Source: Ligilactobacillus cholophilus (GTDB lineage: Bacteria > Bacillota > Bacilli > Lactobacillales > Lactobacillaceae). Taken from it: a DNA stretch of 64,000 nt. The DNA lies in assembly GCF_030389495.1 (NCBI RefSeq), contig NZ_CP127832.1, forward strand, positions 992,001 through 1,056,000. The letters are read 5' to 3'. The translations under genes were made by a program, and so were the position numbers. A model generated the notes under the pieces. That model did not search any database. It saw nothing but the letters and a program-made list of their open reading frames with translations, and had not been told where the DNA came from. Of this stretch, positions 1 through 64,000 are shown piece by piece (the stretch's first letter is position 1; each line of letters starts with the position of its first letter).

Positions 1-961
1 TTTTATTTAATGGATATAGACCAGCTTCATAATCAGATTTTGTTTTTCCTGTTGAATATAAATTTGCTGTTTGTTCAGGAGATAAAATTTTTGCAGTTAA
101 AAAGGCTCTTAATGTTCGATACAAATCACCATTTGACATAAATAAGTTTCCCGTGCCTAACTGATTAGTATATCCACTTATCGGTTCATTATATATGCGA
201 TATGGTGATACTTCACTAAAATGATAACCTTGTGCCTGTTGAAATTCATGTTTTTTCATATCTTGAAAAAAATAAGTATTTTTCAAATTCAATGGTTTTT
301 GAATTGCTTTTTTAAAATATTCATAATAACTTTGGTGAGTTACTTTTTGGATAATACCTGATAAAAGCACAAAATTAACTGGTTGATACTGGATATTTCC
401 AATATGTGATTCAACTATGTGGGTATTTTTAACTGTATAATCCAAAAATTGTTTATCAGTCATTTCTTTATTAGGTAATGGCTCTGACAAAATTCCCGAA
501 GTCATTGTTAACAAATTCCTTAATGTAACTTTATCTGCATTTTTTATTTGTGGATAAAAATGACTTAATGGTGTATCAAGTGAAAATTTATATTTAATTG
601 CAACTTTTTTTAACATCATTGCGGTTATTCCCTTTTGAATTGAAGCAATTTGAAAAGTTGTTCTTCCTGAATTTTTAAGACCTTTTGCACGATTAGCGTA
701 ACCAAAGCCTTGTTGATAAACTAATCTTCCATTCTTTATAAGTGTTACTGTTCCAATAAAATGTCGTTTCTTAACCTGCTTATTTAAATTCTTTTCAAGT
801 TCAGTTCCTTTAATTTCATTAACATTTTCATCAAAAGAATGTAATTGGACTGTACTTAAACTAGCAGCTTTGACTTCTGTTACAGAACTACTAGTAAATA
901 TAATTGAAAAAGCAATAATTATAATACTAATTACCCATTTATTTTTTCTTAAATTTAACAA
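1..961 (-). CDS. serine hydrolase, beta-lactamase/PBP-like (C-terminus cut by window edge)
   Basis: Exported penicillin-binding-protein-like or class C beta-lactamase-like serine hydrolase acting outside the membrane, probably on cell-wall peptides or esters; the substrate is not predictable. About 320 codons are present and the 3' end lies beyond base 1. I place the start at a TTG (961-959) with an AAGGTG ribosome-binding site 8-9 bases upstream; this start lies inside the end of the upstream rlmCD gene (23-base overlap), so the two are probably co-translated. Residues 9-23 form a hydrophobic signal/anchor segment. The catalytic SxxK motif is SIQK at residues 107-110. Where the family usually has Tyr-x-Asn, this protein reads YQPVN, so the Asn is replaced by Pro. 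The C-terminal K-T/S-G box is not in view. Fold assignment is good; function is open. Confidence 0.8.
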   Translation of the reverse strand, partial: MLNLRKNKWVISIIIIAFSIIFTSSSVTEVKAASLSTVQLHSFDENVNEIKGTELEKNLNKQVKKRHFIGTVTLIKNGRLVYQQGFGYANRAKGLKNSGRTTFQIASIQKGITAMMLKKVAIKYKFSLDTPLSHFYPQIKNADKVTLRNLLTMTSGILSEPLPNKEMTDKQFLDYTVKNTHIVESHIGNIQYQPVNFVLLSGIIQKVTHQSYYEYFKKAIQKPLNLKNTYFFQDMKKHEFQQAQGYHFSEVSPYRIYNEPISGYTNQLGTGNLFMSNGDLYRTLRAFLTAKILSPEQTANLYSTGKTKSDYEAGLYPLNK

Positions 962-2318
962 TTGCTTCACACCTTGCTGTTTGAGGAAACATATCAATTG
1001 ATTGAATATATTCCACATCATAATCTTTTACTAAAGATACTAAATCACGAGCTAATGTTGAGGGATTACATGAAACATAAACAAATTTTTCAGGTTTAAA
1101 ATTGTGGATTGTATCAAGTAAAGTATCATCTAATCCGGTTCTTGGGGGATCAACAACTAATGCATCTGTTTTAAATCCCTCTTTACCCCACTTTGTAACC
1201 CATTTTTCTGCAGTTCCTACTTCATAAAATGCGTTTTTTCTTTCCGACAACTTAGCATTTGTTCTTGCATCCTCAATTGCTTCTGGAATAATATCCATTC
1301 CACGAATTTCTTTAGCATTTTTACCTACATATAATCCAATGGTTCCTACACCACAATAAGCATCAACTAAGTTTTCATTGGGAGATAATGCTAATGCTTG
1401 CTTTACTTGGTCATAGAGCTTAATTGTTTGAAGTGGATTTAATTGGAAAAAAGCACGTGCAGATAGTTTAAATTCAACATCTCCTAATTTTTCACGAATA
1501 TAAGTTTTTCCAGCTAATTTAATTGTTTCATCTCCCCAAACTAATGAACCTCTACCAGGATTTATATTTTGCATAATTGAAACAATTTGTGGATATTTTT
1601 GCTGTAAATCCATAATCAATTGATTTTTTTGAGGAAAATTGGTTTGATTCGTTATGAAAGTAACTTGAATTTCGTCAAATGCACTTGATTGTCGAATAAC
1701 AACTGTTTTTAAATTTCCAGAATTTTTCTTTTCATCATAAATCGAAACATTCCATTTTTGTAACAATTTTACAATAGATCGAATTATAATCATCGATAAA
1801 GGCATTTGTGTGCTAAAATCAGGTAAATCGACCAAATAATGAGAATTTGGTCGATATAATCCTGCTTTTATCGTCCCATTTTCCATTTTACGAATTTGAA
1901 ATTGCAATTTATTGCGATATTCATATGGATAATCCATTCCAATTGTATCTTTAATTTCAAAATCTTGATATCCAGTCGGCTTAAACTTATTTAATGCTTG
2001 TTTAATAATATCTTTTTTAAACTCAAGTTGTTTTTTATATGATAAATGCTCTAATTCAATTCCCCCAACATTATACTTATCCTTGGGAGACACACGATCT
2101 GGACTTTTTCTTAAAATTTTTACTAATTTTCCAATTAAATATTTAGGCTTTACCGTTATAATCTTTACTTGAACTATTTCATCAGGAAGTGCTCCCTCAA
2201 CAAACACAATCTTTCGTTGATAGTAAGCAATCCCTTCCCCATTAATTCCTAACTTTTTAATTTTTAATTTAACTAATTTATTAATTTTAACTTGAACATT
2301 TTTTCTTTTATCTGGCAT
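939..2318 (-). CDS. rlmCD: 23S rRNA (uracil-C5)-methyltransferase, RlmCD/RumA family (copy 1)
   Basis: SAM-dependent methyltransferase placing m5U in 23S rRNA; in Firmicutes one RlmCD enzyme can modify both U747 and U1939 (E. coli numbering). The 459-residue protein has an N-terminal TRAM-type RNA-binding domain (about 1-70), a central domain, and a C-terminal Rossmann methyltransferase domain with the SAM motif VDAYCGVGTIGLY, the DPPRTGLD motif and the catalytic-Cys motif YVSCNPSTLARD. The Cys cluster that binds 4Fe-4S in E. coli RumA is absent (the segment reads GGIELEHLSYKKQL). Start is ATG with an AGGAGG site just upstream. A second paralogue lies at 31434-32795. The 3' end overlaps the serine hydrolase gene. 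Which paralogue does which site cannot be decided from sequence. Confidence 0.92.
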   Translation of the reverse strand: MPDKRKNVQVKINKLVKLKIKKLGINGEGIAYYQRKIVFVEGALPDEIVQVKIITVKPKYLIGKLVKILRKSPDRVSPKDKYNVGGIELEHLSYKKQLEFKKDIIKQALNKFKPTGYQDFEIKDTIGMDYPYEYRNKLQFQIRKMENGTIKAGLYRPNSHYLVDLPDFSTQMPLSMIIIRSIVKLLQKWNVSIYDEKKNSGNLKTVVIRQSSAFDEIQVTFITNQTNFPQKNQLIMDLQQKYPQIVSIMQNINPGRGSLVWGDETIKLAGKTYIREKLGDVEFKLSARAFFQLNPLQTIKLYDQVKQALALSPNENLVDAYCGVGTIGLYVGKNAKEIRGMDIIPEAIEDARTNAKLSERKNAFYEVGTAEKWVTKWGKEGFKTDALVVDPPRTGLDDTLLDTIHNFKPEKFVYVSCNPSTLARDLVSLVKDYDVEYIQSIDMFPQTARCEAIVKFKKK

Positions 2319-2369
2319 GATTTCCTCCTATTAAAATATCTACAATTATAGCATTTTAGGCTTTACTGT

Positions 2370-2375
2370 TATAAT
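2370..2375 (+). promoter_or_regulatory. extended -10 promoter for recX
   Basis: TATAAT preceded by TGT gives an extended -10 (TGT-TATAAT), about 35 bases before the recX start codon. No convincing -35 is visible. The ribosome-binding site AAAGGGG precedes the ATG at 2410. Confidence 0.55.
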
Positions 2376-2409
2376 AAGATATACAATATTTTTTGAGAAA
2401 GGGGTAAAT

Positions 2410-3207
2410 ATGAGTACAATAACATCAATTCAAGCTCAAAAACGTAAAGGTCGCTATAATATTTTCATCGATGGACAATATCGTTTTCCGGTTAGTGAAG
2501 AAGTATTAATTAATTTTCAATTACATAAGGGACAAGAAATTACTAAAGAAGAAATTGAAGGCATTACAAATGCTGAAAAAGTTTCAAAAGCCTATAACCA
2601 AGCATTAAATTATTTATCATATCAATTACGTACAGAAAAGGAAATCATTGATTATTTATATAAAAAAGATTTTTCTGATTATGAAATTGAACCAACACTT
2701 AAAAAATTACGTGAACAAAAATTAATTAATGATCTAGAATATGCTAAAAGTTATACTCGAACCATGGCTAAAACATCTGAAAAAGGTCCTAAAGTCATTC
2801 AACAACAACTACGTAAAAAAGGTATTTTAGAGAATGACATTGACACTGCTCTCTTACAATTCACCCTTGAAAATCAACTGGAAAATGTTATTCATTTAAT
2901 TAATAAATTAGCTCAAAAATACCGAAATGAAGCCTTTAAAAATAAAATTCAAAAAATAAAAAAAAGTCTTTTAGTTAAAGGTTTTTCTACAGATGTTATC
3001 AATGATGCTTTGACAAAAGTTAATCTTGAAAAAGATAATTCAAATGAGCAAATTCAATTGCAAAAAAATGGAGAAAAACTTTTTAATCGTTATCGCAAAT
3101 ACTCTTCATTAGAACGTAATCAAAAAGTTAAAGCAGCCTTATATCGAAAGGGATTTAACATTGATGATATAAATCATTTTATTGATGAACATCAGAATCT
3201 TGAATAA
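2410..3207 (+). CDS. recX: recombination regulator RecX
   Basis: RecX modulates RecA filament assembly in the cytoplasm. At 265 residues it is the long Gram-positive form built from repeated three-helix modules: an N-terminal beta-rich stretch (residues 1-45, RKGRYNIFIDGQYRFPVSEE) followed by tandem helical repeats such as YLSYQLRTEKEIIDYLYKK, LRKKGILENDIDTAL and LVKGFSTDVINDAL, each with the (R/K)-KGF/KGI signature. It is divergent from rlmCD copy 1, an arrangement seen in other lactobacilli, and not adjacent to recA here. A strong ribosome-binding site and extended -10 promoter precede it; a bidirectional hairpin terminator follows. Confidence 0.93.
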   Translation: MSTITSIQAQKRKGRYNIFIDGQYRFPVSEEVLINFQLHKGQEITKEEIEGITNAEKVSKAYNQALNYLSYQLRTEKEIIDYLYKKDFSDYEIEPTLKKLREQKLINDLEYAKSYTRTMAKTSEKGPKVIQQQLRKKGILENDIDTALLQFTLENQLENVIHLINKLAQKYRNEAFKNKIQKIKKSLLVKGFSTDVINDALTKVNLEKDNSNEQIQLQKNGEKLFNRYRKYSSLERNQKVKAALYRKGFNIDDINHFIDEHQNLE

Positions 3208-3242
3208 AAAATAGCTATGAATATATTCATAGCTATTTTTTA
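3206..3242. terminator. bidirectional terminator between recX and yihY
   Basis: A near-perfect palindrome (arms AAAAATAGCTATGAAT and its complement) with A-run and T-run on opposite sides, so it can end transcription of both convergent genes. The last bases overlap the stop region of the minus-strand gene. Confidence 0.85.
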
Positions 3243-4141
3243 TTTGTAATTCGTTTTTTATGAATTCGATGATAAATCTTTTTACCTAATTTATGCTCTT
3301 TGGGAACAACTTTTCCGTATCGATGTTCTTCAATAAACGCATTAATTATTGAACCAAATAATATAATTTGGTTAGAAAAATTCATCCAGAATAACAATAC
3401 TAAGAATGTGCCAAGTGCACCATAACTTAAAACACGATATGCAAAATATTTAACATAAATAGTAAAAATCCCAGTTAATGCCATCCATCCTAAAGCTGCA
3501 ATTAAAGCTCCAGGCCAAACAGATAGCCAGTGAACTTTGACATTTGGTAATACTATGTACAATAAACATAAAATTACAAAAATGATAATAAAAGTAACTG
3601 ACCAACGATATTTCATGAACACTTCCAAATATGTCAGTGGCAACTTAAATACTGTTGTTAAATATTCTAGCACGATCTGACCAAAACTATAAATAACAAA
3701 AATAATTACTAGTAATGCACCAAAACTTAAAGTAATTAATAAAGATAAAATTGTTGTTGCTATAAAGTCTTGCGAATCTCCCACTCCGAAAATTTGATTC
3801 ATTGATCGCTTCAAAGCATTGATTCCACGGCTTCCTGCCCAAATTGTAAATAACATAGAAAAAGATGCTATTCCTCCAGAACCATGTGTTAAAAATTTTT
3901 GAACTATTGGTCCTAAGAAATTATATATTGGTTCTGGCAATGCAACGTTTAAATATGGCATGATTTTTGTTGCATTAATATGCATGATTGGTAATATATT
4001 TCCAATAAAGATTACAATTGGTACAATTGTTAACAAAACATAGTAAGTAGCTATAATTGCAGTATTAAAAATATCACCTTGTATCGTTTTATTTAAAATA
4101 GATTTAAAAAAGACATTGAATTTGTGCCCTATTTTTTTCAT
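3233..4141 (-). CDS. YihY/BrkB family inner-membrane protein
   Basis: Integral membrane protein of the YihY/virulence factor BrkB family, 302 residues, with about six hydrophobic segments (roughly residues 25-50, 90-110, 130-155, 180-200, 208-235, 243-265) and a basic C-terminal tail (KEHKLGKKIYHRIHKKRITNKK). The family was once called ribonuclease BN by mistake; its biochemical role is not settled. The start ATG has AAGGA about 11 bases upstream. It stands alone between recX (convergent) and galU. Confidence 0.88.
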   Translation of the reverse strand: MKKIGHKFNVFFKSILNKTIQGDIFNTAIIATYYVLLTIVPIVIFIGNILPIMHINATKIMPYLNVALPEPIYNFLGPIVQKFLTHGSGGIASFSMLFTIWAGSRGINALKRSMNQIFGVGDSQDFIATTILSLLITLSFGALLVIIFVIYSFGQIVLEYLTTVFKLPLTYLEVFMKYRWSVTFIIIFVILCLLYIVLPNVKVHWLSVWPGALIAALGWMALTGIFTIYVKYFAYRVLSYGALGTFLVLLFWMNFSNQIILFGSIINAFIEEHRYGKVVPKEHKLGKKIYHRIHKKRITNKK

Positions 4142-4252
4142 AAATACTTAATTCCTTCAATATGTACTACGTAAAAAAACACGCATATATATATTTAACC
4201 ACTAAATTAATAAATTTAATTTTAAATTTTTATTACAATATTTTTGGGCATA

Positions 4253-4282
4253 AAAAAAGCTGCAAGTATTGCAGCTTTTTTA
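4253..4282. terminator. terminator downstream of galU
   Basis: Perfect stem (arms AAAAAAGCTGCAA and TTGCAGCTTTTTT) with a GTA loop directly after the galU stop on the minus strand, with a T-run on both strands. Confidence 0.85.
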
Positions 4283-5155
4283 TTAATTAAGTTTCTTTGC
4301 TAACTCTTTAATATAATCTTTTAACTCAGCACTTACTTCTGGATGTTTCAATCCAAATTGAATTGAAGTCTTTAAGTAACCAAATTTGTAACCAACATCG
4401 AAACGTTCGCCTTTAAATTCATGTGCAAAAACACGTTGAATTTGGTTTAAACGATCAATAGCGTCAGTTAATTGAATTTCATTACCTGCACCTGGTTTTT
4501 GTGTTTCTAACATATCAAAAATTTCAGGTGTTAATAAATAACGACCAATAATAGCTAAATCTGATGGAGCTTTATCTACATCTGGTTTTTCTACAAATTG
4601 GTTAACATCAAACAATCCTGGTTTTGTTTCTGTTACAGGATCAATAATTCCATATTTATCAACTTCATCATGAGGAACTTTCATTACAGCAAGTGTTGAT
4701 GCATGTGTTTCTTCATAACGATCAATTAATTGCTTAGTCAATGGAACCTTATCTTCCATAATGTCGTCACCTAACATAACAACAAATGGTTCGTTACCAA
4801 CAAAATCTTTTGCCATTAATACCGCATCACCTAAACCACGTGGATGTGATTGACGAATAAAGTATAAATTAATATCTGTTGTTTGTTGAACTAATTTCAA
4901 TAAACCTGTTTTACCCTTTGCAGTAAGATTTTGTTCTAATTCTGGAACAGAGTCAAAGTGATCTTCAATTGGTCGCTTACCCTTTCCAGTTACTACTAAA
5001 ATGTCTTCAATTCCTGATTTACGAGCTTCTTCAACAATATATTGAATTGTTGGTTTATCAATAATCGGGAACATTTCCTTAGCTAAAGCCTTTGTAGCTG
5101 GTAAAAAACGAGTACCTAAACCAGCCGCAGGAATAACAGCTTTTCTAACTTTCAT
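4283..5155 (-). CDS. galU: UTP-glucose-1-phosphate uridylyltransferase
   Basis: Makes UDP-glucose from UTP and glucose-1-phosphate for the Leloir pathway, glycolipid/LTA anchor and exopolysaccharide synthesis. The 290-residue length is normal. The nucleotidyltransferase signature [19 protein letters not shown] sits at residues 10-28, followed by the family motifs [24 protein letters not shown] and the C-terminal [19 protein letters not shown]. Start ATG with AAGGGG 7 bases upstream. Single-gene unit: about 230 bases separate it from map and a terminator follows. It supplies precursor for the surface-glycan genes nearby (GT2/YfhO, UDP-GlcNAc epimerase). Confidence 0.96.
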
Positions 5156-5382
5156 CGTTATACCCCTTATCTATAATGGTATATATCTTTCAAAAAGATA
5201 ATTAATATCTAGACTAATTATATCAGTAAATCACCTTTTTACAAGTTAATTCTAAACTTAATGTAAGGATTTACTTATTTAAACAAAGCTAAATCCGTAA
5301 ATTAATTTTTATTTACATTATATAATTCTTTTTATTACAAACATTCAGGCTTTTTACCTAGTAAACAATTAGCTCTAAACCC

Positions 5383-6177
5383 TTATTTAAATTTGTATAA
5401 ATATTTTTCGTCCATAGATGGATCTTGTGAAGTTAAAATTTTAGGACCATCTTTTGTAATTACAATTGTATGTTCATATTGACATGATAACCCACCATCT
5501 GCAGTTCTTGCAGTCCATCCATTAGGATCATCCATTACAGATTGCCATGTTCCTGTATTGATCATAGGTTCAATTGTAATTGTCATTCCTTCGCGTAATC
5601 TAATCCCCTTACCTTTTTCGCCATAATGAGGGACATTAGGTGATTCATGCATTGTAGGTCCAATTCCGTGCCCAACAAATTCACGTACATCACCAAAACC
5701 ATTTAGATCTTCAGTATAATGTTGGATAGCGTAACCAATATCTCCTAATCGATTCCCAACTTGAGCTTGATCAATTCCTAAGTATAAAGCTTTTTTGGTT
5801 ACTTCCATTAAATGTTCAACTTCTTCTGAAGGCTTTCCAACTGCGTAACTCCAACAAGAATCACTCATTGCACCGTGGTAATTAACTACAGTATCAACTT
5901 TTACAAGATCTCCTTCTTTGAAAATTAAATCTTTACGTGGAAATGCATGACAAATTTCATCATTTACACTTACGCATGTTGCATATTTGTAGCCTTCAAA
6001 TCCAATTTGCTCTGGAATTGCATCATGCTCTTTAAAATATTTACATGCAAATTTTTCAACTTCCCAACTTGAAACACCTGGCTTGATAATATCACGCAAA
6101 CCAATATGCATCCCTGCTAAAATTGCACCCGAAATTGCCATTTCTTTAATTTCTCGTGGTGATTTTAGAGTAATCAT
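5383..6177 (-). CDS. map: type I methionine aminopeptidase
   Basis: Removes the initiator methionine from nascent proteins in the cytoplasm; dinuclear metal enzyme. The 264 residues contain all metal ligands: Asp in VDTVVNYHG, Asp in AMSDSCW, His in EFVGHGIG, Glu in TITIEPMI and Glu in CQYEHTIVI. A small insertion before the last ligand (MDDPNGWTARTADGGLS) is typical of lactobacillal forms. Start ATG preceded by AGGAGG about 10 bases upstream. It is divergent from the flavodoxin gene; the 144-base gap holds both promoters. Confidence 0.95.
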   Translation of the reverse strand: MITLKSPREIKEMAISGAILAGMHIGLRDIIKPGVSSWEVEKFACKYFKEHDAIPEQIGFEGYKYATCVSVNDEICHAFPRKDLIFKEGDLVKVDTVVNYHGAMSDSCWSYAVGKPSEEVEHLMEVTKKALYLGIDQAQVGNRLGDIGYAIQHYTEDLNGFGDVREFVGHGIGPTMHESPNVPHYGEKGKGIRLREGMTITIEPMINTGTWQSVMDDPNGWTARTADGGLSCQYEHTIVITKDGPKILTSQDPSMDEKYLYKFK

Positions 6178-6282
6178 TTATATTATTCCTCCTAATAAAT
6201 TTATATCGTTACTATTATACCCTAAAACATTGATATTAGTTAAATTCCTACGATTTTTGTATTCTCACGCTTAAAAATTTGA

Positions 6283-6288
6283 TATAAT
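6283..6288 (+). promoter_or_regulatory. extended -10 promoter for the flavodoxin gene
   Basis: TGA-TATAAT (extended -10) about 33 bases before the TTG start. The -35 is weak or absent. The initial transcribed sequence resembles that of recX (TTTTTTGAGAAAGG). Confidence 0.6.
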
Positions 6289-6321
6289 AGTAACGAATTT
6301 TTTGAGAAAGGAGCAATTACT

Positions 6322-6774
6322 TTGGCAAAAGCTGAAATTGTTTTCGCAACAATCACCGGCAATAACGAGGATATTGCTGATATCATTGCGGAAAATCTTG
6401 AAGATAAAGGAATCGACGTTCAAGTAGATGAAATTTCACAAGCAGATGTTAGTGATTTTGAAGATGCCGATCTTTGCATTGTATGTCCATATACATATGA
6501 TGAAGGAAATCTTCCAGATGAAGGAATGGACTTTTTTGAAGATCTTAAAGAAGTAGATTTAACTAATAAAATTTATGGCGTTGCAGGTTCAGGGGATACT
6601 TTTTATGGCGAATATTACTGTACGGCAGTAGATGAATTTAGTCGTGTATTGCGTGAAGCAGGAGCTACTCAAGGAACTAAAGATGTAAAAATAAATCTTT
6701 CTCCTGATACGGATGAAGATATTGCAACTTTAGATACTTTTGCAGATGAATTAGTTTCAAAATTGGAGGAATAA
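6322..6774 (+). CDS. flavodoxin
   Basis: Small acidic FMN electron carrier, 150 residues. The N-terminal phosphate-binding loop reads VFATITGNNEDIAD (T-x-T-G-N-x-E type); the FMN-contacting segments are CPYTYDEGNLPDEG and GVAGSGDTFYGEYYCTAVDEF. Translation starts at TTG with a strong AAAGGAG site (6307-6313); no in-frame ATG upstream fits. It lies 6 bases before the glycosyltransferase gene, so the two share a transcript. The redox partner is not evident from the neighbours. Confidence 0.93.
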   Translation: MAKAEIVFATITGNNEDIADIIAENLEDKGIDVQVDEISQADVSDFEDADLCIVCPYTYDEGNLPDEGMDFFEDLKEVDLTNKIYGVAGSGDTFYGEYYCTAVDEFSRVLREAGATQGTKDVKINLSPDTDEDIATLDTFADELVSKLEE

Positions 6775-6780
6775 TTTATT

Positions 6781-7713
6781 ATGTCAAAAACCTTATCCAT
6801 TATTGTCCCTTGTTATTGTGAAGAAGAATCAATTCCATTATTTTATGAAGCAGTTGAAAAAGTTGCTCCAAAATTAAAAGATATTGATTTAGAGTATTGG
6901 TTTATTGATGACGGTTCAAAGGACAATACTTTAAAAGAACTTAGAGCTTTACAAGCTAAAGACCCTGATCATGTCCACTATGCTTCATTTTCAAGAAATT
7001 TTGGTAAAGAAGCTGGCCTATACTGTGGATTACAACAAGCTACTGGCGATTATGTAGCTGTAATGGATGTTGATCTACAAGATCCTCCAGAATTATTACC
7101 TAAAATGTTGAGTTATATTGAAAGTGGCGATTATGATTGTGTTGGTACACGCCGTGTAAATCGGAAAGGTGAACCACCAATTCGTTCATTTTTCGCTCAC
7201 ATGTTTTACAAATTAATTAATAAAATTTCAGATACAGAAATTGTTGATGGGGCGCGCGATTATCGCTTAATGACACGTCAAATGGTAGATGCAATTCTTT
7301 CAATGAGCGAATATAACCGCTTTTCTAAGGGAATCTTTAGTTGGGTAGGTTTTCGAACAAAATATTTAGAATATACTAATCAAGAACGTGTAGCAGGTAA
7401 AACTAGTTGGAACTTTTGGAGTTTATTAAAGTATTCAATCGATGGTATTGTTTCATTTTCACAAACTCCACTTGATATTGCTTCATATGTTGGATTATTT
7501 TCTTCAGTTTGCTCTGTAATTGGTATCATTTTTGTTATTATTCGCAAGCTTTTATATGGTGGCTCTGCATTTGGATGGGCATCACTTGTATGTATCTTCC
7601 TATTTATTGGTGGTATTCAACTTCTATGTTTAGGTATTGTTGGTAAATATATTGGAAAAATATTTATGGAAGTAAAAAAACGTCCTGTCTACATTTTAAA
7701 AGAGAAAAAATAA
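6781..7713 (+). CDS. family 2 glycosyltransferase, polyprenyl-phosphate type (GtrB/CsbB-like)
   Basis: Predicted to transfer a sugar (glucose or GlcNAc) from a UDP-sugar to undecaprenyl phosphate on the cytoplasmic face. The 310 residues have an N-terminal GT-A domain (1-220) with DDGSKDNT, the metal-binding DVDLQDPPE motif and the acceptor-site segment NQERVAGKTSWNFW, followed by two C-terminal membrane helices (about 235-260 and 270-295) as in GtrB, CsbB and YkoT. The next gene encodes a YfhO-like protein; in Bacillus and Listeria, CsbB-type and YfhO proteins cooperate in lipoteichoic acid glycosylation. The sugar is not predictable from sequence. Start ATG directly follows the flavodoxin stop. 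Confidence 0.9.
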   Translation: MSKTLSIIVPCYCEEESIPLFYEAVEKVAPKLKDIDLEYWFIDDGSKDNTLKELRALQAKDPDHVHYASFSRNFGKEAGLYCGLQQATGDYVAVMDVDLQDPPELLPKMLSYIESGDYDCVGTRRVNRKGEPPIRSFFAHMFYKLINKISDTEIVDGARDYRLMTRQMVDAILSMSEYNRFSKGIFSWVGFRTKYLEYTNQERVAGKTSWNFWSLLKYSIDGIVSFSQTPLDIASYVGLFSSVCSVIGIIFVIIRKLLYGGSAFGWASLVCIFLFIGGIQLLCLGIVGKYIGKIFMEVKKRPVYILKEKK

Positions 7714-7789
7714 TTAAAAACCTCTCCTATATTTTTGTTATTAGTAATTTTAGAGTAAAATAATAACGAATATAAGGGAGGATTTTTTT

Positions 7790-10618
7790 GTGCATTTTTC
7801 AGTAAAAAATAATAAACATTTATATTTGAATTATACTTTGACATTTACATTAGTGGCATTTTTTGTATATGGAACTTATTTTGTAACTGGCCATTCATTA
7901 ATTTGGTATATTGATGGTGCCAATCAGCATTTACCACTATTAGCTGATTTTCGAGAAAGTGTATTGGCATTTTTGCACCATCCTTCATTTGATACATGGT
8001 CATTTCATTTAGGAGTTGGAAGCGATAAATTTCAAATATTATCCTACTATCTATTAGGAGATGTTTTTGCGTATATTTCATTACTCTTTCCTGCTAGTAA
8101 AATTATTCTTGCATATGAAATTGCAATTATTTTACGTTTATACTGTGCAGGGTTAGCTTTTTGTTGGTGTGCAAATCATTTTAATTTTAAGAAAGTATCA
8201 ATTATATGCGGTTCATTAGTATATTTATTCAATGCATTTTTACTTTACTCAAATATTTCACAACCTTTGTTCTCTCTCCCTTTTATTATTTTCCCAATAC
8301 TAATTGTCAATCTTGAACGTGTAATCCAAGGTTTTTCAGCTTGGCCATTAATGCTAACATTCACATGGATGCTTATTAATAACTTTTATTTTGCGTATAT
8401 TTTAGGTTTAGGTGCAGTTATTTATTTAATACTCCGATTAATTTGGAAACAAAATGTTACACCAAAACGTTTACAATTATTCGCCAAACTTGCTTGGGCT
8501 ACTATTTTAGCTCTATTAAATGCAGCAATTTTATTAATTCCAGAAATAATCGCTGTTCATGATTCAACACGTGCAGGAAGTAAGTTTGCAAATGGACTCA
8601 CATTATATCCGCTTTATTACTATTTAAATTTACCTGGCCAACTAATCAATGGAGGCAATCGCGATTTTTATTTCTGGAGTGCCTTAGGTTTTGCAAGTAT
8701 CGCCTTCTTTGGCATTATATATACATTAATGCATTTAAAAAAATATCCAATAATTAACTCAAGTTTTATTTTAGGCTTCATTATGCTTTTGATACCAGCC
8801 TGTGCAGCATTTTTTAATGGTTTTATGTCTCCTTCTAATCGTTGGACCTTAATGCTTTGTTTGCCGATTTCTTTAAGTTGTGCAATTTTAGTTGAAAACT
8901 TAGATGTTTTATCTTCTAAAACAATTAAAGTTTTTGTTATTGCATGTGGAATATACTTAACATATATTGCTGTTGATTACTTATTTCAAAACAACGAAAA
9001 ACTATTTGTTCCAGTTGTATTTCTTTTAATTAGCTTGATCGTGATTATTTTGCTTTATCGTTTCCATCCTGCAAATAATCGTAAAATAATGTTCATAACA
9101 ATTCTTTTAAACGTAATTTTTAATGCTATTTATTTTGAAGCTCCTTATGATGGCGGATACGCTAGTGAGATGCTTCCTCAAGGAAGTTATAATAAAATAA
9201 CTAAAGCTGAATTTGGTAACTTAACTAATAATCTAGATAATGATAATTCATATCGAACTTCTACTATTAGTCAAAATCAAGTATTAGGAAATGACTATCG
9301 TTATCTAAACTGTTGGAATCCAAAAGTTAATGATATTTCTTCATATTATTCTATTCAGAATAAGTACCTTGGAAAATTTGCAAATTCAATGCAAAATATT
9401 CAATTTGAAGCTAATTATCCCCTACGCCAATTTAATGATCGTAGTATTATCAATAACTTTTTAGGAGTAAAATATTTATTTGTTCAAAGTAATCAGCCAA
9501 ACGCAAAAAAAATACCAGGAAATTATTTTGTAGATGCCGCTGATAGACAAAATACATATACAAATAAGCAAATTTTACGATATACAACAGAAAATGCTTT
9601 CCCATTAGTATATTTCCAAGATCAAGTATTTACTTCTAAATCATATAGTAAGCTTTCTCCTACCGAGAAAGAAAGAGCTTTAGCTGATGGCGTTTTAGTC
9701 AACGAAAAGACTAACTTGCCTAAAGCAAGTGTAAAAAATCAGATATTCTCAATACCATATAAAATAATCTCTAGTAATGGAAATATTATTAATCCAAACA
9801 AATTACAACAACTTGATCCAAATGAATCATATCAAATTGTAATTGATAAAAAGAATTTAAATGCAACACAAAAAGCTGCTCTTAAAAATTGTGAATTACA
9901 TTTAGAATTTGAAAATATTAACTATACCCCATTAAGCTTAATGCAACAGGTTAATCTTCAACAAAGTAATTCTGATCATCAACTAAGTAATGGTTTTTTA
10001 AATAAGGATGCAGCAGTTAATACTTACAAGTTTTGGCGTAAAAATATTTTAAATGGAACTCCAAATTCAGGTTTTACTATTCAAACAACAACTAATTTAG
10101 GTACAGAAAGTATAAAACAACCTAAGCCGTACATCTTATCATTTTTCAAAACTGTAAAAAATGGAACTATTAATTTAGGTTACTTTGAAAATCAAATTCC
10201 AAGTTCAATCAAATTAAACTTAAAAGAACTTGGAAATTATTCTTTCAAACTAAATGTTGTTGCTGAACCTTTAAATCAAAAATATGAGCAACAAGTTAGA
10301 AAAATTCAACAGAACAAATTAAAAAATGCTACTTATACTAATTCTGGATTTAAAGGTACTATTAACGTTTCACATGATGGAATTTTAACTTCTTCAATTC
10401 CATATTCAAGCGGTTGGAGTGCAACTGTAGATGGTCATTCAGTTAAAGTATTACGTACAAACCAAGCATTTTTAGGAATTAAATTAAAAGCTGGTAGCCA
10501 TAAAATAATTTTCAAATATCAAACACCTGGACTTTTATTGGGAATAATCATATCTTCATTAGGATTATGTATTAGCATGATTTGTTTTATAATAAGACAA
10601 ATTAGACTTAATAAGTAA
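7790..10618 (+). CDS. YfhO-family membrane glycosyltransferase
   Basis: Large multi-spanning protein (942 residues) of the YfhO family: about a dozen hydrophobic segments over residues 15-450, a mostly extracytoplasmic region (about 450-910) and a final membrane helix near the C-terminus before a basic tail. Signature segments include the first-loop WYIDGANQHLPLLADFRE, containing acidic residues typical of GT-C enzymes, and a C-terminal SIPYSSGWSATVDGHSVKVL. YfhO proteins are thought to move a sugar from a prenol-phosphate carrier onto lipoteichoic acid outside the membrane. Start is GTG with AAGGGAGG upstream. About 75 bases separate it from the GT2 gene, so it probably has its own promoter. 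A terminator follows. Confidence 0.88.
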   Translation: MHFSVKNNKHLYLNYTLTFTLVAFFVYGTYFVTGHSLIWYIDGANQHLPLLADFRESVLAFLHHPSFDTWSFHLGVGSDKFQILSYYLLGDVFAYISLLFPASKIILAYEIAIILRLYCAGLAFCWCANHFNFKKVSIICGSLVYLFNAFLLYSNISQPLFSLPFIIFPILIVNLERVIQGFSAWPLMLTFTWMLINNFYFAYILGLGAVIYLILRLIWKQNVTPKRLQLFAKLAWATILALLNAAILLIPEIIAVHDSTRAGSKFANGLTLYPLYYYLNLPGQLINGGNRDFYFWSALGFASIAFFGIIYTLMHLKKYPIINSSFILGFIMLLIPACAAFFNGFMSPSNRWTLMLCLPISLSCAILVENLDVLSSKTIKVFVIACGIYLTYIAVDYLFQNNEKLFVPVVFLLISLIVIILLYRFHPANNRKIMFITILLNVIFNAIYFEAPYDGGYASEMLPQGSYNKITKAEFGNLTNNLDNDNSYRTSTISQNQVLGNDYRYLNCWNPKVNDISSYYSIQNKYLGKFANSMQNIQFEANYPLRQFNDRSIINNFLGVKYLFVQSNQPNAKKIPGNYFVDAADRQNTYTNKQILRYTTENAFPLVYFQDQVFTSKSYSKLSPTEKERALADGVLVNEKTNLPKASVKNQIFSIPYKIISSNGNIINPNKLQQLDPNESYQIVIDKKNLNATQKAALKNCELHLEFENINYTPLSLMQQVNLQQSNSDHQLSNGFLNKDAAVNTYKFWRKNILNGTPNSGFTIQTTTNLGTESIKQPKPYILSFFKTVKNGTINLGYFENQIPSSIKLNLKELGNYSFKLNVVAEPLNQKYEQQVRKIQQNKLKNATYTNSGFKGTINVSHDGILTSSIPYSSGWSATVDGHSVKVLRTNQAFLGIKLKAGSHKIIFKYQTPGLLLGIIISSLGLCISMICFIIRQIRLNK

Positions 10619-10620
10619 AT

Positions 10621-10655
10621 AAAAAGAGACTTTGAATTAATCAAAGTCTCTTTTT
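10621..10655. terminator. bidirectional terminator between yfhO-like gene and wecB
   Basis: Stem arms AAAAAGAGACTTTGA and complement around a short loop, with A and T runs on the two sides; it serves both convergent genes. Confidence 0.88.
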
Positions 10656-10657
10656 AT

Positions 10658-11797
10658 TTACTTAAATTCATTTGGCTTTTCTGTTGTAAGTCCAAAATAA
10701 TATTTAATTGCTTCAACAATTCGTTCAGATGCTTTTCCATCACCATATGGATTTTTAGCATTACTCATTTCATCATAAACCTTTTGATCTTCTAAGAGTA
10801 GCTTCATCCATTTCTTTACATCGTCTGGATTTGTGCCAACTAATTTTAATGTACCTGCTTCAATTCCTTCTGGACGTTCTGTTGTATCTCTTAGTACTAA
10901 AACAGGTTTTCCTAATGCAGGAGCTTCTTCTTGAACGCCACCTGAATCAGTCATAATGAAGTTACTTTTTGCTGCTAAATTATGGAAATCTACAACGTCT
11001 AATGGAGAAATTAAATGAATTCTTGGGTCATCACCTAATTCTTCATGAGCAGCTTTTTGAACTGCTGGACTTAAATGCACTGGGTAAATTACTTCCACAT
11101 TAGGTTCTTCATCTACAATTTGTCGAATTGCTTTAAATACACGGTGCATTGGTTCACCTTGATTTTCACGTCGATGCATTGTAACCAAAATAACTTTATT
11201 ATCTGGATTAATTTCATCCAATACGTCATGATGATAACTTTCATGGACAGTTTGTTTCAAAGCATCAATTGCAGTATTACCAGTAACGAAAATCTTATCT
11301 TTAGGATGATTTTCTTTCAATAGATTTTGCTTACTTTGATTTGTTGGAGCAAAATATAAATCTGTTAAATCATCAGTCATTTGACGATTCATTTCTTCAG
11401 GATATGGAGAATATTTGTTCCAAGTTCTTAATCCCGCTTCAACATGTCCTACAGCAATTTTTTCATAAAATGCTGCTAAACTAGCTGCAAAAGTTGTAGT
11501 TGTATCTCCATGAGTCAAAATCATATCTGGTTTTTCTTTTTGTAAAACTTCACGTAATTGACTTAAAACTTCTACAGTAATATCTGTTAAAGTTTGCCCA
11601 CCATGCATAATATTCAAATCATAATCTGGTGTAATTTTAAAGATATCAAGTACTTGGTCAAGCATCTCACGGTGTTGAGCTGTAACAGTAGTAACAGCCG
11701 TAATTTCAGGATGTTTTTGTAATTCAAGTACTAAAGGAGCCATCTTAATTGCTTCAGGTCGAGTACCAAAAACAGTCATGATCTTGATTTTTTTCAT
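10658..11797 (-). CDS. wecB: UDP-N-acetylglucosamine 2-epimerase (non-hydrolysing)
   Basis: Interconverts UDP-GlcNAc and UDP-ManNAc, the ManNAc donor for wall teichoic acid linkage units (MnaA/WecB family), in the cytoplasm. Diagnostic motifs: VFGTRPEAIKMAPLV at the N-terminus, GDTTTTFAASLAAFY, HVEAGLRTWNKYSPYPEEMNR, MHRRENQGEP, TDSGGVQEEAPALGKPVLVLRDTTERPEG. An ATG five codons upstream (11812) has no ribosome-binding site; the ATG at 11797 has GGAGAAGG spaced 5 bases away, so I use it (379 residues). Stands alone, divergent from the M29 peptidase gene. Confidence 0.94.
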   Translation of the reverse strand: MKKIKIMTVFGTRPEAIKMAPLVLELQKHPEITAVTTVTAQHREMLDQVLDIFKITPDYDLNIMHGGQTLTDITVEVLSQLREVLQKEKPDMILTHGDTTTTFAASLAAFYEKIAVGHVEAGLRTWNKYSPYPEEMNRQMTDDLTDLYFAPTNQSKQNLLKENHPKDKIFVTGNTAIDALKQTVHESYHHDVLDEINPDNKVILVTMHRRENQGEPMHRVFKAIRQIVDEEPNVEVIYPVHLSPAVQKAAHEELGDDPRIHLISPLDVVDFHNLAAKSNFIMTDSGGVQEEAPALGKPVLVLRDTTERPEGIEAGTLKLVGTNPDDVKKWMKLLLEDQKVYDEMSNAKNPYGDGKASERIVEAIKYYFGLTTEKPNEFK

Positions 11798-11886
11798 ATG
11801 TACCTTCTCCATTTCATTAAAATTAATTTAATATGCTATGATATATATTAATATTAATACATCAATGAAGGGTTTTAAATATAGAT

Positions 11887-13116
11887 ATGGAAGATTTCGA
11901 TAAAAAATTAAAAAAATATGCCGAATTAATAGTAAGAATTGGAGTAAATGTGCAAAAGGATCAAACTGTAATCTTATATATAAATATTGAACAACAAAAA
12001 CTAGCACATTTAATTGTTAAAGAAGCATATCAAGCTGGTGCAGGAAATGTAATAATCAAATGGAGTGATATCTTCTCTCAACAAGAATTCTTAAAACATG
12101 CAAGCGAAGAAAATTTAAATAATATTCCTAATTTTAAAAAAGAAGAAGCAAAATATATTGCAGAAAATCGTTGTTGTCGTATTTCAGTTCTTTCTGAAGA
12201 TCCTGATGCATTTAGTTCAATTGATCAAAAAAGAGTTGCTGCATATCAAGCTGCAAATGGAAAAGCATTAATGCCTGTTCGTAAAGCTACTCAAAATAAT
12301 GATCTAACATGGACAGTTGTTGGTGCAGCTAGCTTAAAATGGGCAGAAAAGGTTTTTCCAAATCTTCATGGGCAATCTGCTGTTGATCGTTTATGGGAAG
12401 AAATTTTTAAAACATGTCGCTTAGACCAAGACGATCCAATTAACGCATGGCAAAAGCATGACGCAAACTTACATGCTAAGGAAGATTGGTTAAATCGTGA
12501 ACAATTTTCTGCTTTACATTATCATTCTTCTATCACTGACTTAACAGTAGGCCTTCCTGAAAATCATGTATGGGAAGGTGGAAGTAGCTTTGCCGCATCA
12601 GGAACTAAATTTGTTGCTAACATGCCAACAGAAGAATGTTTTACTGCACCTGATTGTCGAAGAATAGATGGCTATGTTACCTCTACAAAACCTCTTAGTT
12701 ATGCTGGAACAATAATTGAAGATATGAAATTTACATTTAAAAACGGTAAAGTAATAAAAGCTACAGCAAAAAGAGGCCAAAAAGTCCTTGAACACTTGCT
12801 AAGCATAGATGAAGGTGCAAAATCATTAGGTGAAGTTTCTTTAGTTCCAGATCCTTCACCAATTTCTCAGTCAGGAATTACATTCTTTAATACTTTATTT
12901 GATGAAAACGCTAGTGATCATCTTGCTTTAGGCGCAGCTTATCCATTTAACATAAAAAATGGAACAACAATGAGCGATAAAGAATTAAAAGAAAAGGGAA
13001 TTAATTTTAGTCAAACTCATGTTGATTTTATGATGGGATCACAAGAAATGAATATTGATGGAATAAAGAAAGATGGTACAATTATCCCTGTTTTTCGTAA
13101 TGGCGATTGGGTATAA
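11887..13116 (+). CDS. pepS: aminopeptidase, M29 family (AmpS/PepS)
   Basis: Cytoplasmic metalloaminopeptidase trimming peptides, part of the amino-acid supply of lactic acid bacteria. The 409 residues match M29 from the N-terminal KYAELIVRIGVNVQKDQT through GLPENHVWEGG, MPTEECFTAPDCRRIDG, DEGAKSLGEVSLVPDPSPIS and the C-terminal FSQTHVDFMMGS; the Glu and His residues in the last three carry the metal centre. The only in-frame ATG that fits the family is at 11887; its GAAGGG site is rather far (14 bases), so initiation may be weak. Followed by a strong terminator. Confidence 0.93.
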   Translation: MEDFDKKLKKYAELIVRIGVNVQKDQTVILYINIEQQKLAHLIVKEAYQAGAGNVIIKWSDIFSQQEFLKHASEENLNNIPNFKKEEAKYIAENRCCRISVLSEDPDAFSSIDQKRVAAYQAANGKALMPVRKATQNNDLTWTVVGAASLKWAEKVFPNLHGQSAVDRLWEEIFKTCRLDQDDPINAWQKHDANLHAKEDWLNREQFSALHYHSSITDLTVGLPENHVWEGGSSFAASGTKFVANMPTEECFTAPDCRRIDGYVTSTKPLSYAGTIIEDMKFTFKNGKVIKATAKRGQKVLEHLLSIDEGAKSLGEVSLVPDPSPISQSGITFFNTLFDENASDHLALGAAYPFNIKNGTTMSDKELKEKGINFSQTHVDFMMGSQEMNIDGIKKDGTIIPVFRNGDWV

Positions 13117-13119
13117 CTT

Positions 13120-13162
13120 AAAAGGGCCACAGATTAAATAATTAATCTGTGGCCCTTTTTTT
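13120..13162. terminator. terminator after the M29 peptidase gene
   Basis: Long stem (arms AAAAGGGCCACAGATTAA and complement) followed by seven T; GC-rich core GGGCC. It also lies at the end of the convergent 101-codon gene. Confidence 0.9.
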
Positions 13163-13460
13163 AAATTACCTCTATCATTCTTTTTATTTTTTCTATAGGC
13201 AATGGCATATTAGCTTTCCCAATATTTCCCCTATTAATTTTTAAAATATAATCATGTTCCAAATCACTGATTATTTTTAAAATTTCGTTTATCTGTTCAA
13301 TTTGAAGTCTTTCAAATGATCGACTATTCTTTTTCATATCGTCTTCCAATGTCTTAGAAAATACGATTATAATATAATGATTATTCTTCTCATTTGTTAT
13401 TTTCCATGTTTTTTCTTTATCTTCTCGATTTTCAATTTTTTTAATACTTGAATCACTCAT
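13161..13460 (-). CDS. hypothetical protein, about 99 aa
   Basis: Not recognised. Lys/Glu/Ile-rich soluble protein without signal peptide or membrane segment; the middle (KITNEKNNHYIIIVFSKT) looks like beta strands and the second half like helices (FERLQIEQINEILKIISDLE). The ATG at 13460 has GGGAGG 10 bases upstream; a GTG two codons earlier (13466) is also possible. Bracketed by a terminator on the right end of its neighbour and an intergenic stretch of 140 bases, so it forms its own unit. A good ribosome-binding site and position between two terminators support it being a real gene. Confidence 0.6.
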   Translation of the reverse strand: MSDSSIKKIENREDKEKTWKITNEKNNHYIIIVFSKTLEDDMKKNSRSFERLQIEQINEILKIISDLEHDYILKINRGNIGKANMPLPIEKIKRMIEVI

Positions 13461-13572
13461 GAACACTTATCCTCCCAATTGTGTGATTACATTCTAAAAT
13501 ATAACTGATCTGACATTATGATTCAAAGATTTAGTGGTGGTTCATAAGTAATTAATTAAAACCACTTATAAT

Positions 13573-13604
13573 AAAAAAGCTATGTTCCTAAACATAGCTT
13601 TTTT
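13573..13604. terminator. terminator of the ABC exporter/lipoprotein operon
   Basis: Perfect 14-bp stem (AAAAAAGCTATGTT and complement) around CCTA, immediately after the lipoprotein stop on the minus strand. Confidence 0.87.
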
Positions 13605-13606
13605 AT

Positions 13607-14467
13607 TTATTTTGTAATATAAATATACAAATCTGTTTTTGAAAAACCAACTGAATATGTTACTCCATGATTTTTAATTGTCTTTGAGGTAGTTTGTGAA
13701 TTATTTTGACTCTTCGTTTCTTTCTCAAATTCTTCCATCACTTCTTTACCATTTGCGCCAATAGCTTGGCTAAATGCAACAAATACTGTTCCAAACTGTT
13801 TAGCTTTATCTTTATTTTTCAAGTTTGATGTTGGCACAATTATTGTTGCACTAATCAATTGATTTGATTGAATATTTGCTCTTAAAGTAAAAGTTTGATT
13901 TTTGATCAAATTAGTGATTCCACTAGCATTCTTCTTTAAACTTATACTATTCGATCCACTCTTAGCAATCTTTGTTTGAATCTCTTTGGCCTGTCTTAAA
14001 ACATCTTGATTCTTAATTACTTCACTTTGATTTTGAGTATCAATATTTTTAGCTTTTTGCAAAACTTCAAGTTCCGATTGAGATAACTGACTCATTGAAA
14101 TTGTTTGTCCAAATTTTTCACAAACTTCTTGATAGTTCTTTGATAAAGGCTCTTGTTTCTTTACTGTAACAACTTTAGTTGTCGTTTGACTACCATGTTT
14201 AGCAGTTAATTTTACTTTTTGATTTTTATCTTTTCCCGGAACTTGAAATACAAACTCACGATTTTTTATTTGTAATTGATGCTTTTTACCACCATCAATT
14301 TGATAAGTTAATGTATTGTTACTATCTGTTTTTCCTTTAACAACAGCCGTCATTCCATCAACTTGATATTCTTGCTTTGAAGTTTCAATCTTTGTATTTG
14401 AGCATCCAGATAAAAATAATATACAACCGCTAGCAATGGCTAAAAGACTTATCGTTTTTTTACGCAT
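13607..14467 (-). CDS. lipoprotein with Ig-like domain, last gene of the exporter operon
   Basis: Surface lipoprotein of unknown function. Residues 1-19 are a type II signal peptide with lipobox LSGC. After it comes a short beta-rich, Ig-like region (about 25-100, YQIDGGKKHQLQ and FVFQVPGKD) and then a helical Gln/Lys/Ser-rich region to the C-terminus. The GTG three codons upstream overlaps the AGGAG site, so the ATG at 14467 (spacing 8) is the start, giving 286 residues. The ribosome-binding site overlaps the TAG of the exporter gene, implying translational coupling and a shared TetR-controlled transcript. Its link to export is inferred only from the operon. Confidence 0.8.
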   Translation of the reverse strand: MRKKTISLLAIASGCILFLSGCSNTKIETSKQEYQVDGMTAVVKGKTDSNNTLTYQIDGGKKHQLQIKNREFVFQVPGKDKNQKVKLTAKHGSQTTTKVVTVKKQEPLSKNYQEVCEKFGQTISMSQLSQSELEVLQKAKNIDTQNQSEVIKNQDVLRQAKEIQTKIAKSGSNSISLKKNASGITNLIKNQTFTLRANIQSNQLISATIIVPTSNLKNKDKAKQFGTVFVAFSQAIGANGKEVMEEFEKETKSQNNSQTTSKTIKNHGVTYSVGFSKTDLYIYITK

Positions 14468-14478
14468 GTTATCCACTC

Positions 14479-16317
14479 CTAATCCATTGATACATTTCCT
14501 TCAAATTGTGAATTATATAGATCAGCATAAAATCCATTTTTCTTTAATAGATTTGCATGTGTCCCTGTTTCCACAATTGAACCGTGATTCATTACAATAA
14601 TTTGGTTTGCATCTTGAATTGTTGATAAACGGTGTGCAACAACAAAACTTGTACGATTTTCTAGTAGTTTATTCATTGCATGTTGAATTTGTATTTCTGT
14701 TCGTGTATCAACACTTGAAGTTGCTTCATCCAAAATTAAAATTTCAGGATTAGCAACAAATGCACGTGCAATGGTTAATAGCTGTCTTTGCCCTTGTGAA
14801 ATATTTGAAGCTGATTCATCCAATACAGTTTGATAACCTTGTGGAAGTTGTTCAACAAAATCATCAACATGAGCAGCCTTTGCAGCAGCTAAAATTTCTT
14901 CATCAGTAGCATCTTCACGTCCATATTTTAGATTTTCCCAAATAGTACCTGAGAAAAGCCAAGTATCTTGTAACACCATTGCAAAATGTGAACGTAATTC
15001 TTCACGTTTCATATCACGTGTATCTTTACCATTCAATCTAATTGAACCACCCTTAATATCGTAAAAGCGTTCTAATAAATTAATAATTGTTGTTTTACCA
15101 GCACCAGTTGGCCCAACAATAGCCGTCATCTCTCCTTTTTTAACAGTTAAGTTATAATCTTCCATTAAAATTGGAGCATCATCATAACCAAATTTGACAT
15201 GTTGAAATTCAATCAATCCCTTTGGATTATCCTCTACTGGTAAGCCTGATGGGTCATCAGTCATATCTTTTTCATCTAAAACCTGAAAAACACGTTCTGC
15301 AGAGGCAATTGTTAATTGAATAGTATTTGCCAAGTTAGCCAATTGAGAAATCGGTTGTGAAAAACTAGTTGTATATTGTAGCATAGCTTGAACATTACCT
15401 AATGAAATTTGACCATGAGTTACTTCCATTCCTCCTACAATTGCAACCGCTACATAACTCAAATTACTAATAAAAGCCATGATTGGCATCATAATACCTG
15501 AAGCCATTTGTGCTTTCCATGATGCTTGATAAAGTTTTTCATTTTCTTCTTCAAATTTTTCAATTGTTTGATTTTCACGATTAAAACTTTTAATCACATT
15601 TTGACCAGCATAATTCTCTTCAACTTGATTATTTAGTAAACCTAAATGTTTTTGTTGTTTTCCAAAATTCTTTTGTGAAGTTGGTGCAATAAAACCAACT
15701 GCAATCATACTTAAAGGAACTGTTAAAACAATAATTAATGTTAATTTCCAACTGATTGTAAGCATTAACCATAATGTCCCAACAATTTGAACTACAGATG
15801 TAACTAATTGCATTAAGCTTTGTTGTAAAGTTGATGAAATATTGTCCATATCATTGATAGCACGACTGATAATATCACCATTTGAGTGTGTATCGTAGTA
15901 ACTAACTGGCACAGTTTTCATTTTATACTTCATTTGCTTTCGCATATTATAAACAGTCCGTTGAGACATATAGTTCATAATAATACGTTGAATAAATGTT
16001 AAAACTGCAGAACCAATATACATCAATGAAACAATCAATAAAATATGACCAATTTTTTCAAAATCGATTGGCCAATGTTGCATGGCAATTCCTGCTTTTT
16101 CCATCGCGGTACCTTTCATAACACCTTCGAAAATTGCAGTAGTTGCTTCACCTAAGATTTTTGGTGTATTAATTTGCAAAATTTGAGCTGTAATTGCAAC
16201 GACCATCACAAGGATAATTGCAAATAGCTGATTCTTCATATACTTTAATAAACGCCAAGTTGTTCCCCAGAAGTTTTGTGCTTTTTCAACTGGTTTTCCC
16301 ATTGGTTTTTTATGCAT
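14479..16317 (-). CDS. ABC exporter half-transporter, canonical-site subunit
   Basis: Second subunit of a heterodimeric drug/lipid-type ABC exporter (LmrD/BmrD/EfrD-like), 612 residues: six-helix membrane domain (about 25-330) and C-terminal nucleotide-binding domain. Visible motifs are Walker A GPTGAGKTT, signature ISQGQRQLL (second Gly of LSGGQ replaced by Gln), Walker B ILILDEAT with the catalytic Glu, and H-loop VAHRLST. It therefore contributes the catalytically complete Walker B/H-loop. It overlaps the upstream half-transporter gene by 8 bases, has GAAGGTG 6 bases before its ATG, and is followed by the lipoprotein gene. Substrate unknown; multidrug export is the usual guess. Confidence 0.93.
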   Translation of the reverse strand: MHKKPMGKPVEKAQNFWGTTWRLLKYMKNQLFAIILVMVVAITAQILQINTPKILGEATTAIFEGVMKGTAMEKAGIAMQHWPIDFEKIGHILLIVSLMYIGSAVLTFIQRIIMNYMSQRTVYNMRKQMKYKMKTVPVSYYDTHSNGDIISRAINDMDNISSTLQQSLMQLVTSVVQIVGTLWLMLTISWKLTLIIVLTVPLSMIAVGFIAPTSQKNFGKQQKHLGLLNNQVEENYAGQNVIKSFNRENQTIEKFEEENEKLYQASWKAQMASGIMMPIMAFISNLSYVAVAIVGGMEVTHGQISLGNVQAMLQYTTSFSQPISQLANLANTIQLTIASAERVFQVLDEKDMTDDPSGLPVEDNPKGLIEFQHVKFGYDDAPILMEDYNLTVKKGEMTAIVGPTGAGKTTIINLLERFYDIKGGSIRLNGKDTRDMKREELRSHFAMVLQDTWLFSGTIWENLKYGREDATDEEILAAAKAAHVDDFVEQLPQGYQTVLDESASNISQGQRQLLTIARAFVANPEILILDEATSSVDTRTEIQIQHAMNKLLENRTSFVVAHRLSTIQDANQIIVMNHGSIVETGTHANLLKKNGFYADLYNSQFEGNVSMD

Positions 16318-18052
16318 TTTCTACACCTTCTTTTGCTTCACGAATTTGAGAGTTTACAATTGCTTTATAAATCTCATTGTTTTTCAATAATTCTTGATGA
16401 GTACCTACTCCCACCATATTTCCTTTATCTAATACTACAATTAAATCTGCATCTGCTACTGTTGAAACTCGTTGTCCCACAATTACAACAACATGCTTTT
16501 TAATTTTTTCATCTTTCTTCAATGCCTGACGTAATTTAGCATCGGTCTTAAAGTCTAAAGCTGAGAAAGAATCATCAAAGACATAAACTGATGCTTCTTT
16601 TACTAAAGCACGTGCAATTGCTAGACGTTGTCTTTGTCCTCCGGAGAAGTTGGCTCCGCCTTGTTCAACATGTGCATCAAGCTGACCATCTAATTCTTTA
16701 ACAAAATCGCTAGCTTGTGCAATATCTAGTGCATGCCAAATTTCTTCGTCTGTAGCATCTTGTTTTCCATATTGCATATTTTCACGTAATGTTCCGGTAA
16801 ATAAGTTAGCTTTTTGTGGAACAAAAGAAACTGCTTGATGAACATCATGTAAAGTACAATCTTTAACATTTACATCATTAATTTTTACTTGACCTTTTGT
16901 AGCATCATAAAATCTTGGAATTAAATTAACTAGGGTTGACTTACCTGAACCTGTTCCTCCAATAATAGCAAGTGTTTGACCAGCTTTCATTTTAAAATTA
17001 ATTCCATCTAAGGAATCTTTTTTTGCATCTACATAACGATAATCAACATGATCAAATTCTAAAGCTGATGGTTTGTCTGTAATTCGAACTGGATTATCAG
17101 CGTCTTTGATTGTTGTAGTTAGTTCAAGCACTTGATTTAACCGTTTTGCTGAAGCTTGTGCACGTGGTACAAATACAAATACCATAGAAAGCATTACAAA
17201 ACTCATTAAAATTTGCGAAGCATATGTAATAAAAGCTATCATATTACCAACTTCAATTACTTGAAATGAAACCAAATGGCTTCCCCACAAAGTAATTCCA
17301 ACATTAGTCATACTCATAATTACTGTCATCAAAGGCATCATAATTCCTGTAATGTTATATACTTTAACAGCATTACGTGTATAATCTTTATTTACTTCAT
17401 CAAATCTTTCTTGTTCTAAATCATCTTGTCTAAATGCACGAATAACACGTACACCTGTTAACCCTTCACGAAATACAACATTAACTTTATCTAGTTTTTG
17501 TTGCATTGCCCCAAACAATGGCCCTGCAAGTCGAATAACGATTGCCATGATAATTGCAATAATTGGTAACACAATTACAAAAATCAATGTTAATGTAGGA
17601 CTCTTTTTATACGCTAAAATACTTGCTACAATTAACATCATTGGCGCCATCATCATAATTCGCATAAACATTAAAGCAACGTTTTGAACTTGCATAATAT
17701 CATTTGTTGTACGTGTTACTAATGATGATGTTCCAATTTGTTCCATTTCATCATGTGAATAATTAATGACTTTACGGTATACATCACTTCGTAAATTTTG
17801 TCCTAATTTTTGTGAGCCTTTTGCTGAAAAATAACTATTAAAAACAGCAGCTGCAACACTAATAAGTGAACAAATCAACATCTCAATTCCGATTTTCCAA
17901 ATATAATTAATATCCCCCAATGCAATCCCATTATTAACAATGTCAGAAGTTAACATTGGTAAATATAATGTACTTACAACTTGGATTGCTAAAAAGAACG
18001 CAGCTCCAATTACCATTTTTATAGGTAAACGATTTTTTAAAATCTTTTTCAT
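16310..18052 (-). CDS. ABC exporter half-transporter, degenerate-site subunit
   Basis: First subunit of the heterodimeric exporter (LmrC/BmrC/EfrC-like), 580 residues, membrane domain then nucleotide-binding domain. Walker A is GGTGSGKST and the signature FSGGQRQRL is canonical, but Walker B reads YVFDDSFS (catalytic Glu replaced by Asp) and the H-loop reads VGQRVST (His replaced by Gln). This asymmetry is the hallmark of heterodimeric exporters with one degenerate ATP site: the perfect signature here pairs with the perfect Walker motifs of the partner only in one site. Starts 27 bases after the TetR gene. Confidence 0.93.
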   Translation of the reverse strand: MKKILKNRLPIKMVIGAAFFLAIQVVSTLYLPMLTSDIVNNGIALGDINYIWKIGIEMLICSLISVAAAVFNSYFSAKGSQKLGQNLRSDVYRKVINYSHDEMEQIGTSSLVTRTTNDIMQVQNVALMFMRIMMMAPMMLIVASILAYKKSPTLTLIFVIVLPIIAIIMAIVIRLAGPLFGAMQQKLDKVNVVFREGLTGVRVIRAFRQDDLEQERFDEVNKDYTRNAVKVYNITGIMMPLMTVIMSMTNVGITLWGSHLVSFQVIEVGNMIAFITYASQILMSFVMLSMVFVFVPRAQASAKRLNQVLELTTTIKDADNPVRITDKPSALEFDHVDYRYVDAKKDSLDGINFKMKAGQTLAIIGGTGSGKSTLVNLIPRFYDATKGQVKINDVNVKDCTLHDVHQAVSFVPQKANLFTGTLRENMQYGKQDATDEEIWHALDIAQASDFVKELDGQLDAHVEQGGANFSGGQRQRLAIARALVKEASVYVFDDSFSALDFKTDAKLRQALKKDEKIKKHVVVIVGQRVSTVADADLIVVLDKGNMVGVGTHQELLKNNEIYKAIVNSQIREAKEGVENA

Positions 18053-18079
18053 TCAATTCACCCTATTCTACTATGTATT

Positions 18080-18700
18080 TTATTTTCTGATTCCATACTC
18101 TAACCAATTCAACATTATATTAAATTGTTTAATCGCATCTTCTCGTGGATTTTCGTTTCCAAGTCGCTTATCGAAAAAATAGCAATGTACAGATTGCATC
18201 ATCATTGTAATAATTTGTCGTCGTAATAATTCTAAATTTTCCGATGACAAATCAATTTTTAAAAGATTTTCATCAACTTCATCAATAAATGCATGATTTA
18301 TTTCAAGATGTTTCGTTTCTAAATGCTTTTTAGAAAGATTTAAATTACGAAAAGAAGTAAAAGTATTTTTCCAAAAATCCACTTGTTTTTCATTTGTTAA
18401 TTCATCCAAAAACTCTTCAAAGAAGATCGGCAATGCTGTAAATAAATTTCCATGATATGTTTTCAATAAAGTAACCCACGAATTTTTTAACTTTTGCGAA
18501 TACAACTGCACGATGTATTCATGAAGGTCAAACTTATCTTCAAAATATTGATAAAAACTACCACGAGGAATCGCAGCTAATTTAATAATATTATTAATTG
18601 ACGCTTCGTCTGCTGGTACTCTTGAAAATTCTTGAAATCCAGCATCTAATAAACGTTGTTGCTTTTCTTCTGGCAAATTCATAAATGTTTTTTTGGGCAT
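18080..18700 (-). CDS. TetR/AcrR family repressor of the exporter operon
   Basis: 206-residue transcriptional regulator: N-terminal helix-turn-helix domain (residues 1-55, with LLDAGFQEFSRVP and the HTH segment ASINNIIKLAAIPRGSFYQYFEDK), then a variable ligand-binding domain. Starts at ATG 18700 after AGAGG. It is the first gene of the operon TetR-ABC-ABC-lipoprotein, and a perfect palindrome overlaps the promoter, so autorepression relieved by an exporter substrate is the simple model. The inducer is unknown. Confidence 0.92.
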   Translation of the reverse strand: MPKKTFMNLPEEKQQRLLDAGFQEFSRVPADEASINNIIKLAAIPRGSFYQYFEDKFDLHEYIVQLYSQKLKNSWVTLLKTYHGNLFTALPIFFEEFLDELTNEKQVDFWKNTFTSFRNLNLSKKHLETKHLEINHAFIDEVDENLLKIDLSSENLELLRRQIITMMMQSVHCYFFDKRLGNENPREDAIKQFNIMLNWLEYGIRK

Positions 18701-18725
18701 TTAGTACGTCCTCTCATAAAAAATT

Positions 18726-18754
18726 AATTAATATGACACTTTGTCATATTAATT
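18726..18754. promoter_or_regulatory. TetR operator palindrome
   Basis: Perfect 13-bp inverted repeat, AATTAATATGACA - CTT - TGTCATATTAATT, 26 bases upstream of the TetR start. It covers the -10 of the operon promoter. The core TATGACA-N3-TGTCATA is a typical TetR-family site. Confidence 0.85.
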
Positions 18755-18774
18755 GTAAAAAAAGTGGATGTCAA
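18746..18774 (-). promoter_or_regulatory. promoter of the TetR-ABC operon
   Basis: On the minus strand TTGACA (18774-18769) is 17 bases from TAATAT (18751-18746). The -10 lies inside the right arm of the operator, so bound repressor would block RNA polymerase. Confidence 0.75.
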
Positions 18775-18799
18775 ATAAAACCTAACATCCAAATAAAAT

Positions 18800-18872
18800 G
18801 CGTTTGATCGGAATCGAACCGATGACCTACCGCTTAGGAGGCGGTTGCTCTATCCTGCTGAGCTACAAACGC
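18800..18872 (-). tRNA. tRNA-Arg(CCT)
   Basis: Read on the minus strand: acceptor GCGTTTG pairs with CAAACGC, D-arm with GCTCAGCAGGATAGAGC, anticodon stem ACCGC/GCGGT with loop CTCCTAA (anticodon CCT), T-arm ATCGG-TTCGATT-CCGAT. 73 bases, no encoded CCA. No integrase lies beside it. Confidence 0.97.
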
Positions 18873-18992
18873 AATCTATATCATATTAAGTATAATATAT
18901 TTTTTTATCCTTAATCAAGGTAACACCTTAACAAAATTATGTAATTTTATTTTTAACTAATTTTAAATATTCTATTATAAATTTAATTAATG

Positions 18993-19021
18993 TTACATTT
19001 TTTATCATAAACCTGTATAAT
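18993..19021 (+). promoter_or_regulatory. promoter of the YjeM-like transporter gene
   Basis: TTACAT, 17-base spacer, TATAAT, with an upstream TG (extended -10). The start codon follows after about 50 bases with an AAAGGAG ribosome-binding site. Confidence 0.7.
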
Positions 19022-19073
19022 AATTAATTGTACGATTTTTTCGTTTTGAAAATAAGGTAAAGGAGAAGACTAA

Positions 19074-20588
19074 ATGGGCGAAAATAAGGTCAAAAAAATT
19101 ACAACTGGTGCCTTAGTTTTGATGATTTTTTCTACAATTTTCGGATTTGCTAACACGCCAGTAGCCTTCATGCAAATGGGATATGGTGCTATTTTTTGGT
19201 ATATCCTAGGTGCATTCTTGTATTTCTTACCAAGTAGTATGATGTATGCTGAATATGGTTCTGCACTTAAAGAAAGTAAGGGTGGAATTTATTCTTGGCT
19301 AGATGCATCTATTAGTGGAAAATGGGCATTCATTGCTACATTTATCTGGCTTTCAGCCTGGGTAATTTGGCAAGTAATGATTTCTCAAAAGATTTGTGTT
19401 ACTGTTTCAACAATTATCTTTGGACATGATACTACTGGTACATGGCACCTCTTTGGACTTAACTCTACTTTAACTGTTGCGTTAGTTTCTATTCTTGGTG
19501 TAGTTGCTATTACTTGGTTAGTTAACCATGGTATCGACACAATTGCTAAAATTTCATCAGTTGGTGGTTTAGCAGTTATGTTACTAAATGCTGTATTAAT
19601 TATTTCAAGTGTAGTTATTTTATTTAAGAACAATTTCCAATTGGCTCAACCAATTCACCACATTTCAGATTTTGCAACTTCAGTTAACCAATCATTCCAA
19701 TCACCAATTGCAATGATTAGTTTCATGATTTATGCAATCTTTGCTTACGGTGGTTTAGAATCAATGGGTGGTGTTACTGATTCATTAGATAAACCAGAAA
19801 AAACATTCCCTAAGGCTATCATTATCAGTACAATCGTTATTGGTATCGGATATGCGTTAAATATCTTCCTTTGGGGAATTTCAATCAACTGGAATCAAGT
19901 TGTTGATCACCCTAACGTAAACTTAGCAAACATTACTTATGTATTAATGCAAAACTTAGGTATTGAATTAGGTCAAGCATTTGGATTATCAACAAGTGCA
20001 GCTCTTACAATGGGAACTGTATTCTCAAGAGTATCAGCTCTTGGAATGTTATGTGCATACCTTGGTTCATTCTTTGTTTTAGTTTACTCACCATTGAAGT
20101 CATTCATTATGGGTTCACCAAAATCATTATGGCCAGAAAAAGTTACAAAACTAAACAAAAATGGTATGCCTTCAATTGCTTTATGGATTCAAACAACAAT
20201 TGTTTGTGTATTAATTGCAAGTATTGCAATTGCTTCAACATTGATTCACCAAGATTCAAAATTCTTATTTAACTTGTTGACATCAATGAGTAACGTTTCA
20301 TCAACATTACCATACGTATTCTTGGTAGGAGCATTCCCATTCTTCAAGAAACGTACAGATTTGGATCGTCCATTTGAAGCTTTCCATTCTAGAAAAGTAA
20401 TGTTAACAATCGTTGTAATTACATGTACCGTTCTTTTGATTGCAAATGGCTTTACAATCATTCAACCATTCCTTGATAAGGATTGGGTATCAGCAGTTGC
20501 AACTGTTGCCGGACCATTAGGCTTTGGAACATTTGCATATATTTTATATACTGTACGTTCAAAGCGTGCTAATAAGCAAAATAACTAA
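19074..20588 (+). CDS. yjeM: APC-superfamily amino acid transporter, YjeM-like
   Basis: 504-residue integral membrane protein with about twelve hydrophobic segments, matching the YjeM branch of the glutamate/GABA-type amino acid transporters: N-terminal KITTGALVLMIFSTIFGFANTPVAF, the helix-3 segment GGIYSWLDASISGKWAFIA and the central FAYGGLESMGGVTDSLDKPEKTFPKA. The transported amino acid is not established for this branch. Monocistronic: own promoter, strong ribosome-binding site and a long palindromic terminator. Downstream the helicase gene converges on it. Confidence 0.87.
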   Translation: MGENKVKKITTGALVLMIFSTIFGFANTPVAFMQMGYGAIFWYILGAFLYFLPSSMMYAEYGSALKESKGGIYSWLDASISGKWAFIATFIWLSAWVIWQVMISQKICVTVSTIIFGHDTTGTWHLFGLNSTLTVALVSILGVVAITWLVNHGIDTIAKISSVGGLAVMLLNAVLIISSVVILFKNNFQLAQPIHHISDFATSVNQSFQSPIAMISFMIYAIFAYGGLESMGGVTDSLDKPEKTFPKAIIISTIVIGIGYALNIFLWGISINWNQVVDHPNVNLANITYVLMQNLGIELGQAFGLSTSAALTMGTVFSRVSALGMLCAYLGSFFVLVYSPLKSFIMGSPKSLWPEKVTKLNKNGMPSIALWIQTTIVCVLIASIAIASTLIHQDSKFLFNLLTSMSNVSSTLPYVFLVGAFPFFKKRTDLDRPFEAFHSRKVMLTIVVITCTVLLIANGFTIIQPFLDKDWVSAVATVAGPLGFGTFAYILYTVRSKRANKQNN

Positions 20589-20590
20589 TT

Positions 20591-20644
20591 AATAAGACAA
20601 TAAAAAAGATTGGAATAATTCCAATCTTTTTTTATTGTCTTATT
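20591..20644. terminator. long bidirectional terminator
   Basis: Nearly perfect palindrome (outer arms AATAAGACAATAAAAAAG and complement, core GATTGGAA-TAA-TTCCAATC) between two convergent genes, overlapping the stop codon of the helicase gene. Confidence 0.88.
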
Positions 20645-21911
20645 TATTTTTATGATGTGCTTTAGGTTTTCCAATATTTTTACGATTACGTAATCTCTTT
20701 TTCTTTTTCTTTTTTTTGACTTTATCATTTGTAGTTATTTGTTTAGTTGGTTTAACTACTATTTTCTTATTACTATTACCATGCGATGTTTGAATTTCTT
20801 TTGATGGCCGCTCAGTATATATTTGTCCATTATATAGAAAACCATTTTGAATATCTAATTCGCTATGATCCATTAACTGTTTAAAATTACGTAACTCATG
20901 TTCATTACCAATATTTATAACCGCACCTGGTGCCCCCATTCTTCCAGTACGTCCAGCACGATGAATATATGTAACTTTATCTTTAGGAATATCGTAATTA
21001 ATAACAGCTGGTAACCCTGGAATATCTATTCCACGTGCCGTTATATCAGTAGTTAAAATAAAGGTTATTTTCCCCTTCTTTAATCCTGCTAAAGCTTGTT
21101 GTCTCTCAGTTTGGCGCATTGTACTATTTAACTCAGCAACTGCAATATGGTGATGTTTTAATTTTTCATATACATCTTTCAATGTGGCAACTTGCTTAAA
21201 AAATACTAATGCATGCATTCCATTCAAGTTAGCTAATTTTCGTAACATTTCTGCACGCTTTCGTGTTGGCGTTTCTACTAAATAATGTGTTACTTGCCCT
21301 GCTGTATCATCTGATTCTGAAACATCAATATAATGTGGTTCAATCCCAAACCATTTATGAAAATCATTAAAAATTGGTGCTTTTGTTGCTGAAAAGAAAA
21401 CTAATTGAAGTTGTGAAGGAGCATGTCCTAAAATACTTCTAATTTTATCCATTGATTCCATATCAGCAAGCATTTCATCAGCTTCATCGACTACAGCAGT
21501 CATTAAGTTATGTAGTTTTAACTTACGCTGTTCAATTAATTCTAAAACACGTCCAGGAGTTCCAACTACTATTTCAGGATGTTTCTTTAATTTTTCTATT
21601 TGTCGTTTAACATTTGCACCGCCAATTAATGAAATTGTATGTAGCTCAATTAGATCTCCCCATTCTCGTACCACATTCGTAATTTGAGCAGCTAATTCTT
21701 GTGATGGAGCTAATATTAGCAGTTGCGTACCATCTTGTGGCATTAATTTTTCAAGTAATGGTAAAGCATATGCTAAAGTCTTTCCAGATCCTGTAGGTGC
21801 AACACCAAGAACATTTTCATCATTAACTAATGCTTCATATGTAGCTTCTTGAATTGGAGTTAATTTTTCAAAACCTAACTCATCAAAATGTTGTTTAAAT
21901 TTATTATTCAT
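20640..21911 (-). CDS. DEAD-box RNA helicase
   Basis: 423-residue ATP-dependent RNA helicase probably working in ribosome assembly or RNA turnover. Motifs in order: Q-motif region FEKLTPIQEATYEAL, Walker A APTGSGKT, PSQELAAQ (motif Ia variant), VVDEADEML (DEAD), FFSATK (motif III), LTTDITARGIDIP and HRAGRTGRMG (motif VI). The C-terminal tail (about 370-423) is strongly basic with a run of eight or so lysines, typical of RNA-binding extensions. Cold-shock helicases CshA/CshB and YfmL are the nearest named relatives; which one is uncertain. Confidence 0.92.
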   Translation of the reverse strand: MNNKFKQHFDELGFEKLTPIQEATYEALVNDENVLGVAPTGSGKTLAYALPLLEKLMPQDGTQLLILAPSQELAAQITNVVREWGDLIELHTISLIGGANVKRQIEKLKKHPEIVVGTPGRVLELIEQRKLKLHNLMTAVVDEADEMLADMESMDKIRSILGHAPSQLQLVFFSATKAPIFNDFHKWFGIEPHYIDVSESDDTAGQVTHYLVETPTRKRAEMLRKLANLNGMHALVFFKQVATLKDVYEKLKHHHIAVAELNSTMRQTERQQALAGLKKGKITFILTTDITARGIDIPGLPAVINYDIPKDKVTYIHRAGRTGRMGAPGAVINIGNEHELRNFKQLMDHSELDIQNGFLYNGQIYTERPSKEIQTSHGNSNKKIVVKPTKQITTNDKVKKKKKKKRLRNRKNIGKPKAHHKNK

Positions 21912-21978
21912 AGTCTCTTCCTTAATTTTAAGTATCTTCTATATTGTAGCGGAAAAAGATATCCTATCGCAAATAAAT

Positions 21979-23448
21979 TTATTTATTAGGATTAAACATA
22001 TGATTTTTTTCAAATAAATATGCTATTTGTAATAATAAATCTTCTCTTCCCTTTGCAGCTTGAAATTGAATTCCAAGCGGTAAACCTTCTTCAGTGATAT
22101 ATGTAGGCAAACTTATTGCTGGTTCGCCTGTTAAATTAGCTTGTTGTGTAAATGGAGTTAATGACAATGCATTGAGCCATTGATCATAGATTAATTCTTG
22201 TTGTGCAGATGGAGGTAACTTCGTAATTTTTTTCATTTTATCCTCAAAAAATGATGTAGTTTGTTTTGTAGAATTTAATGGTGCTACATCAGCATTAGTT
22301 GGAGACAAAACAAGTGGATAATCTTCATGTAATTTAGCCCATAAATAACCTGCCTCATCCCATTTTTGTAATGCTAAACTATATTGGGTTGCTGTTATAT
22401 TTTTTCCAGTCTGATATATTGCCCAACTAAGTAATTCCATATCTCTTTGTGTAATGTTTCGTTGCTTTTCCATTGAAACAAAAGATGCAGCTAGTTCTGC
22501 TTCATTCATAATATAATATGATTTCATCAAGTCTTTACCATTTGTTGGCCATTTAATTTCTTCAACTTGAAATCCATTTTCTTGCAAAAATTTAACTGCA
22601 GACAATACCGCTTTTTTTGCTTCATGACTTACCTCTGTTTGAACAGGAGAATTTAGTATATAGCCTATTTTTATATTTTCTTTAATATGTTTATACGCTC
22701 TTTCAAAACCTTCAGAAAACAAAGGACATTGGAAAACAGCAGCAGTTTGTACATCTTGCATTACATCAAGCAACTTTGCAGTATCTAATACATTCGTTGT
22801 TAAGCCAAAATTTACAGAGGCACCTTGCCATGAACGCCAATTTTTAGGACCTGTTGTAATTCTTCCACGAGTAGGCTTTAATCCAATTAATCCATTCCAT
22901 GCTGCTGGGATACGAATTGAACCTCCGCCATCATTTCCTAAAGCTAGTGGTACCATTCCGCTTGCCACACTTGCAGCTGATCCACCTGAAGATCCCCCAG
23001 CATTCCTATTAAGATTCCAAGGATTTCTTGCTTTTCCATATAATTCTGAATCAGTTATATTTTTCAATCCAAATTCTGGAAAATTAGTTTGACCAATAAT
23101 TATAAAACCTGCATTTTGTGCTTTTTTGATTAAGTTAGCAGTATAGTTTGCTTTTGAATCTTTTAACATTTTATTTGCATTTGTATCAGGCATTCCCTTT
23201 AGTTGCTGACCTAATCCCTTTATCAATAAAGGTACACCTAAAAATGGCTGTCCATAGTCTTTTAATTTTCTAGCTTGTTTCAATGCCTGCTCTTCAAATA
23301 CAGAAATTACTGCATTTATTTTAGGATTTAGTTTTTCTATTTGAAATAAACTTAATTCTATTAACTCTTCACTTTTAATTTTATGCTCTCTAACTAATGA
23401 GGCTAGTTTATTTGCTGCTAACTTTAATAATTCAATTTGTTTTTCCAT
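21979..23448 (-). CDS. amidase, amidase-signature family
   Basis: 489-residue hydrolase of the amidase-signature family with the Ser-cisSer-Lys triad: Lys in VPLLIKGL, the Gly/Ser-rich signature NAGGSSGGSAASVASGMVPL and GNDGGGSIRIPAAWNGLIGLKPTRG carrying the nucleophile. It is a paralogue of GatA (35355-36821) but not part of a GatCAB operon and has no gatC neighbour, so it is a free amidase of unknown substrate. Start ATG 23448; a hairpin terminator separates it from the small gene that follows on lower coordinates of its right side. Confidence 0.88.
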   Translation of the reverse strand: MEKQIELLKLAANKLASLVREHKIKSEELIELSLFQIEKLNPKINAVISVFEEQALKQARKLKDYGQPFLGVPLLIKGLGQQLKGMPDTNANKMLKDSKANYTANLIKKAQNAGFIIIGQTNFPEFGLKNITDSELYGKARNPWNLNRNAGGSSGGSAASVASGMVPLALGNDGGGSIRIPAAWNGLIGLKPTRGRITTGPKNWRSWQGASVNFGLTTNVLDTAKLLDVMQDVQTAAVFQCPLFSEGFERAYKHIKENIKIGYILNSPVQTEVSHEAKKAVLSAVKFLQENGFQVEEIKWPTNGKDLMKSYYIMNEAELAASFVSMEKQRNITQRDMELLSWAIYQTGKNITATQYSLALQKWDEAGYLWAKLHEDYPLVLSPTNADVAPLNSTKQTTSFFEDKMKKITKLPPSAQQELIYDQWLNALSLTPFTQQANLTGEPAISLPTYITEEGLPLGIQFQAAKGREDLLLQIAYLFEKNHMFNPNK

Positions 23449-23468
23449 TTAATAACTCCTTTATTAAA

Positions 23469-23500
23469 AAAAGGAATGTAACTAATGTTACATTCCTTAA
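23469..23500. terminator. terminator after the 44-aa gene
   Basis: Stem AAGGAATGTAAC / GTTACATTCCTT with loop TAAT, between the small gene and the amidase gene, both on the minus strand. Confidence 0.8.
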
Positions 23501-23506
23501 TTGAGA

Positions 23507-23641
23507 TTATTTACTTAATTTTTCTGCATCTGAATCAATTTGTGCAAAACCTGAACCCTTCTTTACAGGATTCTTGGCTCTTTGTTCCATTGCTTTACGG
23601 GCCATTGCTTTACGTTCTTCTTTACTTAAACTTTTTGTCAT
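23507..23641 (-). CDS. small basic protein, 44 aa, unknown function
   Basis: Not recognised. A highly charged, probably helical peptide (SLSKEERKAMARKAMEQ then KNPVKKGSGFAQIDSDAEKLSK). The ATG at 23641 has GAGGG 8 bases upstream; the frame is open further upstream, but that part reads promoter-like sequence and has no ribosome-binding site. A terminator follows directly, so this is a short independent unit. Length, codon use and flanking signals favour a real gene. Confidence 0.65.
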   Translation of the reverse strand: MTKSLSKEERKAMARKAMEQRAKNPVKKGSGFAQIDSDAEKLSK

Positions 23642-23773
23642 AAAAATTACCCTCTTTGTAAAAATATTATTCTTTACACTTTCGTTATAACGCAAATAAT
23701 AATAAGTTCAAGTAAAACGAATCCAAAATTGATTATTTAGGCATAAATCATCAAATTATTGCAGTAACAATAA

Positions 23774-24667
23774 CTAATCATTAATTTTTTCTTTTTCTGC
23801 TGATACTTTAAGTGCAGAACCTAATGTCGTTAAATCTTGCAAATCACTTGGTACAATTAGTTTCGTTGCATTGCCGTTAGCAATCTCTTTCAATGCTTCA
23901 AATGCTTTTAATTTCAATGCAGCATCGCTAATATTGGCATTACTTATCATTGTTAAACTATCAGCATAAGCTTGTTGAACTTCACGAATTGCTTGTGCTT
24001 TACCTTTAGCTTGTTCAATTTCAGCATTAGCACGACCCTTAGCTTCCGTTTCCGCAGCCTCTGCTTCCGCCTGTGCTTGTAAAATTTGAGATTCTTTATT
24101 ACCCTTAGCTTCTGTGACTTGGGCACGACGTTCACGTTCTGCTTTCATTTGACGTTCCATTGCATTTTGGATTTCAGCAGGAGGAACAATATTTTTTAAT
24201 TCCACTCGGTTAACTTTAACACCCCACTTACCAGTAACTTCATCCATATAGTTTTGCATTTTAGCATTAATTGAATCACGTTCTGATAAAGTTTGATCTA
24301 ATTCTAATTCTCCAACTACATTTCTAAGAGCTGTACCTACTGATTTTTCTAAAGCATTTTCTAAATTATCAACACCATAAGTAACAAGTTTTGGATCTGT
24401 AATTTCAATTGCCATTACAGTATCAATATTCATTGAAACATTATCTTTTGTAATTACACTTTGAGCAGGTAAATCCATTACACGTTCTTTCAATGAAATC
24501 ACATTAACAATATTATCTATAAATGGTACTTTAAAATGAATACCATTGCTCCAAGTCTGAAAATAACTTCCCATTCTTTCAACAACATATGCTTCTGATT
24601 GTTGAACAATTTTAACACAACGTGCCATCGCTACAGCTAATAAAATCAATAAAATAATAAATAACAT
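23774..24667 (-). CDS. qmcA: SPFH/stomatin-family membrane protein (QmcA-like)
   Basis: 297 residues: N-terminal membrane helix (1-15), SPFH/band 7 domain (about 20-180, with VVERMGSYFQTWSNGIHFKVPFID) and a long Ala/Glu/Lys-rich coiled coil (about 180-250), ending in a C-terminal hydrophobic-poor region. Such proteins form oligomeric microdomain scaffolds in the membrane. Its ATG directly abuts the stop of the nfeD-type gene upstream (TAG-ATG), the usual SPFH-NfeD pairing, so the two products almost certainly work together. Confidence 0.93.
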   Translation of the reverse strand: MLFIILLILLAVAMARCVKIVQQSEAYVVERMGSYFQTWSNGIHFKVPFIDNIVNVISLKERVMDLPAQSVITKDNVSMNIDTVMAIEITDPKLVTYGVDNLENALEKSVGTALRNVVGELELDQTLSERDSINAKMQNYMDEVTGKWGVKVNRVELKNIVPPAEIQNAMERQMKAERERRAQVTEAKGNKESQILQAQAEAEAAETEAKGRANAEIEQAKGKAQAIREVQQAYADSLTMISNANISDAALKLKAFEALKEIANGNATKLIVPSDLQDLTTLGSALKVSAEKEKIND

Positions 24668-25084
24668 CTAATCAATCCCTTTACTTAATTTTTCTACTTT
24701 CAGAGTTACGCCACTAAGATCAATAACTTTAATTTCATCCCCAATTTCTAAGGATTGATCAGAATCATATTTCCATGATTGCCCATCTACCTTAACACGT
24801 TGATTATCGATTACTACTCCCTTTTTGCCAATAATTCCATCAGCTGTGTTCAATGGCTGAAATTTAGGTAGCAATTTTAATACTATTGGCCTAAAAACAA
24901 TTGCTAGTAAAATTCCACTGATAAAAAATTGCCAAAGTTGAATTTGAAATGATACATGTGCTATTACTAAAAATAAGTTAATAATAGCACTCACGGTAAA
25001 CCAAATTGAAATTAATTGTGTCGTTAACATTTCTGTTATTGCACCAACTATTGCAATCGTCAACCAAATTTCAAACCAGCCCAT
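24668..25084 (-). CDS. nfeD: NfeD-family membrane protein
   Basis: Short NfeD (about 138 residues): three N-terminal hydrophobic segments (roughly 3-20, 25-45, 50-70) and a C-terminal OB-fold domain (GIIGKKGVVIDNQRVKVDGQSWKYDSD). It partners SPFH proteins in membrane organisation. The ATG two codons upstream (25090) sits directly on the AGAAGG site, so 25084 (spacing 6) is the better start. Immediately followed by qmcA. It is the last core gene before the transposon. Confidence 0.9.
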   Translation of the reverse strand: MGWFEIWLTIAIVGAITEMLTTQLISIWFTVSAIINLFLVIAHVSFQIQLWQFFISGILLAIVFRPIVLKLLPKFQPLNTADGIIGKKGVVIDNQRVKVDGQSWKYDSDQSLEIGDEIKVIDLSGVTLKVEKLSKGID

Positions 25085-25181
25085 ACACATCCTTCTTTCT
25101 TAATACTTCCAATGCCTAAAATATTTGCCATATCCTAATTTATATTACCAAAAAACTTAAGTTTTGAAAATTAAGTCCAAA

Positions 25182-25189
25182 TAATTTTT
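25182..25189 (+). repeat. target-site duplication, left copy
   Basis: TAATTTTT, identical to bases 29363-29370 at the other end of the transposon. Eight bases is the duplication length known for the IS1595 family. Confidence 0.93.
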
Positions 25190-25215
25190 GGAAATTATAT
25201 ACAAGTTTACACAAA
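25190..25215 (+). repeat. left terminal inverted repeat
   Basis: Begins GGAAATTATATA and ends TTTACACAAA; matches the reverse complement of 29337-29362 at 21 of 26 positions. Confidence 0.9.
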
Positions 25216-25217
25216 TT

Positions 25218-25255
25218 AGAGCTAACCTTTTGAAGTGATTAGCTCTTTTATTTTA
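25218..25255. terminator. terminator at the left end of the transposon
   Basis: Stem AGAGCTAA / TTAGCTCT with a 13-base loop followed by a T-rich tract. Placed just inside the left repeat and before the transposase promoter, where it would stop read-through from flanking DNA into the transposase. Confidence 0.72.
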
Positions 25256-25273
25256 TAATCATTCATACTATAA

Positions 25274-25302
25274 TTACACTATTTTTATTAATGTGATATA
25301 AT
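25274..25302 (+). promoter_or_regulatory. promoter of the transposon operon
   Basis: TTACAC (25274-25279), 17-base spacer, TATAAT (25297-25302) with TG one base upstream of the -10. The transposase ATG follows 25 bases later with GAGGTG as ribosome-binding site. Confidence 0.8.
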
Positions 25303-25327
25303 TAAAGTATAGAAATGAGGTGTCAAC

Positions 25328-26230
25328 ATGCGCAATTTCAATTCCTTATTCGATTTAGAACAAGCCTTTCCCAACGAACAAACTTGTATTGATTATTTAA
25401 CTGAAATGCGCTGGCATGGTTATGTTACCAGTCCATTTATTGAAGGCTCAAAAGTATACAAATGCAAAAACAATCGTTATCGTTGCAAAGAAAGTGGAAA
25501 GTATTTCAATGTTAAAACAGGGACTTTGTTTGATAATACTAAAATTCCATTGCGTAAGTGGTTTATGGCGATTTGGCTCGTAACTTCTAATAAGAAAGGT
25601 ATCTCATCTGCACAACTAGCACGAGATATTGATGTTACTCAAAAGACAGCATGGTTTATGTTGCAACGAATTCGTAAGTGTTTTAACAGCAAGAATAATA
25701 ATCATCTAGATGGAGATGTCGAAGTTGACGAAACTTATATCGGTGGTAAAAATAAGAATCGCCACGCTGGTAAAAAAGTTAAAAATTCTCAAGGACGGTC
25801 TATTCAAGATAAAATACCAATTGTGGGTTTAATCCAACGGAATGGTAAAGTTACCGCTCATAAAGTGGATAATACAAACACAACAACCTTAACGAATGAA
25901 ATCGTATCATATGTTAAACAAACAGCGAAATTATATACTGATGAATGGTTAGGTTATAACAAAGTTTCTAACTTGTACTCGCATCATATTATTCACCATA
26001 ACGCCAAAGAATTTGTAAATGGTAAAACATTTACGAATACGATTGAGGGCTTTTGGTCGATTTTAAAACGTGGTATTTTAGGAATTTACCATTTTTGGTC
26101 TAAAAAGCATATGCAGATGTACGTTGATGAGTTTGTGTTTCGTTACAATACCCGTGATTTATCAGACCACGACCGTTTTGACTCCTTATTACAATCATGT
26201 ACAATACGCGGACAACTTACGAGGACTTAA
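25328..26230 (+). CDS. tnp: IS1595-family transposase
   Basis: 300-residue DDE-type transposase that cuts and joins the element ends. N-terminal region (about 1-75) corresponds to the zinc-ribbon domain of the family (RYRC...YFNVKTGTLFDNTKIPLRKWFMAIW) but most of the paired cysteines are missing (the positions read TSPFIEGS and RCKESGKYF). Next a helix-turn-helix part (ISSAQLARDIDVTQKTAWFMLQR), then the catalytic domain: first Asp in DVEVDETYIGGK, second in LYTDEWLGYN, and the third acidic position in NTIEGFWSILKRG. Full length, no frameshift, so probably active. Stops 3 bases before the next gene. Confidence 0.94.
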   Translation: MRNFNSLFDLEQAFPNEQTCIDYLTEMRWHGYVTSPFIEGSKVYKCKNNRYRCKESGKYFNVKTGTLFDNTKIPLRKWFMAIWLVTSNKKGISSAQLARDIDVTQKTAWFMLQRIRKCFNSKNNNHLDGDVEVDETYIGGKNKNRHAGKKVKNSQGRSIQDKIPIVGLIQRNGKVTAHKVDNTNTTTLTNEIVSYVKQTAKLYTDEWLGYNKVSNLYSHHIIHHNAKEFVNGKTFTNTIEGFWSILKRGILGIYHFWSKKHMQMYVDEFVFRYNTRDLSDHDRFDSLLQSCTIRGQLTRT

Positions 26231-26233
26231 TTT

Positions 26234-26665
26234 ATGGATAAACAAGCAATTATTAATGAACTAACACGGACTTTTATTCGTGATAAAGACCTAAATAAAT
26301 TAATGGAGAATAGTAACCAAGAAACATTGATAGAAATGTACCAAGGACTATTTAATCTATGGAATGAAGAATTATCAATAAATATCATTTATCAAAAAAA
26401 ATCGTTACTTTTAGTCTTTTCGCAAGCGGTTTTTACTGATATTATTAATAATAAACAAGGCCTTAATAAAAGGATAATTGAAATTACGACTTTATTATCG
26501 TTAAGTAACAACGAAAAGGAGTTTAGAATGATGTTTGAAAGGAAGTTCAAGCAAGCACTCCCACGCTTAACCCCGTTATTTAATGAAAATTATGAGGATA
26601 ATTTATCCGATTTTGATAAGAAGATGAGGAAGGCTTTAAATTTTAACTGGAAAGAGGGAAAATAA
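26234..26665 (+). CDS. unknown 143-aa passenger protein of the transposon
   Basis: Not recognised. A soluble, largely helical, charged protein without signal peptide or membrane helix; segments include NELTRTFIRDKDLNKLME, a more hydrophobic stretch KKSLLLVFSQAVFTDII and a C-terminal FERKFKQALPRLTPLFNE. Its start lies 3 bases after the transposase stop, and the sequence encoding its last residues (KEGK) supplies the AAAGAGGG ribosome-binding site of the leader ORF, so it is translationally linked on both sides. It could assist transposition or belong to the methyltransferase system; nothing in the sequence decides. Confidence 0.8.
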   Translation: MDKQAIINELTRTFIRDKDLNKLMENSNQETLIEMYQGLFNLWNEELSINIIYQKKSLLLVFSQAVFTDIINNKQGLNKRIIEITTLLSLSNNEKEFRMMFERKFKQALPRLTPLFNENYEDNLSDFDKKMRKALNFNWKEGK

Positions 26666-26667
26666 CG

Positions 26668-26736
26668 ATGATTAATCACTCACTCACTCACTCACTCACT
26701 CACTCACTCACTCACTCACTCACTCACTCACGTTGA
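26668..26736 (+). CDS. phase-variable leader ORF (early stop at 14 repeats; open to 26866 at 13 or 16)
   Basis: ATG at 26668 with AAAGAGGG nine bases upstream. In this sequence it encodes Met-Ile-Asn, four HSLT units and His-Ser-Arg, then TGA at 26734-26736. The frame shifts with repeat number: the frame entered with 13 or 16 copies of TCAC is open from GTT at 26732 through 43 further codons (VDYVGQRLFV... to ...IVGKAVA) and stops at TAG 26864-26866, one base before the methyltransferase ATG. The third frame stops at TAG 26742-26744. The downstream peptide resembles nothing I know; it may matter only because it is translated through the hairpin at 26773-26812. Existence of the open frame is seen; its regulatory role is inferred. 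Confidence 0.65.
   Translation: MINHSLTHSLTHSLTHSLTHSR
26676..26731 (+). repeat. tetranucleotide repeat, 14 perfect copies of TCAC
   Basis: 56 bases, no interruption, beginning eight bases into the leader ORF. Tetranucleotide tracts this long change copy number by slipped-strand mispairing; each step moves the reading frame by one. Copy numbers equal to 1 modulo 3 (13, 16) give the open leader; 14 and 15 give early stops. Confidence 0.97.
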
Positions 26737-26772
26737 TTATGTAGGTCAACGTTTATTTGTCAAGTCTTTTAA

Positions 26773-26819
26773 ACGATTATTAACATTAAATCTTGTTAAT
26801 GTTAATAATCGTATTTTTT
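26773..26819 (+). terminator. putative attenuator hairpin in the leader ORF
   Basis: Perfect 17-bp stem (ACGATTATTAACATTAA and its complement), 6-base loop ATCTTG, then A and six T. It has the shape of an intrinsic terminator, although the stem is AU-rich (three G-C pairs). It lies inside the leader ORF, downstream of the early stops and about 50 bases before the methyltransferase start. A ribosome reading the open phase would pass through it; a ribosome stopped at 26736 would not reach it. Confidence 0.75.
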
Positions 26820-26867
26820 ATGCTCTAAATAATATTTATGCTATTGTTGGAAAGGCGGTGGCATAGA

Positions 26868-28106
26868 ATGGGACGAAAAAATAATTTAGCCGCTGCTCAG
26901 AAATCAAAAAAAGATGAATTTTATACCATGTGGAGTGATATAGAACGTGAAATTAATGCGTATTTAGACTTTGATCCAAACGTATTCAAAAATAAAGTAA
27001 TTTTATTACCTTGTGACGATCCGTTTGAAAGTGATTTCTTCAAATATTTTGCTACAAAATTTAAAGATTTAGGAATTAAAAAGTTAATTGCTGTAAGTTA
27101 TGCAGGAAGTCCTTTTTGTAATACAGAACTTCAATTATCATTATTTGATTCTTTAGAAGAAAGCAAAAAAAAGGCATATAAAATAGTGATTAGTGATGCT
27201 ATTGATTACAATAATGACGGAATATATAACTTTGATGACATACGAGATTTATTAAAAGATGAACGTATTAAATTAGCTAATAATGAAAATTCTAAATGTC
27301 TGACAATTATTAATGGGAATGACAATTATCTTGCTGGTGATTTCCGATCAAAAGAGGTTACAAAATTAAGAGATGAAGCAGATATTATTGTAACTAATCC
27401 ACCTTTTAGTTTATTTAGAGAGTTTATTAAATGGATCGAAATCGATAAACGAAAATGTATTATATTCGCTAATAATAATGCCATTAGTTATAAAGAGGTT
27501 TTCCCGCTAATTAAAGAGAATAAAATTTGGCTTGGAGCTACAATTACTAATAAATCTTTGCATTTTAGAATTCCTTATAATTATGATAAATGGGATGAAA
27601 AATTTACGGATCAAATGAATGACGGTAATAAATACGCAAAAGTTAGTGGTATCTCAGTTTTTACGAATATTGACCATGGTAAACGACATGCCATAATTAA
27701 TTATATGACTGAGGCTGATAATTTAAGATTTAGCAAACATAAAGAAATTAGAGAATTGGGATATAGAAAATATGATAATTATGATGCAATAGAAGTCCCA
27801 TTTTCAGATGCTATTCCTAGTGACTATAATGGGATAATAGGAGTTCCTATTTCCTTCTTAGCTAATTACAATCCTAATCAATTTAGAATAGTAGGATTAA
27901 CTCAAAGTTGGACTAAACAAGCAAAAAAAATATATCCAAAGCAACTTCAAATTAGTGAAGATGGCTCAGAAAAAGAAGTAACTAAACTGAATGATGGACC
28001 CGCTATAAAAGTAGATAAAAAGCCTAACAAGGGGACATATTATACTGTAAACGGAAATATCTATATAAAAAAATACTCACGGATTCTAATCAAGAAAATA
28101 GATTAA
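26868..28106 (+). CDS. adenine-specific DNA methyltransferase, EcoRI family
   Basis: N6-adenine DNA methyltransferase. The N-terminal block NNLAAAQKSKKDEFYTMWSDIEREI followed by VILLPCDDPFESDFFKYFATKF is the signature of the M.EcoRI family, and the catalytic motif IV is NPPF (residues 177-180, in DIIVTNPPFSLFREFIKW). 412 residues, longer than M.EcoRI (326), with extra sequence in the C-terminal half. I choose ATG 26868, preceded by AAAGGCGGTGG; the ATG ten codons upstream (26838) has no ribosome-binding site. In the open repeat phase the leader stop lies one base before this ATG (TAG-A-ATG), so translation would be coupled. Recognition sequence unknown. Followed after 20 bases by the DUF262-HNH gene. 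The original EcoRI system has a different nuclease. Confidence 0.9.
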   Translation: MGRKNNLAAAQKSKKDEFYTMWSDIEREINAYLDFDPNVFKNKVILLPCDDPFESDFFKYFATKFKDLGIKKLIAVSYAGSPFCNTELQLSLFDSLEESKKKAYKIVISDAIDYNNDGIYNFDDIRDLLKDERIKLANNENSKCLTIINGNDNYLAGDFRSKEVTKLRDEADIIVTNPPFSLFREFIKWIEIDKRKCIIFANNNAISYKEVFPLIKENKIWLGATITNKSLHFRIPYNYDKWDEKFTDQMNDGNKYAKVSGISVFTNIDHGKRHAIINYMTEADNLRFSKHKEIRELGYRKYDNYDAIEVPFSDAIPSDYNGIIGVPISFLANYNPNQFRIVGLTQSWTKQAKKIYPKQLQISEDGSEKEVTKLNDGPAIKVDKKPNKGTYYTVNGNIYIKKYSRILIKKID

Positions 28107-28126
28107 CATAGGAGATTAGATTAACT

Positions 28127-29275
28127 ATGAAAACAGAATTTAAAAAATATACTATAAAAGAATTATTACAAGGTTTTCAATATAACGAACAGGAAGAAAA
28201 AGGTCTTTATGGATTAAATGGAAACTTAATTATACAACCAGAATATCAAAGAAATTATATATACGGAGACGACAACAGAGATGTTGCGGTCATAGATTCG
28301 TTAATGAAAAATTATCCGCTTGGATTAATGTATTTCAATAGAAATAACGATAGTAAATTGGAAGTATTGGATGGCCAACAACGTATAACGTCTATTGGTA
28401 GATTTGTTACTGGTAAATTATCTTATAACAAGAAAACGTACTCTGGGTTAAATCAAGAGCAAAAAAAGCAAATTGATAATTATGAGATTATAGTGTATTT
28501 ATGCGAAGGTTCTGAGAGTGAGATAAAAGAATGGTTTAAAACAATAAATATTCAAGGAGTTCCACTGAACAATCAAGAGCTATTAAATTCTGTTTATTCA
28601 GGTCCTTTTATTTCGATGGCTAGAGAAAAATTTAGTAATAGTAGAGAACCAGAATTACAAAAATGGCAAACATATATTAAGGGAAATCCTAAACGGCAGG
28701 AAATTTTACAGACTGCATTAAAGTGGATAAGCCATGATGAAATTGAAGAGTATATGTCTAAACATCGTAATGATAAAACTATTGATGATTTATCAACAAG
28801 GTTTACATCTATAATAGATTGGATAACTTCAACTTTTTTAAACATATATGATTGTATGAAACAAGTTAATTGGGGTGCTTTATATGATAAGTTTCATAAC
28901 AAGCCATATGATCTTACAAAATTAAATCAGAGAATTGACGATTTGATGCTTGACCCTGATATCACTAGACAATCAGGAATCTATGAGTTTGTTCTAGACA
29001 ATGAAGTTAATCCGAAACTTTTAAATATACGTAAATTCACCAAAACGGATATCAATACTTGTTATAGAAAGCAAACAAAGGAAGCGAAAGCACAAGGAAT
29101 ATCAAATTGCCCTCAATGTGTTAAGGATGTCGAATATAATCATGAAACAACTATATGGAAAATCAAAGAAATGGAGGGAGATCATATTATTCCGTGGTCT
29201 AAAGGGGGACGCACAGAACTAAAAAATTTAAAAATGCTGTGTAAACACCATAATAGGTTAAAATCAAACTATTAG
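28127..29275 (+). CDS. DUF262-HNH protein, putative restriction/effector nuclease
   Basis: 382 residues. The N-terminal DUF262 (ParB/Srx-like) domain shows IIQPEYQRNYIYG (about 36-47) and the hallmark DGQQR at 82-86, which in GmrS and SspE relatives belongs to a nucleotide-hydrolysing site. The C-terminus is an HNH nuclease: CPQC at about 328-331, GDHIIPWSKGG (catalytic His about 353), KNLKMLCKHHNR at the very end. It is the partner of the methyltransferase: same strand, 20-base gap, common terminator. It could be the restriction half of a restriction-modification pair or a nuclease that senses the modification state. Fold assignment is good; target is inference. Confidence 0.85.
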   Translation: MKTEFKKYTIKELLQGFQYNEQEEKGLYGLNGNLIIQPEYQRNYIYGDDNRDVAVIDSLMKNYPLGLMYFNRNNDSKLEVLDGQQRITSIGRFVTGKLSYNKKTYSGLNQEQKKQIDNYEIIVYLCEGSESEIKEWFKTINIQGVPLNNQELLNSVYSGPFISMAREKFSNSREPELQKWQTYIKGNPKRQEILQTALKWISHDEIEEYMSKHRNDKTIDDLSTRFTSIIDWITSTFLNIYDCMKQVNWGALYDKFHNKPYDLTKLNQRIDDLMLDPDITRQSGIYEFVLDNEVNPKLLNIRKFTKTDINTCYRKQTKEAKAQGISNCPQCVKDVEYNHETTIWKIKEMEGDHIIPWSKGGRTELKNLKMLCKHHNRLKSNY

Positions 29276-29289
29276 TCATATGAGCAATA

Positions 29290-29328
29290 AAATACCGAGA
29301 AAGCATAAATGATTTCTCGGTATTTTTT
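29290..29328 (+). terminator. terminator of the transposon operon
   Basis: Perfect 13-bp stem (AAATACCGAGAAA / TTTCTCGGTATTT), 10-base loop, then a T-run. It follows the DUF262-HNH stop and precedes the right terminal repeat. Confidence 0.9.
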
Positions 29329-29336
29329 ATAACATT

Positions 29337-29362
29337 TTTGTGTAAAGTAATATATAGTTCCC
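29337..29362 (-). repeat. right terminal inverted repeat
   Basis: Reverse complement begins GGGAACTATATA and ends TTTACACAAA; 21 of 26 positions match the left repeat. Confidence 0.9.
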
Positions 29363-29370
29363 TAATTTTT
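29363..29370 (+). repeat. target-site duplication, right copy
   Basis: TAATTTTT, exact copy of 25182-25189. Confidence 0.93.
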
Positions 29371-29387
29371 TAATATCAAAACATAAA

Positions 29388-29422
29388 TAAAAAACTTCAC
29401 ATAAACAAAATGTGAAGCTTTT
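29388..29422 (-). terminator. terminator of the DUF262-DUF1524 gene
   Basis: On the minus strand GCTTCACA / TGTGAAGT-type stem (seven perfect pairs, one mismatch, then A-U pairs) followed by seven T. Lies right after the minus-strand stop and just outside the transposon. Confidence 0.75.
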
Positions 29423-29430
29423 TATTTTAA

Positions 29431-31203
29431 TTACAAGAGTGATGCATCAAAACGCTGAACAACTTCATCTGAATCTTTTCCCATTATCGTTCGTCCTGTA
29501 GCCTGTTCTATTGCTGTAAGTAATTTTTTAGAACGATCAACTATAAAATCTTGAAAGTCATCTACACGAAGTAATTCAGAATTAATCCAATGTGTTTCTA
29601 AATATTCATTAAGCACATCTGAAGAAACTGCACCCTTTTTCTCAAGTTTTTCAAGATATTTAGATGGCGCTACACCTCCAATTTCCCGATTACTACTTGC
29701 AGAAATTGCTGTTTTATTAACAATGCTATTCCATTTAGTTTTATCATATCGATCAACGCAGTAATTTTTTGGAAAAATATGATGAATGTCTATTCGTTCA
29801 TTAGTATAAGTAGATAAATCCATTTCTTCACCAGAAATAAAATCCTTAGCATGATTTTTAAGTACTAACGCCATAATTCCTTTATATGCAGCTGATAATC
29901 GTGTTTGCATACTTAATAATCTAACTGGATTAAAATAAAAATCTGTAATTGTTTTAGGTAACTGTCCCTCATTCTCAATCCAGTTAATTACTTGAACAAC
30001 ATCATACACAAAGCGCGTCTCATTTGCAGAACCATATAACTCTCCAAATACGCCACACCAATACCACTGCTTAATTTTATCTTTAACTGTAGTAGTTCTT
30101 ATTTTAGATTCAAGTACAGTACAAATTACAGATAATGGAATCAATTGAGTACTATATGGTAAATCACGGCTATAAAAAATTCGTTCTTCCATTAGCAGTT
30201 TTTCTGCATTTTTAAATCCCTGTGTTAATTTATCTGCGTATTTTTTGTATTGATCTAATGTTAACTGAAGGACATCCTTTTTCTTACAACTTACTGTCCC
30301 TCCTGCTTCATAAGATGCAAGTAAAGTTAATGCTGTAAGAAAATCTGTTGAAGTAACAATATTAAGAATTTTACCTGAAAAACACTCATTTCGGCGATTT
30401 TCCCAATCTTTACGTAATTCAAAGTCATCCATTGCAAAAATTGCAGTTACAAGTTCAAATACAGTAAGTGATACTCCTCCAGTATTTACATTTTCAAAAA
30501 CTTGGCATACTGCTTCTTTAGGTGTATCTTTTTCTAATAAAATAATAGGCATTTTATAACTTTGAACTTGACTAATAACTTTTGTAAATAATTCTGTAAA
30601 TTGTTTAATTATGGTAGCATCATAATTATAGAAACCATAATAATCATTTTGCCAGGTTTGTTGTTCAGAAGTATTTAAAATGATATTTAATGGAAACATT
30701 TTTTGTTCAAATTCTTTTTCTTTAGAACTTAAATCTAAATCTATTTTTCTACCAAAATCAGATACTACTTTTTTAGTTTCTGGAACAGAAATAATTTTTT
30801 CTTCATCACTTGCAGAAGGATCAATTACCTTATCAATATTAAGATAATAATACCGTTTAATTTTCTTTCCCTTATCAGTCTGAGTGTTAACTGGTTTACT
30901 ACTATAAAGAGCATTATATAATGAAGTTAATCGTTGTTGTCCATCCAAAATAAGTTCATCTGGTTCAACATCTTGACTAATTCCTTCTACACCTTCCACT
31001 GGTTTATGTTTAAAATGAATACTTTCATTTCCATATTCTAAAAACATTGCAGCACCAACTGGGAATTTATTTATTACACTTAAAATCAAAGCTTTAATGC
31101 GATTGTCATCCCATACCCATCCTCTTTGAAAATCTGGTAACTGTGCTTTTCCTTCACTAATTTTTTTCATTAAATCCATCAAGGGACGATCATTTGTCTG
31201 CAT
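29431..31203 (-). CDS. DUF262-DUF1524 protein, GmrSD/SspE-like defence nuclease
   Basis: 590 residues with both halves of a GmrSD-type enzyme in one chain: N-terminal DUF262 with PDFQRGWVWDD (about 23-33) and DGQQR (87-91), a helical middle, and a C-terminal DUF1524 His-Me/HNH motif DIHHIFPKNYC (about 472-482) followed by NSIVNKTAISASSNREIGG. GmrSD cuts glucosylated hydroxymethylcytosine phage DNA; SspE senses phosphorothioate DNA. No dnd/ssp genes lie in this window, so a type IV, modification-dependent restriction role is most likely. It is outside the transposon, on the opposite strand, and shares only the DUF262 fold with the transposon protein. Monocistronic. Confidence 0.87.
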   Translation of the reverse strand: MQTNDRPLMDLMKKISEGKAQLPDFQRGWVWDDNRIKALILSVINKFPVGAAMFLEYGNESIHFKHKPVEGVEGISQDVEPDELILDGQQRLTSLYNALYSSKPVNTQTDKGKKIKRYYYLNIDKVIDPSASDEEKIISVPETKKVVSDFGRKIDLDLSSKEKEFEQKMFPLNIILNTSEQQTWQNDYYGFYNYDATIIKQFTELFTKVISQVQSYKMPIILLEKDTPKEAVCQVFENVNTGGVSLTVFELVTAIFAMDDFELRKDWENRRNECFSGKILNIVTSTDFLTALTLLASYEAGGTVSCKKKDVLQLTLDQYKKYADKLTQGFKNAEKLLMEERIFYSRDLPYSTQLIPLSVICTVLESKIRTTTVKDKIKQWYWCGVFGELYGSANETRFVYDVVQVINWIENEGQLPKTITDFYFNPVRLLSMQTRLSAAYKGIMALVLKNHAKDFISGEEMDLSTYTNERIDIHHIFPKNYCVDRYDKTKWNSIVNKTAISASSNREIGGVAPSKYLEKLEKKGAVSSDVLNEYLETHWINSELLRVDDFQDFIVDRSKKLLTAIEQATGRTIMGKDSDEVVQRFDASLL

Positions 31204-31373
31204 TTATTTTAATCCTTTCAAATAAAAATAATTTAATTACATAAGTTTTTATCTAAAAATGCTAATCATTATCATCTAAAATATCAAAATTAATTTTACT
31301 ATAATTTTTTTATGAATAAAAATCTCATCATACATCTTTATTCATTATTTTAAATTTATTTTATTAGTAAATA

Positions 31374-31412
31374 AATACACCTACTTTAAATTTATATTTT
31401 CGTAGGTGTATT
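31374..31412 (-). terminator. hairpin downstream of rlmCD copy 2
   Basis: 11-bp stem AATACACCTAC / GTAGGTGTATT with a 17-base AT-rich loop; the following minus-strand sequence is T-rich but not a clean T-run. The 230-base gap 31204-31433 holds this hairpin and presumably the promoter of the DUF262-DUF1524 gene, which I could not pinpoint. Confidence 0.6.
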
Positions 31413-31433
31413 AGCTTATAAATTATTAATATA

Positions 31434-32795
31434 TTAATTTTTATTTTCTAACACTGTAACACTTTCCACATGTGGAGTTTGTGGAAATTGATCCACAGGT
31501 TGAATTGGTTGAGTTACTTGATAACCTTCTTCCATAAATAATTGAATATCGCGAACTAAAGTTGCTGGATTACAGCTCACATATACAATTTTCTTAGGTT
31601 TCATTTCACACGCACTGTGGATTAAACTATTAGTCAGTCCCTTTCGAGGAGGATCAACCATTATTACATCTGGTTTTATACCTTTTTCACTCCATTTTTC
31701 CATCCATTCTTCAGCGTTTCCAACCTCAAATGTGACATTTGTAAGGTTATTAATCTTAGCATTTTGCTTAGCATCTTGAATTGCTTCAGGGACAATTTCT
31801 ACTCCATAAACTTTTTTAGCATGTTTTGCTAAATTTAGTGAAATTGTTCCAATTCCACAATATGCATCAATTACTGTTTCTTCACCAGTTAATCCAGCTT
31901 TGTGGATTGCTTGTTGATAAAGTTTTTCAGTTTGTTGTGGATTTACTTGATAAAATGAATGTGCTGAAATCTTAAATTTTAACCCATTCAATTCATCCAT
32001 AATAGTATCATTCCCAGCCAAAACAATATCTTGCTTTCCTAAAATTACATTTGTTTTTCGATTATTCACATTTTGAATCACACTTTTCACATCAGGACAC
32101 TTTTTCATGATTTCTTTAGCAATTTTATCCCCATGTGGAAAACTTTTACCGTTTGTTATAATAACAACCATCACTTCATGAGAATAATATCCACGTCGAA
32201 CCATTAAATGTCGGATTAATCCTTTACCTGTTTCTTCATCATATGCAGATAACTGATATTGATTTAATATTTCTAAAACGCTTTGTAAAACTTCATCGAT
32301 TCGCTTATCTTGAATCAAAAAGTGTTTGAGTGGCATAAAATGGTGGCTTCCCTTACGATAAAAACCTACTTCTAGTTTTCCATTAATTTTGCGCACAGGT
32401 ACTTGAGCTTTATTACGATAATGCAAAGGATTTTCCATTCCCAAAGTATTATTCACATTAAGAGCTTCAAGATGTGCTTTATTCAATAACTGTTTAATTT
32501 GGTTACGCTTAAAATTCAACTGTGCTTCATATTTCAAATGTCCTAAGGGAGTAATTCCATTCTGTTGATCAAGTGAATCATCCACACGATCTGCACTTTT
32601 GTTAATATATTCTAAAGCACGTGCATATCCAAAATTTTTCCGTGTTTTAACCACTACTGCATTTATTTTTTCACCAGGAAGTGCCCCAGCAATAAATAGT
32701 GGATAATTATTAACCTTAGCAACTCCCATACCTTCATATGTTAAATCTTCCACAGTTAAAACAATTTTTTGATTTTTTTTCACAGGTATTTGCAC
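31434..32795 (-). CDS. rlmCD: 23S rRNA (uracil-C5)-methyltransferase, RlmCD/RumA family (copy 2)
   Basis: Second m5U methyltransferase paralogue, 453 residues from a GTG start at 32795 (AAAGGAG eight bases upstream; the longer open frame has no site). TRAM domain at the N-terminus (KNQKIVLTVEDLTYEGMGVAKV), methyltransferase core with VIDAYCGIGTISLNL, VDPPRKGL and YVSCNPATLVRD. As in copy 1 the Fe-S cysteines are absent. It follows dagK on the minus strand, the position this gene occupies in many lactobacilli, so this copy is the more likely housekeeping RlmCD. A terminator-like hairpin (32839-32867) sits between it and dagK. Confidence 0.93.
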   Translation of the reverse strand: MQIPVKKNQKIVLTVEDLTYEGMGVAKVNNYPLFIAGALPGEKINAVVVKTRKNFGYARALEYINKSADRVDDSLDQQNGITPLGHLKYEAQLNFKRNQIKQLLNKAHLEALNVNNTLGMENPLHYRNKAQVPVRKINGKLEVGFYRKGSHHFMPLKHFLIQDKRIDEVLQSVLEILNQYQLSAYDEETGKGLIRHLMVRRGYYSHEVMVVIITNGKSFPHGDKIAKEIMKKCPDVKSVIQNVNNRKTNVILGKQDIVLAGNDTIMDELNGLKFKISAHSFYQVNPQQTEKLYQQAIHKAGLTGEETVIDAYCGIGTISLNLAKHAKKVYGVEIVPEAIQDAKQNAKINNLTNVTFEVGNAEEWMEKWSEKGIKPDVIMVDPPRKGLTNSLIHSACEMKPKKIVYVSCNPATLVRDIQLFMEEGYQVTQPIQPVDQFPQTPHVESVTVLENKN

Positions 32796-32838
32796 AATTT
32801 TATCTCCTTTGTTTACTAAAATCTGATAAAAATAAAAT

Positions 32839-32867
32839 AAAGAGAAGTTTATCCACAACTTCTCTTT
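32839..32867 (-). terminator. terminator between dagK and rlmCD copy 2
   Basis: 11-bp perfect stem AAAGAGAAGTT / AACTTCTCTTT, loop TATCCAC, followed on the minus strand by an AT-rich tract. Probably ends the gatCAB-dagK transcript, at least partially. Confidence 0.75.
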
Positions 32868-32874
32868 ATTTCTG

Positions 32875-33903
32875 TTAATTTCTGTCTTGTGGATCTATCT
32901 CATTATGTTGTTTTTGAGATAGACTTTCAACTCCCTGCACCAACTTTTCGCGTGTATCCTCATCTTTATCTATTTCTTGTTGAATAGCATTTTCAGGAAT
33001 ATCATCAATATTTGCAAAAATCTCAATATGTTGTTTTAAGTTCTTGAAAGTCATTGGTGCATCTCCACCATATTCACCATCCAAGTTAATCATTAGCCGT
33101 TCGTCATTTACTGGCTTAATCACAAGCTTAGAGGTTTTTACATATAAAATTCTTGGATCATTAATATGATCACCATTTAACAATCGGGTAAACAATTGTA
33201 AAATTTCAAGTAAATTACTTGTCTTTACTACCATTAAAGTAAATTTACCATCATCTAATGAGGCATCTGGCGCAATTTTTTCAAAACCACCAACTGAGTT
33301 AGTTAATGCAACGAAAAACATACTTGCCTTACCCTCAAAAGTTCCTTGATCATATTCAATATGCATATCTGTTTTTTTCATTCCTGGAAGCATTTCTGCT
33401 CCTTTTACAAAATATGCAAGATATCCAAATAAAGATTTCACATCAGATGGGACAGCATAAGTAACTTCAGTTAAAGAACCACCGGCTGCAATATTAACAA
33501 AGTACTTATCACCAGCCATACCAATATCGACTTTCAATGATTGTCCCTTTGCAATTACTTTTGCAGCTTCAATTGGACTTTCCCGCGGAATTTTCAACGC
33601 ACGTGCATAGTCATTTGTAGTTCCAGCTGGAATTATCCCTAATTTAGGCCGTTTCTCTAATCCTGCAATCCCATTAACGACTTCATTGATAGTACCATCG
33701 CCACCGGCTGCAACAATTAAATCAAATCCTGCTTGTGCCGCTCTTTTGGCTTCATTACGTGCTGAATTTTCTTCAGGAGTTGTGGCAAAAGCGCTAGTTT
33801 CATAACCTACACCTTCTAAAATATTTAAAATATCTACAAGGTCATTTTTAATTGCTTCTCGTCCAGAAGTTGGATTATAAATAATTCGACAACGTTTTTG
33901 CAT
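32875..33903 (-). CDS. dagK: diacylglycerol kinase
   Basis: Soluble lipid kinase of the DagK/YerQ family that returns diacylglycerol, a by-product of lipoteichoic acid synthesis, to phosphatidic acid. Motifs: IIYNPTSGREA near the start, AAGGDGTINEVVNGIAG (nucleotide-binding GGDGT) and GIIPAGTTNDYARALKIP. 342 residues from ATG 33903 (GAGG eight bases upstream; a TTG two codons earlier lacks spacing). The last 40 residues are acidic and lysine-rich. Nineteen bases after gatB, so part of the same operon. Confidence 0.94.
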   Translation of the reverse strand: MQKRCRIIYNPTSGREAIKNDLVDILNILEGVGYETSAFATTPEENSARNEAKRAAQAGFDLIVAAGGDGTINEVVNGIAGLEKRPKLGIIPAGTTNDYARALKIPRESPIEAAKVIAKGQSLKVDIGMAGDKYFVNIAAGGSLTEVTYAVPSDVKSLFGYLAYFVKGAEMLPGMKKTDMHIEYDQGTFEGKASMFFVALTNSVGGFEKIAPDASLDDGKFTLMVVKTSNLLEILQLFTRLLNGDHINDPRILYVKTSKLVIKPVNDERLMINLDGEYGGDAPMTFKNLKQHIEIFANIDDIPENAIQQEIDKDEDTREKLVQGVESLSQKQHNEIDPQDRN

Positions 33904-33921
33904 AATCAAAACCTCTTTAAC

Positions 33922-35355
33922 TTATCTATTCTTCAAACTTTCATTTAATAATTTATTAACAACTTTTGGATTTGCCTTTCCGCGAGTTTGTTTCATAATA
34001 TTACCAACAAGGAATCCAAATGCACGATCTTTACCATTCTTAAAGTCTTCAATAGATTGTTGATTATTATCCAATACTTCATCAATAATTGGCTGTAATT
34101 TAGCTGGATCAGATAATTGAACCATTCCTTTTTCTTCAACCCATGCTTTTGGTTCTGTATCATTTGTAATAATTTCTTTAAATACTTTTTTAGCAATTTT
34201 AGATGAAATTGTTCCATCCTTAATTAATTGAATCATTGTTGCTAAGTGAGCTGGAGTTAATGCAGTATCATTAAGTTCCATTTGCTTATCATTCAAGTAA
34301 GCATTCACTTCACCCATTAACCAGTTTGAAGCCAATTTAGGATCTGCACCACATGCAACTGTTGCTTCATAAAAATCAGACATCTCTTTAGATTGAGTTA
34401 ATACTTTAGCGTCATATTCAGGAATGCCCCATTCATTAATATAACGAGCACGACGTTTATCTGGCATTTCTGGAATAGATTCACGTACTTCTTCCATCCA
34501 TTCATCTGAAATATAGTAACTAGGTAAATCAGGTTCTGGGAAGTAACGGTAGTCATTTGCTTCTTCTTTTGAACGCATCAATGATGTAGTATTTGTTTTT
34601 TCATCAAAGCGACGAGTTTCTTGTTCAATTTCTCCACCCTTTAATAAAATACCACGTTGACGTTTTTCTTCGAATTCAATTCCCTTATGAACGTAATCAA
34701 ATGAGTTTAAGTTCTTCATTTCTGTACGTACACCTGGTCTATCAGAACCAATTGGACGTACTGATACGTTTACATCCACACGCATTGATCCTTGATCCAT
34801 ACGCACATCAGAAATTCCAGTAAATTTAATAATTTGACGTAATCTTGTTAAATATGCATATGCTTCATCTGCTGAATGCATATCTGGTTTTGAAACAATT
34901 TCAATTAATGGTGTTCCTTGACGATTTAAATCTACATATGAATATCCATTAGGATTGTGTGTATTTTTACCAGCATCTTCTTCAACGTGCATTTCTTCAA
35001 TCCCAATTTTTTTCTTACTACCATCTTCAAGTTCGATTTCTAAATAACCATCGTACGCTAATGGAGTATCTTTTTGAGTAATTTGATATGCCTTTGGATT
35101 ATCTGGATAAAAATAATTTTTACGATCAAAATGTAATTCTTGGTTAATTTCACAGTTCAATGCCATTGCGGCACGCATACCATATTCTAAGATTCCCTTA
35201 TTAACTTGAGGCAAAACGCCAGGATATGCCCAATCAATCACATTAGTTTTTGTATTAGGTTCTGCACCATAAACAACAGGAGCAGGTGAATATGCTTTTG
35301 ATTTAGTTTGCATTTCAATGTGTACTTCAAGTCCAATAGTTGTTTCAAAGTTCAT
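33922..35355 (-). CDS. gatB: Asp-tRNA(Asn)/Glu-tRNA(Gln) amidotransferase subunit B
   Basis: Subunit B of GatCAB, which converts mischarged Glu-tRNA(Gln) and/or Asp-tRNA(Asn) to the correct amide form. 477 residues, normal length: [19 protein letters not shown] at the N-terminus, the kinase-like core with [21 protein letters not shown]-type segment, [13 protein letters not shown], and the helical YqeY-like tail after about residue 330. The ATG overlaps the gatA stop (TAATG), giving tight translational coupling. Confidence 0.97.
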
Positions 35356-36821
35356 TAATCTTGACCTCCAATCGCTGGCTTTTTCTTATGAAAATCAGTT
35401 GCTTGTTCAAACGCATATGCAGCTTGGTATATCTTTTCTTCTTCAAAACGATCACCAATCAAGTGAATTCCAACTGGTAAGTTTTCTTCAGTAAATCCAC
35501 CTGGAAGTGAAATGGCTGGTAATCCAGCTAAGTTAGTTGGAATTGTCAATAAGTCATTCATATACATTGAAATTGGATCATCAGATTTTTCACCAAAACC
35601 AAATGCTGCACCAGTTGTTGTTGGTCCTAAGATTAAATCATAATCTTTAAACACATTATCAAAGTCTTGGCAAATAACAGTTCTAACTTTAATAGCTTTA
35701 CCATAGAATTCATCATATAAATGTGATGACAATGAGAAAGTACCTAGCATAATTCTTCGTTTAACTTCATCACCAAAGCCTTCAGAACGTGTACGTACAT
35801 ATACATCTTCCAAATTCTTAACATCTTGTGCACGGAATCCATAACGAATACCATCAAAACGTTGTAAGTTTGATGAAGCTTCTGATGTTGCAACAATATA
35901 ATAAACTTGAATACCATTAAGAGCATGTGGCAAGGATACTTCTTCAACTGTTGCTCCTAAGTCAGTAAATACTTTAATTGCATTATTTACTGCTTCACGT
36001 ACAACTGGTTGTAAATCAACATCCATAAATTCTTTTGGAACACCAATCTTCATTCCTTTAATATCTTTACCAATTTTTGAAGTAAAGTCAGGAACTTCAC
36101 GTGGTGATGTTGTAAAGTCGTGTTCGTCCTGTCCAGCAATTGCATTTAACATTAATGCATTATCTTTAACTGAACGTGTCATTGGGCCAATTTGGTCTAA
36201 ACTAGATGAAAATGCAATTAATCCATAACGTGATACTCGTCCATATGTTGGCTTAAATCCAACCACACCACTAAATGCAGCTGGTTGACGAATAGAACCA
36301 CCAGTATCTGAAGCCAATGCAGCTATTATTTCACCAGAAGCAATTGCTGATGCTGGTCCACCTGATGAACCGCCAGGAACTTTTGTTAAATCCCATGCAT
36401 TTTTAGTTTTCTTAAATGCTGATGTTTCTGTTGAACTTCCCATTGCAAATTCATCTAAATTCAACTTACCCGCAACAATCATACCAGCATCTTTTAATCG
36501 TTTAACAACAGTTGCATCATAAATTGGAGTAAAGTTTTCTAACATTTTACTTGCAGCAGTAGTTTTTAAGCCATTAGTAACCATGTTATCTTTAATTCCT
36601 ACTGGGATTCCATCTAAAATTTTATTTGGATCAATTCCACGTTCATCAATTAAAGCAGCTTGTTTCAATGCAGCTTCTTTATTCAATGCAAGGAAGGCAT
36701 CAATTTTTTGATCACGTGTTTCAATTGTATCAAATGTTGATTTTGCTAGTTCAGTTGCACTAATTTCTTTATTAACTAATTTTTCATGTAAGCTAGTTAA
36801 ATCATTATTCAAATAATCCAT
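35355..36821 (-). CDS. gatA: Asp-tRNA(Asn)/Glu-tRNA(Gln) amidotransferase subunit A
   Basis: Glutaminase/amidase subunit of GatCAB; releases ammonia from glutamine for transamidation. 488 residues with Lys in [10 protein letters not shown], signature [18 protein letters not shown] and the nucleophile segment [21 protein letters not shown]. Its start ATG overlaps the gatC stop and its stop overlaps the gatB start; gatC-gatA-gatB is the standard order. Confidence 0.97.
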
Positions 36822-37126
36822 TATTTGTTATCCTTCCCTTCATCTAAAATTGCAGGCACTTTAATGAATCCATCTTCATGTTCTGGTACATTCTTCATTA
36901 ATTCTTCACGTGGTGTAGGATTTTTAGCAACATCTTCACGCATAATATTTACAGCATCTGTAACATTAATTGTTGGTTTAACATTTGTTGTATCGATTTT
37001 ACTTAATTGATGTGACATGTTCATAATTTCTTCAATTTGACTTGTGAACATTTCTAATTCTTCGTCAGTAAACTCTAATTTTGATAATTCAGCAATTTTA
37101 CGTACTTCTTCTTTAGTAATTTTCAT
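36821..37126 (-). CDS. gatC: Asp-tRNA(Asn)/Glu-tRNA(Gln) amidotransferase subunit C
   Basis: Small stabilising subunit of GatCAB, 101 residues: [20 protein letters not shown] and the C-terminal [30 protein letters not shown] are diagnostic. First gene of gatCAB-dagK; 83 bases separate it from camS, enough for a promoter, which I could not pick out with confidence. Confidence 0.96.
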
Positions 37127-37209
37127 AAACTTAACCTCTTTTCAATTCAGACTCATTATTTGTATTTTATCACATTGAAAGCCTTGATATAACTAATTCT
37201 TAGCAGATT

Positions 37210-40376
<3,167 letters not shown>

Positions 40377-40395
40377 TTATCACACCTTCTCTTCT

Positions 40396-42615
40396 TTACT
40401 TTTTCGTAATTGGAGCAAATGCAGCTAATAATCGTTTAATACCTTCATTCTTGAATGCAATATCTAATTCCATGCTTTCGTCTTCGCCGGTTACTTTCAC
40501 AATTGTTCCTTCGCCCCAGGCTTTATGCATAACCTTATCGCCAACCTTCCAGGCCTTCTTATCAGCACCTGTTCCTTTTGGCCGTTCAACTGTTCCTGCT
40601 GGCTTACGATATACTGGTGTATTTCTAGCAAATGGAGCACGTGTTGCTGCAGTTTTCTTACTACTATTTTGTTCATTTTCAGATTTAATTAAATCGTCTC
40701 CAATTTCAGTTATAAATCTTGATGCACAATTACTTTGACGTCTTCCGTAAAGCATTCTTGAAAAAGCATTTGTAATATATAACTCATCTTGTGCACGTGT
40801 AATTCCAACATAAGCTAATCGGCGTTCTTCTTCTAATTCATTTTCATCAGTTAATGCACGAGATAATGGGAAAATTCCTTCTTCCATTCCCATTAAAAAT
40901 ACTATAGGAAATTCCAAACCTTTTGCTGCATGTAAAGTCATCATTGTAACTTCATCTGTATCATCAACATCATCTTGATCAGATACTAACGCTAAGTCAG
41001 CAAGAAAATCTGAAAATGGATCACTTTCTTCATTTTCTGGTTGCCAGCTTTCATCAAATTGCTTAGTTACTGTAAGAAATTCATCCAAGTTTTCTAAACG
41101 ACTTTGATTTTCTAATGACTTTGTTTTTTCTAATTCTGCACGATAACCAGTAATTTCTAAAATATCTTTAGTTAATTCTGTTACATTTTCAGTTTTTTCT
41201 AATTCATGCAGTTTACAAATTGTCTGTGCAAATTTTGATAATTCAGTTGATGCTTTTCCACGAATTTCAGTTAAAGCCACATTTTCAGCAGCTTTTTCTA
41301 AAGATAATCCATGTAAATTAGCAAAATCATTTAATTTTTGCATACTTGTAGCACCAATGCCACGTTTTGGTGAATTAACAACTCTTTCAAAACTCATTGA
41401 ATCATCTGGATTAGTTGCTAATCTTAAATATGCAAGCACATCTAAAATTTCTTTACGTTCGTAAAACTTATGTGCACCAACCAATTTATATGGAATATTT
41501 GCTTTTACAAAAGTTTCTTCAATCTTACGTGATTGTGCATTTGTTCGATATAAAATTGCAAAATCACGATAATTTTTTTGATTTTCTTGCATATATTGCT
41601 TAATCTTTTTAACCACAAAATATGCTTCTTCACTATCTGTATTTCCTCGGTAATAGTGAATTTTTTCACCTTGTTTATTTTCTGTCCATAAAGTTTTAGC
41701 CTTACGATTTACGTTATTTTCAATAACCTTGTTGGCTGCTTGTAGAATAGTTTTTGTTGAACGATAATTTTGTTCAAGTTTTATTACTGTTGCATCCGTA
41801 TAGTCATTTTCAAAATTTAGGATGTTTTCCATGTTAGCACCACGCCAACCATAGATACTTTGGTCTGCATCACCTACAACACAGATATTACGATATTTTT
41901 TAGCCAACATATTCACTAGCTCATATTGTGCTTCATTTGTATCTTGATATTCATCAACATGAATATATTTGAATTTTCTTTGATAATACTCAAGAACAGC
42001 TGGGGCTTCTTTAAATAAATCGATTGTCTTCATAATTAAGTCGTCAAAATCTAACGCTTGATTATTTTGAAGACGACTTTGATATTCTGCATATGCCTTT
42101 GCTACTAGTTCTTGAAACATTCCATCCGCACTAGCTGCATAATCTTCAGGCGTTAATAACTCATTTTTAGCATTTGAAATCGCACTTAAAATAGAACGAG
42201 CTGTATATTTTTTAGGATCAACATTCAAGTCACTCATAATATGTTTCATTAAAGTTCTTTGTTCACTTGAACTAGCAATTGTAAAGTTCCTTGAATAACC
42301 GATTTTTTCACCATCTCGGCGCAAAATTCTGACGCATAGAGCATGAAATGTAGAAACCCAAATTTCTTCAGCTCCTTCGTCAATTAATTTATCAATTCTT
42401 TCTCGCATTTCACGAGCGGCTTTATTAGTGAATGTAATTGCCAAAATATTCCATGGATTAACATTTTTTTCTTCTATCAAGTAAGCTACTCGATGAGTTA
42501 GCACACGTGTCTTTCCACTTCCAGCTCCTGCCATAACTAAAAGTGGGCCTTCAGTAGTCCGAACTGCTTGTGCTTGTTTATCATTCATTTTTGCAAGTAA
42601 ATCATTTACAGCCAA
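40396..42615 (-). CDS. pcrA: ATP-dependent DNA helicase PcrA
   Basis: UvrD/PcrA 3'-5' helicase for repair, plasmid rolling-circle replication and removal of RecA filaments. 739 residues with Walker A MAGAGSGKTRVLTHR, VDEYQDTNEAQYEL (motif II), GDADQSIYGWRGA (motif III), LEQNYRST, TMMTLHAAKGLEFPIVF and VGITRAQDELYI (motif VI), plus the short C-terminal Tudor-like end (KVGDKVMHKAWGEGTIVKV). First gene of pcrA-ligA-camS. Confidence 0.97.
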   Translation of the reverse strand: MAVNDLLAKMNDKQAQAVRTTEGPLLVMAGAGSGKTRVLTHRVAYLIEEKNVNPWNILAITFTNKAAREMRERIDKLIDEGAEEIWVSTFHALCVRILRRDGEKIGYSRNFTIASSSEQRTLMKHIMSDLNVDPKKYTARSILSAISNAKNELLTPEDYAASADGMFQELVAKAYAEYQSRLQNNQALDFDDLIMKTIDLFKEAPAVLEYYQRKFKYIHVDEYQDTNEAQYELVNMLAKKYRNICVVGDADQSIYGWRGANMENILNFENDYTDATVIKLEQNYRSTKTILQAANKVIENNVNRKAKTLWTENKQGEKIHYYRGNTDSEEAYFVVKKIKQYMQENQKNYRDFAILYRTNAQSRKIEETFVKANIPYKLVGAHKFYERKEILDVLAYLRLATNPDDSMSFERVVNSPKRGIGATSMQKLNDFANLHGLSLEKAAENVALTEIRGKASTELSKFAQTICKLHELEKTENVTELTKDILEITGYRAELEKTKSLENQSRLENLDEFLTVTKQFDESWQPENEESDPFSDFLADLALVSDQDDVDDTDEVTMMTLHAAKGLEFPIVFLMGMEEGIFPLSRALTDENELEEERRLAYVGITRAQDELYITNAFSRMLYGRRQSNCASRFITEIGDDLIKSENEQNSSKKTAATRAPFARNTPVYRKPAGTVERPKGTGADKKAWKVGDKVMHKAWGEGTIVKVTGEDESMELDIAFKNEGIKRLLAAFAPITKK

Positions 42616-42697
42616 TTATCTTTTTCCTCCTAATTTAAGATGCAATCAATCTTAATTATATCAAAATGCGTATAATAATTTAAACTACTTTAATCAT

Positions 42698-42733
42698 AAA
42701 AAAAGGTTGTGACTAAACATCCCAACCCTTTAG
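42698..42733. terminator. weak terminator after the PurK-like gene
   Basis: Imperfect stem (AAAGGTTG / CAACCCTTT) with a long loop and A/T runs, between the PurK-like gene and pcrA, both on the minus strand. Confidence 0.4.
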
Positions 42734-42773
42734 ACGATCCTTTGTACGCATATATAAATTTTAATCCTTTAAA

Positions 42774-43913
42774 TTATTGCGCTTTATTATCCCAAATACC
42801 CGTTGATTCTACCTGTTCACGAACAGTTTCAATTGTTGGTCCCAACGCAAGAAGATATCCTTCTGTTGCTGCTTGATTACGCATTGATAATGGATAACGG
42901 AAGAAATTATAATACCAATTATCTTTTAATACCCATTGTGTTCTTAATGCATTACGATCCTGACTTTCAATCGTAATTGCAACTGTTGGTTCCATTAATT
43001 CAGTTTTAACTAATGGCATTTGTGCTAAAGCACGTAAATGTTGTTCAAACATTGTAACATTTGTTGCTTTGTCAAAAACATATCCACTTGCATGTAATGC
43101 AGGTACAACACGTTTAACGTAAATTGCTCCGCTTTCCGTCAAGAAAAATGCAATTTGCATTGTTCCAACATACTTAAGGTTTTGAGCAATCTTAGCAGCT
43201 AAACGACGCACTTCAGCCTCAACATCATTACTAATCATTGCAGGAACTAATGATTCATGTAAAACATGGTCATGATAAATATTTTCTACCATAGGGAAGA
43301 AATTAATTGTTCCTTTTACATCTTTAGTTAAAACAACTGATAATTCTTTTGTATATGGAATCCAAGATTCAAGAATATAAGTTCCCATATCAATAATATC
43401 AGCACACTTAGCTATGTCAGACTGCTTGCGTATTATTTGTTGATGACTTTTACCTAATCCCTTTTGAATTGGTTTTAAAATACATGGATAACCAATTGAA
43501 GTTATTGCTTGATAAATATCATCTAAATTAACAATTGTCGCATATGGAGCAATGTTTACATTAATATTTTCAAAAAATGCCCGTTCAAGAAGCCGATCTT
43601 GCATAAATTCCAAAGAGTCACTTCCCTGTGGAACACGAGTAAATTGTGAAATAAACTTAACTACTTGAGAATTAATATGCTCTGATTCATATGTAACTAC
43701 ATCACAGCGTTGCGCAAATCCCTGAAGCTTATTTTTATCATTCATCTTACCAACGATTTTAACGTCTGCTTCTGCTAAAATTGGACTTTCTTCATATCTA
43801 CTATAAGCAATTACTTTATATCCCATCCGTTTGGCAGTTCTAGCTAACATAATACCATTAGGACTGTCGCCAATAATTCCTACTGTACTACCAGGAAAAA
43901 GCGTTTCTGTCAT
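42774..43913 (-). CDS. PurK-like ATP-grasp protein with altered active site
   Basis: 379 residues collinear with N5-carboxyaminoimidazole ribonucleotide synthase PurK: Rossmann start GIIGDSPNGIMLARTAKRMGY, CDVVTYESEHI, ATP-grasp segments YPCILKPIQKGLGK and ILESWIPYTKELSVVL, C-terminal FEQHLRA. But the family's invariant NEIAPRPHNSGHYT segment is here VKRVVPALHASGYVF: the Asn-Glu metal-binding pair and the substrate Arg are lost. No purE or other purine gene is near. So it is probably not a working PurK; either a pseudoenzyme or a ligase with another substrate. Intact frame argues it is maintained. Confidence 0.82.
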   Translation of the reverse strand: MTETLFPGSTVGIIGDSPNGIMLARTAKRMGYKVIAYSRYEESPILAEADVKIVGKMNDKNKLQGFAQRCDVVTYESEHINSQVVKFISQFTRVPQGSDSLEFMQDRLLERAFFENINVNIAPYATIVNLDDIYQAITSIGYPCILKPIQKGLGKSHQQIIRKQSDIAKCADIIDMGTYILESWIPYTKELSVVLTKDVKGTINFFPMVENIYHDHVLHESLVPAMISNDVEAEVRRLAAKIAQNLKYVGTMQIAFFLTESGAIYVKRVVPALHASGYVFDKATNVTMFEQHLRALAQMPLVKTELMEPTVAITIESQDRNALRTQWVLKDNWYYNFFRYPLSMRNQAATEGYLLALGPTIETVREQVESTGIWDNKAQ

Positions 43914-44011
43914 TTTTCCTCACTACTCTCTATCTAAAATATATCTTAGTTAGTTTCATTATTTATGATAGCATAAATAACAAATTTAATTATTAATTAT
44001 TCCTTTAGAAT

Positions 44012-44659
44012 TCACCTATCATATTGGTATAATTTATATTTTTCAATTACTGAAATTAATTTTTGTGCATAATCCGGATCTGTAGCATATCCAGTTTGTT
44101 GTAAAGCCTGTGCTGCACTTCGATAATCTGTTGCATTAAGAACTTGAGCATAATGATTTTCATCCCCATCAATTCCATTTACAAATAACTTTGTATGATT
44201 TTCAATTGATTGATTCCAACTAGAATACACTACAAAACTTGCTTTAGTTGTAATCCATTCCCCATTTACATATTCTTTAGTAGTCATTACCGCACTATTA
44301 GTTCCTGTGCCTTTTATTCCAAACAAATTATTATATTTTTGCGATAATTCACTTTGTCCCCAATCAGATTCTAAAGCTGCCTGAGCTATCGTTACACTTG
44401 CTAACACATGATATTTATTTTGTTCTGTCTGTGCAATTGGTGCTACTTTTTTGATGAAATTTAATTTTACCTGCTCAGCCTGAGAGATAGATGATGTCTG
44501 TTCTTCTTGGACATTCTTGCTAGTCCAACGAATTATCTGGATTGACCCAATTAACAAAACAATAGCTATCAAAATTACATCGATCACTTTTAAATGCTTG
44601 CGTGATAGCTTACGTTTAATCTTTTTTTTAATCCTTTCGTAGCTCTCTTTGCATTTCAT
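44012..44659 (-). CDS. membrane-anchored glucosaminidase-type peptidoglycan hydrolase (GH73)
   Basis: 215 residues: basic N-terminus, one membrane helix (about 25-43) and an extracellular GH73 domain with SVTIAQAALESDWGQSELS (catalytic Glu), NNLFGIKG and a Tyr-rich C-terminal region (YATDPDYAQKLISVIEKY). Expected to cut between GlcNAc and MurNAc in the wall. No SH3 or LysM binding domain; retained by the membrane anchor. Follows the ECF S-component gene after 21 bases. Confidence 0.9.
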   Translation of the reverse strand: MKCKESYERIKKKIKRKLSRKHLKVIDVILIAIVLLIGSIQIIRWTSKNVQEEQTSSISQAEQVKLNFIKKVAPIAQTEQNKYHVLASVTIAQAALESDWGQSELSQKYNNLFGIKGTGTNSAVMTTKEYVNGEWITTKASFVVYSSWNQSIENHTKLFVNGIDGDENHYAQVLNATDYRSAAQALQQTGYATDPDYAQKLISVIEKYKLYQYDR

Positions 44660-44680
44660 TCAATCTCTCCATTCTCCCTT

Positions 44681-45271
44681 TCATTTTTTCCATACAATTT
44701 TTATCAAAATTGTTGAAATTATTGGTACTAAAAACATTGCTGCTAACATTTCTGGAATACCATTTGTTCCAACTACTCCTAATAAATAAGGCAATAATTC
44801 TTTAACATTAACTGAATATAGTTTTGGTGCCTGGTTGTGATAAAATATGTAAATTTGTCCTAATACTAATAATGTATTAGTCATACTTCCAATTGCTGCA
44901 GCAATTACCATTGATAACTTATTATTTATTTTATTTTTTAATTTTAAATAACTGTATCCACTAGTTGCTCCAACTAAAATTCTTGGCAAAACAGAGATCA
45001 ATGGATTAGTAAAACAAATTACGGCAATTGGACTTGTAGGCCACACAAATGCTCGTATCCAAGTAATCAATCCCCAAATAGCTCCAATTAACATGCCATC
45101 TTTAGGTCCTAGCACAATTGCGGCTGTAATCACAGTAATATGTATTAAAGTAATACTCAATGGTCCAATTGGAATGTTTCCTAAAAATGGAACTAAATTT
45201 TGTAATATTATTATTGAAATAAAAATTGCCAAAATTGCCATTTTTTTAATTTTAAATCTTGAATTATTCAC
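44681..45271 (-). CDS. ECF transporter S-component, substrate uncertain (PanT-like)
   Basis: 196-residue integral membrane protein with about five to six hydrophobic segments and the family pattern of the DUF3816-type S-components (PFLGNIPIGPLSITLIHITVITAAIVLGPKDGMLIGAIWGLITW). It binds a vitamin and works with the shared EcfA1-EcfA2-EcfT module encoded at 55371-57828. Pantothenate is a reasonable guess, not more. Start is GTG 45271 with GAAGGG seven bases upstream; the longer frame begins on the ribosome-binding site itself. No riboswitch was recognised upstream. Confidence 0.8.
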   Translation of the reverse strand: MNNSRFKIKKMAILAIFISIIILQNLVPFLGNIPIGPLSITLIHITVITAAIVLGPKDGMLIGAIWGLITWIRAFVWPTSPIAVICFTNPLISVLPRILVGATSGYSYLKLKNKINNKLSMVIAAAIGSMTNTLLVLGQIYIFYHNQAPKLYSVNVKELLPYLLGVVGTNGIPEMLAAMFLVPIISTILIKIVWKK

Positions 45272-45329
45272 AATGCTACCCTTCAATCTTTTTATTACCA
45301 GTGATTATAGCATTTAAACATTAATAAAA

Positions 45330-45375
45330 AAAGAAGAGATTGTGATGAAATTTGAAACATCAATATCTCTTCTTT
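45330..45375. terminator. terminator after the fumarate reductase-like gene
   Basis: 10-bp stem AAAGAAGAGA / TCTCTTCTTT with a long loop, A-run on the plus side giving a T-run on the minus strand, directly after the minus-strand stop. Confidence 0.65.
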
Positions 45376-45388
45376 ATCTTAAATTTAA

Positions 45389-46732
45389 TTATTTAATATG
45401 TTCACATGCATAAATACCAGCTTGACGACCAAACACAATTGTTTCAGCAATTGAATTTCCACCTACACGATTATTTCCATGTAATCCTCCAGTAACTTCA
45501 CCGGCAGCTAATAATCCAGGAACAATATCACCATTTTCATCTAATACATGACATTGGTCATCAATATGGATGCCTCCCATTGTGTAATGAATTGCAGGAG
45601 CAATATGAATTCCATAAAATGGGCCTTGATTAATTTCTTTCAATTCCGTATGACGTTTAAATTCATCTTCAGAATCATTTTCGATTTGTCTATTGTAATT
45701 AGTAATTGTACTTTGTAAATTGTCAGAATCTATTCCAATTTTTGTTGCTAATTCATCCAATGTCTCTGCCTTTTCTACAAGGCCAATACTTTCATAAAAT
45801 GCTAATGCTTTAACACGTTGATATACCTTTTGATCTAAAATCAAAAACGCATGCTTGGTATCTTGCGCAATAATTGCATTTGAAACATTTTTACGTGTAT
45901 CTAATTCATTTACAAATCTTCTTCCAGATGTATTAACTAAAATTGCACCTTCACCACGAACCGTTTCTCCAATTAAATAAACATGTGGATTATCTTGTTG
46001 TACAGTTGGATGAATTTGAACTTGATCTAATTGAATCAACTGCGCATCTAGCTGTTGTGATAATTTTAAACCATCTCCTGTAGAGCCTTCTTGATTAGTT
46101 GTTTTATAATCTTCATACTGTGGTGCATATTTCTTGATTAATTCCTTTGATGCACCAAATCCACCTGTTGCTAAAATCAAACTTTGGCAATTTACTTCAT
46201 ATTGTTTTTCTTCGACATTAAGTGTTACTTGAATTTCATTAGATGATGTCCGTTTCAAACTAATTGCTTTTGAATCAGTATATACTGGAATATTACTCTT
46301 CTTGACTGCATCATATAATTTATTGACTAAGTAAGCACCAACTGGAGAAGTATCCTTAGGACGATGAGCACGAGGACGACTCATTGCTCCTAATGTTGTT
46401 AAATCAGTTAATTCAACTCCAAATTGCTTTAACCATTCAATTGCACCATTTGTATGTGATGCAAAAAAACTTAACAAAGCAGGATCATTTAATTTTCCAC
46501 CAGCTTTAAATGTTTCTTTATAGAACAAGTCAGCGGAATCTATAATGTCATTTTTTAATTGTGTAGTAGTTTCACATGCATTCATTCCTGATGATGCTCT
46601 TTTAGAATTTCCTCCAATTTGGGGCATTTTTTCAAAAACAACTACTTTTTTACCTATTTGATGTGCTTGTAAGGCTGCTGTTAATCCTGCACATCCTGCA
46701 CCTAAAACAACTACTTGAACATTATTTGACAT
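45389..46732 (-). CDS. fumarate reductase/succinate dehydrogenase flavoprotein-type oxidoreductase
   Basis: 447-residue FAD enzyme of the FrdA/flavocytochrome c family without heme or FMN-bind domains: dinucleotide fold VVVLGAGCAGLTAALQA, KMPQIGGNSKRASSGMNAC, the active-site block HYTMGGIHID and the C-terminal GLHGNNRVGGNSIAETIVFGRQAG with the catalytic Arg. Probably reduces fumarate or a related enoate (for instance an unsaturated fatty or amino acid derivative) as an electron sink. It follows the MarR gene with a strong hairpin in between, and oleate hydratase lies on the other side of the regulator. Confidence 0.88.
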   Translation of the reverse strand: MSNNVQVVVLGAGCAGLTAALQAHQIGKKVVVFEKMPQIGGNSKRASSGMNACETTTQLKNDIIDSADLFYKETFKAGGKLNDPALLSFFASHTNGAIEWLKQFGVELTDLTTLGAMSRPRAHRPKDTSPVGAYLVNKLYDAVKKSNIPVYTDSKAISLKRTSSNEIQVTLNVEEKQYEVNCQSLILATGGFGASKELIKKYAPQYEDYKTTNQEGSTGDGLKLSQQLDAQLIQLDQVQIHPTVQQDNPHVYLIGETVRGEGAILVNTSGRRFVNELDTRKNVSNAIIAQDTKHAFLILDQKVYQRVKALAFYESIGLVEKAETLDELATKIGIDSDNLQSTITNYNRQIENDSEDEFKRHTELKEINQGPFYGIHIAPAIHYTMGGIHIDDQCHVLDENGDIVPGLLAAGEVTGGLHGNNRVGGNSIAETIVFGRQAGIYACEHIK

Positions 46733-46768
46733 AATAACTCTCCTTTAATAAGTTTAATAAATTTAAAA

Positions 46769-46817
46769 AAATAGCAATAAAACTATTCGACATTTACGAA
46801 TAGTTTTATTGCTATTT
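46769..46817. terminator. strong hairpin at the end of the MarR gene
   Basis: Perfect 21-bp stem (arm begins AAATAGCAATAAAACTATT) with a 7-base loop; its right arm overlaps the MarR stop codon. A-run on the left gives a T-run on the minus strand. It separates the MarR gene from the flavoprotein gene. Confidence 0.85.
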
Positions 46818-47247
46818 AATCAACATTATTCTCATCAATCACATCTAAGCACTTTTGCAAGACACCCTTAAATGTAGCCATATCTGAAACAGATACTTTT
46901 TCTTCTAAATTATCTTGAAGTGCTTGCCAAAATTCTGCATTATTGTCAATCATTTGAGTGTATTTATCAGTAACTGATAAATGGAAGACACGACGATCCT
47001 TTTCATCCATCTTTTTATCAATTAAACCCAAATTCATTAATTTTTTAATGTGATAATTTGTATTAGGTGTTGACTGGTTTAAAAGACGTGAAACCTGGCC
47101 AATTGTAGTATTTTTAGATTGATTAATTGCTTCTAAATAATACACATCAATTGCACCTAATTTTTCAAATTCTTTATACTGATTTAAGTGATTATGAAGT
47201 TGAACCTTCTGTAACAAGTCAATCATTGTCTTTTGCAATGAAAGCAT
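46816..47247 (-). CDS. MarR-family transcriptional regulator
   Basis: 143-residue winged-helix regulator: dimerising N-terminal helices, HTH segment TIGQVSRLLNQSTPNTNYHIKKLMNLGLIDKK and the wing DEKDRRVFHLSVTD. It is divergent from oleate hydratase and upstream of a flavin reductase-like gene, so control of fatty-acid hydration or detoxification is a fair inference. No operator palindrome stood out in the 331-base divergent region. Confidence 0.9.
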   Translation of the reverse strand: MLSLQKTMIDLLQKVQLHNHLNQYKEFEKLGAIDVYYLEAINQSKNTTIGQVSRLLNQSTPNTNYHIKKLMNLGLIDKKMDEKDRRVFHLSVTDKYTQMIDNNAEFWQALQDNLEEKVSVSDMATFKGVLQKCLDVIDENNVD

Positions 47248-47578
47248 AGCTTACACTTCCTAATTATTAATTTCTCTCACCTATGCGATTAAATATTATA
47301 CAGTGTTAAACATAAATTGTAAATAAATTAAATGTTTCGCAAAGGCATGCATCTAAATACATTAAGAGATATTGTAACATAGATGACTTTAACATACTAT
47401 CATTTACTATATTATCTAATAATGGTTTATTTACCCTAATTTAAACCAAACATGATAAGCTGAAAGTAAATGAAGTACATTGAATTACTATGGTATGGAT
47501 TTTAATAGACATTAATTTATGCAAAATAGTATAATTAAAGCGTAATCGTTAACATATTAAAACAGGAGGGATACTACT
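47248..47578. other. divergent intergenic region (331 bases) between marR and ohyA
   Basis: Very AT-rich. It holds the ohyA promoter near its right end and presumably the marR promoter near its left. I see no coding frame with a ribosome-binding site, no RNA motif and no clear palindrome. Confidence 0.6.
47506..47535 (+). promoter_or_regulatory. promoter of ohyA
   Basis: TAGACA, 18-base spacer, TATAAT (47530-47535); ribosome-binding site AGGAGGG precedes the ATG at 47579. Confidence 0.7.
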
Positions 47579-49273
47579 ATGTCAAAAAGCAAAGCAATTA
47601 TGATTGGTGCTGGTATTGCCAATATGGCTGCTGCTGTTTATTTAATTCAGGAGGGTCATTGGGATCCAGAAAATATTACATTTTTTGCTTTAGATAAGCA
47701 TGGTGCTAATGATGGCTCAACTGCTTCAGAAGCTGCTGAAGAATATTGGAACAAAAACCACCCTATGGAAAACACAAAAGGATTCATTGCACGTGGTGGA
47801 CGAATGTTAAACTATCGTACATACGTTGATTTAATGGATCTATTAAGTCGCATTCCTTCAGTTACAGAGCCTGGTATGACTGCTGCAGAAGATACACGTG
47901 ATTTTGATGCACATCACCGGACATATGATGTAGGACGTTTACTTCAAGGTGGTAAAGGAATTGTTGATGGTCATAAATTAGGCCTTAACAATACTGATCG
48001 TTTATTACTTACAAAATTAATTTTAATGCGCGATGATGAAGAAACTAAATTGGATAATATTTCAATTGCTGAATATTTCAAAGATGATCCACACATGTTC
48101 CAAACAAACTTCTGGTATATGTGGGAAACAACATTTGCATTTAGAACTCAATCAAGTGCACAAGAACTTCGTCGTTACATGCATCAAATGATTTATGAAT
48201 TCACACAAATTGAACATTTAGTCGGCGTAAACCGTACACGCTACAACCAATTTGAAAGTATTATGCTTCCATTGATCAAGTATTTAGAAGGTCAAGGCGT
48301 TAAATTTGTAATGAATCGTCGTGTAAATGAATTTGAATTCAAAGAAACAAAAATGCAAGATGAAATTACAGTTACTGGACTTAAAATGGAAAATGTTGAA
48401 ACAGGTTTGGAAGAACATGTCACAGTTGATGACGAAACTGCTGTCTTCTTTACAAATGGTTCCATTACTGACTCTGCTACACTTGGCGATTACAATACTC
48501 CAGCACCTGAAAATCCTGATTACGGTGCTGCATCATCATTATGGAAACAAGCTACACAACATTTCTATAATTTAGGTAATCCCGATAAGTTCTTTGCAGA
48601 TCGTGATGCATCTGAATGGGTAAGTTTTACATTAACAACCAAAGATCATGTATTACTAAACGAAATTGCTAGAATTACAAATCAAATTCCAGGAAATGCA
48701 TTGAACTCATTTATTTCTACAGAACCAGTTACACCATTAGGTCAAGAAGATGTAACAATGTCCATCGTTGTTCATCATCAACCTCATTTTACTACTCAAA
48801 AGCCTAATGAATCAGTTATTTGGGGTTACTTCTTATACCCACGTCGCGAAGGTGAATTTGTTCATAAACAATACATCAAGATGACAGGAAAAGAAATGTT
48901 AGAAGAATTAATTGGACAACTTTCTAAAGTAGACCCTGGTCCAATTAATATTAAAACTAAAAAGCAAGAAATTTTAGACAGTGTAATTAATTGCATCCCT
49001 GTTTACATGCCATATGCATCAGCATTGTTTAATAACCGTGCTAAATCAGATCGACCAAAGGTTATTCCTGATTTCTCAACAAACTTAGCCTTCACTGGTG
49101 AATTTGTTGAACAACCATATCAAATGATCTTTACAGAAGAAAGTGCGGTTCGTTCTGGTGAAATTGCTGCTTTCCACTTTGCAGGTATTCCTGATTCTAA
49201 ATTGGTCAAAACTCCACGTTATGATCATGATCCAATTACCTTAATGAAAGCTGCTAAACGCATGTTTGATTAA
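47579..49273 (+). CDS. ohyA: oleate hydratase
   Basis: FAD-containing fatty-acid hydratase (formerly myosin-cross-reactive antigen) that adds water to the cis-9 double bond of oleic or linoleic acid; associated with the cytoplasmic membrane face and with fatty-acid detoxification. 564 residues, normal length: FAD fold IMIGAGIANMAAAVYLIQEGHW, FIARGGRMLNYRTYVDLMDLLSRIPS, HRTYDVGRLLQ, MWETTFAFRTQSSAQELRRYMHQMI and the C-terminal FTGEFVEQPYQMIFTEESAVRSGE. Strong promoter and terminator make it a single-gene unit. Confidence 0.97.
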   Translation: MSKSKAIMIGAGIANMAAAVYLIQEGHWDPENITFFALDKHGANDGSTASEAAEEYWNKNHPMENTKGFIARGGRMLNYRTYVDLMDLLSRIPSVTEPGMTAAEDTRDFDAHHRTYDVGRLLQGGKGIVDGHKLGLNNTDRLLLTKLILMRDDEETKLDNISIAEYFKDDPHMFQTNFWYMWETTFAFRTQSSAQELRRYMHQMIYEFTQIEHLVGVNRTRYNQFESIMLPLIKYLEGQGVKFVMNRRVNEFEFKETKMQDEITVTGLKMENVETGLEEHVTVDDETAVFFTNGSITDSATLGDYNTPAPENPDYGAASSLWKQATQHFYNLGNPDKFFADRDASEWVSFTLTTKDHVLLNEIARITNQIPGNALNSFISTEPVTPLGQEDVTMSIVVHHQPHFTTQKPNESVIWGYFLYPRREGEFVHKQYIKMTGKEMLEELIGQLSKVDPGPINIKTKKQEILDSVINCIPVYMPYASALFNNRAKSDRPKVIPDFSTNLAFTGEFVEQPYQMIFTEESAVRSGEIAAFHFAGIPDSKLVKTPRYDHDPITLMKAAKRMFD

Positions 49274-49279
49274 ATTAAT

Positions 49280-49312
49280 AAAAAAGAACCTATAATATAG
49301 GTTCTTTTTTTT
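49280..49312 (+). terminator. terminator of ohyA
   Basis: Stem AAAAAAGAACCTAT / ATAGGTTCTTTTTT with loop AAT, extended T-run. Confidence 0.9.
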
Positions 49313-49415
49313 ATATTAAAATCTTCTTGTATTTTTCTTAAACCATTAATATTAACCTTTTCTTCTGTCAAAAGTTCCGTTAAACTAAAATTACTACAAT
49401 TTAGAAAGGTCAGAT

Positions 49416-50036
49416 ATGAATACAATAATTATAGATTTTATTAACAACTATGGTTATATTGCAATTGCATTATTAATTGCAGTGGAAAATATTTTCCCTC
49501 CTATACCATCTGAAGTTATTTTAACTTTTGGCGGATTTTTATCACTTTCCGCAAATTTAAATATTGGAGGACTAATTGTTGCATCTACAATTGGTGCCCT
49601 TATTGGCGCAATTGTTTTATACTTATTTGGTAAATTAATTTCATTTGAACATATCGAAAAATTAGTTAATGGTAAATGGGGAAAAATTCTTCATTTAAAA
49701 ATTGAACATATTGAGAAAGCACAAAGATTTTTCACTAAACATGGCGGTTCAGCTGTCTTTTGGGGTCGCTTTCTTCCAGTAATTCGTAGTTTAATTTCAA
49801 TCCCTGCAGGAATGGCTGAATACTCGTTCAAAAAGTTCCTCTTACTTACTGGCTTAGGCTCAGCTATTTGGAATACTGCTTTAATCTTAGTTGGTCACTT
49901 TGCTGGTTCTTCTTGGGAAAAACTATCAAATACAATTGAACAATATAGTATTGTTGTTTTATTTATAGTTATTATTGTTGGAATTATTGGATATTTCATA
50001 TATCGACACTTTCATAACAAAAAATCAGCCAACTAA
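49416..50036 (+). CDS. DedA-family membrane protein
   Basis: 206 residues, about five hydrophobic segments with the DedA signature (ENIFPPIPSEVILTFGG near the N-terminus; FWGRFLPVIRSLISIPAGMAEYSFKKFLLLTGLGSAIWN in the middle, with the conserved Arg residues). DedA/UptA proteins move phospholipids or undecaprenyl phosphate across the membrane. ATG with AAAGG upstream. The DUF454 gene follows 61 bases later. Confidence 0.92.
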   Translation: MNTIIIDFINNYGYIAIALLIAVENIFPPIPSEVILTFGGFLSLSANLNIGGLIVASTIGALIGAIVLYLFGKLISFEHIEKLVNGKWGKILHLKIEHIEKAQRFFTKHGGSAVFWGRFLPVIRSLISIPAGMAEYSFKKFLLLTGLGSAIWNTALILVGHFAGSSWEKLSNTIEQYSIVVLFIVIIVGIIGYFIYRHFHNKKSAN

Positions 50037-50097
50037 AATGAAATAATTAATAATTTGTGATAAAATTTATCTCAATGATTTTGAAAGGTGGAAGATT

Positions 50098-50397
50098 ATG
50101 TCTGCATATGCAAAAAAAACATGCTGGTTAATAGTTTCAATTATTTTCTTCACATTAGGTCTAATTGGAATCGTTCTTCCAGTTATTCCTCAAATTCCAT
50201 TTTTATTAATTGCTTTCTTTTGCCTCTCAAAAGTTTCTCCTAAAATTCGTAATTGGGTTCGCAAACGAAAGTTTTACCAAGAGCATGTTTTAAAATTTGA
50301 AAATAAAGTAAAGAAAATTTATAACACTAGCCCTAAATTGGCATGGTTACGTAAATTAACGAAAAAATTTTATAAAAACAATCAAAAAGAGGTATAA
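50098..50397 (+). CDS. DUF454 (YbaN-like) inner-membrane protein
   Basis: 99 residues, two hydrophobic segments (about 8-30 and 32-47) with the family motif FFTLGLIGIVLPVIPQIPFLLIAFFCLSK, then a basic tail. Function unknown in the family. Good AAAGGTGG site before the ATG; shares a transcript or at least a terminator with the DedA gene. Confidence 0.85.
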   Translation: MSAYAKKTCWLIVSIIFFTLGLIGIVLPVIPQIPFLLIAFFCLSKVSPKIRNWVRKRKFYQEHVLKFENKVKKIYNTSPKLAWLRKLTKKFYKNNQKEV

Positions 50398-50425
50398 GAA
50401 TCCCCAATGGATCTTATACCTTTTA
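50390..50425. terminator. terminator after the DUF454 gene
   Basis: 10-bp stem AGGTATAAGA / TCTTATACCT overlapping the stop codon, followed by T-rich sequence; convergent with the lipoprotein gene. Confidence 0.78.
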
Positions 50426-50477
50426 TTTATATAATTATGGTAAATTGACGATTTAATATTACAAAAATGAATGTGGA

Positions 50478-51047
50478 TTAATATTCAGTATCTTCCACTT
50501 GTTCTAATTTAGACAAATCAATTATCTTTGAACCGTATTTAGTCCCATTGTTTTCAAAGTTCAATGTTACTTTATCAGTGTTATTGGTCAAATCATAAAT
50601 AACACAACCGGGTGCTGTACAACCTTTTTTGATTTGGTCAGATTGCTTATCAGTTAATTCCTGATTATCATTTAAACTTGCTCCAACTTCAAGATTATCA
50701 ACTTGACTTCCGTTAGTATCTTGAACTGCACTCATTAATAAAACTGCAGTAAGTGGATTAATATCTTTGTCGGTATTATTGGTGAGATCATAGTAAACTG
50801 CTAATCTCCATTTGTTGTTGTAATCTTGAGATCCCGGTTTTACTAATTCAATTTTAGTGATCTTTAATGTTAAATCATGCAGTGTTAATATATCATCTTT
50901 AAATCCATATTTTGATTCAGATGAAGATGATACAGCAGCTGTTTTAGAACTGTTAGTATTGTTATCAGTTCTACTGTTTGTACCACATCCAGCTAAGCCA
51001 AATGCTATTAATGATACTGCACCAATTGTTATTACTTTCTTTTTCAA
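50478..51047 (-). CDS. lipoprotein with DUF5067-like domain
   Basis: 189 residues from a TTG start (51047) with GAGGTG nine bases upstream. Signal peptide ending in the lipobox LAGC, a Ser/Asn/Thr linker (about 22-45), then a beta-sandwich-like domain (HDLTLKITKIELVKPG, KWRLAVYYDLTNNTDKDINP, GCVIYDLTNNTDKVTLNF) resembling the DUF5067 group of Firmicute lipoproteins. The YDLTNNTDK segment occurs twice. Role unknown. Monocistronic. Confidence 0.8.
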   Translation of the reverse strand: MKKKVITIGAVSLIAFGLAGCGTNSRTDNNTNSSKTAAVSSSSESKYGFKDDILTLHDLTLKITKIELVKPGSQDYNNKWRLAVYYDLTNNTDKDINPLTAVLLMSAVQDTNGSQVDNLEVGASLNDNQELTDKQSDQIKKGCTAPGCVIYDLTNNTDKVTLNFENNGTKYGSKIIDLSKLEQVEDTEY

Positions 51048-51120
51048 ATTGCAAATCACCTCAGATTTTATATTAATATTTTGCAAAATCTATTGTCAAT
51101 ATTTTTTCGTAATAAGCTAA

Positions 51121-51275
51121 ATCTCAAAAAAGATAACTACATATGAATTCAGGCACATCCATGCTAGTCTGCTATTTGTATTATTAAAGATGTTCAAGTC
51201 CGATTAGGTCATGCTACTATGAACATATATATCCACGTAACAGAAAGTAAAAAGAAAGATTTTCTAAGTTTTTGA
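51121..51275 (+). pseudogene. remnant of a phage-type tyrosine integrase (C-terminus)
   Basis: Two fragments in different frames read like the end of a phage/ICE tyrosine recombinase: TYEFRHIHASLLF (51139-51177; the H-x-x-R region) and, shifted by one frame, IKDVQVRLGHATMNIYIHVTESKKKDFLSF to the TGA at 51273-51275, with the second conserved His (LGH) and the catalytic Tyr (MNIYIHV). About five residues are missing at the junction and everything upstream is gone. Clearly non-functional; marks a lost integrated element. Confidence 0.82.
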
Positions 51276-51507
51276 TATATAAAAATAAATGTGGGTCAAG
51301 TTGTTGGTCAATTCAAATAAAAACGCTGTTAATCATTGATATTAACAGGATGCCTAATTTTTATATTTATATTACAAAAAAATGACAATTTACAAAATAT
51401 ATTTAAAATTAATTGCAAATCGTCTAATATCCGTTATAATACGTTTTGTTCAATTATTTTTAATACATAATTTATTGCAATTATTTTTTAATAAGGGAGT
51501 GAATAAT
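51276..51507. other. intergenic leader region of kup
   Basis: Contains a hairpin CTGTTAAT/ATTAACAG near 51327-51350, which could be the terminator or end of the lost element, and the kup promoter. An open frame into kup begins at 51382 but has no ribosome-binding site. No ydaO-type c-di-AMP riboswitch was recognised. Confidence 0.5.
51413..51440 (+). promoter_or_regulatory. promoter of kup
   Basis: TTGCAA, 16-base spacer, TATAAT (51435-51440); about 67 bases before the TTG start. Confidence 0.72.
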
Positions 51508-53526
51508 TTGGTAAAAAAATATGGCAAAGAATATTTTTTAGGTGCCATTATTACTTTAGGAATTGTATATGGTGATATTGGAACATCACCTTTATACGTT
51601 ATGAGTGCTTTAATCAATGATCAAGGTGGTGTAAGTCATATCACACCTGATTATATTATTGGCTGCTTGTCTTTGATTTTTTGGACATTGATGCTCATTA
51701 CAACAGTAAAGTATGTAATCATTGCAATGCGAGCAGATAACCATGGTGAAGGTGGTATCTTCGCACTTTATGCCCTAGTTAAAAAACGGGCAAAATGGTT
51801 GATTGTCCCCGCTCTTATTGGTGGAGCTGCTATTTTAGCTGATGGAACATTAACACCTGCTGTTACGGTTACTACTGCTATTGAAGGTTTAAAAGGATTT
51901 AAGTTTGGAAACTTCATTCCTGTTACTAGCCAATCAGATGTTGTTTTAATTACTATTACGATCCTTTTAATTTTATTCCTAGTACAACGTCTAGGAACAA
52001 GTTCAATTGGAAAAACTTTTGGATTTGTAATGGTATTTTGGTTTGGCTTTTTAGCTGTATTTGGTTTTATGAATATGTGTAAAGACTTTACAGTATTAAA
52101 AGCTTTAAATCCTATCTATGGGGTAAAAGTACTTTTTAGTTCTCAAAATCGAATGGGAATTTTTATTTTAGGAAGCATTTTCTTAGCTACAACCGGTGCT
52201 GAAGCTCTATATTCTGATATGGGTCATGTCGGTCGAAGAAATATTTATATCACTTGGCCACTCGTTTATTTATCATTAATGTTAAATTATTTTGGTCAAG
52301 GTGCATGGATTCTTCAACAAGTAAAACATCAAACTATAACTACAAACATTAATCCTTTTTATGATATGCTACCTCATTCCGTATACTTAATCGGTGTAAT
52401 TATTGCTACATTAGCTGCTATTATTGCTTCACAAGCCTTAATCACTGGTTCTTATACATTAGTTGAAGAAGCAATCGGTTTGAAGATTCTTCCACGTTTA
52501 AAAGTTTATCATCCAAATGTTTTAAAGGGACAAATTTATATTGGTGTTGTTAACTGGATTTTATGTGCTATTACTTTAAGTGTTGTCTTCTTCTTCAGAA
52601 CATCCGAACATATGGAAGCAGCATATGGTTTAGCTATTACCTTAACAATGTTAATGACAACCTTCCTTCTCTTTGAATATATACGTGGAAAATGGTCAAC
52701 TCCTCTAGCTATTACTTGTTTGCTTTTCTTCGGTTCAATTGAAACGATATTCTTCATTTCAAGTTTAGTTAAATTTGTTCATGGTGGTTACGTAACTGCT
52801 TTAATTACTGCTACTTTAATTTTAATCATGGTAATTTGGTATTATGGAAATCGAATTAGAGATGACCTAATGGATGCAACTGAAGAAGTTTGCCTTGATG
52901 ATTACGTAGACCAATTAGTTGAATTATCTCAAGACGAAAGTATTCCTTTATATATGAGTAATCTTGTAATGTTAGCAAAAGTTAAACCAAATCGTAAAAT
53001 TAAACGTGAAATATTATATTCAATTTTAGATAAACAACCTAAACGTGCAAAAGTATATTGGTTCGTAACTGTTAACACAACTAATGAACCTTATACAAAT
53101 TACTACACTGTTGATATGATGGGTACTAGAAATATTGTTAACTTGCAATTATATCTTGGATTTAAATCAAATCATAGTCTGAACCTTTATCTCAGACAAA
53201 TTGTTAATGATTTAATGGATCAAGGAATAATTGATGAACAACCTCAAGAGTATACTACTACTCCTGGTCGTAAAGTTGGCGATTTCGTCTTTGTTCTTAT
53301 TCGTGAATTACTATCACCAAATACTAATTTAAAAGCTTGGAAACGATTCTTGATTTCGGCAAGAATTTGGCTTCAAAATCATTCAACAACCCCTGTTCAA
53401 TGGTTTGGATTAGAATTTAGTGATGTGCGTGTAGAAAACGTTCCATTGTACTTAAAGAAACGTCAAATGCCATTTGTAAATCAAAAAGAAATTCTAAATA
53501 CTGTTTCTCAAAAAGATGATGAATAA
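51508..53526 (+). CDS. kup: KUP-family potassium uptake transporter
   Basis: 672 residues, twelve or so membrane segments over residues 1-430 with the family motif TLGIVYGDIGTSPLYVMSAL and MRADNHGEGGIFALYALVKKRAKW, then a C-terminal soluble domain (LDDYVDQLVELSQDESIPLYMSN...). K+/H+ symporter. Start is TTG at 51508 with AGGGAG eight bases upstream; it gives the usual N-terminus (VKKYGKEYFLGAIITLG), whereas the longer frame adds 42 hydrophobic residues without a ribosome-binding site and overlaps the promoter. Terminator follows. Confidence 0.95.
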   Translation: MVKKYGKEYFLGAIITLGIVYGDIGTSPLYVMSALINDQGGVSHITPDYIIGCLSLIFWTLMLITTVKYVIIAMRADNHGEGGIFALYALVKKRAKWLIVPALIGGAAILADGTLTPAVTVTTAIEGLKGFKFGNFIPVTSQSDVVLITITILLILFLVQRLGTSSIGKTFGFVMVFWFGFLAVFGFMNMCKDFTVLKALNPIYGVKVLFSSQNRMGIFILGSIFLATTGAEALYSDMGHVGRRNIYITWPLVYLSLMLNYFGQGAWILQQVKHQTITTNINPFYDMLPHSVYLIGVIIATLAAIIASQALITGSYTLVEEAIGLKILPRLKVYHPNVLKGQIYIGVVNWILCAITLSVVFFFRTSEHMEAAYGLAITLTMLMTTFLLFEYIRGKWSTPLAITCLLFFGSIETIFFISSLVKFVHGGYVTALITATLILIMVIWYYGNRIRDDLMDATEEVCLDDYVDQLVELSQDESIPLYMSNLVMLAKVKPNRKIKREILYSILDKQPKRAKVYWFVTVNTTNEPYTNYYTVDMMGTRNIVNLQLYLGFKSNHSLNLYLRQIVNDLMDQGIIDEQPQEYTTTPGRKVGDFVFVLIRELLSPNTNLKAWKRFLISARIWLQNHSTTPVQWFGLEFSDVRVENVPLYLKKRQMPFVNQKEILNTVSQKDDE

Positions 53527-53532
53527 ATTTAA

Positions 53533-53565
53533 AAATCCTAGGCAAATTAGCCTAGGATTTTTTAT
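53533..53565 (+). terminator. terminator of kup
   Basis: 11-bp stem AAATCCTAGGC / GCCTAGGATTT, loop AAATTA, T-run. Confidence 0.9.
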
Positions 53566-53586
53566 TTTACTTTTTATATAAAAAAT

Positions 53587-53617
53587 AAAAAGCTGTGATG
53601 ATTCACAGCTTTTTTGA
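53587..53617 (-). terminator. terminator of rplM-rpsI
   Basis: 12-bp stem AAAAAGCTGTGA / TCACAGCTTTTT around TGAT just after the rpsI stop on the minus strand. Confidence 0.88.
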
Positions 53618-53631
53618 TTATGAAGTAAATA

Positions 53632-54024
53632 TTAACGTTTACTAAATTGTGAAGCCTTACGAGCCTTCTTAAGACCTGGCTTACGACGTTCTTTCATACG
53701 AGCGTCACGAGTCAATAAACCATTCTTCTTCAATACATCGCGGAAGTCTGGATCTACTTCAAGTAAAGCACGTGCAATTCCATGACGAGTTGCACCAGCT
53801 TGACCTGAGAAACCACCACCGTTAACATTAACGAAAACGTCATATTGACCTTCTGTTTCTGTTACAACAAATGGTGTAACCATAACTTGACGTAAGTTTG
53901 CAAATGGAATATATTCTTCTGCTGGTTTGCCGTTCATCGTGATCTTACCTGAACCAGGAACTAAACGAACACGAGCAACGGAATTTTTACGACGGCCTGT
54001 GCCTTGATATTGTACTTGAGCCAA
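53632..54024 (-). CDS. rpsI: 30S ribosomal protein S9
   Basis: 130 residues, standard bacterial S9: [23 protein letters not shown] at the N-terminus, [19 protein letters not shown], and the C-terminal tail [11 protein letters not shown]-type ending in FSKR that reaches the decoding centre. Co-transcribed 13 bases after rplM. Confidence 0.98.
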
Positions 54025-54037
54025 TTTAAAATTCCTC

Positions 54038-54481
54038 CTAGATTAAGTTTGTGATGTCTAATACTTCTGGTTGTTGTGCTTCATGCTTGTGTTCTGCACC
54101 ACGGTATACATGTAACTTCTTAAGTTGTTGCTTACCTAAAGTACCTTTTGGAAGCATGCCACGAACTGATAATTCGATTAATTTTTCTGGATCTTTTTCA
54201 CGGTAATCACCAGCTGTACGTGACTTCAATCCACCTGGATGTAATGAGTGGTGGTAATATACTTTCTTGTTAGCTTTGTGTCCTGTTAAAGCAACTTTTT
54301 CAGCATTGATTACAATCACAAAGTCACCTGTATCAACGTTAGGTGTAAATTGTGGCTTATTTTTACCACGTAAAATTGAAGCAACTACAGTAGATAAACG
54401 TCCCAAAGGAATATCTGTAGCATCTACTACATACCATTTACGTTCTACTTCACCTGGTTTTGCAATATATGTTGTACGCAC
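54038..54481 (-). CDS. rplM: 50S ribosomal protein L13
   Basis: 147 residues from GTG 54481 (GGAGG nine bases upstream), the normal L13 length; the longer frame adds 12 residues without a site. Motifs [55 protein letters not shown] and [21 protein letters not shown]. Preceded by a structured leader that could mediate autoregulation. Confidence 0.97.
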
Positions 54482-54508
54482 GGTTAAATTCCTCCATTTA
54501 TTATGCTT

Positions 54509-54551
54509 GTTTGACATACAATAGTTTTAACGGGGCTATTGTGGGGCAAAC
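54509..54551 (-). promoter_or_regulatory. candidate L13 leader RNA upstream of rplM
   Basis: On the minus strand GTTTG-CCCC-ACAATAG-CCCCGTTAAAA-CTATTGT-ATGT-CAAAC folds into two stacked stems with an internal loop, 28 bases before the rplM start. Position and shape resemble the L13-leader autoregulatory element of Firmicutes. An upstream TTGACT-N17-TAATAT on the minus strand could be the promoter. Confidence 0.5.
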
Positions 54552-54615
54552 AATACCAAATACTATATTACGATTATTTTATTAAATAGTCAATGTCTAT
54601 CAGCTTTTTTTTACT

Positions 54616-55368
54616 CTAATCGTAAAATACTTTTTTTAAATATAATCCTGATGCAGGTGCTGTTTCACGTGCTTGGTTTCGATCTTTTACTTCATACAAT
54701 CTCAAAAAATCGTGAACTGGTCTTTTGCCACGACCTATTTCTAATAAAACGGCTACCATAATTCGAACTTGATTATATAAAAAACCATTTCCAGTAAATT
54801 CAAATATAATTTCTTTTTCGTCCTTATTTTCACGAACAGTTGCATCATATATTGTTCTTATATGATTTGTTGCTTGACTACCTGAAGCAACAAAACTTGA
54901 ATAATCATGTGTTCCTACAACATCTGGTAATGCTTGCTCAATCAATTTAATATCAATTGGATATTTATAATGACCGGTATAATTTCGCTTAAATGGATCA
55001 ACAAAATAAGTTTGACTTACTCGATACATATAACATTTTCCATGAGTTGTATAACGTGCATGAAAATCATTTGGAACAATCTCACACTCTTTTACTACAC
55101 AATCTAAAGGTAATAAACTATTTAATGCTTTTAGCATGCTTTCAGCACTCATATCGTGTGGAAAGTCAAAATGAACTACTTGACCTAATGCATGTACCCC
55201 TGAATCTGTTCTACCAGATCCAAAAACATTGATATAGTCATTAGTCTTACTCATTTTATTGACTGCCCGCTCTAAAACTCCTTGAACTGTCCTTTGATGT
55301 GGTTGTACTTGAAATCCCGCAAAATTAGTTCCATCGTACGCAATTGTAATCTTATATCTTTTAACCAT
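54616..55368 (-). CDS. truA: tRNA pseudouridine(38-40) synthase
   Basis: Makes pseudouridine at positions 38-40 of tRNA anticodon arms. 250 residues from ATG 55368 (GAGG six bases upstream; the longer frame overlaps ecfT). Motifs [27 protein letters not shown], the catalytic Asp in [16 protein letters not shown], and [13 protein letters not shown]. Starts right after the ecfT stop and is the last gene of the ecf operon. Confidence 0.96.
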
Positions 55369-55370
55369 TT

Positions 55371-56165
55371 CTATCCTCTTAAAATTAGTAATAAAATTGT
55401 CATTACACCAAATATACAAAAAGCTAGCGTATCAATATTATGCCAATGTTGCAACCTATATTTTGTTCGATTGGGACCACCTTGATAACCACGTGCTTCC
55501 ATTGCAACCGCTAAATCTTCTGCTCTTTTTATTGAGTTTACAAATAATGGTACCAAAATAGGAACTAACATTTTAGCTTGATGAATTAAATTTCCCTCAC
55601 CAAAATTAACTCCTCGTGAACGTTGAGCATTCATTATTTTTTTTGTTTCATCCATTAAGGTTGGAACAAAGCGTAATGCAATAGAAATCATCAATGCAAT
55701 TTCATCCACAGGTACTTTTAATTTACGCAAAGGTTTCATTAAAGCTTCTAACCCATCTGCTATTTCTAAAGGTGTCGTTGTAGCTGTCAATAATGTTGAC
55801 ATGAATACAATTAAAACAATTCTACAAAAAATATAAACTGCATTTACAATCCCATAACTTGTTAATTGAAAAATTCCCCAATGGAAATATACTGTTCCAC
55901 CACTTGTAAAAAATAATTGAAGTAGAACTGTAATCAATATTAAACCTATTAATGGACGAACACCCTTTATAAAAAATTTCAAATTAATTTTAGAACATAA
56001 TACACAAGCAAAAGTAAATATAGTTAATACAGTATAAGTTTGCCAATTATTACATAGAAATATTATTAAAATAAAATATAAACTTAAAACTAATTTTGCA
56101 CGTGCATCCATTTGATGAACAAATGATTTCCCCTCAATATATCTTCCAAGAATAATCTCATTCAT
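55371..56165 (-). CDS. ecfT: ECF transporter transmembrane component
   Basis: Scaffold subunit of the shared ECF vitamin-transport module; couples ATP hydrolysis by EcfA1/EcfA2 to toppling of S-components. 264 residues, about five membrane segments and the coupling-helix motifs with Ala-Arg-Gly ([14 protein letters not shown] and [14 protein letters not shown]). Fits with ecfA2 five bases upstream and truA two bases downstream. Serves the S-component at 44681-45271 among others. Confidence 0.96.
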
Positions 56166-56170
56166 TACTG

Positions 56171-57025
56171 TTACCTCTTTAATTTATTACTTAATTTTTG
56201 AGCTAAATCGTCAACTGTCAAAGGTATAGATTCAAATTTTATATTGCCTTGCGACAAATACATTGCGAATTCAGCTGCTTTAGGTAAGCCAAGATGATGT
56301 TCATATAACCATTGTGGCTGATTAAAGAAATGATCAGTTGTTTCATGTTTTAATAATTTTCCATTTTCTAAAGCTATTACATGATCTGCAAAATTTGCTA
56401 CATCATCCATATTATGAGTAACTAAAATAATAGTCATATTTCTTTCTTTGTTTAATTGTTTAAAAATATGCATTATTTCTTTTTTCCCAACTGGATCTAA
56501 ACCAATTAAAGGTTCATCCAAAACTAATATTTCTGGATTCATTGCTAAAATTCCTGCCAATGCCACTCTTCTCATTTGTCCACCAGATAATTCAAACGGA
56601 GAACGTTCAAGTAAATCATTGTCTAATCCAACAATCTTAGCTTTTTCGATTGCAATTTTCTTAGCTTCTTTCTCATTTTTACCGAAATTCTTTGGAGCAA
56701 ATTCAATATCTTTAAGAACAGTTTCTTCAAATAATTGAGATTCTGAAAATTGAAATAAAATTCCTACTTTATGTCTAAGTTCATTTAATTGCTTATTTTT
56801 TGTTTCATTTGTTATTGATACCCCATCAATGATCACTTGTCCATCTGTAGGTTTTAATAATCCATTGAGATGTTGAATTAATGTTGATTTCCCACTTCCA
56901 GTATGACCAACAATTGCTGTAAAACTTCCATCCTCAATTTTAAAAGAAATATCATTTAATGCTTGTTGCTCAAATGGCGTATTAATTTGATATGTATAAC
57001 TTACATTTTTGAATTCAATTCCCAT
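56171..57025 (-). CDS. ecfA2: ECF transporter ATPase A2
   Basis: ATP-binding subunit, 284 residues: Walker A GHTGSGKSTLIQHL, Q-loop GILFQFSESQLFEETV, signature LSGGQMRRVALAG, Walker B EILVLDEPLIGLD and H-loop LVTHNMDDVA. Its ATG lies within the end of ecfA1 (25-base overlap), with AAAGGA about 15 bases upstream, so translation is coupled. Confidence 0.96.
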   Translation of the reverse strand: MGIEFKNVSYTYQINTPFEQQALNDISFKIEDGSFTAIVGHTGSGKSTLIQHLNGLLKPTDGQVIIDGVSITNETKNKQLNELRHKVGILFQFSESQLFEETVLKDIEFAPKNFGKNEKEAKKIAIEKAKIVGLDNDLLERSPFELSGGQMRRVALAGILAMNPEILVLDEPLIGLDPVGKKEIMHIFKQLNKERNMTIILVTHNMDDVANFADHVIALENGKLLKHETTDHFFNQPQWLYEHHLGLPKAAEFAMYLSQGNIKFESIPLTVDDLAQKLSNKLKR

Positions 57026-57828
57026 AACTTATCAGCTAATTCCTTTTCATTTAGATAACTATCTGTAATTTCAATTTGATTGTTACTTAATGCAATAGAT
57101 AATTTCTCCGCAAATGGCAATTCTAACCCTATTTCAATTAACTCATTAGGATTATTAAATATATTTGAAGGTGTATCATCCATTAAAATTTTTCCTTTGT
57201 TCATTACAACTACTCTGTCTGCATCAACAACTTCATCAACATCATGCGTAATTGCAATAACCGTAAAATGGTATTCTTCTTTTAGCTCATGAATCAATTT
57301 CAATAAATTACGTCTTCCTTCAGGATCTAACATACTTGTTGCTTCATCTAAAATAACAATTTTAGGATGAATAGCTAAAACACCAGCAATTGCAACCCTC
57401 TGCTTTTGCCCCCCTGATAATTTAGAAGGCTCATGTTTCTTAAACTTGTCCATTCCAACCATTTTAAGTGCCTGATTAACTTCACTTACCATCTCTGAAT
57501 GACTTATATTTCGATTTTCTAAGCCAAATGCCACATCATCTTCTACATTAGCTCCTACAAATTGATTATCCGGATTTTGAAATACCATGCCAATATTAGA
57601 GCGAATATGCCAAATATTTTCTTCATTAACTATTTGTCCATCTATTGAAATACTACCTGTTTTAGATTCAAGTAATCCATCTAGTAATCTAATAAATGTA
57701 CTTTTTCCACTACCATTCGGCCCAATAATTGAAACCCATTCATCAGGCTTAATCATTAAATCTATTGGGCCTAATTTAAAATCTTCATATTCATAAGTTA
57801 AATTTTCAACTTCAATTATTGACTCCAT
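57001..57828 (-). CDS. ecfA1: ECF transporter ATPase A1
   Basis: ATP-binding subunit, 275 residues from ATG 57828 (AAAGG eight bases upstream; the longer frame begins in non-coding AT-rich sequence). Walker A GPNGSGKSTFIRLL, Q-loop GMVFQNPDNQFVGANVEDDVAFGLEN, signature LSGGQKQRVAIAG, Walker B KIVILDEATSMLD, H-loop AITHDVDEVV. First gene of ecfA1-ecfA2-ecfT-truA. Confidence 0.96.
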   Translation of the reverse strand: MESIIEVENLTYEYEDFKLGPIDLMIKPDEWVSIIGPNGSGKSTFIRLLDGLLESKTGSISIDGQIVNEENIWHIRSNIGMVFQNPDNQFVGANVEDDVAFGLENRNISHSEMVSEVNQALKMVGMDKFKKHEPSKLSGGQKQRVAIAGVLAIHPKIVILDEATSMLDPEGRRNLLKLIHELKEEYHFTVIAITHDVDEVVDADRVVVMNKGKILMDDTPSNIFNNPNELIEIGLELPFAEKLSIALSNNQIEITDSYLNEKELADKLWELNSKM

Positions 57829-57920
57829 CTTAGAAACCTTTCTGAACAAATTAATTAAATTATAGCACATTATTATATGCCTCATGAACAAATTCTAAGT
57901 GTTGTAGAAAGATTGATAAT

Positions 57921-57959
57921 AAAAAAATACGAGATTGTAAATAAACATACAATCTCGTA
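57921..57959 (-). terminator. second terminator downstream of rplQ
   Basis: 12-bp perfect stem TACGAGATTGTA / TACAATCTCGTA, loop of 8, with seven T on the minus strand. Lies between the L17 downstream element and ecfA1. Confidence 0.85.
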
Positions 57960-58005
57960 CATAATAAATATAAAAAACGCACAATAAAAGAAACAATATC
58001 TTAGT

Positions 58006-58106
58006 AAAAAAAATCACTTTTTATAACGATTTTCATACTTACGTATTACTTAGGACTAGACTAGGTTTCCCAACATCGTAACGCCCGTTGTCGTTATAAA
58101 AGTGAC
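58006..58106 (-). ncRNA. L17 downstream element (structured 3' UTR of rplQ)
   Basis: Immediately after rplQ on the minus strand, a 15-bp inverted repeat (TCGTTATAAAAGTGA at 58091-58105 against 58014-58029, one bulge) encloses about 60 bases of mixed sequence with possible sub-hairpins, and is followed by eight T. Position and architecture match the L17 downstream element RNA motif reported in Lactobacillales. It also works as the transcription terminator of the ribosomal operon. Confidence 0.72.
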
Positions 58107-58142
58107 ACAAAACATTAACTTTTATTTTATCAAATTAAAATA

Positions 58143-58526
58143 TTAGTCAACTAATTCAAGAACTGCCATCTTGGCTGCATCGCCACGACGTTCTTGCATC
58201 TTGATGATTCTTGTATATCCACCATTACGATCTTTGAAACGAGGTGCAACATCATCAAATAACTTTTGTAATGCTGTTTGAACTACGATATCATCGCCAT
58301 CTTCTTTAACATCAGCAACAACATCCATTAAGTAAGCAGCAGCACGACGACGAGATGCTAAATCACCTTTTTTACCTAAAGTGATCATTTTTTCAACTTG
58401 ACGACGAACTTCTTTAGCACGTTGTTCAGTTGTAACAATCTTGCCGTTTACAATTACATCTGTAGTTAAATTACGTAACATTGATTTACGATGTCCGCTT
58501 TTACGACCTAATTTACGGTAAGCCAT
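58143..58526 (-). CDS. rplQ: 50S ribosomal protein L17
   Basis: 127 residues, standard: [23 protein letters not shown] and [25 protein letters not shown]. Last gene of the alpha operon, 24 bases after rpoA. Confidence 0.98.
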
Positions 58527-58550
58527 GAATAAGTTTCCCTCCTTTAATAA

Positions 58551-59495
58551 TTAGTCATCATGACGCAATGAAAGACCTAAGTCAGCTAATTTAGCTTTAA
58601 CTTCTTCTAATGACTTACGTCCTAAGTTACGAACTTTCATCATATCAGATTCAGTTTTATCTGTTAATTCTTGAACAGTATTAATACCTGCACGTTTCAA
58701 ACAATTGTATGAACGAACAGATAAATCTAGATCTTCAATCGTCATTTCAAGCATTTTCTCTTTATGAGTTTCTTCTTTTTCAACCATCATTTCAGCATTC
58801 TTTGCTTCATCTGTAAGGTTAACAAAGATTGATAAATGCTCTGTTAAGATTTTTGCTGACAAACTGATTGCTTCTCTTGGAGAAATTGAACCATTTGTCC
58901 AAACATCTAATGTCAACTTATCATAATCATTCTTTTGACCAACACGTGTTTTTTCTACTTGGTAGTTTACACGTTCAATTGGGGTATAAATTGAGTCGAT
59001 TGCTAAAACACCAATCGGCATATCATCTGCTTTTGCTTTGTTTTCAGCAGCAGAAACATATCCACGGCCTTTATTAGCAGTCATTCGAACATGGAAAGAA
59101 ATTCCATCAGCAACTGTACAGATGTACAATTCTGGATTTAAAATTTCTACATCACTGCCACAGTGAATGTCACCTGCTTTAACTTCTTTAGCACCTGTCA
59201 CATTAATTTCAAGTGATTGAGGTTCTTCAGAATCAATTTTTAAGGCAACCTTCTTTAAATTTAAGATAATTGTTGTAACGTCTTCAATGACACCTTCAAC
59301 AGTTGAAAATTCATGTAAAACGCCATCAATTTGAATATCTGTGATTGCAGCACCTGGTAATGATGAAAGCAAAATTCTTCTTAAAGAATTTCCTAAAGTT
59401 GTACCATAACCACGTTCTAACGGTTCGACAACAAATTTACCGTAATCTTTGTTTTCTTCAATTGTGTGAATCTTTGGTTTTTCGAATTCGATCAT
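58551..59495 (-). CDS. rpoA: RNA polymerase alpha subunit
   Basis: 314 residues: N-terminal assembly domain ([31 protein letters not shown]), acidic linker, and C-terminal domain with [39 protein letters not shown] that contacts UP elements and activators. In the order rpsM-rpsK-rpoA-rplQ. Confidence 0.98.
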
Positions 59496-59580
59496 TCTAT
59501 TAGTTTACCCCTTTCAAAACGTAACGTGTAATCTGGCAAAAACAAAATGAAGTTACCCTCAAAATGAATACTAATCCACA

Positions 59581-59967
59581 TTAAACACGACGACGTTTTG
59601 GAGGACGGCATCCGTTATGAGGAACTGGTGTAACGTCTTTAATTGATGTTACTTCCAAACCAGTTGTTTGAAGAGCACGAATTGCTGCTTCACGACCTGA
59701 ACCAGGACCTTTAACAGCAACTTCAACTGTCTTCATTCCATGATCCATAGCACCTTTTGCTGCAGCTTCTGAAGCCATTTGAGCAGCAAATGGTGTAGAT
59801 TTACGAGAACCCTTAAATCCAAGAGCACCTGCTGATGACCATGCAACGGCATTACCATGAACATCTGTAATCATAACAAGTGTGTTGTTAAATGTTGAAT
59901 GAATGTGTGCAACACCGGTTTCAATATTCTTCTTTACACGGCGCTTGCGTGATTTTCTAACAGCCAT
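59581..59967 (-). CDS. rpsK: 30S ribosomal protein S11
   Basis: 128 residues: [44 protein letters not shown]-type core (present as [16 protein letters not shown]...) and C-terminal [18 protein letters not shown]. Platform protein of the small subunit. Confidence 0.98.
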
Positions 59968-59995
59968 GAAATCAATAACCTCCTTCTAATAAATA

Positions 59996-60361
59996 TTATT
60001 TCTTCTTACCTGCAATTGAAATTGCTGGGCCTTTACGTGTCCGCGCATTGTTCTTAGTATTTTGACCTCGAACTGGTAAATGACGACGGTGACGCATGCC
60101 TCGGTATGAGCCGATTTCTGAAAGACGTTTAATATTCATTGATACTTCACGACGAAGATCACCTTCGACTTTGTAGTTATCAACTTCTGCACGGATCTTA
60201 TCTTCTTGATCAGGAGTTAAGTCACGTACACGAACATCTTCTGATACACCGGCAACAGCTAAAATTTTCTTAGCTGTTGTATTACCGATTCCATAAATGT
60301 AAGTTAATCCGATTACGATACGCTTGTCACGTGGTAAATCGATACCTGCAATACGAGCCAT
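59996..60361 (-). CDS. rpsM: 30S ribosomal protein S13
   Basis: 121 residues: [25 protein letters not shown] and the C-terminal [25 protein letters not shown]. Head protein bridging the subunits. Twenty-one bases after rpmJ. Confidence 0.98.
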
Positions 60362-60382
60362 TACAATTACACCTCCTTAATA

Positions 60383-60496
60383 TTAACCTTGACGTTGTTT
60401 ATGCTTTGGATTGCTGCAAATTACCATAACGCGTCCTTTACGCTTAATAACTTTGCAGTGTTCGCACATTGGTTTAACTGATGGTCTTACTTTCAT
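60383..60496 (-). CDS. rpmJ: 50S ribosomal protein L36
   Basis: 37 residues: [20 protein letters not shown] then a CSNPKH zinc site, ending KQRQG. The four zinc ligands C-x2-C...C-x4-H are intact (the C+ form of L36). ATG has AGGAGG upstream. Between infA and rpsM as usual. Confidence 0.97.
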
Positions 60497-60530
60497 GAAT
60501 CATACCTCCTATAAATTACTGAAGTACAAT

Positions 60531-60749
60531 CTATTTAAAGCGATAGGTAATGCGACCCTTAGTCAAATCGTAAGGGGACATTTCAACGGTAACCCGGTCC
60601 CCAGGTAAAATACGAATATAGTGCATACGAATCTTACCGGAAACGTGAGCTAAAATTTCATGTCCATTTTCGAGTTCAACTTTGAACATCGCATTTGGCA
60701 ACGTTTCTTTGATCGTACCTTCAATTTCAATCACATCATCTTTCGCCAC
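60531..60749 (-). CDS. infA: translation initiation factor IF-1
   Basis: 72-residue OB-fold factor binding the ribosomal A site: [55 protein letters not shown]. Start is GTG 60749 with AAGGAGG nine bases upstream; the ten extra upstream codons are not conserved. Confidence 0.97.
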
Positions 60750-60913
60750 GCAAAAGTACCTCCTTAATATGGTTTTCATTACTTGAAACGAAAACGATTT
60801 GTCTTCGCTGATCCAGTAGCTTTTGCGGCAAACTAGACCTATTGAAAAGATAAACCTGAATTATGATATCACATAAGTCAAGTTTATGCAAGTTTATATT
60901 GAATTAACTATAA

Positions 60914-61630
<717 letters not shown>

Positions 61631-61650
61631 TTAAAAGTTAAAATATAAAC

Positions 61651-61677
61651 AAAAAAAGGAATGCCTTCGCATTCCTT
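61651..61677 (-). terminator. terminator between secY and adk
   Basis: Nine-bp stem AAGGAATGC / GCATTCCTT with a four-base loop and seven T on the minus strand. Probably partial, since adk-infA-rpmJ continue the operon. Confidence 0.8.
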
Positions 61678-61681
61678 CTAT

Positions 61682-62980
61682 TTATTCACGAATAAATCCA
61701 ACGTATTCGCGCTTCATCATCATACCTTCAATTTGCCGCATAGTTTCAAGTGTAACACCTACAACAATTAGCAAACTAGTACCACCTAATCCAATAGATT
61801 CGCTTAATCCCCAAACATTTGATGCAACTAAAGGAATTAATGAAATAAATCCAAGGAATAGTGATCCAACAGTACTCAAACGCATCAATAAACGAGAAAC
61901 ATATTTTTCAGTTTCTTTTCCAGGCCAAACAGATGGAATGTAACTTCCTTGCTTTTGTAAGTTTTCTGATAACTTTTCAGGATTTACTTGAACAAATGCA
62001 TAGAAGAATGTAAATACAATGATAAGAATTGTATATAAAATCATTCCAGATGTTGTCTGCATATTGAAAACATTTGACATAATTTGGAACCATTCATCAC
62101 CAGAATGAGCACTCGTAAATGCCATTAATATAGTTTGAATTGTTGCAATGAATGAACTTGCAAAGATAACTGGAATAACTCCAGCTACATTAACTTTTAA
62201 TGGTAAATATGAATTTTCAGTAGACCCTGCCACACGACGAGTATATTGAATAGGAATTTTGTAATTAGCTTGTTGCACATATGTTACAAAAGTAACAATT
62301 GCTAAAATAACTAATACTAAAACTACACAATATAAAACAGAGTTCCAAATCTCATCTTTACTAATATTGACAAATTCTTCCTGGTAAATTTGCTTTATTC
62401 CGTCAGGAACACGAGCAAGAATACCAGCCATAATGATAATCGAAATTCCATTACCTATACCGCGTTCAGTAATCATATCGCCTAGCCATGTTGAAAACAT
62501 TGTACCAGCAGTTAAAATAGTACCAATACACAAATAGGTTTGAATATTTGGATTTTCAACTAAGTTTAAACTACTCAAAGCGTTGAATCCAGCTGTAATT
62601 CCAATTGATTGTACAAACGCAAGCACAATTGTCAAATAACGGGTAACTTGATTCAATTTACGCCGTCCAACTTCACCTTGCTTACTCCACTCTACAAATT
62701 TAGGAACAATATCCATTTGTAAAAGTTGAACAACAATTTGGGCGGTAATGTATGGTGAAACCCCCATTGCCAAAATTGAATAATTAGTCAGACCGCCACC
62801 ACTGAAAGTATTTAACATACTAATTAACCCTGAAGATGCAACGCTAGTTAAAGCTTTAGCGTTGATCCCAGGGACAGTAATGTATGTGCCTAAACGAAAT
62901 ACAATCAAGACACCCAATGTAAATAAGATTTTCTTTCGAATTTCTTTATCAGCAAGGGCGTTCTTCATTGTCTTAAGCAT
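61682..62980 (-). CDS. secY: protein translocase subunit SecY
   Basis: Channel subunit of the Sec translocon, 432 residues, ten membrane helices: KILFTLGVLIVFRLGTYITVPGI at the N-terminus, MGVSPYITAQIVVQLLQMD, TERGIGNGISIIIMAGI, VNPEKLSENLQKQGSYIPSVWPG. Begins 3 bases after rplO. Confidence 0.98.
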   Translation of the reverse strand: MLKTMKNALADKEIRKKILFTLGVLIVFRLGTYITVPGINAKALTSVASSGLISMLNTFSGGGLTNYSILAMGVSPYITAQIVVQLLQMDIVPKFVEWSKQGEVGRRKLNQVTRYLTIVLAFVQSIGITAGFNALSSLNLVENPNIQTYLCIGTILTAGTMFSTWLGDMITERGIGNGISIIIMAGILARVPDGIKQIYQEEFVNISKDEIWNSVLYCVVLVLVILAIVTFVTYVQQANYKIPIQYTRRVAGSTENSYLPLKVNVAGVIPVIFASSFIATIQTILMAFTSAHSGDEWFQIMSNVFNMQTTSGMILYTILIIVFTFFYAFVQVNPEKLSENLQKQGSYIPSVWPGKETEKYVSRLLMRLSTVGSLFLGFISLIPLVASNVWGLSESIGLGGTSLLIVVGVTLETMRQIEGMMMKREYVGFIRE

Positions 62981-62983
62981 CTA

Positions 62984-63418
62984 TTACATCACCTCAATTT
63001 GGCCGCCTGCTGCTTCGATGGCTTCTTTTGCTGATGCAGAGAACTTGTTAGCCTTAACAGTTAACTTCTTGTTCAATTCACCATTTCCAAGAATCTTAAT
63101 ACCATCTTTTTCATTTTTAACGATACCTGATTCTACCAACAATGCTGGTGTTACTTCAGTACCATCTTCAAATTGATTTAATTTTTCAATATTAACAACT
63201 GCATATTCTACACGGTTGATGTTATTGAAACCGCGTTTTGGCATACGACGGAACAATGGCATTTGACCACCTTCAAAGCCCAAACGAACTTTTCCACGAG
63301 CCTTTTGACCTTTTTGTCCACGACCTGCAGTTTTACCGTTACCTGAAGAAGTTCCACGACCAACACGATTTCTTACTTGACGTGAACCTTCAGCTGGTTT
63401 TAATTCATTTAATTTCAT
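62984..63418 (-). CDS. rplO: 50S ribosomal protein L15
   Basis: 144 residues from ATG 63418 (GGAGG eleven bases upstream; the earlier GTG lies on the ribosome-binding site). [50 protein letters not shown]. Confidence 0.97.
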
Positions 63419-63451
63419 TAGGTTCAGCACCTCCCTCTAACTAAATATTGA

Positions 63452-63634
63452 CTATTTAGCCAATTCAACGTCCACTAAATGATTGATTTTTCTAATAGCA
63501 CCGCGCATAGCAACGTTATCAGGAACAACAACAGAGCTATTTACACGACCAAGGCCTAAGCCTTTAACGATTTCGCGTTGCTTTTGAGGACGTCCGATGA
63601 CTGAACGAACTAAAGTTACTTTCAATTGAGCCAT
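63452..63634 (-). CDS. rpmD: 50S ribosomal protein L30
   Basis: 60 residues: [36 protein letters not shown]. Between rpsE and rplO. Confidence 0.98.
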
Positions 63635-63648
63635 AATTTAAGTCCTCC

Positions 63649-64000
63649 TTATTCTGCTAAATGTTGAACAGATACTCCACGTAATGAAGCAACTTCTTCA
63701 GCATTTTTCATTTGTGATAAACCATCCATTGCTGCACGAACAACGTTGATTGGTGTATTAGAACCTAATGATTTACTTGTAATATCACCGATTCCTGCAA
63801 GTTCCATAACGGCACGAACCGCACCACCAGCAGCAACTCCAGAACCAGCTTCAGCTGGTTTTAACATAATACGACTACCGCTGTATTGACCGAGAACTTC
63901 GTGAGGAATAGTAGTTCCAACTACAGGAACTTCGATTAAGTTCTTACGAGCAGCGTCAACAGCCTTACGGATTGCTTCTGGTACTTCTTGAGCTTTACCA
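63649..64000 (-). CDS. rpsE: 30S ribosomal protein S5 (N-terminus cut by window edge)
   Basis: C-terminal 116 codons of S5; the frame stays open to base 64000. Visible: [66 protein letters not shown] and [20 protein letters not shown]. The ATG at 63867 is internal, not the start. Confidence 0.96.

Follow-up and report, generated by a model that had tools for sequence, protein, structure and literature searches.

The window analysed here, a 64,000-nucleotide stretch of Ligilactobacillus cholophilus DNA, carries a DNA methyltransferase gene and a putative nuclease gene behind a short leader open reading frame (ORF) that contains a tetranucleotide repeat. These lie between the ends of an IS1595-type transposon. 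ON denotes the frame in which the leader stays open to the methyltransferase start, and OFF the two others. The features are listed below.

25182..25189, no strand: left 8-bp target-site duplication TAATTTTT
25190..25215, forward: terminal inverted repeat at the left end of the IS1595-type transposon (inverted-repeat search)
25328..26230, forward: IS1595-family transposase (PF12762, NF033547; Pfam/NCBIfam)
26234..26665, forward: 143-aa ORF, no Pfam or NCBIfam family (profile search)
26649..26658, forward: leader Shine-Dalgarno sequence GGAAAGAGGG (read from the sequence)
26668..26866, forward: leader ORF in its ON frame, ending at TAG 26864-26866 (copy-number script)
26676..26731, forward: (TCAC)14 simple sequence repeat, SSR (TRF and genome scan)
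26731..26751, forward: hairpin 1, CGTTGA (26731-26736) with TCAACG (26746-26751), pairs covarying in members (covariation analysis)
26734..26744, forward: stops of the two OFF frames, TGA 26734-26736 and TAG 26742-26744 (copy-number script and member table)
26735..26764, forward: conserved block GATTATGTAGGTCAACGTTTATTTGTCAAG, with TTATTT (TTNTTT) at 26753-26758 and a predicted paused RNA 3' end near 26763 (pattern and model searches; motif geometry published)
26736..26763, reverse: promoter-like sequence TTGACA-16-CATAAT, 11/12, pointing into the repeat (promoter scan)
26773..26819, forward: intrinsic-terminator-like hairpin, 17 perfect pairs at 26773-26812, -18.4 kcal/mol, T run at 26814-26819 (predicted, within the ON frame)
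26849..26855, forward: methyltransferase Shine-Dalgarno sequence GGAAAGG, inside the leader (read from the sequence)
26868..28106, forward: EcoRI-type adenine methyltransferase (PF13651; PADLOC MTase_II; profile search)
28127..29275, forward: GmrSD_N (DUF262-type) plus HNH protein, PADLOC REase_II, probable restriction partner (profile search)
29337..29362, reverse: right terminal inverted repeat of the transposon (inverted-repeat search)
29363..29370, no strand: right copy of the target-site duplication TAATTTTT

The methyltransferase matches PF13651 (6.9e-108) and PADLOC MTase_II (1.3e-84), and the GmrSD_N-HNH protein matches PADLOC REase_II (2.2e-83). Based on these profile matches, a PF13651 methyltransferase beside a type II nuclease match, the pair is probably a two-gene type II restriction-modification (R-M) system. 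Neither the downstream nuclease gene nor the transposon ends had been recognised in an earlier sequence-only reading of this DNA. The transposase, the terminal inverted repeats and the perfect 8-bp duplication TAATTTTT, of the length expected for IS1595 elements, delimit a complete-looking IS1595-type transposon of 4173 bp (25190-29362) that carries the type II R-M pair and its switch as passengers. A genome of the same species (G330) is without the region, window positions 25103-31446 being replaced there by 1179 bp (L141); this 6.3-kb variable island also contains a divergent 590-aa GmrSD_N gene (29431-31203). Relatives of the 143-aa ORF adjoin related transposases at three loci (L034, L027 and L149). 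One of these, L034 (G000:C1:934399-935776), is a second IS1595 transposase plus 143-aa ORF in the same genome as the window, with a different gene after it and without the leader repeat; its transposase match falls in two pieces.

The leader repeat is the sole period-4 array found by TRF in the 64 kb, and nowhere else in the 1.59-Mb genome are there five or more tandem TCAC units. The sequence-only reading had described 14 perfect copies beginning 8 nt after an ATG (26668) with a proper Shine-Dalgarno sequence, and TRF and the sequence agree with it. We then followed the frame with a script that alters copy number alone. With 14 copies, the sequenced state, the leader closes after 22 codons at TGA 26734-26736; with 15 it closes after 26 codons at TAG 26742-26744; and with 10, 13, 16 or 19 it stays open to TAG 26864-26866, which leaves a single base ahead of the methyltransferase ATG at 26868. 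The coordinates previously given for the ends at 14, 15 and 13 or 16 copies are thus borne out, as is the length of 64 codons at 13 copies; the same length had been assigned to 16 copies, where the leader has 68. In silico it also holds that one copy number in three is ON and that the sequenced state is OFF. Furthermore, the repeat had been placed in a separate upstream leader, unlike in classical mod genes, where the SSR lies within the methyltransferase reading frame; the leader does end at 26866, and the methyltransferase starts at 26868 in another frame.

A DNA comparison with 26 genomes of the genus revealed that the sequence behind the repeat, including a conserved 30-nt block (26735-26764) that the earlier reading had not reported, recurs in other genomes, and the loci, once read, proved to have this layout with different repeat units. 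When up to 2 mismatches were allowed, the block pattern was found at 22 places in 18 of 397 family genomes. Fifteen of these were examined; the remaining seven are the window, five loci read before (L028, L032, L033, L036 and L038) and L046, whose 30-mer is identical to that of the non-member L045. The exact pattern occurs in 35 stretches of the GTDB collection, 13 of which are members with an SSR directly upstream; they come from Ligilactobacillus, Limosilactobacillus, Furfurilactobacillus, 'Gallilactobacillus' and Faecalicatena absiana, the last with two on a single contig. The other 22 were set aside as chance matches scoring at most 29.4 bits with model R1. Six more loci came from L. salivarius megaplasmids, where UCC118 and CECT 5713 are identical. 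A covariance model built from 22 members matched 39 of the 397 family genomes at E <=0.001, with 18 places in 14 genomes reaching at least 41.9 bits (every one was read, and 16 have an SSR) and the next place at 31.8 bits; we read three of the 30 places below 32 bits (L119, L120 and the site of L122, as L059), and none of the three is a member. Among 385 genomes of the order, the model found one member in another family (G617, which we take to be a Streptococcus, at 35.2 bits) as well as L147, which scores 33.7 bits and is not a member. Since score alone separates poorly the lowest member (L146, 35.2 bits) from the highest non-member (L147), membership near the cut-off was decided by the SSR.

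After merging of duplicates the family comprises 28 loci, window included, 26 of which have an SSR; L136 and L135 have lost it. Seven repeat units are represented, up to rotation: TCAC, CAACA, AACTC, AACAG, TACAA, AAATC and the heptamer CAGCCTA. A phage or virus origin was set aside, the exact pattern having no match in viral_contigs and a 51-nt blastn none in phages. An Rfam search of window positions 26600-26950 gave no match above the gathering score.

Some occurrences stand apart. The F. absiana (Lachnospiraceae) contig JAEDAG010000009.1 has two switches 10.9 kb apart (L065 62 and L074 2941), and the first cargo region is identical at 777/800 positions to that of L. ruminis WC1T17, which suggests that, if the contig is correctly assigned, the region has probably crossed between orders recently. 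One genome (G314; L137, L138) of the genus of L. mucosae contains three switches, two of them 5.9 kb apart. In a Treponema metagenome-assembled genome (L081, about 6250-6790, reverse strand), an ATG precedes an ACGCCCA heptamer array, behind which comes a 30-mer that fits the pattern; the frame is open into the start of the next gene, the score is 19.0 bits, and a T-run terminator was not seen. We treat it as a lead, which could reflect chance, convergence or a distant member.

Two narrower origins of the leader were considered and rejected. It is not in general part of the IS1595 transposon: the window and L149 (G617) are the only loci where the transposase and the 143-aa ORF occur close to a leader, L034 has both genes without a leader, and L027 lies about 20 kb from the G022 leader on the same contig, so that the link is not general. 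Nor is it a property of EcoRI-type methyltransferases, as a tandem repeat precedes the gene in two (the window and G028) among 12 loci; these come from 12 of the 397 family genomes, L011 having only 414 nt upstream and L020 being a fragment, and the repeat check covered loci outside the 92 plasmid records.

The anatomy of the leader was tabulated for 25 loci (all but L103, L135 and L146). The ON frame reads GAT TAT at the block (AAT TAT in two) and stops 87-264 nt after the block start. In 24 of the 25, the other frames stop at -1 (TGA in 23, TAA in 2 of the members) and at +7 (TAG or TAA), the exception being L143, with its second stop at +13. One frame in three is ON because the block carries both OFF-frame stops right behind the repeat. 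In all 24 scored loci, no stop interrupts the ON frame up to 15 nt ahead of the gene, and both other frames contain stops there in 22 of 24. The probabilities of so open a frame in shuffled sequence are 0.007-0.55 per locus, with a summed log10 of -16.8, a sum that overstates independence because the members are related by descent. Among 21 loci whose start and tract can be read, 8 are ON, 8 are in the frame that stops at -1 and 5 in the one that stops at +7 (with L136, which has no SSR, in the count); L084, which contains Ns, and L096, L143 and L065, which lie at contig ends, were left out of it. L146 and L135, also outside these 21, are OFF. A simple search found no Shine-Dalgarno sequence at L080 and L074, and L085 is OFF from its ATG and would be ON from a TTG.

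Comparisons of close relatives show that copy number differs. L. salivarius UCC118 has 20 copies and ZLp4b 17, both OFF, with 796/800 identity downstream; G314 has 10 copies (ON) and L. mucosae 11 (OFF), with 712/794 downstream; and BNS11 has 21 units and SNK-6 12. The difference of three units between L102 and L104 leaves both in the same OFF frame. The copy-number differences bear on the idea that the repeat is long but effectively fixed, so that the locus is plainly OFF or is a decaying leader carried by a mobile element. The two members that have lost the SSR would fit such decay, but an SSR, whose unit changes, persists at 26 of 28 loci; together with the differences between close relatives this makes a fixed repeat very unlikely in our view.

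The block itself shows constraint at the level of nucleotides. Its valine codon is GTC in 25/25 members (16% usage in the cargo genes) and its lysine codon AAG in 24/25 (33% usage). Hairpin 1, which pairs the first OFF stop with sequence inside the block, has 82.5% paired cells compared with 69.9 in shuffles, 15 double-changed cells compared with 4.4, and a covariation score of 0.275 compared with 0.076, each with 0/500 shuffles as high. Two of the five covariation measures are unremarkable (3 both-side-changed pairs against 2.5 in shuffles, 293/500; 8 further pair types against 6.1, 66/500), and slid controls pair at 6.5-42%. RNAalifold predicts no consensus hairpin 1 from the same alignment, so the hairpin must be considered short and weak. 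In L139 and L140, the TGA has become TAA, which is still a stop although the stem pair is broken.

This pattern argues against the suggestion that the leader encodes a functional small protein, with the motif DY(L/V)xxxxLFVKxF, whose expression is tuned by the repeat. The peptide motif is recognisable in the tabulated members, but positions free to vary synonymously are invariant, in L146 the nucleotides are retained even though the reading frame changes past the hairpin (to QPFCQP), and the C-terminal parts differ widely. The synonymous-site invariance and the frame shift in L146 led us to set aside the leader peptide as a protein family, and we regard a protein function as extremely improbable.

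A different reading of the block is prompted by its complement. The promoter-like sequence on the reverse strand, at 11/12 of the consensus, is the best such site in the 3.3 kb scanned, and TTGACA is present in 24 of 25 members, with a 16-nt spacer in 18. The block could then act as a promoter on the opposite strand (TTGACA-16-NATAAT), directing transcription backwards across the repeat, with antisense RNA or polymerase collision repressing the leader. Promoter-like matches are common in the scanned region, however, given 25 sites there and 20.1 (sd 3.8) in shuffles. A spacer of 19 nt, as seen in seven of the 25 members, is too long for a usual sigma-A promoter, so that an antisense promoter is not a constant function of the block. 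Such a promoter would also leave the hairpin covariation, the two stops and the open ON frame unexplained. We consider it unlikely as the explanation of the block; antisense promoters may exist in some members and could coexist with attenuation.

Several features of the block resemble a site of RNA polymerase pausing. The NusG of the window genome carries N and T where its best PDB match, 8ehq chain G, presumably the B. subtilis protein, has N81/T82. TTNTTT is exact in 21 of 24 scored members and imperfect in L098, L096 and L101. The published account of B. subtilis NusG-dependent pausing places TTNTTT at -11 to -6 and a hairpin 11-12 nt upstream of the RNA 3' end, and describes the motif as necessary and not sufficient (PMC12288461). 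In the window, the hairpin, TTATTT and GTCAAG match this geometry, hairpin 1 ending 12 nt before the predicted RNA 3' end. The block hairpin and TTNTTT may thus form a NusG-dependent pause, as predicted from motif and spacing.

Between block and gene lies a 17-bp perfect inverted repeat followed by six T residues, within the ON frame, which the earlier reading had missed. None of 100 shuffles of the region gave a hairpin energy as good as its -18.4 kcal/mol. A terminator is predicted in 22 of the 25 members, in 21 with at most 2/100 shuffles as good and in L098 with 8/100, and is absent or poor in L102, L104 and L140. The arms change sequence yet keep pairing (20 members compared), and the T run lies 42-66 nt behind the block among members.

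The sequence-only reading had proposed that copy number couples translation into the methyltransferase. The arrangement on which it relied stands, in that the ON leader ends at the methyltransferase start; coupling as the main step probably does not, given the Shine-Dalgarno sequence of the methyltransferase itself (26849-26855) and the terminator-like hairpin in the leader. In its pure form, this explanation holds that the repeat frame decides whether ribosomes arrive and re-initiate at the methyltransferase start, with the hairpin incidental. It would account for the position of the leader stop, which is -14 to +3 nt from where the next gene begins in every one of the 24 scored members (L074, which has no gene following, was left out; L085, whose gene is cut after 14 codons, was scored), although the method, which sought starts within -25 to +60 and took the one nearest the leader stop in the longest frame, favours short distances. 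Pure coupling does not account for a terminator of changing sequence held in a similar place in 22/25 members or for a methyltransferase with its own Shine-Dalgarno sequence, and a nuclease with its own start would remain expressed in cells lacking the methyltransferase, a state expected to be harmful. We therefore find pure coupling improbable. Attenuation, with coupling in addition, fits better than coupling as the main step because the methyltransferase has its own Shine-Dalgarno sequence and the terminator-like hairpin lies in the leader.

We strongly favor the hypothesis that the locus is a phase-variable transcription attenuator switching a type II R-M operon, and consider it highly probable. 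Slippage in (TCAC)n would set the frame in which the ribosome exits the repeat. In two frames of three, the ribosome would meet the TGA or TAG in the block and leave the mRNA; the freed hairpin and T run would then terminate transcription, turning methyltransferase and nuclease both OFF, as expected with 14 copies. A ribosome in the third frame would translate through the terminator behind RNA polymerase and block folding of the terminator, giving the ON state; it would stop one base before the methyltransferase start and may re-initiate there. A NusG-dependent pause at the block would let the ribosome catch up with RNA polymerase. With the terminator in the leader, the nuclease gene downstream, presumably on the same transcript, would be silenced too. 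Unlike coupling alone, a terminator would thus silence methyltransferase and nuclease together, as a two-gene R-M system presumably needs. Some expression in the OFF state is possible if transcripts read through the terminator, because the methyltransferase has its own Shine-Dalgarno sequence.

The genes behind these leaders belong largely to R-M and related systems. Of 20 cargo proteins scanned with Pfam, some also with PADLOC, 16 match methyltransferase or helicase families. EcoRI-type methyltransferases follow the leader in the window and at L142, both with a GmrSD_N-HNH relative downstream; an MmeI-like protein at L072; type III mod proteins at L084, L138, L095 and L087; N6 methyltransferases of the type I or IIG kind at L143, L137 (twice), L099, L100, L101, L139 and L140; and a helicase matching PADLOC HKD+Snf2 at L080. 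L097 and L136 have only a weak type II methyltransferase match (PADLOC), and the L098 and L102 proteins have no family in Pfam, PADLOC or NCBIfam. The proteins of 890-892 aa behind the switches of L102/L104 (4210-6888 / 4195-6873) and L098 (1846-4515) are candidate new defence genes. Outside the 20 are L065, L096, L103 and L104, which have the same starts as scanned proteins or are identical to them, L085, which is cut, L074, which is interrupted, and L146 and L135, whose cargo shows by eye an NPPY motif and a mod-like start, respectively. The leader regions of L100, L101 and L139, in L. salivarius and G022, are much alike but stand before different cargo, with 281/294 identity upstream and 108/120 in the leader in both comparisons.

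The idea of an SSR leader with a terminator is not without precedent, being known from pil1 and pil3 of Streptococcus gallolyticus. As described by Danne et al. (2014, PMC3894217), the pil1 leader contains an SSR and has a premature terminator downstream, ribosomes translating longer leaders keep the terminator from acting, and pil3 fits the same scheme; the evidence cited for pil1 comprises start-codon, stop-codon and terminator mutants and chloramphenicol, and translation is needed for high expression. The window resembles this account in having an SSR (a pentanucleotide in pil1/pil3) in a short leader ORF with a Shine-Dalgarno sequence upstream of a gene, a predicted stem-loop terminator between repeat and gene that is translated in the ON frame only, and a leader length that would set read-through (PMC3894217). 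It differs in cargo, which is a pilus there, and in that two of three frames are high in the pil1/pil3 account and one is ON here (PMC3894217). Furthermore, the ON leader here ends on the gene start, unlike in pil1/pil3.

Tandem GCAGA arrays of at least five units occur in 3 of 197 genomes of the genus of G617, and we read four of them. The block is absent from all four loci, which are not necessarily pil1 or pil3 (the best model R1 score, 14.3 bits, comes from L165, where the match is on the opposite strand and away from the expected position). L164 (1095-1400, reverse strand; G814) has a GCAGA leader and, by eye, a hairpin and T run before a gene, a pil1-like layout without the block. At L165 the array runs into a mod-type gene, and L162 and L163 resemble glycosyltransferase and acyltransferase genes by eye. 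In S. suis modS, GAGCA repeats are described as joined to mod by a 119-bp linker (PMC6265453); GAGCA is a rotation of GCAGA. The published accounts of B. subtilis tlrB and vmlR combine a pause, a leader peptide and a terminator (PMC12288461, PMC9226507). There the input is antibiotic-driven ribosome stalling, unlike here, where it would be a slippage-set frame and the pause is only predicted (PMC12288461, PMC9226507).

As in type III mod genes, an SSR would drive random switching of DNA methyltransferases, and type III mod is among the cargos here; unlike in those genes, where the repeat lies in the mod frame, a separate leader and terminator stand before several R-M types. A REBASE survey reportedly covers SSR-bearing type III mod genes, and single mod members of our family may already be listed there. 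In Neisseria meningitidis siaD, an SSR frameshift causes Rho-mediated transcription termination, and in Haemophilus influenzae lex2A a small repeat-bearing gene precedes the target gene; we know of no dedicated intrinsic terminator or shared block in either. The literature matches listed contain no description of this layout in lactobacilli. Compared with the pil1 mechanism, what is most likely new is that the cargo consists of defence genes and that a block recurs which combines stops in two frames with a hairpin and TTNTTT similar to those of a NusG pause site.

We further propose, as a generalisation whose truth we judge evenly balanced, that these loci represent a portable frame-checking attenuator in Firmicutes: an SSR that keeps every frame open, a module of two-frame stops and a NusG pause hairpin, and a terminator translated in the third frame. 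It would have been recruited repeatedly before R-M and defence genes, turning nuclease and methyltransferase off together at the RNA level and so avoiding self-restriction; unit, terminator and cargo would turn over while the module stays.

If these proposals are correct, random ON/OFF switching of R-M operons recurs in gut lactobacilli and acts at the RNA level, through a regulatory module that recurs and is not a one-off repeat. Phase variation would then be linked to RNA polymerase pausing, and the ON/OFF state of defence systems could be predicted in general from sequence alone. The methylome and the transformability of such strains should shift with repeat number.
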